Translations under genes and position numbers: made by a program
Notes under the pieces: model-generated
What the model was told of the DNA's origin: nothing
Seen by the model: only the letters and a program-made list of their open reading frames with translations
Databases searched by the model: none
Part shown: positions 1 to 32,901 of the stretch, piece by piece
Position numbering within the stretch: the stretch's first letter is position 1
Layout of the letters: each line of letters opens with the position of its first letter
DNA from: Acidobacteriota bacterium
GTDB lineage: Bacteria; Acidobacteriota; Terriglobia; Terriglobales; SCQP01
NCBI GenBank assembly: GCA_027451805.1
Contig: DAIDIF010000291.1
Span: 1 to 32,901, forward strand
Direction: 5' to 3'
Length of the DNA stretch: 32,901 bases

Positions 1-944
1 GGCTGCGGCAGCCCCGCCGCCGGCTGCGGCAGCCCGGGCAACTGCTCCTGCCGGATGGCGGCCGCGGTCGCGGCCGCCGCCGGCTCGCTCGCCGGCACCG
101 GCAGCACCGCGGTGATCACCATCACCTGCTCCAATCGGCCCAGGTTCGCCGCCAGCCGCACCGAGGCCGTCTTGAACACGCCGTCGGTACTGGCATGCAC
201 CGCGGTGACGGTGCCGATCGGCAGTCCCTTGGGAAAGACCTGATCCTCGCCCGAGGTGATCACCGCCATGCCCGCCTTCACCGACTCGTCCTTGAGGACG
301 TCGCGCAGCTCAGCCCGCCCCGGTCCCAAACCGCGCAAAATGCCGTTCACCCCGCCGGGCCCGATCAGCGCGCCCACGCCGGATTCGGGATCGGTCACCG
401 GCAGCACCACGGCCGAGCTGGCGAGCACCTGGGCCAGCTTGCCCACGATCCCCTGCGGCGTGATCACCGCCATGTTGCGCCGGAAGCCGGCGTTGGCGCC
501 GCGGTCGAGCACCAGCGTCTGCGCGTCCACCGAAGCGCCGGTGCTCAGCACCGCCGCGGCCTGGGTTTTCAATTGGAAGGCGGCCTGGAACTTGAGCAGC
601 GCCTCCAGTTGGGGCAGCTCGCGCGCCTGTTCGCGCAGCGCGGCGTTCTGCAACTCCAGCTGCGCCACCTGGCGGCGCAACGCCTGCGCCTGCTGCTGCG
701 CGCCGCGCAGCGCGACATAGTGGCTGAACACGCCGCCGGCCCCGCCCACCACCGCGCGCGAGGCGCGCTCCAGCGGCAGCATCGCCTCCACGCTCCAGGT
801 GCGCACCAACCGCACCCCGCCCGCGCCCGGGACCCGCACCTGCCAGGCCAGCAGCAGCAGTTGGCCGCCCAGCAGGGCCGCCAACACCAGCCGGTTGCGG
901 GAGGTTGCGTCCTGATAGGCGTGACGATGGGGGCTGCGATCCAC
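1..944 (-). CDS. mreC: Rod shape-determining protein MreC (3' end cut by window edge)
   Basis: MreC is a bitopic inner-membrane protein that links cytoplasmic MreB filaments to the periplasmic cell-wall elongation machinery. The visible 314 residues show a short basic cytoplasmic N-terminus and one hydrophobic segment (about residues 19-35, LVLAALLGGQLLLLAW). A Gln/Leu/Glu-rich coiled coil follows at about 80-115, then the beta-rich periplasmic MreC domain with typical stretches such as LVLDRGANAGFRRNM, VIGKLAQVL-like and ITSGEDQVFPKGLPIG. The end seen here becomes Ala/Pro/Gln-rich and runs off the window. I start it at GTG 944, 18 bases after the mreB stop, which lies in the same frame and rules out any earlier start. 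It follows mreB directly as in other mre operons. Identification is from fold-level motifs and context. Confidence 0.9.
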   Translation of the reverse strand, partial: MDRSPHRHAYQDATSRNRLVLAALLGGQLLLLAWQVRVPGAGGVRLVRTWSVEAMLPLERASRAVVGGAGGVFSHYVALRGAQQQAQALRRQVAQLELQNAALREQARELPQLEALLKFQAAFQLKTQAAAVLSTGASVDAQTLVLDRGANAGFRRNMAVITPQGIVGKLAQVLASSAVVLPVTDPESGVGALIGPGGVNGILRGLGPGRAELRDVLKDESVKAGMAVITSGEDQVFPKGLPIGTVTAVHASTDGVFKTASVRLAANLGRLEQVMVITAVLPVPASEPAAAATAAAIRQEQLPGLPQPAAGLPQ

Positions 945-962
945 GGCTTCCGCCTGCGCCGC

Positions 963-1991
963 CTATTGGTCGATCGAAATCTTCCGCAGCAGCTTGAAAT
1001 CGCTCAGCATCTTTCCCGTGCCGAGCACCACGCTGGCCAGCGGATCGTCGGCGATGGAGACCGGCAGCCCGGTCTCCTCGCGGATGCGCTTGTCCAGGTT
1101 CTTCAGCAGCGCCCCGCCCCCGGTGAGCACGATCCCCTTGTCGCTGATGTCGGCGCTCAGCTCCGGCGGCGTGCGCTCCAACGCCACCCGGATGGCGTTG
1201 ACGATGGTGCCCACGCTCTCGCTCAGCGCTTCCCGCACTTCCCCGTCCTCGATCACCAACGTCTTGGGCACGCCCTCGATCAGGTTGCGGCCCTTGATCT
1301 CCATCGTCTCCGGCTGGTCCAGCGGATAGGCGCTGCCGATGGTGATCTTGACCTGCTCGGCGGTGCGCTCGCCCACCAGCAGGTTGTACTTGCGCTTCAG
1401 GAAGTTGGTGATGGCGTCGTCCATCTCGTTGCCCGCCACCCGCACCGAGCGCGAGTAGACGATGCCGGAAAGCGAGATCACCGCGATGTCGGTGGTGCCC
1501 CCGCCGATGTCCACCACCATGTTGCCGCTGGGCTCGGTGATCGGCAGTCCGGCCCCGATCGCCGCCACCATGGCCTGCTCCACCAGATAAACTTCGCTCG
1601 CCTTGGCGCGGTAGGCGGAGTCCATCACCGCCCGCCTCTCCACCTGGGTGATCTCGGAAGGCACGCCGATGACGATGCGCGGATGCACCAGCATCTTGCG
1701 GTTGTGCGCCTTCTGGATGAAGTAGTTGAGCATCTTCTCCGTCACCTTGAAGTCGGCGATCACGCCGTCTTTCATGGGACGGATGGCGACGATGTTGCCG
1801 GGCGTGCGGCCCAGCATCTCCTTGGCCTCCTTGCCCACGGCCTCGACCTCGCCGTTGACCTTGTTGATGGCCACGATCGAGGGCTCGTTCACCACGATCC
1901 CCTTGCCGCGGGCGAAGACCAGGGTATTGGCGGTCCCCAGGTCAATCGCCAGATCGCTGGAGAAGAGGCTGAACAGGGTACGGAAGCTCAT
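963..1991 (-). CDS. mreB: Rod shape-determining actin-like ATPase MreB
   Basis: MreB is a bacterial actin homologue. It forms membrane-associated filaments that steer peptidoglycan synthesis along the cell side wall. The 342-residue length is normal. The phosphate-1 loop is visible near the start (DLGTANTLV, about residues 17-25), the phosphate-2/connect region as VVDIGGGTTDIAVIS (about 160-174), and the adenosine motif as LTGGGALLKNLD (about 288-299). The N-terminal MSFRTLFSLFSSD resembles the amphipathic membrane-binding start of other MreBs. ATG 1991 is used and no strong Shine-Dalgarno is seen. mreC follows 18 bases downstream on the same strand, and argS is divergent across a 104-bp gap. 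Nothing unusual. Confidence 0.97.
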   Translation of the reverse strand: MSFRTLFSLFSSDLAIDLGTANTLVFARGKGIVVNEPSIVAINKVNGEVEAVGKEAKEMLGRTPGNIVAIRPMKDGVIADFKVTEKMLNYFIQKAHNRKMLVHPRIVIGVPSEITQVERRAVMDSAYRAKASEVYLVEQAMVAAIGAGLPITEPSGNMVVDIGGGTTDIAVISLSGIVYSRSVRVAGNEMDDAITNFLKRKYNLLVGERTAEQVKITIGSAYPLDQPETMEIKGRNLIEGVPKTLVIEDGEVREALSESVGTIVNAIRVALERTPPELSADISDKGIVLTGGGALLKNLDKRIREETGLPVSIADDPLASVVLGTGKMLSDFKLLRKISIDQ

Positions 1992-2055
1992 CGGTGTAAC
2001 GCCGGGGAGGTTTTCACAATACCACAGCCGCCGCGGTTTTCCATGCCGCCGAAGC

Positions 2056-2061
2056 TATAAT
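2056..2061 (+). promoter_or_regulatory. Consensus -10 box for argS
   Basis: A perfect TATAAT lies 34 bases before the argS ATG, in the 104-bp mreB/argS divergent gap. No convincing -35 is seen at 16-18 bp spacing. Reading this as the argS promoter is inference from position. Confidence 0.5.
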
Positions 2062-2095
2062 CAAGTCGGTTCCCCCGCTCCTCCGGTCTATCGGC

Positions 2096-4072
2096 ATGCA
2101 ATGGATTCTTGAACAGCGCCTCCGCGCCGCGGTGCGCGAACATCTCCGCGCCCACTACCCCGCCACGCCCGCCGCCGCGCTCCCGCCCGAAGCCCTACGG
2201 ATCGAGCAGCCACCACAGCCGGAACTGGGGGAGTTCGCCCTGCCGCTCAGTTTCGAACTGGCCAAATCGCTGCGCCGCCCGCCGCGCGCCCTCGCCCAGG
2301 AGATGGCCGCCGCCTTCGAACTGCCCCAAGGCTTCGCCCGGGTCGAAGTCGCCGGCGCCGGCTATCTGAACTTCTTCGCCGACCGCGCCGCCACCGCCGC
2401 CATCGCCGCCGCTCCGTGCCCGCCGGAGCCCCGGCTTGGACCTAAAGTAATTGTTGAGCATACCAACATCAACCCGAACAAAGCCGCGCATATCGGCCAC
2501 CTGCGCAATGCCGTCCTGGGGGATACCTGGGTGCGCCTGCTGCGCCACCGCGGTGAGACCGTCGAGGTCCAGAACCTGCAGGACAACACCGGGGTGCAGG
2601 TGGCCGACGTCGTGGCGGCGTTTCTTTACTTGGAGGGCGCGGCCGGTGACGCCGCCGCGGCCATCGCCCGGGTCGAGAGCGCGATCGGCGATCCCGCGAA
2701 GCGCTTCGACTATCTTTGCTGGGACCTTTACGCCGCCATCGCCCAGCACTACGAGCAGCACCCGGCGGACCTGGCCGCCTGGCGACCGGCGACGCTGCAA
2801 GCCATTGAAGCCGGCGGCAATCCGGTGGCGCGGCTGGCGGCGGTCATCTCCGAAGCCATCGCGCGCTGCCATCTGAAGACGATGCAGCGCATCGGGGTGG
2901 AGTACGACCTGCTGCCGCGGGAAAGCGAGATCCTGCATCTCGACCTCTGGAGCCGGGCCTTCGCGCTGCTGCGCGAGCGCGGGGCGATTCGGCTGGAGGG
3001 CGAAGGCAAGAACGCCGGCTGCTGGGTGATGGAGCGCGCCGAGGCGCGCGGCCTCGAGGGCGAGGAGGAGACCAAGGTCATCGTGCGCTCCAACGGCACG
3101 GTGACATATGTCGGCAAGGACATCGCCTACCAGATGTGGAAGTTCGGCCTGCTGCCGCTGGAGTTCGGCTACGTGCGGTTTTATGAGTACCCCTCCGGCC
3201 ACGTCGCCTGGACCACCGCCGCCGGATCCGAGCCGGGCGCGCCCGGCTTTGGGCGGGCCGCCTGGGTGTACAACGTGATTGACGTCCGCCAGAGCTATTT
3301 GCAGGAAGTGGTGGTCGCCGGCCTGCGCGCCCTGGGCGCGGAGCGCGAGGCCCAGCGCAGCGTGCACTTCAGCTACGACATGGTGGCGCTCTCCGCCGCC
3401 TGTGCCGCCGAACTGGGCTACGTCGCCTCGGCCGAGGCCGCCGGCGGCAAGCGCGTGGACGTCTCCGGCCGCAAGGGCACCGGGGTCAAGGCCGACGACC
3501 TGCTCGACCGGCTGGAGGCGCGCACCCGCGCGGAGGTGGCGGCGCGCCACGCCGAACTGCCCGCCGTCGAGCAGCAGCGCCTCGCCGAACAGATCGCCGT
3601 CGGCGCGCTGCGTTACTTCCTGCTCAAGTTCGCCCGCACCACCGCGATCGCCTTTGACTTCAAGGAGGCCTTGAGCTTCGAGGGCGAGACCGGCCCCTAC
3701 GTGCAGTACGCGGCGGTGCGTGCCGCCGCCATCGGGCGCAAGGCCGCCGACGCGGCCAGCCCGCCGGCGGCGGCCTGGGACGCGGCCTGGGCCGGGTACC
3801 TCGACGACGCCGCCGCCTGGGGCCTGCTGTGGCAGGCCGGCCGGCTTGAGGCGCAGGTGGGGCAAAGCCTCGAGGCCGCCGAACCGGCGCAATTCGCCAA
3901 GTTCGCGTTCCAACTGGCGCAGACGTTCAACAACTTCTACCACCACACGCCGGTGCTGCAGGAAACCGACCCCGGCCGCCGCGGCTTTCTGCTCTGGCTG
4001 GTCGCCTACGTGCAGCGCCAGCTCGCCGCAGCGCTCGCGCTCATGGGCATCGCCGTGCCCGAGGCGATGTGA
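2096..4072 (+). CDS. argS: Arginyl-tRNA synthetase
   Basis: This class I aminoacyl-tRNA synthetase charges tRNA-Arg with arginine in the cytosol. It has 658 residues. An N-terminal additional domain (about 1-110) is followed by the Rossmann catalytic core. The class I HIGH signature is exact at residues 132-135, inside INPNKAAHIGHLRNAVLGD. The second signature loop appears as SGRKGTGVKADD (about 457-468), a GRKG form in place of KMSKS, as in many ArgRS enzymes. The C-terminal part (about 530-658) is the helical DALR anticodon-binding domain with the typical LAQTFNNFYHHTPVL stretch. The start ATG 2096 follows a TATAAT box by 34 bases. Its stop is only 6 bases from the stop of the convergent selenoprotein-like gene. 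Confidence 0.96.
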   Translation: MQWILEQRLRAAVREHLRAHYPATPAAALPPEALRIEQPPQPELGEFALPLSFELAKSLRRPPRALAQEMAAAFELPQGFARVEVAGAGYLNFFADRAATAAIAAAPCPPEPRLGPKVIVEHTNINPNKAAHIGHLRNAVLGDTWVRLLRHRGETVEVQNLQDNTGVQVADVVAAFLYLEGAAGDAAAAIARVESAIGDPAKRFDYLCWDLYAAIAQHYEQHPADLAAWRPATLQAIEAGGNPVARLAAVISEAIARCHLKTMQRIGVEYDLLPRESEILHLDLWSRAFALLRERGAIRLEGEGKNAGCWVMERAEARGLEGEEETKVIVRSNGTVTYVGKDIAYQMWKFGLLPLEFGYVRFYEYPSGHVAWTTAAGSEPGAPGFGRAAWVYNVIDVRQSYLQEVVVAGLRALGAEREAQRSVHFSYDMVALSAACAAELGYVASAEAAGGKRVDVSGRKGTGVKADDLLDRLEARTRAEVAARHAELPAVEQQRLAEQIAVGALRYFLLKFARTTAIAFDFKEALSFEGETGPYVQYAAVRAAAIGRKAADAASPPAAAWDAAWAGYLDDAAAWGLLWQAGRLEAQVGQSLEAAEPAQFAKFAFQLAQTFNNFYHHTPVLQETDPGRRGFLLWLVAYVQRQLAAALALMGIAVPEAM

Positions 4073-4078
4073 CCCGCC

Positions 4079-4603
4079 TCAGCGCGTAAAGCGCAGCGCC
4101 CGCAGGAAGTCCCGGAACCGCGGCCCGAAGCCGCGCGGCGGCGGCGCCGCTCCGCCGCCGAGATGCGCCAGCAGTTCCTCCGCCTTCACCCGGCGCGCCA
4201 TCGCCTCGCGCTCAAACCACACCAGCGTGCCCGCGGCGGCGATCACCGCCGTGGCCGGCTGCGCGATCCCGCCGCGCTCGCGCGGGTTGTAGACGTCCCA
4301 AGCCTGGATCAGCTTCCGCTCCGGATCGCACAGCAACGGAAAGGGAAGCTGGAGATCGCGGTGCAATCGCGCCGAGCGCTGCGGCGGATCCGCGGAAACC
4401 CCGGCCAGTTTGTACCCCAGCCGCGCGAACCCGTCCGCCTGCGCCGCGAACTCCGCCAACTGGCGGAGACAGAACGGTCACCAGGCGCCGCGGTAGAACA
4501 GCAGGATCAACCCGCGCCCGCCGGTTAGATCGCCGAATTGCCGCGGCACGCCGGCCTGATCGAGCGCGGCGATCTCGGGCGCCAGGGGATCGGTCGGCGG
4601 CAC
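4079..4603 (-). CDS. Peroxiredoxin-like (AhpC/TSA, thioredoxin fold) protein with in-frame TGA at the catalytic Cys: predicted selenoprotein
   Basis: Read through TGA at 4480-4478, this gene encodes 174 residues of the AhpC/TSA-like redoxin fold. Redoxins of this type reduce peroxides or disulfides through a nucleophilic Cys in the motif RGxWCPxC. Here the motif is LLFYRGAW-U-PFCLRQLAEF: the TGA is codon 42, exactly where the peroxidatic Cys belongs, with the partner Cys at 45 (UxxC). Family features continue in the same frame on both sides: LAGVSADPP (about 66-74), LPFPLLCDPERKLIQAWDVYNP (86-107) and a C-terminal strand ending FRDFLRALRFTR. A SECIS-like hairpin starts 9 bases after the TGA. 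GTG 4603 is the likely start, 6 bases after TATACT. Automatic callers would keep only 4079-4459 from an internal TTG and lose the active site. A nonsense mutation is the alternative, but hitting exactly this codon beside such a hairpin is unlikely. selA, selB, selC and selD are not in the window. Confidence 0.85.
4451..4468 (-). promoter_or_regulatory. Bacterial SECIS-like hairpin
   Basis: On the minus strand the sequence CTCCGCC-AGTT-GGCGGAG forms a perfect 7-bp stem with a 4-base loop. It begins 9 bases after the in-frame TGA (4480-4478), so 16 bases separate the TGA from the loop. G is at loop position 2. Published bacterial SECIS models need a short stem, a 3-14 base loop, a G in the first two loop positions and about 16-37 bases from UGA to loop, so this fits at the short limit. 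A further CCG/CGG pairing directly after the TGA could extend the lower stem. Role inferred: SelB recruitment of Sec-tRNA. Confidence 0.75.
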
Positions 4604-4609
4604 GGCGCC

Positions 4610-4615
4610 AGTATA
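4610..4615 (-). promoter_or_regulatory. -10-like box (TATACT) just before the selenoprotein-like gene
   Basis: TATACT ends 6 bases before GTG 4603, so transcription would begin at the start codon itself (leaderless). No good -35 is visible 17 bp upstream. The box lies in the 38-bp gap after the ADOP permease, so read-through from that gene is the alternative. Confidence 0.35.
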
Positions 4616-4641
4616 GCGCGGGCCCTTGGCGCCCGAGCCGC

Positions 4642-7374
4642 TTACTCCGCCCGCAGCGCCAACATCGGGTCCACGCGCGCCGCCCGCAGCGCCGGCCAGC
4701 CGCCCGCCAGCGCCGCCGCCGCCAGCATCAACACGGCGGCGGCGGCGAAGGTGGCCGGATCGGTGGGGGCGACGCCGTAGAGCTGGCCGGCGAGCAGCCG
4801 GCTGGCCGCCCAGGCGCCCAGCAGGCCGGCGGCGACGCCCGCCAGCGTCAGCCCCAGCGTCTCGCGCAGCACGGCGGCCAGCACCTGCCCGCGACGCGCG
4901 CCCAGGGCCATGCGGATGCCGATCTCGCCGGTGCGCCGGGCGACGGCGTAGGCCATGGTGCCCTCCAGCCCGATCGCCGCCAGCAGCAGGCCGAGCAGGC
5001 CGAAGAAGCCCGACAGCGCGGCGAACATGCGCTGCGGCCCGAAGTGCTCCGCGTCCACGTCGGCCTGCAGCTTCACCCCCGCCAGCGCCAGCGCCGGATC
5101 CAGGCCGCGTATCGCCGACCGCACTTCCGGCACCACGGCCTGCGGATCGCCCGCCAGCCGCACCTCAAAGACCAGGTTGCTCACCGGCGCCGGCATCTGC
5201 GAGTAGGGCGTGTAGAGCACCGCCGGCATCTTGCCCCGCACCCCGCTGTAGCGGGCATCCGCCGCCACGCCGACGATGGTGTAGACCGGCCCGCCCCTGC
5301 CGTCGCTGGTTACCTCGCGCCCCAGCGGATCGGCGGCGCCGAACAGGTTGCGCGCCAGCGTCGCGCTGACGACGGCGACCGGGCGGGAGGAGGTCAAGTC
5401 GGCGCCGGTGAAGTCGCGGCCCAGCCGCATGGGGATGCCCATGACGCGGAAGAAGTGCGGCCCCACCCCGTTGTGGTCGGACTGCCGCGCCGCGCGCGGC
5501 AAGTTCATCCCCGGCACCTGCAGCGGAAAGCTGCTCGACCAGCCGGTGAGCAGCCCCAGGCGCGAGGCCGTGACCCCGCTCACTCCGGGCAGCGCGGCCA
5601 GCTTGGCGGCGAGGTTGCGGTACAACGCCACCAGCTCCGCGCCGTGATAGCCGGCCTGCTCCCCATTCAGGCCGAAGACCAGCAGGTGGTCCGGATCGAA
5701 GCCCAGCGGCCGGCGCTGCAGCGCATCGAGCGTGCGCGCAAACAGGCCGGCGGCGATCAGCAATACCAGCGACAGCGCCACCTGCGACATCGCCAGCGCC
5801 TTGTCCCCGCGCAACCGCTGGCGCTCGCCCGCGGGCGTGCGCACCGTGCCCAGCGTGCCGGCGAGCTGCACCCGGGTGGAGCGCAGCGCCGGCGCCAGGC
5901 CGAACAGGATCCCGGTGGCGAGCGAGATGGCCACGGTGAACAGCACGATCGCGGGGTTGAGGCGCACCACCAGCGCCGTCGCTTCGCCCATCAGGCGAAG
6001 CAGCAGCTTCACCCCCAGCGGCGCCAGCAGGGCCCCGGCCGCCCCGCCCAGCAGCGCCAGCAGGACGCTCTCGGTGAGCAGTTGCCGCACCAGCCGCGAG
6101 CGCCGCGCCCCCAGCGCCAGCCGCACCCCGATCTCCCGTCGCCGCGCCGCCGCGCGCGCCAGCAGCAGCGCCGCGACATTGACGCAGGCCAGCAGCAGCA
6201 ACAGCCCCACCACCGCCATCAGAATGTAGAGCGACTGGCCGTTGTCGGAGCGAAAGCCGTTGATGCCCTGCGCGCCGCTGAGCAGGCCCAGTTCCGGAAC
6301 CCCGTTGCCGGTGGGCGCCGGGTTCAGCCCCGCCCGCGTGATCCGCCGGAACGCCGGCTCCAGCTCCGCCTGCGCCCGCGCCCGCGACACCCCCGGCCGC
6401 AGCCGCGCCATGACCTGCAGCCACCAGTAGGCGGTGGCGTGAACAATCGACAGGTTGGGCGGCACGTAGCCCCAGGGCGCCAGCGCCGCCGGCGTGGTGG
6501 GGGAGAGCGCCGCCCAGACGTCCCAGTTGGTGCCCGGTTCCACCCCTTCAAAGCCGCGCGGCGCCACGCCCACAATCGTCGCCGGCGCGCCGTTGAGCTC
6601 GACCGCCCGGCCGATCACCGCCCGGCTGCCGCCGAACTGCCGCCGCCAGAAGCCGTAGCTCAGCACCGCCGCCTCGGGCGCGCCCGCGCGTCCGTCGCGC
6701 ACCCCCAGCAGCCGCCCCGCCGCCGGCCGCAGACCCAGCATCGCAAAGAACCCGCCGGTCACCAGTTCGGCCCGCGTCAGCGTCGTCCGCCGGTGCACCA
6801 TCAGCGCCGTGGTCGCCGCGCCGAAGCTGATCGGCGCGAACCCGGCCACGCCGGAAAACACCTCGCCCGCATGCTCGCGCAGGTATTCATAGGTCGGATA
6901 GGCGAGCGAGTAGCTGCTCACGCCAGCCACGTCCGCCGGCCCCTCCTGGCCGGACTGGTTCAGCGCCTTGGGCCAGGTGCGCGCGTGCCAGTAGAGCAGC
7001 GCCAGCCGCCGCGGCGCCTGGACCGGCAGGTTCTGGTAGAGCGCCGCGTCGAGCACCGAGAAGATCGCCGCGTTGGCGCCGATGCCGAGCGCCAGCGACA
7101 GCACCACCACCAGCGTGAAGCCGGGCGCCTTCTGCAGCCCGCGCCAGCCCACGCTCAGGTCGCGGCGCAAATCCTCCAGCCAGGGCAAGCCGCGCTGGTC
7201 GCGCCACGCCTCGCTCACCGCATCCTCGCCGCGCAGCTTCTGCCGCGCCTCGGCGCCCAGCGCCTCGCGGTGCCCCGCCCACTCCTCCCGCAGCCGCTCC
7301 GCGTCCGCCTCGCGCCCGCTTTCGCCGCGCAGGCTCGCCGCCAGCCGCGCCCCGAACTCCCGCAGCCTAGACAT
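4642..7374 (-). CDS. ADOP-family (MacB/FtsX-type) ABC transporter permease
   Basis: This 910-residue inner-membrane protein has the duplicated MacB/FtsX layout typical of acidobacterial duplicated orphan permeases. An N-terminal basic prefix (1-75, with DAVSEAWRDQRGLPWLEDLRRDL) precedes TM1 (about 90-110, LVVVLSLALGIGANAAIFS). A MacB periplasmic core domain follows, with ILGVAPRGFEGV-like segments (AATIVGVAPRGFEGVEPG). The first FtsX domain has LLLLACVNVAALLLARAAARRREIGVRLALGARR. A second half repeats this pattern and ends with the FtsX stretch RRTGEIGIRMALGARRGQVL. No ATPase gene is attached, which is usual for this family. Its ATG overlaps the padR stop by 8 bases (ATGTCTAG), so translation is probably coupled. 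The substrate is unknown. MacB-like proteins can drive export or mechanotransmission. Confidence 0.9.
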   Translation of the reverse strand: MSRLREFGARLAASLRGESGREADAERLREEWAGHREALGAEARQKLRGEDAVSEAWRDQRGLPWLEDLRRDLSVGWRGLQKAPGFTLVVVLSLALGIGANAAIFSVLDAALYQNLPVQAPRRLALLYWHARTWPKALNQSGQEGPADVAGVSSYSLAYPTYEYLREHAGEVFSGVAGFAPISFGAATTALMVHRRTTLTRAELVTGGFFAMLGLRPAAGRLLGVRDGRAGAPEAAVLSYGFWRRQFGGSRAVIGRAVELNGAPATIVGVAPRGFEGVEPGTNWDVWAALSPTTPAALAPWGYVPPNLSIVHATAYWWLQVMARLRPGVSRARAQAELEPAFRRITRAGLNPAPTGNGVPELGLLSGAQGINGFRSDNGQSLYILMAVVGLLLLLACVNVAALLLARAAARRREIGVRLALGARRSRLVRQLLTESVLLALLGGAAGALLAPLGVKLLLRLMGEATALVVRLNPAIVLFTVAISLATGILFGLAPALRSTRVQLAGTLGTVRTPAGERQRLRGDKALAMSQVALSLVLLIAAGLFARTLDALQRRPLGFDPDHLLVFGLNGEQAGYHGAELVALYRNLAAKLAALPGVSGVTASRLGLLTGWSSSFPLQVPGMNLPRAARQSDHNGVGPHFFRVMGIPMRLGRDFTGADLTSSRPVAVVSATLARNLFGAADPLGREVTSDGRGGPVYTIVGVAADARYSGVRGKMPAVLYTPYSQMPAPVSNLVFEVRLAGDPQAVVPEVRSAIRGLDPALALAGVKLQADVDAEHFGPQRMFAALSGFFGLLGLLLAAIGLEGTMAYAVARRTGEIGIRMALGARRGQVLAAVLRETLGLTLAGVAAGLLGAWAASRLLAGQLYGVAPTDPATFAAAAVLMLAAAALAGGWPALRAARVDPMLALRAE

Positions 7375-7708
7375 CGCCGCCTCCGGTTGCGCCCGCCAGC
7401 ACCCGCGCCACCACCGCCGCCGTCTCCTCCCACGCCGCCGTCTCGCGCGCCAGCCGCTTGCGCCCGCTCGCGGTCAGCTCGTAAAAGCGCGCCCGGCGGT
7501 TGTGCTCGCTCGCCCCCCAGGTGGAGCGGATCCAGCCGCGCTGCTCCAACCGCAGCAGCGCCGGATAGAGCGTGCCCTGGTTCAGCGCCAGCGCCTGCGC
7601 CGACACCTGCTCCAGCCGTCGCGCGATGCCGTAGCCGTGCAGCGGTCCCAGCGTCTCGAGCGTCTTCAGCACCAGCAGATCGAGCGTGCCCGGCAGAATC
7701 TCGCCCAT
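7367..7708 (-). CDS. PadR-family transcriptional regulator
   Basis: This 113-residue winged-helix protein has the PadR core: TLDLLVLKTLETLGPLHGYGIARRLEQVS (helices 1-2), LNQGTLYPALLRLEQRGWI (recognition helix) and the wing SEHNRRARFYELTASGRKRL. PadR proteins of this subfamily are usually encoded just before ADOP or MacB permeases and repress their own operon until a ligand binds. Here the stop overlaps the permease start by 8 bases. A good Shine-Dalgarno (AGGAGG) sits 5-6 bases before ATG 7708. Two copies of CTGTTG-N5-CAACAG lie between 7717 and 7766 over the predicted promoter, which suits autorepression. The ligand is unknown. Confidence 0.95.
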   Translation of the reverse strand: MGEILPGTLDLLVLKTLETLGPLHGYGIARRLEQVSAQALALNQGTLYPALLRLEQRGWIRSTWGASEHNRRARFYELTASGRKRLARETAAWEETAAVVARVLAGATGGGDV

Positions 7709-7716
7709 GCCCCCTC

Positions 7717-7733
7717 CTGTTGACTAACAACAG
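7717..7733. promoter_or_regulatory. Operator 1 for PadR (inverted repeat)
   Basis: A 17-bp inverted repeat, CTGTTG-ACTAA-CAACAG, lies 9 bases before the padR start codon, between its predicted -10 box and the ATG. The same arms recur in operator 2, with centres 33 bp apart (about three helical turns). Assignment to PadR is inferred from position and the matching pair. Confidence 0.65.
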
Positions 7734-7734
7734 A

Positions 7735-7763
7735 AGCTTACCTGCCGCCCTGTTGGTTGTCAA
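7735..7763 (-). promoter_or_regulatory. Predicted padR-permease promoter
   Basis: On the minus strand, TTGACA (7763-7758) is followed after 17 bp by TAAGCT (7740-7735), which matches TATAAT only at positions 1, 2 and 6. The perfect -35 lies inside operator 2, and operator 1 sits immediately downstream of the -10. Confidence 0.5.
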
Positions 7764-7774
7764 CAGGACGGCAG
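7742..7774. promoter_or_regulatory. Operator 2 for PadR (extended palindrome)
   Basis: The core CTGTTG-GTTGT-CAACAG (7750-7766) has the same arms and spacer length as operator 1. It is nested in a longer imperfect palindrome: arms CTGCCG-C-CCTGTTG and CAACAGG-A-CGGCAG. It covers the predicted padR -35 (TTGACA on the minus strand) and ends one base before the -35 of the divergent vapBC promoter, so one repressor could affect both units. Confidence 0.65.
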
Positions 7775-7803
7775 TTGACAATCGAGGTAGGAATGCCTAC
7801 ATT
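7775..7803 (+). promoter_or_regulatory. vapBC promoter with overlapping inverted repeat
   Basis: TTGACA (7775-7780), a 17-bp spacer and TACATT (7798-7803) make a good sigma-70-type promoter. The predicted start point is the A of the antitoxin ATG, 7 bases past the -10, so the mRNA would be leaderless. An inverted repeat GTAGG-AATG-CCTAC (7787-7800) overlaps the spacer and -10. It is a likely operator for toxin-antitoxin autoregulation. Confidence 0.6.
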
Positions 7804-7809
7804 TTTAGT

Positions 7810-8082
7810 ATGGAAGGCGCACAGTCCATCCTCGGTGAAAAGGGGCAGGTGACCATCCCCAAGCGGCTGCGGGACAGCCTGGGCATTTCCGCCGGCTCCC
7901 GCCTCGAGTTCGAGGAACAGGACGGTGTCTTGATCGTGCGCAAGTCTCCCGGCGACGACCCGATCGGCCGGCTGCGCGGGCTCCTGCCGCGGCTCGATGT
8001 CGACGCCGAGCTGGCCGCCTCCCGCGGCCCGGCGTGGAATGCGGCGCTGGACGCGCCGGCGCCGCGGCCGCGCCGGCGGTGA
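7810..8082 (+). CDS. AbrB/MazE-fold antitoxin, VapB-like
   Basis: This 90-residue protein has an N-terminal SpoVT/AbrB swapped-hairpin DNA-binding domain (about residues 5-46: ILGEKGQVTIPKRLRDSLGI, then GSRLEFEEQDGVLIVRK). The C-terminal tail (about 47-90, with GRLRGLLPRLDVDAEL) would bind and block the toxin, as in other VapB antitoxins. The stop overlaps the toxin start in GTGA, the usual coupled arrangement. The long open frame entering from upstream is not real: it runs through the padR and permease genes on the other strand. ATG 7810 fits the AbrB domain start and sits 6 bases after a -10 box. Confidence 0.88.
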   Translation: MEGAQSILGEKGQVTIPKRLRDSLGISAGSRLEFEEQDGVLIVRKSPGDDPIGRLRGLLPRLDVDAELAASRGPAWNAALDAPAPRPRRR

Positions 8083-8480
8083 GAACGGCGGTCGACAGCT
8101 CGGTGCTGCTGGACGTGCTCAGCGCGGAACCGCGCTTCGCCTCGGCTTCCGAACGCGCCCTGCGCGAGGCCGGCCGGAAGGGCGCCCTGCTTGCCTGTCC
8201 CATCGTCTGGGCCGAAGTGCAGTCGCACTTCGCGCGCCCGGAGGAGATGCGCGCCGCCATGGGCGGCGCCGGCATCGTCTTCGATCCGTTCGACGAAGCC
8301 TGCGCCGCGCTCGCGGGCCGAATCTGGGCCGACTACCGCCGCGCCGGAGGCTCGCGCCAGCACCTGATCGCCGACTTCCTCGTCGGCGCCCACGCCCAGG
8401 TCCGCGGCGGCGGCCGGCTGCTGTCGCGCGACCGGGGCTTCTATCGCCGCTACTTCGCCCAGGTGGCCGTCACCGCCTAG
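8079..8480 (+). CDS. PIN-domain toxin, VapC-like ribonuclease
   Basis: VapC toxins are Mg-dependent endoribonucleases that cut tRNA or rRNA and stop growth. The 133-residue PIN domain shows the expected acidic set: D6 in AVDSSVLLDVL, E46 in WAEVQSHF, D99 in RQHLIADFLVGAHA and D118 in LLSRDRGFY. GTG 8079 overlaps the antitoxin stop (GTGA). An upstream ATG at 8034 would only add 15 Ala/Gly-rich residues inside the antitoxin gene. Its 3' end overlaps the convergent propeller-protein gene by 11 bases. The target RNA cannot be told from sequence. Confidence 0.88.
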   Translation: MRTAVDSSVLLDVLSAEPRFASASERALREAGRKGALLACPIVWAEVQSHFARPEEMRAAMGGAGIVFDPFDEACAALAGRIWADYRRAGGSRQHLIADFLVGAHAQVRGGGRLLSRDRGFYRRYFAQVAVTA

Positions 8481-11400
8481 CGCCGGCCGCGCCCACTGGC
8501 TGCGCCCCGGCGGCGGTGAGCGCCTGGTTGAAAGCCGCCAACTGGTTCTCGCGAATGCCGCGGAATTGGGCCAGCACCGCCTCCAGCTGCGCGTTGAGCT
8601 GGCGGAAGATGACGTAGGTCTGATCGGTGGGGCGGGCGTCGTAGCTGCCCTCGATCACGCCCATCAGGTGCCCGATGCGGTTGTTGAGCTTGATGGGGAA
8701 GTTGAGCGGGTCCTCGCTGGCGTGGCTCTTGGACTGGTAGATGGTGTCGGCGATGCCGGTCAACTGCGCCGCGAGGGCCTTGCCCTGCGCCTGCAGCGCG
8801 GCATCCTGCGCGTGCGCCACGCGCTGATTCACCTGGGCGCGCAGCTGGCGCGCCTCGATCAGCGCCTGGTTGGCCGCGCTCTCGGCCTTGACCACCTGCG
8901 CATCCAGGTCGAATTGCGCCTGCAAGTCCGCCTGCGTCGCCGGCGAGTGGGGGTTGCGCGTCACCATAAACGGCACTGATCCGGTCTCGCCGTCCGCCGT
9001 GACCCGCGCCGTGTACGCGCCCGGCACCGCGATCGGCCCCATGGTGATGTTGGCGCCCCACAGCACCATGCCCGGGAAGGTGGTGGCGCCGGGATAGCGC
9101 AGGTTCCAGGTGAACTGATTGATGCCCGCCTGGGCGGTGGGCTGCTGCTGCGCGAAGCGCGCGAAGAAGGGGTTGGCCGCCGGGCGCGGCTTCGCTCCCG
9201 GCTTGGGGCTGGTGAAGGTGTTCACCACCCGCCCCTGGGCGTCCCGGATCTCGATCTTCACCTGCTTCGCCGCCTGGGGCAGGGTGTAGTCGAGGATCAG
9301 GCCGCGATCACCGCGCTGCGCCGGCTGCGGCGCGAACACGTGCAGGCGGGCGCTAGCGGCAATCGCGGGCGTGAGCTGGCGCAGCACGTCCATGTTGCGC
9401 AGGCTCCAGAAGGACCGCCCCATGGTGGAGATCACCACGTCGTGCGGCGCCACCGCGATGTCGGACACCTGCACGTCGGGCAGGTTCAGCGCGAGCGATT
9501 GCCAGTGGTCGCCGTTGTCGAAGGAGACGTAGATGCCGTGCTCGCAGCCGGCGTAGAGCAGCCCCGGGCGGTAGGGGTCCTCGCGCACCGCCCGCACCGC
9601 GTCGCGGGGGCCGATGCCGCGGGTGATGGTGGTCCAGGTCTTGCCGTAATCCTCGGTGCGGAAGATGTAGGGGGTGCGATCGTCCTGCAGGTAGCGGTTC
9701 ACCGCCACGTAGGCTCCGCCGGGCTGCGACCAGGAGGCCTCGATCAGGCTGACCCGGCCGAAGTGGGGCATCTGCGGCGGCGTGACGTTGCTCCAGTGCG
9801 CGCCGCCGTCGCGGGTGAGGTAGACCAGGCCGTCGTCGGAGCCGGTCCAGATCGTGCCCGGCTGCTTGTGCGAGGGCGCGATGCTGAAGATGGTGGCGTA
9901 GATCTCCGGGCCGTTCATGTCGTGCGTGATCGGTCCGCCGGAGTCGCCCAGCGTTTTGGGATCGTGCAGGGTGAGGTCGGGGCTGATCCGCGTCCAGCTC
10001 TGCCCGTCGTTGGTGGTCTTCCACAAATGCTGCGACGAGGTGTAGAGCGTGTGCGGGTCGAAGTTGTTGAACACGATGGGGAAGGTCCACTGCCAGCGCT
10101 CGGGCAGCGAGGCGGCGGGCTCGCCGGAGAAGAAGCGCGGGTAAGGCTCGATGTCGCGGCTCTCGCCGGTGCGGCGGTCGAAACGGGTGAGCAGCGCGCC
10201 CTGGCTGCCGGCGTAAAAGATATTGGGGTTGGTGGGGCTGGGGGCGATGTAGCCGCTCTCGCCGCCGCCGACGTCGTAAAGCAAGGCCCACATGCCGTGG
10301 CCGAAGTTGCCGCGCCCGCCGCCAGGCGTGCTTTGCACGCAGGCGGTGCCGCTGTCCTGCTGGGCGCCGCAGACCTGGTAGGGATCATCCTTGGTCAGCG
10401 CCACGTGGTACAACTGCGCGGTGGGATAGGTCTCCGGCGTCCAGGTCTTGCCCCCGTCCACGCTCACCGTGGCGCCGCTGTCGTTGCTGACCACCATGCG
10501 CTGGTCATTGGTGGGGTCGATCCAGACCCAGTGGGTGTCGCCGCCGCGCACGCGCTTCCAGGTCTTGCCGGCGTCGGTGGAGCGGTAGAAGCCGACGTTG
10601 CCGCCGTAGACGGTGTTCTCCTTCTGCGGATCGGCGACCAGGTCGCTGAAATAAAAGGCGCGCTGGCGCAGGGTGTTCTGGCTGTTGACCAACGTCCAGG
10701 TCGCGCCGGCGTCGTCGGAGCGGAACACGCCGCCGTCGCGCGCCTCCACGATGGCGTACAAGCGGTTGGAGTCCACCGGGCTCACCGTGATGCCGATCTT
10801 GCCGATGATCCCCTGGGGCATGCCCGGGTTGCGCGTGATCTCGGTCCAGTGCGCCCCGCCATCGGTGGTCTTGAACAGGCCACTGCCCGGCCCGCCGCTC
10901 GACATCCCCCAGTCCGTCCGCCAGGCCTGCCACAGCGACGCGTACAGCACCTGGGAATTGTGCGGGTCCATCACCAGGTCCACCGCCCCGGTCTTGGCGT
11001 TGCGGTAGAGGATCTTGGTCCAGGTCGCGCCCCCGTCGGTGGTCTTGAACACGCCGCGCTCGGCGTTGGCGTCGGAGGGATGGCCGAGCGCGGCCACGTA
11101 GACGACGTCGGGATTGGCGGGATCGATGACGATGCGCGAGACGATCTGGGTGTCGGCCAGGCCCATGTGGCGCCAGGTCTTGCCGGCGTCGGTGGACTTG
11201 TACACCCCGTCGCCGGTCATGATGTTGCCGCGGAGATCCTTCTCGCCCATGCCGATCCAGACGACGTTGGGGTTGGAGGCCGCCACCGCCACCGCGCCCA
11301 CCGAGGAGCTGTGAATCTGGCCGTCGGTCACCGGGCGCCAGGTGATGCCGCCATCGCTGGTCTTCCACAGACCGCCGCCGGTGGCGCCGGTGTAATAGAC

Positions 11401-11562
11401 CAGCGGCTGCGCCGCCGAGCCGGTGCTGGCGATGGAGCGCCCGGCGCGGTCGGGGCCGATGTTGACCCACTTCAGGTTGTGCAGCATTCGCGCCGGAATC
11501 GTTCCCTGCCCCAGCGCCGCGCCGCCCAGTGCCAACGTGACCACCGCCAGAATCTTCCGCAT
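8470..11562 (-). CDS. Secreted Asp-box (BNR/VPS10-like) beta-propeller protein
   Basis: This 1030-residue exported protein begins with a signal peptide (MRKILAVVTLALGGAALG). At least eleven Asp-box motifs of the type S/T-x-D-x-G-x-x-W follow, for example KTSDGGITW, KSTDAGKTW, KTTDGGATW, KTTDGGAHW, RSTDAGKTW, SVDGGKTW and RTEDYGKTW. They mark sortilin/sialidase-like beta-propellers (about residues 25-720). The last 300 residues hold a beta-sandwich-like part (KQVKIEIRDAQGRVVNTF), a GINQFTWNLRYPGATTFPG segment and a helical tail rich in Ala/Gln (about 880-1010). Acidobacteria carry many such proteins, usually annotated as glycosyl hydrolase, but no sialidase active-site Arg triad is evident, so binding or scaffolding is as likely. 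It has its own promoter and a Shine-Dalgarno (AAAGGGGG). Confidence 0.85.
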   Translation of the reverse strand: MRKILAVVTLALGGAALGQGTIPARMLHNLKWVNIGPDRAGRSIASTGSAAQPLVYYTGATGGGLWKTSDGGITWRPVTDGQIHSSSVGAVAVAASNPNVVWIGMGEKDLRGNIMTGDGVYKSTDAGKTWRHMGLADTQIVSRIVIDPANPDVVYVAALGHPSDANAERGVFKTTDGGATWTKILYRNAKTGAVDLVMDPHNSQVLYASLWQAWRTDWGMSSGGPGSGLFKTTDGGAHWTEITRNPGMPQGIIGKIGITVSPVDSNRLYAIVEARDGGVFRSDDAGATWTLVNSQNTLRQRAFYFSDLVADPQKENTVYGGNVGFYRSTDAGKTWKRVRGGDTHWVWIDPTNDQRMVVSNDSGATVSVDGGKTWTPETYPTAQLYHVALTKDDPYQVCGAQQDSGTACVQSTPGGGRGNFGHGMWALLYDVGGGESGYIAPSPTNPNIFYAGSQGALLTRFDRRTGESRDIEPYPRFFSGEPAASLPERWQWTFPIVFNNFDPHTLYTSSQHLWKTTNDGQSWTRISPDLTLHDPKTLGDSGGPITHDMNGPEIYATIFSIAPSHKQPGTIWTGSDDGLVYLTRDGGAHWSNVTPPQMPHFGRVSLIEASWSQPGGAYVAVNRYLQDDRTPYIFRTEDYGKTWTTITRGIGPRDAVRAVREDPYRPGLLYAGCEHGIYVSFDNGDHWQSLALNLPDVQVSDIAVAPHDVVISTMGRSFWSLRNMDVLRQLTPAIAASARLHVFAPQPAQRGDRGLILDYTLPQAAKQVKIEIRDAQGRVVNTFTSPKPGAKPRPAANPFFARFAQQQPTAQAGINQFTWNLRYPGATTFPGMVLWGANITMGPIAVPGAYTARVTADGETGSVPFMVTRNPHSPATQADLQAQFDLDAQVVKAESAANQALIEARQLRAQVNQRVAHAQDAALQAQGKALAAQLTGIADTIYQSKSHASEDPLNFPIKLNNRIGHLMGVIEGSYDARPTDQTYVIFRQLNAQLEAVLAQFRGIRENQLAAFNQALTAAGAQPVGAAGARR

Positions 11563-11588
11563 GACCGGCCCCCTTTCGGACCTCCAAC

Positions 11589-11617
11589 CTTATAGCAGGA
11601 GCACGCGCGAGCGGCAA
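11589..11617 (-). promoter_or_regulatory. Promoter for the Asp-box propeller gene
   Basis: On the minus strand, TTGCCG (11617-11612), a 17-bp spacer and TATAAG (11594-11589) lie 26 bases before ATG 11562. The match is 4/6 and 5/6 to the sigma-70 consensus. Confidence 0.55.
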
Positions 11618-11691
11618 GCAAAACCGCCAAGCGCCTTGCCCTCGCCCCGGCCGGGGTGACGCCTATCACGCGGGGGGCGGCCGGGATCGCA

Positions 11692-11697
11692 TACACT
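11692..11697 (+). promoter_or_regulatory. -10-like box (TACACT) before the ABC efflux operon
   Basis: TACACT ends 9 bases before GTG 11707, giving a predicted leader of about three bases. No clear -35 is seen. It supports GTG 11707 over the in-frame GTG at 11656. Confidence 0.35.
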
Positions 11698-11706
11698 GGG
11701 CGTAGC

Positions 11707-12483
11707 GTGGCCGGGACGGGCTCCAGCGACACCATCCCCCGTGACCGGAGCGCCGCCGCCGGCGCGCCGCCCGCCGATCCCTCGGCGGTGTTTCGCCTGC
11801 GCGACGTGTGGAAGGTCTACCGCATGGGCGAGGTGGAGGTGTTCGCGCTGCGGGGGGTCTCGCTGGAGTTGCAGCCGGGCGAGTTCGTGGTGCTGCTGGG
11901 GCCGTCGGGCAGCGGCAAGTCCACCCTGCTCAACATCCTCGGCGGGCTCGACCAGCCCACCCGCGGCGAGGTGCGCTACCGCGACCACGTGCTCGCCGCC
12001 GCTGACGAGCGCGAGCTGACGCGGTTCCGGCGCGAGCATGTCGGCTTCGTCTTTCAGTTCTTCAATCTCATCCCCAGCCTGACCGCGCTGGAGAACGTCG
12101 AGCTGGCCACCGAAATCAGCGAGCACCCGCTTCCGCCGCGCGAGGCGCTGGAACTGGTGGGGCTGCACGAGCGGCTGGACCACTTCCCGGCGCAGATGTC
12201 GGGCGGCGAGCAACAGCGGGTGGCGATCGCGCGCGCGGTGGCCAAACGACCCGAGGTGCTGCTCTGCGACGAGCCCACCGGGTCGCTCGACTTCGCCACC
12301 GGCAAGCTGGTGCTGGAGGCGCTGGAGGGCATCAACCGCGAATTGCGCACGCTCACCGTGGTCATCACCCACAACGCCGCGATCGCCGCGATGGGCGACC
12401 GGGTGCTGCGCATGGGCAGCGGCGCCATCGTGGGCGAGCAGCGCAACCCGGTCAAGCTGGCGCCGGCCGCGCTGTCATGGTGA
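11707..12483 (+). CDS. ABC transporter ATP-binding protein, MacB/LolD/DevA type
   Basis: This cytoplasmic ATPase of about 258 residues drives the permease encoded next to it. Walker A is GPSGSGKST (about residues 65-73). The Q-loop is [18 protein letters not shown], the signature is [14 protein letters not shown], Walker B is [12 protein letters not shown] and the H-loop is VITHN. The [14 protein letters not shown] stretch after the Q-loop marks the LolD/MacB subfamily. The first 25-30 residues ([21 protein letters not shown]) are a low-complexity extension, so the true start could lie anywhere from GTG 11656 inward. I prefer GTG 11707 because a TACACT box lies just upstream. The permease start follows its stop by 4 bases, so the genes form an operon. 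Confidence 0.92.
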
Positions 12484-12487
12484 GGCG

Positions 12488-14851
12488 ATGGCGGTGCTGG
12501 ATCGCAAACTCGGGCGCGACGCGCGGGCGCTGCTGGGGCAGTTGATCGCGGTGGCGCTGGTGGTGGCCTGCGGCATCGCCACCTGGGTGACGATGCGCGG
12601 CGCCTACGCCTCGCTGCTGCTGACCCGCAACGCCTACTACCGCGAGTATCGCTTCGCCGACATCTTTTGCCCGCTGAAGCGCGCCCCCGACGCCCTGGCC
12701 GCGCGCATCGCGCACTGGCCCGGCGTGACCGCGGTGGAAGCGCGCGTGGTCGAGGACGTCAACCTGAGCGTGCCGGGGCTGGCCGAGCCCGCCACCGCGC
12801 GGCTGATCTCGCTTCCGGCCCAGGGCGCGCCGCGGCTCAACGCCCTCTATCTGCGCGCCGGCCGGCTGCCGGAACCCGGCCGCGCCGATGAGGTCGCCGC
12901 CAGCGAGGCCTTTGCCGCCGCCAACCAGCTTCGCCCCGGCGCCTCCCTTGCCGCCGTGCTGCACGGCAAGTGGCAGAGCTTGCGCGTCACCGGCATCGTG
13001 CTGTCGCCCGAGTACGTCTACGAGATCCGCGGCGGCGACATCTTTCCCGACAACCGCCGCTTCGCCGTGCTCTGGATGCGCCGGCCGGCGCTGGCCGCCG
13101 CCTTCCGCATGGAAGGCGCCTTCAACGATCTCAGCCTGGCGCTGGCCCCCGGGGTCGCGCCGCAGCCGGTGATCGCCCGCCTCGACCGCCAACTGGAGCC
13201 CTGGGGCGGCCTCGGCGCCTATGCCCGCGCCGACCAGATCTCGAACCGTTTCCTCAGCGACGAAATCGCCCAGGACCGGGTCACCGGCACCTGGGTGCCG
13301 CTGATCTTTCTGGCGGTGGCGGCGCTGCTGGTGGACATGGTGCTGACGCGCCTGGTGCTGATGCAGCGCGGCCAGATCGCCATCCTGAAAGCCTTCGGCT
13401 ACGGCAATGGGGCGGTCGCGGCGCATTACGTCAAACTGGCGCTGCTGCCGGCGCTGGGGGGCACGGCGCTGGGCATCGGCGTGGGGGCCTGGTTCGCCCA
13501 CGGCCTCACCCGCATCTACGCGGGCTTTTTCCGCCTGCCGCTGCTGCGCTTCCGGCTGGAGCCGGCCGCGCTGCTGCTGGCGGCGGGCATCGGCCTGGCC
13601 GCGGGGGCGGTGGGCGCGCTGCTGGCGGTGCGCGGGGCGGTGGCGCTGGCGCCGGCCGAGGCGATGCGGCCGGAAGCGCCGGCCGGCTTCCGCCCCGGCC
13701 TGCTGGAGCGCCTCGGGCTGGCGGGCTGGCTGCCGCTCAACGCGCGCATGGTGGCGCGCAACCTGCAACGGCGGCCCGGCAAGTCCGCGCTCAACCTGCT
13801 GGCGGTGGCCAGCGCGGCCGCCCTGCTGGTGGTGTGCGGCTACTTCCTGGACGCGGTGAACTACTTCATCGCGCTCCAGTTCCAGCAGGTGCAGCGCGAG
13901 GATGTCACGGTCAGCTTCGAGCGGCCGCTTTCGGCCGCCGCCGTGCACGACCTCTTCCACCTCCCCGGCGTGGGGCGGGTCGAGCCCTTCCGCGCCGTCC
14001 CGGTGCGGCTGCGCTTCGCCCACCGCGACTACCGCACCGTGCTGCTGGGGCAGGCGGCGGGGGGCGAAATGCGGCGCGTCTTCGACGCCAACCGCCGTGT
14101 TCTGCCGCTGCCGGGCTCCGGGCTGCTGCTCGGCGACGCGCTGGCCGAGCGCCTGGGGGTGCACACCGGCGATGTGGTCAGCGTCGAGGTGCTCGAAGGG
14201 CGCCGCCCGGTGTGGCGCGAACGTGTCGCCCGCACCGTCTACGAGATGCTGGGGATGCGCGCCACCATGGACTCGGCCGCGCTGGGCCGCCGCCTGGGCG
14301 AGCCCGGCGTCGCCTCCGGCGCCTATCTCAAGGTGGATGCGCGCGCCGCCCCGGCCCTTTACGCCCAGCTCAAACGCAACCCGGTCATCAACGCCGTCAC
14401 CGTCCCGGCGGTCGAGCTGGCCGGCTTCCGCGAGACCATGGCGCAAAGCTTGTGGATCTCCACCTTTGTCCTGGGCCTGTTCGCCGCCATCATCGCCGTC
14501 GGCGTCATCTACAACGGCGGGCGGATCGCGCTGTCGGAACGCGGGCGCGAGCTCGCCAGCCTGCGCGTGCTGGGTTTCACCCGCGCCGAGGTCACCCGCC
14601 TGCTGCTGGGCGAGCAGGCGCTGCTCACCGCCGCCGCCGTCCCGCTGGGCTGGCTGGCGGGGTTCGGCTGGTGCGCGCTGCTGGTGCTGACGCTGCGCAA
14701 CGACACCTTCCGGCTGCCGCTGGTGGTGAGCCGCGCCACCCTCGCCTTCGCCGCCGCCGTGGTGGCCGCCGCCGCCGCCGCCTCGGCGCTGTTCCTGCGT
14801 TCCCGCATCCGCCATCTCGATCTGATCGAGGTGCTCAAGAGCCGCGAATAG
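12488..14851 (+). CDS. ABC transporter permease with two FtsX domains, DevC/MacB-like
   Basis: This 787-residue inner-membrane protein has one N-terminal TM helix (about 18-36, QLIAVALVVACGIATWVTM) followed by a periplasmic domain (about 40-265). The first FtsX bundle (about 270-385) has VPLIFLAVAALLVDMVLTRLVLMQRGQIAILKAFGYGNGAV. A second periplasmic part (about 455-650) precedes the second FtsX bundle (about 655-780), which has LSERGRELASLRVLGFTRAEVTRLLLGEQALL. The DevC-like phrase QIAILKAFGYGN and the adjoining membrane fusion gene suggest a tripartite exporter that needs an outer-membrane factor encoded elsewhere. The gene sits 4 bases after the ATPase gene and 10 bases before the fusion-protein gene. 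Confidence 0.9.
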   Translation: MAVLDRKLGRDARALLGQLIAVALVVACGIATWVTMRGAYASLLLTRNAYYREYRFADIFCPLKRAPDALAARIAHWPGVTAVEARVVEDVNLSVPGLAEPATARLISLPAQGAPRLNALYLRAGRLPEPGRADEVAASEAFAAANQLRPGASLAAVLHGKWQSLRVTGIVLSPEYVYEIRGGDIFPDNRRFAVLWMRRPALAAAFRMEGAFNDLSLALAPGVAPQPVIARLDRQLEPWGGLGAYARADQISNRFLSDEIAQDRVTGTWVPLIFLAVAALLVDMVLTRLVLMQRGQIAILKAFGYGNGAVAAHYVKLALLPALGGTALGIGVGAWFAHGLTRIYAGFFRLPLLRFRLEPAALLLAAGIGLAAGAVGALLAVRGAVALAPAEAMRPEAPAGFRPGLLERLGLAGWLPLNARMVARNLQRRPGKSALNLLAVASAAALLVVCGYFLDAVNYFIALQFQQVQREDVTVSFERPLSAAAVHDLFHLPGVGRVEPFRAVPVRLRFAHRDYRTVLLGQAAGGEMRRVFDANRRVLPLPGSGLLLGDALAERLGVHTGDVVSVEVLEGRRPVWRERVARTVYEMLGMRATMDSAALGRRLGEPGVASGAYLKVDARAAPALYAQLKRNPVINAVTVPAVELAGFRETMAQSLWISTFVLGLFAAIIAVGVIYNGGRIALSERGRELASLRVLGFTRAEVTRLLLGEQALLTAAAVPLGWLAGFGWCALLVLTLRNDTFRLPLVVSRATLAFAAAVVAAAAAASALFLRSRIRHLDLIEVLKSRE

Positions 14852-14861
14852 AGAGCCGCCC

Positions 14862-16043
14862 ATGAACCACATCACGCGCCGGCGCTGGCTTTGGATCGCG
14901 ATCGCGGCGGGGTGCGCGGCGGCGGCGGTGCTGGCGTTTCGGCCCCGCCCGCTGGCGGTGGAAACCGCCGCCGCGGCGCGCGGGCCGATGCAGGTCACGC
15001 TCGACGACCAGGGGGAAACCCGCGTCCTCGACCGCTTCCTGATCGCCGCGCCGGTGGCCGGACGGCTGCAGCGCATCGTGCTGCGGGCGGGGGGCCGGGT
15101 GCGCCAAGGCGACGTGGTGGCGCGCATCCAACCCGCACCGCTCGATCCGCGCGAGCGTGAGCGCCTGCAGGCGCGCGTGCAGGCCGCCGGTGCCGCGCGC
15201 CAGGCCGCGGCGGCGGAAGTCGCGCGCGCCCGCGCTTCCCTCACCCAGGCCGAGCGCGACCGCGACCGCGACCGCCGCCTGGGGGAAAAGAACGTGATCG
15301 CGCCGCAAGAGCTGGAACAGGCCGAGCTCGCCGCCGCGGTCGCCCAGCGCGGGCTGGAGGCGGCGCAGTACCGCGAGCAAGTGGCGCAATACGAACTGAG
15401 CGAGGCGCGGGCGGGGCTGCTCTCGGCCGAAGGCGAAGCCGGCGGCCGCGGCCGCGTGCTGCAACTGCGCGCGCCGGTCGCCGGGCGCGTCTTCCGCGTC
15501 AACGAGGAGAATGAGCGCGTGGTGGCGGCGGGCGCGCCGCTGATCGAGCTGGGCGACCCGGGGGCCATGGAGGTGGTCACCGACGTGCTGTCCGCCGACG
15601 CCGTCCAGATCCGCCCCGGCGATCCCGCCCTCATCGAGGACTGGGGCGGGCCGGCGCCGCTCGCCGCCACCGTTCGCACCGTCGAGCCCTCCGCGTTTAC
15701 CAAGGTCTCCGCGCTCGGGGTGGAGGAGCAGCGCGTCAACGTCGTGCTCACGCTGCCGCATCCGCCCCCGGCGCTCGGCGACCGCTTCCGGGTCGAGACC
15801 CGGATTGTCGTCTGGCAGGCGGCCGATGTGCTGCGCATTCCCGCCAGCGCGCTCTTCCGCCGCGGCGACGCCTGGAACGTGTTCGTCGTCGCCAACGGCC
15901 GCGCCCGCCTGCGGCCGCTGACGATCGGCCATCGCAGCCCGGACTGGGCGGAGGTCCTCTCCGGCCTCGCCGCCGGCACGCCGGTCATCACCTACCCCTC
16001 GAGCGACATCACCGACGGCGTCCGCGTTACCCCGGCGCGCTGA
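14862..16043 (+). CDS. HlyD-family membrane fusion protein (periplasmic adaptor)
   Basis: This 393-residue periplasmic adaptor has an N-terminal TM anchor (about 8-26, RWLWIAIAAGCAAAAVLAF). The first half of the lipoyl domain contains IAAPVAGRLQRIVLRAGGRVRQGDVVARI (about 52-80). A long alpha-helical hairpin (about 90-190) is rich in Ala, Arg, Glu and Gln, with EKNVIAPQELEQAELA at its turn. The second lipoyl half contains LRAPVAGRVFRVNEENERVV, followed by beta-barrel and membrane-proximal domains (about 225-390). It would join the FtsX-type permease to a TolC-like channel. It is last in the ATPase-permease-adaptor operon, and its stop is 8 bases from the convergent S9 peptidase stop. The exported substrate is unknown. 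Confidence 0.92.
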   Translation: MNHITRRRWLWIAIAAGCAAAAVLAFRPRPLAVETAAAARGPMQVTLDDQGETRVLDRFLIAAPVAGRLQRIVLRAGGRVRQGDVVARIQPAPLDPRERERLQARVQAAGAARQAAAAEVARARASLTQAERDRDRDRRLGEKNVIAPQELEQAELAAAVAQRGLEAAQYREQVAQYELSEARAGLLSAEGEAGGRGRVLQLRAPVAGRVFRVNEENERVVAAGAPLIELGDPGAMEVVTDVLSADAVQIRPGDPALIEDWGGPAPLAATVRTVEPSAFTKVSALGVEEQRVNVVLTLPHPPPALGDRFRVETRIVVWQAADVLRIPASALFRRGDAWNVFVVANGRARLRPLTIGHRSPDWAEVLSGLAAGTPVITYPSSDITDGVRVTPAR

Positions 16044-16050
16044 CCGCGCG

Positions 16051-18042
16051 CTACTTCACCCGCAGGTACTTCCCGTACCACGCCAGATACCGGCGCAGGC
16101 GGTCGCGCAAAAAGCTGGGGCGGGTGAAGCCGTGGTACTGGCCCGGGTAGACCACCAGCTCGGCGGGCACGTGGAGCGTGCGCAGCGCCTCGTACATCTG
16201 CTCGCCCCCCTCCAGCGGCACGTTGGCGTCGAGCGTGCCGCCCATAAACAGCGTGGGCGTGTGAATCCGGTCGGCGTGCAGAAAGGGGTAGGAGATCTTC
16301 TGGAACGTCGCCCACCCCTTCGCCGTCCACGGCGGCCCGATCTCGTAGTTGTACTGAATGATGTACTGGTCCACGCCGTAGAACGCCGGCGCGAAGCCGG
16401 TGCCCGCGCCCGCAATCGCGGCCTTGAACTGGGGCGCGCCGGGGGGATCGCTGGCGATCATGTAGTCGGTCAGGATGGCGCCGTAGCTCCAGCCGCCCAC
16501 GCCCAGGCGGTTGGGGTCGGCGACGCCGCGGGCGATGGCCCAGCGGACGCCCGCCATCAGATCCTGCACCTCCTTGTCGCCCCAGTCGGCGAAGATGGCG
16601 CGCTGAAAAGCCTCGCCGCGTCCCGAACTGCCGCGGTAGTTGACGCTCAAGACGGCGTAGCCGTGCGCGGCGAAGATCTGGTTCTCGAAGTTGAAGCTGT
16701 AGCTCTCCTGCCCGTTGGGGCCGCCGTGGATGCGCAGCAGCAAGGGCACGCGTTCGCCCTTGACGTAGCCCACCGGCAGCATGAGCAACGCATCGATGCG
16801 GGTGCCGTCCTGGCTGCGGAAGCTCGCCGGCTCGACCTGGGCCAGCGCGAGGCTGCGCACGAGCGCGTCGTTCTGGTGGCTGAGCTGGCGCGGCTGGGCG
16901 CCGGCGAGCGCGTACACCTCGGTCGGCCGGTCGGTATGGCCCACCAGTCCGGCGCGGCAGGCGCCGGCGACGCTGATCGCGGTGATGAAGGCGGGCGGAT
17001 CGTCCACGTCGCTGACGCGGCCCGCCAGCGTCATGCGGATGGGATAGACCGAGCGGTCGTCGGCGGCCACCGCCTCGATCGCGCCGCCATCGCGAGTGAA
17101 ACGCGGGGCGGAGAGGCCGCGGTCATAGGCCGGATCGACCACCCGCGCCTTGTCCGAGCCGTCGGCGGCGACCACCGCCAGGCGCTCCATGGTGTACTCG
17201 TCCCACTTGTTGGCCGCACCCTCCAGAAACGCGATCCACTTGCCGTCGGGCGACCACGCCGGCCTGGTGTTTTCGGCGTAGTCGGTGCGGGTGGTCAGGG
17301 CGCGCGCGCGCGCGCCGGGGCGCACCGCGATCACGTAGAGCTGGCCGTGCAGCTCGCGCTCGGGATGGGGGTCGTGGTTGCTGAGAAAGGCGATGCGGCG
17401 GCCGTGCGGCGACCAGGAGGGGCTGGATTCGTCGAAGTCGCCCTGGGTCAGCCGGCGCAGCAGTTTCGTCGCCAGGTCGTAGATGTAGATGAAGCTCTTG
17501 CGGTTGTCGAGAAAGCCGATGCGGTCTTCCTTGAATTTATAACGGGTGATGACCATGGGGAGCGGCGGCGCGCCCGGCTTGTGCGGCGGCTTGGGCTGCT
17601 GAACGACCAGGGCCAGCCGCTTGCCGTCGGGCGACCAGGCGTAACTGCCGACGCCGCCTGGGACCGCGGTCAACTGATGCGCTTCCCCGCCGCGGCGGTC
17701 CATCACCCACACCTGGCGCCCCTTGGCCGGCCCCGGCCGGGCGGAGAGGAAGCTGAGGTAGCGGCCGTCGGGCGACCACAACGGCGACGACTCCGAGCTG
17801 TCGCTGAACGTCATCTGGCGCTCGCCCGCGCCGTCGAACTGCGCCACCCAGATGTGGGTGCGGTGGGTGTCCGCCTTCACGTCCACGCGGGTGACGGGGT
17901 AGGCGACGTAGCGCCCGCCGGGGGAGCACTGGGGCGCGCCCACGGTGCGAAGGGCGTCGAGATCGGCGACGTGGAGCTGGCGCGGCGTCTGGGCCGCGGC
18001 CACGGCGGCGCAGGCCAGGAGCAGCAGGGCAAGGTGGCGCAT
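16051..18042 (-). CDS. Secreted S9-family serine peptidase (prolyl oligopeptidase/DPP-IV-like)
   Basis: This 663-residue exported peptidase cuts short peptides, often after Pro or Ala in related enzymes. A signal peptide (MRHLALLLLACAAVAAAQ) is followed by a WD40-like propeller (about 25-400) with repeated WSPDGRYLSFLS, WSPDGKRLALV, WSPHGRRIAFLS and WSPDGKWIAFLE motifs. The C-terminal alpha/beta-hydrolase domain (about 420-663) carries an oxyanion region LLRIHGGPNGQ and the nucleophile elbow GGWSYG with S519. The acid is D605 in GGTLDANVPLEGG, and H637 lies in YPGQYHGF. All three catalytic residues are present. A TATACT box ends 7 bases before ATG 18042, so it is probably transcribed separately from pstA, 51 bases upstream. 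Confidence 0.93.
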   Translation of the reverse strand: MRHLALLLLACAAVAAAQTPRQLHVADLDALRTVGAPQCSPGGRYVAYPVTRVDVKADTHRTHIWVAQFDGAGERQMTFSDSSESSPLWSPDGRYLSFLSARPGPAKGRQVWVMDRRGGEAHQLTAVPGGVGSYAWSPDGKRLALVVQQPKPPHKPGAPPLPMVITRYKFKEDRIGFLDNRKSFIYIYDLATKLLRRLTQGDFDESSPSWSPHGRRIAFLSNHDPHPERELHGQLYVIAVRPGARARALTTRTDYAENTRPAWSPDGKWIAFLEGAANKWDEYTMERLAVVAADGSDKARVVDPAYDRGLSAPRFTRDGGAIEAVAADDRSVYPIRMTLAGRVSDVDDPPAFITAISVAGACRAGLVGHTDRPTEVYALAGAQPRQLSHQNDALVRSLALAQVEPASFRSQDGTRIDALLMLPVGYVKGERVPLLLRIHGGPNGQESYSFNFENQIFAAHGYAVLSVNYRGSSGRGEAFQRAIFADWGDKEVQDLMAGVRWAIARGVADPNRLGVGGWSYGAILTDYMIASDPPGAPQFKAAIAGAGTGFAPAFYGVDQYIIQYNYEIGPPWTAKGWATFQKISYPFLHADRIHTPTLFMGGTLDANVPLEGGEQMYEALRTLHVPAELVVYPGQYHGFTRPSFLRDRLRRYLAWYGKYLRVK

Positions 18043-18049
18043 GGGCGAG

Positions 18050-18055
18050 AGTATA
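18050..18055 (-). promoter_or_regulatory. -10-like box (TATACT) before the S9 peptidase
   Basis: TATACT on the minus strand ends 7 bases before ATG 18042 in the 51-bp gap after pstA, giving an almost leaderless transcript. No clear -35 is seen at 17 bp. Confidence 0.4.
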
Positions 18056-18093
18056 AACCGTTGCCCGGCGGGAGCCCAGCGCGGCGGGCGGTC

Positions 18094-18981
18094 TCAGGCG
18101 TGGGGCAGGCGGCGGCGGGAGGCGGCCAGGGCGAGACGGCTGGCGACGCTGATGATAAGCACGAAGAGCGTCACCAGCAGGGCGGCGGCGTAGGCGAGGG
18201 CGTGGGCCTCGGTGAAGGGCTCGGTGATGAACGCCCAAATCGCGTAGGTCAGGTAGCCGATGGGCTCGCGCACCAGGTGGCCGGTCCAGAGGTAGTTCGA
18301 CCAGCCGGCGGTGTAGAGCAGCGGCGCAGTCTCGCCGACGGAGATGGCCAACGCCAGCAGGATGCCGGTGAAGATGGCGGGCAAGGCCAGCGGCAGCGCG
18401 ATCGAAAAAATCACGCGATTGTCGCCCGCGCCCAAGGCGCGCGCGGCGTTGCGCAAATCCTGCGGCACCTGGCGGATGGCCAGCTCGCTGGAACGGCAGA
18501 TGTAGGGCAGCGAGATGATGGCCAGCGCGATGCTGCCGGCGGCGACGGAGAAGTTCCAGCCCAAATCCTCCACCGCCAGGATGTAGACGAAGTAACCCAC
18601 CACGATCGAGGGCAGGCCGACCATCACGTCGGCGAGGAAGCGGACCGTGGGCGCCCCCTTGCCCTGGCCGAATTCGGCGAGATAGATGCCGCAGGCCACG
18701 CCCAGCGGCACCGCCAGCAAAAGCCCGCCGAACGCCAGCACCAGCGTGCCCTCAATCGCATTCAGCAATCCGCCGCCGGTGCCCTGGGTGATCTCCGTGA
18801 GCAGGCCCCAATGCATCGCACCCATGCCGCGCCTGGCCACGCCCACCAGAATCGAGGTCATCGCCGCCGCGAGCACAAGAAAGGCGACGGTGCAGGCGGT
18901 CCAGCCCAGCAGATCCGTCAGGCGACGGCGCAGGCTCAGCCCCTGAGGTTTGCGGTTGAGCGGAGGCGCGGAGGCGGTCAT
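18094..18981 (-). CDS. pstA: Phosphate ABC transporter permease PstA
   Basis: PstA is one of two inner-membrane permease subunits of the high-affinity phosphate importer PstSCAB. The 295-residue protein has six TM helices. The binding-protein-dependent transport signature is seen in LRNAARALGAGDNRVIFSIALPLALPAIFTGILLALAISVGETAPLL, which contacts PstB. The GIYLAEFGQGK and DVMVGLPSIVVGYFVYIL stretches are also PstA-typical. I start at ATG 18981, 11 bases after the pstC stop. A longer in-frame version from 19077 would overlap pstC by 85 bases and add a 32-residue non-homologous leader. It is the last gene of the pst unit. Confidence 0.95.
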   Translation of the reverse strand: MTASAPPLNRKPQGLSLRRRLTDLLGWTACTVAFLVLAAAMTSILVGVARRGMGAMHWGLLTEITQGTGGGLLNAIEGTLVLAFGGLLLAVPLGVACGIYLAEFGQGKGAPTVRFLADVMVGLPSIVVGYFVYILAVEDLGWNFSVAAGSIALAIISLPYICRSSELAIRQVPQDLRNAARALGAGDNRVIFSIALPLALPAIFTGILLALAISVGETAPLLYTAGWSNYLWTGHLVREPIGYLTYAIWAFITEPFTEAHALAYAAALLVTLFVLIISVASRLALAASRRRLPHA

Positions 18982-18992
18982 GGGAAGCGCCG

Positions 18993-20042
18993 CTACGCCG
19001 GCCAGGCGGAAGAAATCCGGTCCTGCCAATACAGCAGCCCGCGCGCCAGACTGTTGACCACCACGGAAATCAGGCACAGCACCAAAGCCACCTCCGCCAG
19101 CGCCCGCACCGCCATGCCGGTGGGATCCTGCAGCGCGCCGTCGAGCTGGGAGACGATGAACGACGCCATGGTCGAAATCGGCGAATAGATGTTGGTAGGC
19201 AGGTAGTTCAGCGCGTTGCCGCTGATCATGAGCACCGCCATGGTTTCGCCCAAGGCGCGCCCGGTGGCCAGGATGGCGCTGCCGGTCATGGCGCGGCGCG
19301 TGCCCGGCAACTGCACCGTCCGCAGGGTTTCAAACCGGGTGGCGCCCAGCGCGAGGGCGGCGTCGCGCAACCCGTGGGGCTGCGCCACCAGGGCATCCCG
19401 CACCGTGCTGGTCACAAGCGGCACGATCATCAGCGCCAGCACCAGCCCCGAGGTCAGCAGGCCGTAGCCGCTGCCGGTGGCGCCGCCGAAGTACGGCAGG
19501 AAGCCAAGGTGCGCCGCCATCCAGGGAAAGACATGCCGGGCCAGGAAGGGGATGAGGAAAATATAGCCCCAGAGGCCGAACACGACGCTGGGGATCGCGG
19601 CCAGCATCTCCACGAAGAACGAGACCCAGGTGCGCAGCGCCGCCGGGATGCACTCAGCCAGAAAGATGGCCGCCAGCACGCCGATCGGCACGGCGAGCAC
19701 GACCGCGATGGCGGTGCTCAACAGCGTGCCCACGATCAAGAACAGAATGCCGTAATGCGCCCCCGGCAGCACCAGGCGTCCATCCCGCAGAATCGGGTTG
19801 CCGTATTGACGGCCCACGTCCCAAACGTCGTGGGTGAGAAAGTGCCAGCCATTCAGGCCGATGGCAGGCCACGCCTCCACCGCGAAAAACGCCACGATGG
19901 CCACCAGGATGGCCGCGACCAGGGCCGCCAGCGCCGCATAGACGCGGCGCATGGAACACCAGCGCCGCAGCCGGGAGCGCTGCCGCCGGAGCGGGGGCGG
20001 CGGCGGGGCGGGGGCGAAGACGGACTGCGAAGGCTCTGGCAC
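18993..20042 (-). CDS. pstC: Phosphate ABC transporter permease PstC
   Basis: PstC pairs with PstA to form the phosphate channel. The 349-residue protein has a Pro/Arg-rich cytoplasmic N-terminus (1-32), TM1 (about 35-55) and a periplasmic loop with NGWHFLTHDVWDVGRQYG. Five more helices follow. PstC signatures include IFLAECIPAALRTWVSFFVEMLAAIPSVVFGLWGYIFL and the coupling helix LRDAALALGATRFETLRTVQLPGTRRAMTGSAILATGRALGETMAVLMISGN. The start is GTG 20042, and ATG 19952 just before TM1 is an alternative. It lies 53 bases after pstS and 11 before pstA. Confidence 0.95.
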   Translation of the reverse strand: MPEPSQSVFAPAPPPPPLRRQRSRLRRWCSMRRVYAALAALVAAILVAIVAFFAVEAWPAIGLNGWHFLTHDVWDVGRQYGNPILRDGRLVLPGAHYGILFLIVGTLLSTAIAVVLAVPIGVLAAIFLAECIPAALRTWVSFFVEMLAAIPSVVFGLWGYIFLIPFLARHVFPWMAAHLGFLPYFGGATGSGYGLLTSGLVLALMIVPLVTSTVRDALVAQPHGLRDAALALGATRFETLRTVQLPGTRRAMTGSAILATGRALGETMAVLMISGNALNYLPTNIYSPISTMASFIVSQLDGALQDPTGMAVRALAEVALVLCLISVVVNSLARGLLYWQDRISSAWPA

Positions 20043-20095
20043 GGCGAGGCGCCGGCGGGGAGCGTGGTTGCGCTCGCCGCCGGGATGGCGAAGGT

Positions 20096-21169
20096 CTATT
20101 GTATCTGAGCGACTTGCGCCGCGCTCAGCCGCACGACCGGCGCCGGCAAGGCGACGAAATTGACCTGGTTCAAGAAATGCGGCGCGTTACCGCCGCTGGA
20201 GCTCATCGCCCAAGTGAAGAACTTGCGCATTGCGGCCGCGATCGCGGCCGAGGCCTGGCGCGAATTCACGATGGCGTATTCGTAGTTGATGATCGGGTAC
20301 GAGGTCGGCCCGGGCGCAAAGATCAGGCTGATGCGCTCATCCTTGGGGGTCTTGGCCACCATTTGGGCCGCCGCCGCCTTGGCGGTGGCCGAAGTCGGCA
20401 GGACGAACTGCCCCGCCCGGTTCTTCAAGGCCGCGATGCCCAAGCGGGCGCGGCGGATGGCCTGCTCGTAGCTGGTGCCGATATAGGCGATGGTGTAGGG
20501 GTTACCCTGGGTCGCGGTCACCATCCCCGGATTGCCCTCGGCGCCGAGTTCGCCGGGTACCGCCGGCCAGCTAATTGTCGTGCCGTAGCTGACGTTGTTG
20601 GACCACGACGGGGTGCTGAAGGAAAGGTACTGGGTAAAGATGAACGTGTCGCCGCTGCCGTCGGTGCGGTGGACCGGGATGATGGCGTGATGCGGCAGGC
20701 GGACGCCCGGGTTCATGGCCTGGATCTGCCCGTCGTCCCAGTAGCGGATGCTGCCGGAGTAGATGCCGGCGAGCACTGGGCCGCTCAGCTTCAGGTTGCG
20801 GCCGTTCAGCCCGGGCAAGTTGTAGTTGACCATTTGCATGGAAATGGCGAGCGGGATGTTGAGCATCCCCGGGTGCTGGCGCATCATCGCGTCGGCCATG
20901 TAGGCGTCGGAGGCGCCGATCTGGGCGATGCCGGCCACGGCGTCGGAGATGCCGGTGCCGCTGCCGGTGGACTGCGTGGTGATGCGGACCTCGGGCGCGA
21001 TGCGGTGATAGGCCGGCAGCCAGAGGTTGAACAGCGGATAGAGCAGGCTGGAGCCGGTTTCCAGCAGGTTGATGGTCTGGGCGGCGAGCGCGCCGGCGCA
21101 GGCCAAGGCCAGGCAGAAGATGGCGAGCCGCGCACCGCGGCGCTGCAGGATCGTGGCAAAAGGTTTCAT
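20096..21169 (-). CDS. pstS: Periplasmic phosphate-binding protein PstS
   Basis: PstS binds phosphate in the periplasm and delivers it to PstCA. The 357-residue protein starts with a signal peptide (MKPFATILQRRGARLAIFCLALACAGALAAQ). The mature N-terminus has the ligand-site pattern ETGSSLLYPLF and TQSTGSGTGISDAVAGIAQIGASDAYM, and later DGSGDTFIFTQYLS, in place of the E. coli SSG/TSGT-type loops. ATG 21169 is chosen because GGAG lies 10 bases upstream and the signal peptide fits. ATG 21178 and a longer frame from 21244 are less likely. It follows the porin gene by 157 bases, with two hairpins in that gap. Confidence 0.94.
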   Translation of the reverse strand: MKPFATILQRRGARLAIFCLALACAGALAAQTINLLETGSSLLYPLFNLWLPAYHRIAPEVRITTQSTGSGTGISDAVAGIAQIGASDAYMADAMMRQHPGMLNIPLAISMQMVNYNLPGLNGRNLKLSGPVLAGIYSGSIRYWDDGQIQAMNPGVRLPHHAIIPVHRTDGSGDTFIFTQYLSFSTPSWSNNVSYGTTISWPAVPGELGAEGNPGMVTATQGNPYTIAYIGTSYEQAIRRARLGIAALKNRAGQFVLPTSATAKAAAAQMVAKTPKDERISLIFAPGPTSYPIINYEYAIVNSRQASAAIAAAMRKFFTWAMSSSGGNAPHFLNQVNFVALPAPVVRLSAAQVAQIQ

Positions 21170-21292
21170 GTCGCGCATTCTCCGTATTCCGAAAGGGGAT
21201 ATTGGGGATCGTCGGTCTTGGTTATCGCACAGCAGCGCAGCCATAGCATTTCACAGGCATGGCCGCAGAGTGGTTACAACTCGCGCACAAGC

Positions 21293-21327
21293 CTCCCGAC
21301 GGGGAGAGCCCTGGCGCCGGCCGGCGC
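21293..21327 (-). other. Hairpins in the porin-pstS gap
   Basis: A perfect 14-bp palindrome GCGCCGGCCGGCGC (21314-21327) touches the porin stop. It is followed on the minus strand by a stem CTCCC-CGTC-GGGAG (21306-21293). Neither is followed by a U tract, so they are not classic terminators. They could protect the porin mRNA 3' end or reduce read-through into pstS. Confidence 0.4.
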
Positions 21328-22685
21328 TAGGGCAGCGTGTAGCGCAAGTCGGCAAAGGCCATGCCGGTGTGGGCGTTCCTGGGAGCGCCGGCGGCCACGG
21401 CGAAGGGGCTGCGGGTCACATATGACGCCTGGGTGATCAGCGCCAGAGACCCGTAATTGTTGGATTTCCAAAAGGTGTGGGTGATGCCCAGCGTGGCCTC
21501 CTGGAGGGAGCGGTTCATGCTTGCCGGCGCGCCGGGATAACCGTAGCCCACCGGCGTGGCGCCGGAGAGATCGAAGTTGGGATGGATATAGATGCCGCCA
21601 TAGTAGCCGTAGAACAGATAGCCGGGGTTGATCTGGTCCTCGAAGCCGAGAATGGCGCTCGTGGTGCGCAGCGGCGAAACCGTGCCGTTCTGGCGGACGA
21701 CGACGTCGGGCGCGATGCCGAAGAGATAGCGCCCACCGCCGTCGCCCCAGAAGGTGTTGGCGATCAAGCGCAGGCCGGGGGCGACCATCAGGGCGCCATC
21801 GGCGGCGATGCCCCCGCCGGCGGTGTGATCGACGACGCCGGTGGCGGGATTGAGCGCGCGAAACTCGCTCTCGAGGCCAGCCACCTCGAGGTGCAAGCCG
21901 TCGCCGTTGGGCTGGGAGTCGTAGGCAGCTTTGAGGATGAAATCGGGGGTGAACCCGGGAGCGGAAAGGTTGGAGCCGCCGTTGTTGAACTGGCCGGCGT
22001 AGGGGCCGCTGGCCCCGCCGGGCAGCGTCGCCGGCGCGGCGCCGGCGCTGCCGCCGATGTAGGGCTCGCCCTGCTCGATGGATAACCCGGCGGTGAACTG
22101 GGGCGAGGCATGGAACAGGACCCGCAACTGCGGCTGCCGCGCCCAGGTGAGGCCGAGCTGGTAGTTGGTGTCCATGGCATCGCTGAAGAAGATGTTGGCG
22201 GGCATGGGCGAGAGCCCGACGCGGTTGGGGGTGAGCAGGCTCCAGTCCTGGCCGGCCAGAACCTCCCACTTGCCGTAGAGGGCGTCGAGGAAGTAGACGC
22301 GCATCCGCAGCGTGTTGCTGTTGCTCGAGACCGCGACGTTGGCGGGGGCGTTGCCGAGAAAGTCGGCTTCGAGATAGCCGGTCAGGTCGGCCCCATCTTT
22401 GCTGCCGCTCACCTGCAAGGCGAGGCGCGAGTTCTGCGCGCTCTCGCGAAACTCGCTGAGCCGGCCGGCGGCGACGTCGTTGTAGGGGATGGCGGCGAAG
22501 TTGGTGCCGATGCCGCTGCCTACCGCGGTGGAGCGGTACATGGCGGTGAAATCCATGAACCCGCCCGGGGTGAACTGCATGCCGCCGATCTGGAACGAGA
22601 GCGGACTGCCGGAGCCGCTCTGCGCGGCCAGCACGGCGGCCAGCACGAGACCTGCGCCAAGGATGCGACCAATCTTGCCTGTCAT
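21327..22685 (-). CDS. Outer-membrane porin-like beta-barrel protein, probably phosphate-regulated
   Basis: This 452-residue protein has a signal peptide (MTGKIGRILGAGLVLAAVLAAQS). Many alternating hydrophobic/aromatic strands follow, as in DcaP-like trimeric porins: an N-terminal GGMQFTPGGFMDFTAMYRSTAVG, then RLALQVSGSKDGADLTGYLEADFLG, VYFLDALYGKWEVLAGQDWSLLTPNR and NYQLGLTWARQPQLRVLFHASP. The final strand, AFADLRYTLP, is C-terminal as barrel assembly needs, although the last residue is Pro rather than an aromatic. It lies first in the minus-strand unit before pstSCA, and an exact Pho box sits 83 bases before its start. I infer a role in phosphate or organophosphate entry across the outer membrane. 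Selectivity cannot be read from the sequence. Confidence 0.78.
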   Translation of the reverse strand: MTGKIGRILGAGLVLAAVLAAQSGSGSPLSFQIGGMQFTPGGFMDFTAMYRSTAVGSGIGTNFAAIPYNDVAAGRLSEFRESAQNSRLALQVSGSKDGADLTGYLEADFLGNAPANVAVSSNSNTLRMRVYFLDALYGKWEVLAGQDWSLLTPNRVGLSPMPANIFFSDAMDTNYQLGLTWARQPQLRVLFHASPQFTAGLSIEQGEPYIGGSAGAAPATLPGGASGPYAGQFNNGGSNLSAPGFTPDFILKAAYDSQPNGDGLHLEVAGLESEFRALNPATGVVDHTAGGGIAADGALMVAPGLRLIANTFWGDGGGRYLFGIAPDVVVRQNGTVSPLRTTSAILGFEDQINPGYLFYGYYGGIYIHPNFDLSGATPVGYGYPGAPASMNRSLQEATLGITHTFWKSNNYGSLALITQASYVTRSPFAVAAGAPRNAHTGMAFADLRYTLP

Positions 22686-22720
22686 GCCCCCATGATCACC
22701 GCCGAATGGCGGTGGGCGCG

Positions 22721-22738
22721 GTTACGCTTCGGTTACAG
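22721..22738 (-). promoter_or_regulatory. Second, weaker Pho-box-like repeat
   Basis: On the minus strand CTGTAAC-CGAA-GCGTAAC repeats GTAAC at 11-bp spacing and has the same CGAA spacer as the strong box 48 bp away. It matches the CTGTCAT consensus at 8 of 14 positions. It lies between the strong box and the porin start. Confidence 0.4.
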
Positions 22739-22768
22739 CCGGGGGGCGCGGGAGAAGCGGCGCGCGGG

Positions 22769-22786
22769 ATGACAGTTCGATGACAG
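22769..22786 (-). promoter_or_regulatory. Pho box (PhoB binding site) facing the porin-pst unit
   Basis: On the minus strand the site reads CTGTCAT-CGAA-CTGTCAT, two exact 7-bp repeats with a 4-bp spacer. This is the E. coli Pho box consensus in all 14 repeat positions. It is 83 bases before the porin ATG and 96 bases before phoR, in the shared control region. The phoB gene is in the same window. Confidence 0.85.
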
Positions 22787-22822
22787 CGCCCCGCGGCGGC
22801 GGGAGCGCTTGCGTCCCTGCCG

Positions 22823-22828
22823 CATACT
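22823..22828 (+). promoter_or_regulatory. -10-like box (CATACT) upstream of phoR
   Basis: CATACT ends 6 bases before the ATG of a small leader ORF (22835), the same spacing seen before other starts in the window. No clear -35 is seen. Confidence 0.3.
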
Positions 22829-22834
22829 AGAGGC

Positions 22835-22885
22835 ATGCCTATGGCCCGGTCCGGGGCGCGCCAGCGCGCGGACCGTCCGATATGA
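22835..22885 (+). CDS. Possible leader ORF coupled to phoR
   Basis: A 16-codon frame ([16 protein letters not shown]) ends in TGA that overlaps the phoR ATG as ATGA. AGAGG lies 7 bases before its second ATG (22841). The first ATG is 6 bases after CATACT. It may serve translational coupling. It could equally be chance in high-GC DNA. Confidence 0.3.
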   Translation: MPMARSGARQRADRPI

Positions 22886-24081
22886 GCCTGACCATGAGCT
22901 GGATGCGCCGCGCCACCGCCGCTCCCACCGCCGCTGCCGGAGCGCCGGCGCCGAACGATGGGGGACGCGTGCAGGCGGCGCTGGCGGCGCTGCAAGCGGC
23001 GGTGGCCTGCCTCGACACCGCGATCCTGGTGGTGGACCGGGAGCTGCGCGTGGTCGCCTCCAACCCGGCCGCGGACCGTCTCTGGTCGCTGGCCGAGCCC
23101 GCGCCAGGACTGCCGCCGCGCGCGACCGGGCTGGCGCGCCTGCCGGAGGCGCGCGACGCGGTGCAAGCGATGGTCGCCGGCGACGCCGCCGCGGCGGCGG
23201 GCGGATGGCGGCGCCGGCTGCGCACGCCCGACGGCCGCACCCTCGATGTGGCGATCCATCGTCTTCCCACGGGCGAGGGCCTGGTTGCCGCGCGCGACGT
23301 GAGCGAAAGCGTGCGGCTGGAAACCTCGCGCCGCGACTTCGTGGCCGCGCTCTCGCACGAGCTACGCACGCCGCTGACCTCAATTCAGGGTTACGCCGAG
23401 ATGCTGCAGGACGCCGGCCTGCCCGGCCCGCTGCGCGCCGAGAGCCTGGAGGTGATCCTGCAGAACACGGCGCGGCTCAGCCGTCTGGCGCAGGATCTGG
23501 TGACGCTCTCCTCGCTCGAAACCGGGGCCTATCCGTTCCGCTTCGAGCGGCTGGAGGTGGCCACCCTGGCCCGCCCGGCGCTGGCGGTGGTGGCGCCGCT
23601 GGCGCTGGAGCACGGCTGCGAGTTGCGGGAGGAGACGCTGGAGCCGGCCACCCTCCGCGGCGACCGCGACGCGCTGCACCGGGTGCTGCTGAATCTGCTG
23701 GAAAACGCCATCCTCCACGGCCGCCCGCCGGCCGCCTCCGGCGTGACGCCGTCGGTGACGCTTAGCGGCCGGCGCGAGGGCGGGGATTACGTGCTGCGGG
23801 TGCGCGATAATGGACCAGGCATCGGCTCCGCCGATCAGCCCCGTGTGTTCGAACGCTTCTACCAGATCGGAGTGGGCCACACGCATATCCCGGGGGCGCC
23901 GCGCCGCGGCACCGGCCTGGGCCTGGCGGTGGTGAAGCACATCGTGCGCGAACACGGCGGCGAGGCCGGCCTGCAAAGCGCCCTGGGGGAAGGAAGCACC
24001 TTCCTGGTGCGCCTGCCGTTGCAGGAAGAAAACCACGCCGCCGGGCGGGCGGGCGGCGCACACGACGGGTCCGCGGCATGA
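22882..24081 (+). CDS. phoR: PhoR-like sensor histidine kinase without membrane helices
   Basis: This 399-residue kinase is predicted to sense PstSCAB/PhoU state and to phosphorylate PhoB. A short Ala-rich head (1-30) precedes a PAS domain (about 35-145, with [25 protein letters not shown]). The HisKA helix has [23 protein letters not shown] with phospho-acceptor H159. The HATPase domain has the N box [12 protein letters not shown], the G1 box VRDNGPGIG and the G2 box [13 protein letters not shown]. Unlike most PhoR proteins, no N-terminal TM helix is present, so it is probably cytoplasmic and tied to the membrane only through PhoU or the Pst complex. A short [10 protein letters not shown] insert sits before the G2 box. 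The ATG overlaps a leader ORF stop, and the stop overlaps pstB by 4 bases. Confidence 0.88.
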
Positions 24082-24914
24082 CGCCCGGGAACACCATTCT
24101 CAACCGCCCTCTCGCCGCGCCCAAGCCCGCCGCGGCGCCGGCGCCGGCGCCCGCCACCCGGGTGGTGATCGAAGCGCGCAACGTCGATTTCTTTTATCAC
24201 GCCCACCAGGTGCTGTTCGGGGTCTCGCTCGAGGTCCGGCAGAACGAAATTCTGGCGCTGATCGGGCCCTCGGGCTGCGGCAAGAGCACCTTCCTGCGCA
24301 GCCTGAACCGGATGAACGACCTGATCGCCGGCGCCCGGCTGCGGGGCAGCCTGCGGATTGACGGCGAGGACATCTACGCCCCCGGCTCCGATGTCATTGC
24401 CCTGCGCCGCCGCGTGGGCATGGTGTTCCAACGGTCCAACCCCTTCCCCTTCTCGATCGAGGAAAACGTCACCTTCGGGTTGCGCGCCAACCGGCTGGCC
24501 CGCCGCCCCGGCGAACGGGTGGCGGTGGTCGAGCGCAGCCTGCGCGCCGCCGGCCTGTGGGAGGAAGGGAAGGACCGCCTGAAGAAGCCGGCGCTGGCGC
24601 TCTCCGGCGGCCAGCAGCAGCGGCTGTGCATCGCCCGCGCGCTCGCCATCGAGCCGGAAATCCTGCTCATGGACGAGCCCGCGAGCGCGCTCGACCCGAT
24701 CGCCACGGCCCGGATCGAGGAGTTGGCGCTGGAGCTCAAACAGCGCTACACCCTGGTCATCGTCACGCATAACCTGCAGCAGGCGGCCCGCATCAGCGAC
24801 CGCACCAGCTTCTTCCTCATGGGCCGCGTCATCGAGACCGCGCCCACCCAGCAGATGTTCACGCATCCCGCGGTGCAGGAGACCGAAGATTATATTACCG
24901 GCCGGTTCGGGTAG
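24078..24914 (+). CDS. pstB: Phosphate ABC transporter ATPase PstB
   Basis: PstB is the ATPase of the phosphate importer. It has 278 residues. The first 28 form an Ala/Pro-rich extension not usual in PstB. Walker A is GPSGCGKST (63-71), followed by the PstB-specific [12 protein letters not shown]. The Q-loop is [23 protein letters not shown], the signature is [16 protein letters not shown], Walker B is [13 protein letters not shown] and the H-loop is [20 protein letters not shown]. The C-terminal [11 protein letters not shown] is the common PstB ending. It is encoded apart from pstSCA, on the opposite strand between phoR (ATGA overlap) and phoU (16-bp gap). Confidence 0.96.
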
Positions 24915-24930
24915 GAGCGTCTAACGTCGT

Positions 24931-25638
24931 ATGGAAACTGCCCCGGTTCGCAAACATTTCAAAGAAGAGCTCGAGGATCTGCGCGAGCGCGTCATTTACA
25001 TGGGCGGTCTGGTCGAGACCGCCATCCACCGCAGCCTGGAGTCAGTGCTGCAGCGCGACCCGGAACTCGCCGAAGCCGTGACCGGCGAGCTCGAGCCGGA
25101 GATCAACCGCCTTCAGGTGGAGGTGGACGAGCGCGCCCTGCGGCTCATGGCGCTGCAACAGCCGCTGGCCATGGACCTGCGCTTCATCGCCGCCGTGCTC
25201 AAGATCGGCAACGACCTGGAGCGCATGGCCGATCTGGCGGTGAACATCGCCCAGGGCGCGTCGCACCTGATCGAGCTACCGCTGGCTTCGCTGCGCGTCG
25301 ATCTGCCGTTGATGGCCGAGCGCGCGGGCAAGATGCTGCGCGCCGCGCTCGACGCCTTCATGACCCGCGACGCCGAGCTGGCGCGCACGGTGCTGGTGGC
25401 CGACGAGGAGGTGGACAATCTGCGCGACCTCATCTATCGCCAGCTCATCCGCTCCATGGTGGCCGATTCACGCGAGGTCGAGCGCAGCCTGGCGCTGATG
25501 TTCGTCGCCCGCAATCTGGAGCGCATCGCCGACCACGCCACCAACATCGCCGAAGACGTCATCTTTTGGGTCGAAGGGGTGGACGTTCGGCACCACTTCG
25601 CCGAAACCAAGCCCCCCGCCGCCCCCAACCCCGCGTGA
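24931..25638 (+). CDS. phoU: Phosphate signalling protein PhoU
   Basis: PhoU is a peripheral helical protein that represses the Pho response by linking PstB/PstSCA to PhoR. The 235-residue length is normal. Two three-helix repeats are seen. Repeat 1 has LRERVIYMGGLVETAIHRSLESVLQRDPELA and MALQQPLAMDLRFIAAVLKIGNDLERMADLAVNIA. Repeat 2 has AGKMLRAALDAFMTRDAELARTVLVADEEVD and ALMFVARNLERIADHATNIAEDVIFWVEG. The E/DxxxD metal-cluster residues of each repeat are kept (NDLERMAD and RNLERIAD). The gene lies between pstB and phoB with short gaps, in one operon. Confidence 0.96.
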   Translation: METAPVRKHFKEELEDLRERVIYMGGLVETAIHRSLESVLQRDPELAEAVTGELEPEINRLQVEVDERALRLMALQQPLAMDLRFIAAVLKIGNDLERMADLAVNIAQGASHLIELPLASLRVDLPLMAERAGKMLRAALDAFMTRDAELARTVLVADEEVDNLRDLIYRQLIRSMVADSREVERSLALMFVARNLERIADHATNIAEDVIFWVEGVDVRHHFAETKPPAAPNPA

Positions 25639-25645
25639 CTCCTTG

Positions 25646-26347
25646 ATGAACGCCCGCCCCCGCATCCTGCTGGTCGAGGACGATCCCCACGTCAGCCGCC
25701 TGGTCGCGACCCAACTGGAGAGCGAGGGCTTCGCGGTCACCCTCAACGCCACCGGCGGCGGATTCCTGGAGCAACTGGAGGAGATCGAGCCGCGGCTGGT
25801 GATTCTCGATCTCATGCTGCCGCTGGCGCACGGCTTCGAGCTCCTGCGCCGCCTGCGCCAGCATCCCCGCTTTGGGCGCACGCCGGTGCTGGTGCTCACC
25901 GCCCTGGGGGATGAGAGCGACCGCATCCACGGCCTCGACCTGGGCGCCGACGACTACGTGCACAAGCCCTTCAGCGCGCGCGAACTGGCGGCGCGCGTGC
26001 GCGCCCGGCTGCGCGGGGCGCCCGAAGGCGCTCCCGCCAAGCTGGCCGCCGCCGGCCTCGAACTCGATCTCAAAGCCCGCACCGCCCAGGCCGCCGGCCG
26101 GCCGCTGGCGCTCAGCGACACCGAGTACCGCCTGCTCGCCTTCTTTCTCAAGTCCCCCGGCACCGCCTTCACCCGCCGCCAGATCGTCGCCGGCGTCTGG
26201 TCGCCGCAGCATTACATCACCGACCGCGCGGTCGATGTCCACATCCTGCGCCTGCGCCAGAAGATCGAAGAGAACCCCGAACAACCGCGCCGCGTGGTCG
26301 CGGTGCGCGGGGTGGGCTATCGCCTCGACAACGACGCCTCCGCCTGA
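25646..26347 (+). CDS. phoB: PhoB-like OmpR-family response regulator
   Basis: This 233-residue response regulator is predicted to activate Pho genes after phosphorylation by PhoR. The receiver (1-120) has the acidic pair in LLVEDD, phospho-acceptor D55 in LVILDLMLPL, T85 and K107 in VHKPFS. The OmpR/PhoB winged-helix domain (about 130-230) has LSDTEYRLLAFFLKSPGTAFTRRQI. Its recognition helix ITDRAVDVHILRLRQKIEE is close to that of E. coli PhoB, which suits the exact E. coli-type Pho box found at 22769. ATG 25646 is preferred to TTG 25643, and the gap from phoU is 7 bases. Confidence 0.93.
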   Translation: MNARPRILLVEDDPHVSRLVATQLESEGFAVTLNATGGGFLEQLEEIEPRLVILDLMLPLAHGFELLRRLRQHPRFGRTPVLVLTALGDESDRIHGLDLGADDYVHKPFSARELAARVRARLRGAPEGAPAKLAAAGLELDLKARTAQAAGRPLALSDTEYRLLAFFLKSPGTAFTRRQIVAGVWSPQHYITDRAVDVHILRLRQKIEENPEQPRRVVAVRGVGYRLDNDASA

Positions 26348-26439
26348 GCGCGCGCCCGGCCCCGGCGCCGCGCCGCCCCTGGCACCCGCAGCGCGCCCAT
26401 CGCTTCCCCTCGCGGTGGGACATAGTTGCCACCGCGCCC

Positions 26440-26461
26440 CCCCCGTTCGGGGGTGTATAGT
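26440..26461 (+). promoter_or_regulatory. GC hairpin and -10-like box upstream of the hybrid kinase
   Basis: CCCCCG-TT-CGGGGG (26440-26453) can form a short hairpin, followed after two bases by TATAGT (26456-26461), a good -10 hexamer. No fitting -35 is seen. The hairpin lacks a U tract, so it is a poor terminator for phoB. The rest of the 256-bp gap holds only the leader ORF described separately. Confidence 0.35.
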
Positions 26462-26541
26462 GAGGCATTCGCGGTACAGCGCGGTCGCGGGCGCGGTGCC
26501 CGAGGCAAGGCCTATGCCAGGGAATGAAGGAGGTCAGGGGA

Positions 26542-26607
26542 GTGCCGCCGGCCGGGCGCGCGCGCCGCGAGCCGGCGCGGAAGGCGACCTTCCTTCCGGC
26601 AGCATGA
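26542..26607 (+). CDS. Possible leader peptide coupled to the hybrid kinase
   Basis: A 21-residue Arg/Ala/Pro-rich frame ([21 protein letters not shown]) starts at GTG 26542. The strongest Shine-Dalgarno in the window, GAAGGAGGT (26526-26534), lies upstream with about 8 bases after GGAGG. Its TGA overlaps the kinase ATG as ATGA. No in-frame kinase start sits at a useful distance from this Shine-Dalgarno, so coupling through the leader is the simplest reading. Confidence 0.4.
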   Translation: MPPAGRARREPARKATFLPAA

Positions 26608-29426
26608 CCCCGGTCGCGCCGCTTCCGCGCCGCTGGGTGCGCGAGACGGCCCTGCTCGCCGCCATCTTCCTTTTGACCTGGCTGCTCGATGTCTTCATCG
26701 GCCGGCTGCACGGTGCAGACGGACTGCATTCGGTTGTCCTCGCGCTCGCTGTTACCGGTCTCGCCGGCCTCGCCCTGGCCATCCGCGGACGTGGCACGCG
26801 CCAGGATCTGTTCCGCCAGTACAAGGCGCTGTTTGAAGGCAACCCATTTCCGATGTGGATCTACGACGTGGACGACCTGCGCTTCCTGGCCGTCAACGAG
26901 TCCGCCTGCGCCAAGTACGGCTACACCCAGGAAGAATTCCTCTCCAAGTCCATCCTCGACATCCGCCCCGCCGAGGATCATGAATTGGTGCGGGCCGCCG
27001 TCGCCGGCCGCGCCCCCAGCCAGGGCGACATCTTTCGTCATCTCACCCAATCCGGCGAACTGATCTACGCCGAGATCACCTCGCAGTGGGTGCGCTGGAA
27101 TGGGCGCAACGCCCGCATGACCCTCGCCCGCGACGTCACCGGCCAGCTCCGCACCCAGACCCGACTCGCCCGCAGCGAGGAACGCCTGCGGCTGGTGCTC
27201 GACTCCACCGGCGAGGGCATCTACTCCGTCAACCTCGACAACGTCTGCGACTGGTGCAACCCCGCCGCCGCCCGCCTGCTGGGGTACAGCTCGGTCTACG
27301 ACCTGATCGGCAAGAACACCCACCTGCTCTTTCACCACACCCGCGCCGACGGCTCCCCCTACCCGCCCGAGCAGTGCCGCACCATGCTCGCCGCCTTCGA
27401 AGGCCGCGGCATCGAAGCCGACGATGAAATGTTCTGGCGCGCCGACGGCAGCGGATTCCACGCCAGTTGCCGCAGCTATCCCATCGTCCGCAACAACCGC
27501 CCCGAGGGTGTGGTCGTCATCTTTTCCAACATCGAGGACAAGCGCAAGGCCGACGAGGCCCTGCGCCTCAGCGAGGCCCGCTTTCGCGCCCTGGCCGACT
27601 CCGGCATCGTCGGCCTGGCGATCGGCACCTACGAGGGTCCGATGGTGGAGGCCAACGCCGCCTTCCTCGCCATGCTGGGCTACGACGGCGCCGACCTCGC
27701 CGCCGGGCGGGTGCGCTGGGATGCCGCCATCGCCCCCGAGTTCCGCGAGCGGGCGCTGCGCGCCAGCTCGATGCTGCGCGAGGGCAAGCCGGTGCTTCCC
27801 TGGCGCGCCGCCTTCGTGCGCAAGGACGGCGCCCGCGTCCCCCTCCTGGTCGCGCTCGTCCCCCAGCCCGGCGGCGCCATCTGCATCACCGTGGACCTGA
27901 CCGAGCTGCAGAAGGCGCAGGAGTCGCTGCGCGCCACCGAGCAGCGCTACCGGCAACTGTTCGAACGCGACCTCGCCGGCGTCTTCAGCCTGGCCGAAGA
28001 CGGGCGCATCCTGGACGCCAACCCCGCCTTCGCCCGCCTCGCCGGCTACGCCGGCCGCGACGAGCTGCTCGCCGCCAACCCGCCGACTCTGCTGCCCGGC
28101 CTGTCCGCCCTGCTCGCCGCCCTGGCCCGCGACGGCGCCTTCACCAACCGCGAGCTCGAGCTCCAGCCGCGCCAGGGCGGCAGCGTCTCCGTGCTCGCCA
28201 ACCTCGCCGTGACCGAGGCCGATGCCGACCTCCCGCGCCGGATCGAAGGTACGGTCATTGACCTGAGCGATTACAAGAACCTCGAACAGCAGTTCCGCCA
28301 GGCGCAGAAGATGGAGAGCATCGGCCAGCTCGCCGGCGGCGTCGCGCACGACTTCAACAACCTGCTCACCGTCATCACCGGCTACAGCCAGATGCTGATG
28401 GCCCGCCCCACCATGCCCGAACCGGTGCGCAAGAACCTGGCCCAGATTGACCGCGCTGCCATGCGCGCCGCCGCCCTCACCCGCCAGTTGCTCGCCTTCA
28501 GCCGCCAGCAGGTGTTGGAGCCGCAGGTACTCGATCTCAATGTGGTCATCGAGAGCGCGGCCGCGATGCTGCGCCGCGTGATTGGGGAAAATTACGAGCT
28601 CGTGGTTCGCCTGGAGGCGAATCTTCCCAAGATCAGGGCCGATCCCGGCCAGCTCGAGCAGGTGCTGATGAATCTGGCGGTCAACGCCCGCGACGCCATG
28701 CCCGGCGGCGGCAAGATCGTGATCGAGACCCAACCCGCCGCGCTCGACGCCGCCTATAGCCGCGAGCACCCCGGCGTCGCCCCCGGCGACTATGTCCTGT
28801 TCGCCGTCACCGACACCGGGGTCGGCATGGACGAGGCCACCCGCGCCCACGTCTTCGAGCCCTTTTTCACCACCAAGCCCGTCGGCCGCGGCACCGGCCT
28901 CGGCCTGGCCACGGTCTTCGGCATCGTCAAGCAGAGCGGGGGAACCATTTCCGTTTATTCCGAGCCCGGCCGCGGCACCTCGATGAAGATTTATCTCCCG
29001 GTCTTCCAGGGCGCGACGGCGGCGGCCGCCGCCGAAGCGGCCGCCGCCACGCCCACGGTCGGCAGCGAGACCATCCTCCTGGTCGAGGACGAGCCCGAGG
29101 TGCGCACCTATCTGAACGAAGTGTTGCTCGACCTGGGCTATACCGTACTCAGCGCCGCCCATCCCAACCAGGCGCGCGAGCTCAGCCGCAGCCACTCCGG
29201 CGCCATCCATCTCCTGCTCAGCGACGTGATCCTGCCCGAGAGCAACGGCCCCGCGCTCGCCACGGAACTTCGCCGCCTCCGCCCCGACATGCAGGTGCTC
29301 TATGTCTCCGGCTACCCCACCCAGGCCATCATCGCCAGCGGCGCCCTCCACGCCGATGCCGCCTTCCTGCACAAGCCCTTCACCCCCGCCGCCCTGGCCG
29401 CCAAACTCCGCTCCCTGCTGCGCTGA
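26604..29426 (+). CDS. Hybrid sensor histidine kinase with four PAS domains and a C-terminal receiver
   Basis: This membrane sensor has 940 residues from ATG 26604. Two TM helices lie at about 13-31 and 39-57. Four PAS-type domains follow, starting near residues 72 ([16 protein letters not shown]), 195 ([16 protein letters not shown]), 330 ([16 protein letters not shown]) and 449 ([16 protein letters not shown]). The HisKA helix [29 protein letters not shown] carries H582. The HATPase domain has [36 protein letters not shown] and [18 protein letters not shown]. The receiver (about 823-940) has [10 protein letters not shown]874 in [11 protein letters not shown] and HKPFTP. PAS2 holds C215-x-x-C218. 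The signal and output partner are unknown. A start at ATG 26514 would be in frame but has no good ribosome site. It follows phoB but probably has its own promoter. Confidence 0.9.
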
Positions 29427-29473
29427 CCGCCGAACCAGCGGCGGGCGGCCGCAGGCGTGGGACCAAGCCCCCC

Positions 29474-30772
29474 CTACACCACCGCCCGCGCCACCGCCGC
29501 CGTGGTCAGCGCGAACGTCAACCACCCCAGCCAGCGCACCGCCCGCCGGTTACGCCATGGCCCCATTACTTTGGCGTCGCCGGTCAGCAGAATCAGCAGC
29601 AGAATCAGCACCGGCGCCAGCGCCCCCTGCACCAGGCCCGCGCCCACCAGCGCCCGCATCGGGTTCACCCCCGCCAGGTTGATCCCCACGGCCGCCGCCG
29701 TCACCGCGGCGATGACCGCATAAAATTCGCGCGCCTCCCGCGGCCGCGCCGAGAGTCCGCTCTTCCAGCCCATCGCCTCGCACCCCACGTAGGCCGCCCC
29801 CACCGTCATCACCGGCACCGCCAGCATCCCCGCGCCGATCACCCCGGCGGCAAACAGCGCCCCCGCCGCCGGCCCCGCCAGCGGCTGCAGCGCCCGCGCC
29901 GCCTCGGCCGCGCTCTGGATGTGGTACAGACCCGCCGGATACAAGGTCGCCGCCGCCGCCAGGAGGATGAAGTACATCACCAACGTGGTGAAGAACATCC
30001 CCAACATCACGTCCCACGCCGTCGCCCGCAGGTGGGCCGCTGTCGTCCCCTTGCGGTCGCTCAGCCGCCGCCGCCCCAGCGAGACGTCTTCCTCGACTTC
30101 GTGGCTCGCCTGCCACACGAACAGATAGGGCGACAGCGAAGTGCCGATCATCGCCATCACCATTGTCCAGTACGCCCGCCCGAACGGCCCGCGCGGCCAC
30201 AGCGTCGCCCGCACCACCTCGCCCGCCGGCGGATGCGCCAGAATCGCCGCCCCCGCATACGCCAACAGCGCCAGCGCCAGCCAGCGGAACACGCGCCGGA
30301 TCCATCGGTAGGAGCCGAAGATCTGCAGCGCCAGAATCCCACCCGCAGTCACGCCGATCACCGCCAACTCCGGCACCGGCAGCAGCAGCCGCACCGAGGC
30401 CGCGATACCGCCTAAATCCGCTCCGGCTTCGATGGTGTTGCCGATCACCAGCAACAGCACCACCGCCGCCAGCACCCCGCGCGGATAACGCGCCCGGATC
30501 GCCGCCGCCAACCCCTGTCCCGAGACCTGGCCGAGCTTGGCCGCCATGTACACCGTGACCGCCATCAGCGGCAACAGCGCCGGCGCCGCCCACAACACCC
30601 CCGTCCCAAAGAGCGCTCCGGCGCTGGCGTAGGTGCCGATCGCCGAGGGATCGTCGTCCGCCGCGCCCGTGATCACGCCCAGGCCGACGGCACGCACCGT
30701 GCCGCCGGGGCCGTGCCCGGGCAGATGGGGAAGCGGGCGCCGCGCCACGCGGCGTTCTACCAGAACTGACAT
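29474..30772 (-). CDS. NRAMP-related divalent metal transporter (non-canonical clade)
   Basis: This polytopic membrane protein of 432 residues has about eleven TM helices and the NRAMP/LeuT-fold pattern. The TM1 motif reads GADDDPSAIGTYASAGALFG where classical Mn/Fe NRAMPs have DPGN. The TM6 motif reads MIGTSLSPYLFVWQASHEVEED where they have the metal-binding MPH. Both changes are shared with a sister clade commonly annotated as divalent metal cation transporters, so metal choice should not be assumed to be Mn or Fe. ATG 30772 is used, since a longer frame from 30886 adds 38 Arg/Gly-rich residues overlapping the terminator of htrA. It converges with the hybrid kinase gene, 47 bases apart. Confidence 0.85.
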   Translation of the reverse strand: MSVLVERRVARRPLPHLPGHGPGGTVRAVGLGVITGAADDDPSAIGTYASAGALFGTGVLWAAPALLPLMAVTVYMAAKLGQVSGQGLAAAIRARYPRGVLAAVVLLLVIGNTIEAGADLGGIAASVRLLLPVPELAVIGVTAGGILALQIFGSYRWIRRVFRWLALALLAYAGAAILAHPPAGEVVRATLWPRGPFGRAYWTMVMAMIGTSLSPYLFVWQASHEVEEDVSLGRRRLSDRKGTTAAHLRATAWDVMLGMFFTTLVMYFILLAAAATLYPAGLYHIQSAAEAARALQPLAGPAAGALFAAGVIGAGMLAVPVMTVGAAYVGCEAMGWKSGLSARPREAREFYAVIAAVTAAAVGINLAGVNPMRALVGAGLVQGALAPVLILLLILLTGDAKVMGPWRNRRAVRWLGWLTFALTTAAVARAVV

Positions 30773-30844
30773 GCGAGAAGCTGCAGCGTGAGAGCCTCCG
30801 CCCGGACGGCGGGGTTGCTTGCGCCTGCGCCTTTGGTCTCGCGC

Positions 30845-30878
30845 AAAAAAAGAGCGGGCGCCGCGGCGCCCGCTCTTT
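30845..30878 (-). terminator. Intrinsic terminator of the htrA-like gene
   Basis: On the minus strand an AGAGCGGGCGCC/GGCGCCCGCTCT stem (12 bp plus flanking A-T pairs) with a GC loop is followed directly by seven T residues. It lies 20 bases past the protease stop codon. Confidence 0.92.
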
Positions 30879-30898
30879 CCAGCCATCTGCAGCCATTT

Positions 30899-32446
30899 CT
30901 ACTGCTGCGGCTGCACCGGAACGATGATGTTACCGCTGCTGTTGTGCACCAGCAGCAGCACATCCTTGCCCGGCGCGGTCGCCTGCAACTGGTGCTGCAG
31001 GCTTTGGACCGTGCGCACCGGATGCTGGTTGATCTGCTCGATCACGTCCCCGCGTCCGATGCCGGCCAACATCGCCGGGCCGCCCGGGGTGACCGAATCC
31101 ACCACGAGCCCGTTCACCGAGTCCGGCAGTTGCAATTGCCCGCGCAGGCTGGGCGTCAGCGGTTCGACGGTTGCGCCCAGCTTGGGGGTATGGTTCGCGC
31201 CGGCCGACGCCGGCGCGGCCGCGCCGCTGCCGCTGTTGGCGTTATCGTAGTTGCCCATGGTCACCGTGAAGGTCATGGGCTTGCCGTCCCGCATCACCGC
31301 GACCTTGGCCACGCTGCCGGGGGCGGCGTCACCGGTCAGGTTTTGCAGGTCGGTGCCGTTCTCCACCTTGTGGCCGTTGAAGCCGGTTACCACGTCGTAG
31401 GGTTTGAGCCCCGCCGCTTCCGCCGGGCTGCCGGCGTTCACCTGGTTCACCAGCGCGCCGCGCGTGTCCGCCTCGTTCAGCGAGCTGGCGATGCCCGGGG
31501 TTACGTCGGTGACGTCAATGCCGAGGTAGCCGCGGTTCACCTTGCCGTGCTCGATCAACTGCGCCGCCACCGTCTTCACCAGGTTGCTGGGAATCGCGAA
31601 CCCGATGCCCTCGGAGGCGCCCGAGGTGCTCAGCATCTCGGTGTTGATCCCGATCACGTCGCCCCAGGCGTCCACCAGCGGGCCGCCGGAGTTGCCGTGG
31701 TTGATCGCCGCGTCGGTCTGGATGTACGACCCGCGCGAATCCGGACCGTCGGAGAGCACCCGGCTGCGGTTGACCGCGCTCACGATGCCGCGCGTCACCG
31801 AGAAGTCCATGCCCAGCGGATCGCCGATCGCCAGCACCGCCTCGCCCGGCTTCACCTGGCGGCTGTCGCCGAAGGCCGCACTTCTCAAGCCGGTGGCGTC
31901 AATTTTGACCACCGCCAGATCGCTGGCCTTATCCCGCCCCACCACCTTGGCGTCGAACCGCCGCTGGTCGTGCAGCGTCACCCAGACGTGCTTGGCGCCG
32001 TTGACCACGTGGTTGTTGGTCACGATGTAGCCGTCGGGCGAGACGATCACGCCCGTGCCCAGCGCCTCAAACGGCTGGGGCTGCGGGCGCATCGGGCCCT
32101 GGAACTGGAAGAACTGCCGGAACGGCCCGGGAATCTGCTCCGGCCCCATCTCGCTCACGCCGCGGGGCTTGGTCTCGCCCGCGACCCGGATGTTCACCAC
32201 CGCCGGCATCATGCGCTGCGCGATCGCCTCCGTCGCCTCGCTGAGCGACACCAGCGGCGCCACTTCGTGGCTCGGCAGCGGCGGCAGGTTGCTGACCATG
32301 GGGTCGGCCGCCGCCTTCGCCGTGCCCGGCAGTTTGATCATTCCAGTGGAGGCCATCAGGGTGGCCGCCAGCGCGATCACCCCCGCGCCGGTGAGCTTGC
32401 CATGCTTGGCCATGCTTTGAAAAACACTACGAGCGTTCGAGTTCAT
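30899..32446 (-). CDS. Periplasmic serine protease HtrA/DegP family
   Basis: This 515-residue envelope protease and chaperone degrades misfolded periplasmic proteins. An N-terminal signal or anchor segment (about 18-37, LTGAGVIALAATLMASTGMI) precedes a trypsin-like domain (about 65-280) with the full triad: H146 in VTNNHVV, D176 in KASDLAVVKI and S253 in GNSGGPLVD. PDZ1 spans about 300-395 (NRGYLGIDVTDVTPGIA, VNAGSPAEAAGLKPYDVVTGFNG). PDZ2 spans about 420-510 (GLVVDSVTPGGPAMLAGIGRGDVIEQINQHPV). The loop after the signal has a Gln/Pro/Phe-rich insert (about 105-127). A clear Shine-Dalgarno (AAAGGAG) lies 8 bases before ATG 32446. A strong terminator follows. I give no symbol because degP, degQ and mucD-type members cannot be told apart here. 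Confidence 0.95.
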   Translation of the reverse strand: MNSNARSVFQSMAKHGKLTGAGVIALAATLMASTGMIKLPGTAKAAADPMVSNLPPLPSHEVAPLVSLSEATEAIAQRMMPAVVNIRVAGETKPRGVSEMGPEQIPGPFRQFFQFQGPMRPQPQPFEALGTGVIVSPDGYIVTNNHVVNGAKHVWVTLHDQRRFDAKVVGRDKASDLAVVKIDATGLRSAAFGDSRQVKPGEAVLAIGDPLGMDFSVTRGIVSAVNRSRVLSDGPDSRGSYIQTDAAINHGNSGGPLVDAWGDVIGINTEMLSTSGASEGIGFAIPSNLVKTVAAQLIEHGKVNRGYLGIDVTDVTPGIASSLNEADTRGALVNQVNAGSPAEAAGLKPYDVVTGFNGHKVENGTDLQNLTGDAAPGSVAKVAVMRDGKPMTFTVTMGNYDNANSGSGAAAPASAGANHTPKLGATVEPLTPSLRGQLQLPDSVNGLVVDSVTPGGPAMLAGIGRGDVIEQINQHPVRTVQSLQHQLQATAPGKDVLLLVHNSSGNIIVPVQPQQ

Positions 32447-32485
32447 ACCAACTCTCCTTTCGACACTTTCGGATTGTTTCGGGAT

Positions 32486-32503
32486 CCCGGCGCGGCCGCC
32501 GGG
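32486..32503 (-). other. GC hairpin between the end gene and htrA
   Basis: CCCGGCG-CGGC-CGCCGGG forms a 7-bp stem with a 4-base loop, 14 bases past the stop of the upstream minus-strand gene. No U tract follows, so at most it is a weak terminator or mRNA-stabilising element. Confidence 0.35.
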
Positions 32504-32517
32504 TCAAACGTTGCCGC

Positions 32518-32901
32518 TTACGTCGTCACCACCAATACCTCCACCGGCCGCATCACCGGTTGGCAGCGCGTCACCGTCCGCAGGCCCACCCACACGCGCC
32601 CGCCGGGGGTGATCATCGGCTGCATCACCAGCTGCGGATGGCAGGCCTGCACGCCGGTTGGCGCCCAGGCGAGAACAATCTTTTCGCTCAGCCGCTGCAT
32701 CCGCGGCGCCAGCTGCCCCACGGGTTGCAACCGCTGCGCCGCCGGCACCCGCCGCGGCGGCACGCGCAGCGTGGCCGGCTGCGGCGCCGGCGGCTTCACC
32801 GGCTGGGCGGCCAGCGGCGCAAAGTGCGCCCTTCGCGCCGCCGCCGCCGCCTGCGGCGCCGTGGGCGCCGCAGGACTCATTTGCCGGACGCGCTCGTGCA
32901 C
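32518..32901 (-). CDS. Unrecognised protein, C-terminal part (5' end beyond the window)
   Basis: An open frame of 127 codons enters from the right edge and stops at TAA 32518. The first 70 residues are Ala/Pro/Arg/Gln-rich and look disordered. The last 55 are more ordered, with LSEKIVLAWAPTGVQACHPQLVMQ, PGGRVWVGLRTVTRC and a hydrophobic end MRPVEVLVVTT. I recognise no family. A start at GTG 32901 or at an internal ATG (about residue 8) is possible, as is a longer protein. It is 71 bases upstream of htrA on the same strand. In other bacteria envelope-stress regulators often sit there, but nothing in this sequence proves such a role. Confidence 0.5.
   Translation of the reverse strand: MHERVRQMSPAAPTAPQAAAAARRAHFAPLAAQPVKPPAPQPATLRVPPRRVPAAQRLQPVGQLAPRMQRLSEKIVLAWAPTGVQACHPQLVMQPMITPGGRVWVGLRTVTRCQPVMRPVEVLVVTT

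Follow-up and report, generated by a model that had tools for sequence, protein, structure and literature searches.

A probable UxxC peroxiredoxin-like selenoprotein encoded in an acidobacterial genome

A peroxiredoxin-like gene with an in-frame TGA

The window, by which we mean the whole stretch of 32,901 nucleotides that was analyzed, contains a minus-strand gene for a peroxiredoxin-like protein, flanked by the genes of an arginyl-tRNA synthetase and a permease (Table 1). Translation of the minus-strand frame 4603-4079 revealed a single internal TGA (4480-4478), in the context FYRGAW-U-PFCLRQL, ahead of the terminal TGA at 4081-4079. The first-pass annotation of this DNA had described a frame interrupted only at codon 42 with homology continuing in frame on either side, and both statements agree with our data: the PF00578 (AhpC/TSA) profile covers residues 8-129, thus both sides of the TGA (E 1.6e-25; 89.9 bits, cut-off 26), and the Redoxin profile also matches the protein (E 1.2e-13). 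The same-genus orthologue described below starts with an ATG that lines up with the GTG at 4603. Downstream of codon 42, the mechanical open reading frame extends from TTG 4459 to 4079 and encodes 126 amino acids, which is the truncated product that had been predicted for gene callers. Because standard gene calling starts after the TGA and loses the active site, wrong annotations are likely throughout a whole clade of redox selenoproteins in Acidobacteria.

The Rfam search found no family in the window. Elsewhere on the minus strand (8470-11562), a 1030-residue protein with Sortilin-Vps10/BNR repeats is encoded.

Table 1 Features of the locus and their positions in the window.
Feature	Position	Strand	Remarks
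Selenoprotein gene (probable)	4079..4603	minus	174 residues, Sec at codon 42; GTG start, TGA terminal stop
In-frame TGA, codon 42, probably read as selenocysteine	4478..4480	minus	27 loci with TGA and 4 with Cys in this column
Cys45 (TGT), second residue of the UxxC pair	4469..4471	minus	aligns with the peroxidatic Cys of peroxiredoxins
Predicted SECIS hairpin CUCCGCC-AGUU-GGCGGAG	4451..4468	minus	folding, covariation; fits bSECIS constraints
Pro116 codon (IAQPAT), cis-proline position of the thioredoxin fold	4256..4258	minus	alignment
Arginyl-tRNA synthetase, convergent neighbour, ends 6 bp from the selenoprotein gene	2096..4072	plus	synteny marker; functional link not implied
MacB/FtsX-type permease, upstream of the selenoprotein gene, same strand, gap 38 bp	4642..7374	minus	synteny marker

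Conservation of the TGA and of the hairpin behind it

Homologues at E <= 1e-8 were detected in 101 of 200 related genomes. All 16 best matches from this set (E <= 6.7e-27, window gene included) possess an in-frame TGA, and in all 15 matches retrieved for alignment it falls in the codon-42 column. The 15 loci ranking next after the window gene come from 14 further genomes, are 39-75% identical to it, and all have the in-frame TGA. The first-pass annotation had proposed a search for homologues with Cys or Sec at this column; among the 31 aligned motif-bearing loci, 27 show TGA and four show Cys (L025, L044, L046, and L053). The same-genus orthologue (L024/L030; JAKAOE010000305.1, Acidobacteria bacterium YF1.bin113, a separate assembly) is 75% identical, contains the same TGA, and has the same neighbours, i.e. 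arginyl-tRNA synthetase and the MacB/FtsX permease. More distant homologues of many genera also have TGA at codon 42. Since the same TGA recurs in a separate assembly and in many genera, chance and sequencing error are excluded as its origin.

Cys45 is invariant in 28 aligned sequences, and the codons 3' of the TGA look constrained (dN 0.12, dS 0.27 versus L030). Random stop codons elsewhere in relatives, which had been named as a sign against the selenoprotein reading, were not encountered: close relatives have no further stop ahead of the C-terminal tail, and their TGA lies in one column.

No full-length Cys form at E < 1e-22 was found in the 200 related and 396 phylum-wide genomes, which makes a Sec-dominated subclade possible. 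The nearest full-length Cys form (L066) is 39% identical (E 1.8e-21). Genome G172 may hold another Cys form, a fragment of 67 residues (45% identity, no stop) located at the end of a contig. The phylum-wide search of 396 genomes added three loci: L065 (Sec form), L066, and L067 (one TGA).

The predicted SECIS element, which begins 9 nt 3' of the UGA, has a 7-bp stem and an AGUU loop; the apical loop starts 16 nt 3' of the UGA, and the 18-nt hairpin alone folds with -12.8 kcal/mol. The bSECIS model, as quoted in PMC13188914, has a loop of 3-9 nt, an upper stem of 4-16 bp, a G within the first two loop positions, a spacing of 16-37 nt, and an MFE <= -7.5 kcal/mol, and the window hairpin lies within all of these quoted limits. 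In most relatives with around 40% identity at the protein level, the DNA is similar only in the stretch around the TGA and the hairpin. In 12 distinct close relatives taken together, 91.7% of the pair cells form, versus at most 68% for slid registers. Three of the seven stem pairs show two-sided changes (G-C to A-U, U-A to G-C, and C-G to A-U), and the outermost pair is formed in only half of the sequences; as these changes are few and the sequences related, pair counts alone are modest evidence.

The loop contains the codon of Leu49, which is TTG in all 15 close loci, although TTG makes up 9% of the Leu codons in the window. At this position, CTT and CTC occur in the two Cys forms whose motif could be read. 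In 3000 synonymous recodings, the folding stability of the native sequence was matched 27 times. The folding z-score varies with the stretch considered: it is significant for the 18-nt and 40-nt stretches (-2.3 for the latter) and not significant for 61 nt (-0.4), where the surroundings are very GC-rich. Judged from these alignments and foldings, the conservation of the hairpin and of its Leu codon goes beyond what the protein requires. This clade is a clean data set in which to examine the constraints that SECIS pairing places on codons, its loop holding the same uncommon Leu codon from genus to genus.

A pseudogene that arose by a chance nonsense mutation, or a TGC or TGT read wrongly in sequencing, could be suspected in a fragmented assembly of 305 contigs in which base errors are possible, yet it has practically no probability left given the same TGA across independent assemblies and many genera, the lack of another stop before the C-terminal tail, the apparent constraint on the codons 3' of the TGA, and a hairpin and loop Leu codon kept beyond protein needs.

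Selenocysteine machinery and decoding of the TGA

The first-pass annotation had proposed a search of the genome for selA, selB, selC, and selD. In the host genome (3.16 Mb, 305 contigs, 95% complete), we found SelA (467 bits), SelD (365 bits), the N-terminal GTPase region of SelB (269 bits), and a tRNA-Sec (71.9 bits), all over their cut-offs. According to ARAGORN, the tRNA has the anticodon TCA (tRNA-Sec(UCA)). The SelB open reading frame (L009; G000:C23:1-2708, 186-1208 minus) has a GTG start, encodes 340 amino acids, and stops near the contig end, which leaves the SECIS-binding domain at the C-terminus unseen in the host. SelB-like residues seem to go on in another frame, and an assembly frameshift is a possible cause of the break. 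Same-family genomes contain SelB open frames of 657-717 amino acids.

The machinery is also found in relatives. Of eight same-family genomes tested, six have a tRNA-Sec over the cut-off, and the two misses are 73% and 75% complete. Of the 27 genomes in which a TGA form was verified, 26 possess selA, versus 63 of the 173 others (Fisher p 1.2e-9, not corrected for relatedness). One genome of the same genus (G003, 82% complete), which possesses a TGA form (L032, G003:C20), yielded no selA, tRNA-Sec, or SelB over the cut-off; incompleteness and recent loss are both possible explanations.

The Sec genes, the conservation of the TGA in one column, the hairpin with its compensatory changes, and the co-occurrence with selA together indicate that the codon-42 TGA very probably encodes selenocysteine. 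We put the probability of a UxxC Prx-like selenoprotein at roughly 95%; the first-pass annotation had proposed a selenoprotein, and this part of its claim is strongly supported by the same lines of evidence.

A suppressor or reassigned tRNA that decodes the UGA as Cys, Trp, or another standard amino acid would be compatible with the Cys found at this column in some homologues, and unusual tRNA-Sec-like tRNAs are on record in bacteria (PMC7609411). We regard such decoding as very improbable: a full-score tRNA-Sec is present along with SelA and SelD, and both the conservation of the hairpin and the co-occurrence with selA favour Sec. Trp decoding or a global reassignment of TGA was ruled out, since TGA is the terminal stop of the window gene and of several relatives.

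For a Sec-decoded TGA, the proposed mechanism is as follows. SelB carrying Sec-tRNA-Sec(UCA) would bind the AGUU-capped hairpin just 3' of UGA 42, and selenocysteine would be inserted there in place of termination. In the mature protein, U42 would stand at the place of the N-terminal nucleophilic Cys of thioredoxin-like enzymes with C45 as the resolving Cys, the two forming a selenol-thiol/selenenylsulfide pair. This pair would most likely reduce disulfides, and possibly peroxides too, and would presumably be recycled by a cellular thiol system.

Active site, likely activity and known relatives

Alignment with peroxiredoxins of known structure places U42 at the Thr of the TxxC/TPxC motif and C45 at the peroxidatic Cys, whereas in the CxxC motif of thioredoxin and ResA U42 corresponds to the N-terminal Cys. 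The first-pass annotation had located the TGA at the catalytic, peroxidatic Cys; the general claim of a catalytic-site TGA holds, since U42 is still an active-site position, and the specific assignment belongs to C45 instead. According to the thioredoxin-fold literature (PMC2757866), the TxxC of peroxiredoxins has lost the N-terminal Cys of CxxC and retains the C-terminal Cys as its nucleophile; where thioredoxins have the cis-proline, peroxiredoxins have an Arg near the peroxidatic Cys. Neither hallmark of true peroxiredoxins was found in the window protein: the Thr position of the Thr/Ser-x-x-Cys (or Sec) motif is Sec, and Pro116 lies at the cis-Pro position in place of the conserved active-site Arg. 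This Pro is shared with the 13 closest aligned relatives (14 of 14 in the close group), and the TPGC peroxiredoxins L026 and L027 have Arg at the equivalent position. The predicted model (pLDDT 88) adopts a peroxiredoxin-like fold with Bcp4, BcpB, and AhpE as the best structural matches.

The best reading of these alignments is that the protein carries a Sec/Cys pair of the thioredoxin type on a peroxiredoxin scaffold, which suggests a thiol:disulfide oxidoreductase; disulfide reduction is probably its main activity. That Sec is inserted and the protein nevertheless acts mainly as a peroxidase seems unlikely to us, although its Pfam family is AhpC-TSA, the model most resembles peroxiredoxins in structure, and C45 occupies the peroxidatic position. 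Peroxide reduction by the selenol at U42 itself is also conceivable, after the example of glutathione peroxidase, a UxxT enzyme. Two features speak against a peroxidase: Sec takes the place of the Thr/Ser that supports the peroxidatic Cys, and the peroxiredoxin Arg is Pro in all 14 aligned members of the close group (Arg/Pro contrast according to PMC2757866).

The first-pass annotation had considered the selenoprotein undescribed, which does not stand, as UxxC Prx-like selenoproteins of PF00578 are catalogued in reviews and metagenome surveys (PMC13188914, PMC9312934, PMC2398784, PMC1088965), and this kind of bacterial selenoprotein has been known since the mid-2000s. The window gene is a new acidobacterial member of the catalogued family of Prx-like thiol:disulfide oxidoreductases (PF00578, UxxC/UxxU), which has WP_010940744.1 as one listed representative (PMC13188914, PMC9312934) and which the GOS survey named 'Prx-like 1'. 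The window protein has in common with this family PF00578, the UxxC motif (UPFC here), and the N-terminal position of Sec, and Cys homologues exist in both groups. The close group of the window protein is distinguished by its occurrence in Acidobacteria relatives, the RGxWUPFC motif, Pro116, a C-terminal RALR tail, and the AGUU SECIS, the comparison with WP_010940744.1 being based on its published listing. That these proteins form a separate UxxC subfamily in Acidobacteria relatives, with Sec as the rule, a standard AGUU SECIS, and a specific redox role beyond Prx-like 1, is doubtful.

Other known systems resemble the window protein less closely. Its best NCBIfam match is the SelL-related redox protein (NF040769), and membership was ruled out by the score of 40.6 bits against a cut-off of 120; with the nearest NCBIfam model so far below its cut-off, automatic annotation is probably blind to the gene. 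The CxxC active site of ResA-type thiol-disulfide oxidoreductases aligns with UPFC, and ResA proteins have a proline at the cis-Pro position. ResA uses Cys in place of Sec, however, and the window protein differs from it in its best Pfam match, AhpC-TSA, and in a model closest to peroxiredoxins. Sec peroxiredoxins of the BCP/PrxQ type (TxxU) belong to the same fold family and are likewise encoded with a Sec-encoding UGA, but there Sec is peroxidatic and the Arg is kept, whereas in the window protein Sec lies three residues earlier and Pro replaces the Arg.

A second selenoprotein gene of the BCP/PrxQ type appears in the same genome (L061, G000:C96:1-4500, minus 2133-1651), with an in-frame TGA in the context GTSGUTTEA, followed by what may be a hairpin whose loop resembles AGUU. 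At the place equivalent to Pro116, this TSGU protein has GIARTTVLI. With UxxC and TxxU peroxiredoxin-like selenoproteins in one genome, the two positions of Sec on the same fold would be open to direct comparison.

Two further sets of UxxC relatives were observed. L048, L054, and L057 (frame ~1456-2445) encode proteins of about 330 amino acids with the motif RSADWUPFC and an extra C-terminal domain; L044, L046, and L053 are similar Cys versions. This is a separate UxxC branch. The relatives L045, L047, and L056 (also L050 and L055) retain Arg at the cis-Pro position and share a different hairpin 3' of the TGA, CUGCGCGAGUUCGCGCAG.

Follow-up and report, generated by a model that had tools for sequence, protein, structure and literature searches.

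A DcaP-fold porin at the head of a pstSCA cluster: a candidate phosphate-starvation channel in Acidobacteriota

The window, which is the whole stretch of DNA analysed here (32,901 nucleotides from an Acidobacteriota bacterium), is contig C291 of a draft genome of 3.16 Mb in 305 contigs that is 95.4% complete. On its minus strand, genes for a porin, PstS, PstC and PstA follow one another with the porin first (Table 1), and this order, claimed by the first-pass annotation, is borne out by the open reading frames and their NCBIfam matches. A divergent phoR-pstB-phoU-phoB unit on the plus strand (22882-26347), absent from that annotation, completes the locus. PstS, PstC, PstA and PstB of the Pst importer all exceed the curated NCBIfam cut-offs, and PstS has one match only in the whole genome. 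For the phoR and phoB products, PhoR and PhoB are the best NCBIfam matches, but both stay below the cut-offs. The true start of pstS is probably somewhat downstream of 21244. A search for sigma-70-like promoters in 20000-23000 found none, and no terminator-like site was found in the gap between the porin gene and pstS. The PhoR-like kinase begins almost at its PAS domain, has its best hydrophobic 19-mer at the PAS start and shows no clear membrane anchor.

Table 1. Genes and candidate regulatory sites of the porin-pst locus (positions in the window)
Feature	Position	Strand	Remarks
Porin, DcaP fold, 452 aa	21327..22685	-	Signal-peptide-like start; without N-terminal coiled coil
pstS (TIGR00975)	20096..21244	-	336 bits vs NCBIfam equivalog cut-off 205
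pstC (TIGR02138)	18993..20042	-	269 bits vs NCBIfam equivalog cut-off 196
pstA (TIGR00974)	18094..19077	-	214 bits vs cut-off 193; overlaps the end of pstC
phoR-like histidine kinase (PAS, HisKA, HATPase)	22882..24081	+	TIGR02966, 220.5 bits, below cut-off 334.2
pstB (TIGR00972)	24078..24914	+	Above NCBIfam cut-off
phoU (TIGR02135)	24931..25638	+	Above NCBIfam cut-off
phoB-like response regulator	25643..26347	+	TIGR02154, 213 bits, below cut-off 296.2, yet best match
Pho box, CTGTCAT-CGAA-CTGTCAT (CTGTCATCGAACTGTCAT)	22786..22769	-	Exact; faces the porin, ends 83 bp before the ATG
Weaker repeat, CTGTAAC-CGAA-GCGTAAC	22738..22721	-	12/14 to relaxed consensus; faces the porin, ends 35 bp before the ATG

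The intergenic region between the porin gene and phoR is 196 bp long and holds both repeats. Two exact CTGTCAT repeats facing the porin and a weaker repeat with the same CGAA spacer between them and the gene had been described at first pass, and both are present as described. The exact pattern occurs as a single copy in the 3.16-Mb assembly, for which base composition predicts about 0.003 copies genome-wide and 1.5e-7 within the intergenic region; with up to three mismatches it was found at 32 places genome-wide, versus 13 for a reversed control. No good box was found facing phoR (best site 10/14), nor between the porin gene and pstS in the window (best site 10/14).

In a Pfam search, the porin matched DcaP (PF19577) only, with an E value of 0.064 and 12.7 bits, below the gathering cut-off of 27, and an NCBIfam search gave no match. 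Weak matches to PF19577 (E up to 1; best 0.0016) were also obtained for 25 of 60 family rows. The Porin_O_P profile (PF07396, OprP/OprO) had no match to the porin at E up to 1, in agreement with the earlier statement that it is not obviously OprP; the same profile found nothing in the porin's own genome and matched in two of 14 control genomes. Searching PDB sequences with the porin gave matches at chance level, and a profile of 60 relatives reached DcaP (6EUS) at E 0.015 with a best stretch of 1.3, which is not confident; in this weak alignment, R87, E106, D108, R127 and R129 are the same letters in 6EUS. The AlphaFold model, computed from a 60-row alignment, has a mean pLDDT of 87.8 and 16 strands of at least eight residues. 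Foldseek placed 6EUS first (E 2.8e-20, target TM 0.86; next match E 1.0e-12), and a second structure aligner superposed 343 of 346 residues on it (Z 35.2, rmsd 2.3; next entry Z 24.2). OprP was not among the structure matches listed by either aligner, which excludes nothing. The label 'DcaP-like' given at first pass thus stands at the level of fold and not by sequence, where the match is sub-threshold: as modelled, the porin is a DcaP-fold barrel that lies, by score, outside the curated DcaP family.

Invariant or nearly invariant arginines (R87, R127, R129, R155, R183, R188, R319, R392, R425 and R448) leave an anion site possible. The mature chain, for which cleavage was assumed after residue 22, contains 18 Arg and 4 Lys against 19 Asp and 11 Glu, and inward-facing residues, guessed from strand alternation, are not net positive in a crude count (family mean 13.8 basic versus 16.0 acidic). 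OprP is described as having 47 Arg and Lys, an eight-Arg ladder and a nine-Lys cluster (PMC5877670). The first-pass annotation had suggested looking for a basic ladder in the pore; with only 22 Arg and Lys in the mature chain, an OprP-like one is not supported.

The nearest named relatives of the porin belong to Acidobacteriota, and 183 of 299 genomes of the class contain a match with an E value of at most 1e-3, a count that takes in distant paralogs. A contig scan found 164 relatives, of which the best 80 were kept as loci. Within these best 80 of 164, the porin lies directly before pstS in 35 loci, so the gene order of the window recurs; six other loci have pst or phoU elsewhere, 18 have none and 21 are too short to classify. 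A tree was computed for 92 rows, comprising 82 family members and 10 chosen distant paralogs, and linkage was scored in the 57 family members of known surroundings, with 25 left out. Genes for PstS, PstC or PstA occur within 3.5 kb in 41 of these 57 members, and the 10 chosen distant paralogs are all away from them. The linkage label changes 12 times on the tree, versus 20.9 times when shuffled. The remaining 16 of the 57 have no pstS, pstC or pstA nearby, and they include Acidobacteriaceae loci, three Verrucomicrobiota and L149, which still adjoins phoR-pstB-phoU-phoB. In the nearest relative, L142, an 81% identical porin sits between BrkB-like and aminotransferase genes, and no pst match was found on its 11.7-kb contig. 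The Verrucomicrobiota MAGs with the porin are L192, L207 and L213; in the first two, there is no pst nearby, and the porin gene diverges from a pair of two-component genes that are 34-37% identical to phoB/phoR.

Pho boxes were sought in the 300 bp upstream of 78 porins, taken from heuristic signal-peptide-like starts, and the best score out of 14 was recorded; three of 81 porins were left out, having less than 150 bp of upstream DNA. The consensus used derives from the E. coli Pho box and from the window, so that other box variants would be missed. A score of at least 12 was reached upstream of 26 of the 78 porins on the coding strand versus two of 78 on the opposite strand and 0.38% of 1560 shuffles, and a score of at least 13 upstream of 11 porins versus none of the 1560 shuffles. 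The box thus recurs in the relatives; the 26 boxed porins are not independent, because near-copies occur among the rows (L160/L166/L172 and L184/L191). The other 52 porins have no upstream box at 12/14. By class, boxes of at least 12 precede 14 of 35 porins next to pstS (window included), none of six with other pst genes, seven of 18 without pst and five of 19 in loci too short to classify. L142, although without pst, carries CTGTAATCGAACTGTAAT just upstream of its porin. Elsewhere a clear box falls between the porin and pstS matches (L186, L217 and L220), between the porin and pstB (L169), before pstC (L162), upstream of phoB (L156) or upstream of phoU (L204). The first-pass suggestion that the porin is wired directly to the Pst importer therefore has to be qualified, given the 16 of 57 unlinked members and the boxes kept in seven of the 18 loci without pst. 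The combination named there as refuting, unrelated neighbours and a missing box, was found in 11 of those 18 loci, not in the family as a whole. The porin looks like a putative member of the Pho regulon in its own right, usually sitting with pst.

For the genome as a whole, a relaxed motif was used (CTGTMAY-N4-CTGTMAY). Within two mismatches it occurs at 34 places genome-wide versus 30 for a reversed-pattern control, and weak sites by themselves therefore mean little. Without mismatch it occurs at three places: in the window, on C94 and on C115. The C94 site precedes a PF04185 phosphoesterase gene (L102, 6238-8016), an association consistent with a Pho regulon; immediately upstream of this gene is one for a TonB-dependent receptor. 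The C115 site, which a further half-site overlaps, precedes an OPT oligopeptide-transporter gene (L101, 9234-11596).

The window and its closest relatives differ from the wider family in two respects. On the one hand, an N-terminal extension was counted in 72 relatives, with a length of 49-187 aa and a median of 131.5 (eight of the 80 loci and the window left out); it looks heptad-like by eye in most relatives inspected and forms a 44-residue helix in a model of the KBS 96 relative (mean pLDDT 72.7), an isolate whose porin, at locus L159, is not pst-linked. DcaP itself has an N-terminal coiled coil (PMC12338516). The extension is absent from the window porin (region 22610-22685), L142-L145 and L061, that is, from the window's own clade, and the coiled coil with which porins of the relatives typically begin has been lost in the window lineage. 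On the other hand, the window pstS, pstC and pstA share 62-72% identity with their counterparts in L162, L193 and L218 and 33-44% with those in the near relatives (L061, L143, L144 and L145), with which the window porin, phoR, pstB, phoU and phoB group. A PstS tree puts the window with seven distant rows, in a starred set, and a PstB tree puts it closest to the near relatives. Judged from these identities, the window locus is a mosaic, with a pstSCA type (18094-21244) that differs from that of its nearest relatives. Both types of PstS occur next to the porin in L162, so the mosaic could have arisen by replacement or by differential loss. In the near relatives, pstC-pstA-phoR-pstB-phoU-phoB is divergent from porin-pstS.

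Combined with the above analysis, we consider it fairly probable that the porin is a phosphate-starvation channel of DcaP fold, encoded by the first gene of a PhoB-activated porin-pstS-pstC-pstA unit. With phosphate in short supply, PhoR would phosphorylate PhoB; PhoB would then attach to the direct repeats at 22769-22786, with the pair at 22721-22738 assisting, and a single transcript would supply the porin, PstS and PstCA together as one import route. The porin would let phosphate-type anions across the outer membrane, PstS would catch phosphate in the periplasm, and PstCA, together with PstB from the divergent unit, would import it. We counted in favour of such a unit the gene order, the unique exact box, the lack of a terminator-like site before pstS, the recurrence of order and boxes in relatives and the motif site at the phosphoesterase gene. 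The DcaP fold was counted on the same side, because the DcaP porin family is described as having affinity for anions (PMC12338516). Counted against were the 16 of 57 unlinked members, the 52 of 78 porins without a box, the displaced boxes, the OprP-unlike composition, charges that are not net positive, the scores of phoB and phoR below the NCBIfam cut-offs and the lack of a sigma-70-like promoter in 20000-23000. That PhoB binds, that the genes are co-transcribed and induced, and that phosphate is the main cargo are all steps that we infer; the weakest step of the argument leads from induction under low phosphate to the passage of phosphate.

It is at this step that the main rival arises, with the same regulation and a different cargo. 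Here the porin would be Pho-regulated but form a broad pore for anions, organophosphates or carboxylates, whose induction raises the anion permeability of the outer membrane in phosphate starvation. The fold and, in the weak alignment, the R87/E106/D108/R127/R129 cluster are common to carboxylate-linked DcaP, the porin lacks an OprP-like richness in Lys and Arg, and the phosphoesterase gene behind its zero-mismatch motif could supply phosphoester products in the same genome. However, the close linkage across the family is to pstS and not to phosphoester or carboxylate genes, and no dca-type neighbours were identified in the loci examined, where neighbours were inspected unsystematically; we regard the broad pore as unlikely. 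In a different view, the divergent phoR-pstB-phoU-phoB unit is the main target of the box, and the porin is expressed independently of phosphate. Phosphate sensors are often autoregulated, and the box lies within the shared 196-bp region; however, both repeats point to the porin, the best site towards phoR scores only 10/14, and boxes are also found upstream of porins whose loci lack a divergent pho unit, such as L142, L188 and L198; we regard this view as very improbable. A chance match is scarcely credible: with three mismatches allowed, the window has two matches, a number that 30 of 100 shuffles also attain and that chance alone would account for, but the site is exact and unique where about 0.003 copies are expected in the genome, and boxes recur upstream of related porins.

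Going beyond the window, we would give about even weight to a wider form of the phosphate-starvation reading, in which Acidobacteriota, along with a few Verrucomicrobiota, possess a phosphate-starvation porin family of their own that uses the DcaP scaffold and is independent of both OprP/OprO and PhoE. Such porins would belong to the Pho regulon in their own right, lie near pst in most lineages and conduct phosphate without an OprP-style lysine sink, and the window lineage would have lost the coiled coil and exchanged its pstSCA.

PhoE and OprP are textbook examples of porins under Pho control. PhoE of E. coli is a 16-strand porin under Pho-box control, and phoE is not known to belong to the pst operon; its structure, which we take to be 1PHO, aligns to the window porin model at Z 23.4, whereas the window porin has no Pfam match to a classical porin family. 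OprO of Xanthomonas presumably belongs to the Porin_O_P family, unlike the window porin, which has no match to that family and a DcaP fold. According to PMC8220824, the genes of the OprO-PhoX-PstSCAB-PhoU cluster of Xanthomonas oryzae rise together, and a porin gene heads the pst cluster there as in the window, where, by contrast, pstB and phoU sit in a divergent unit. With Pseudomonas OprP/OprO, the window porin has in common its proposed job, phosphate passage under starvation; it differs in the lack of a profile match, in having 22 versus 47 Arg and Lys and in its four Lys in total against a nine-Lys cluster, the OprP values being those of PMC5877670. Acinetobacter DcaP (6EUS) is the nearest fold by a wide margin, and most relatives of the window porin are extended at the N terminus by a stretch that is helical in one model and recalls the DcaP coiled coil (PMC12338516); however, identity is 17-18%, the window porin is below the Pfam cut-off and lacks the extension, and its neighbours are pst/pho and not dca genes.

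A porin heading a pst cluster is thus already known from Xanthomonas OprO (PMC8220824), and what differs here is the family of the fold, the breadth of the link in Acidobacteriota and the presence of boxes at porins that lie away from pst. In the open-access literature, we found no report of a pst-linked DcaP-type porin and none of an acidobacterial DcaP-type porin tied to phosphate uptake. Acidobacteria are common in phosphate-poor soils. Gene order and box together offer a concrete candidate family in which to study how a carboxylate-porin scaffold would handle phosphate, with natural variants that do or do not have the coiled coil and the pst linkage; if true, another porin family would have been recruited to the job of OprP and PhoE.

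Two further places in the genome, on C91 and C130, matched the relaxed motif with one mismatch. The C130 place was rejected as a regulon site, since no plausible gene follows it on the same strand. On C91, two Pho-like sites 26 bp apart precede a TonB-dependent-receptor-like gene (L121, 3-1436), labelled as such by eye from its likeness to a PF00593 protein.
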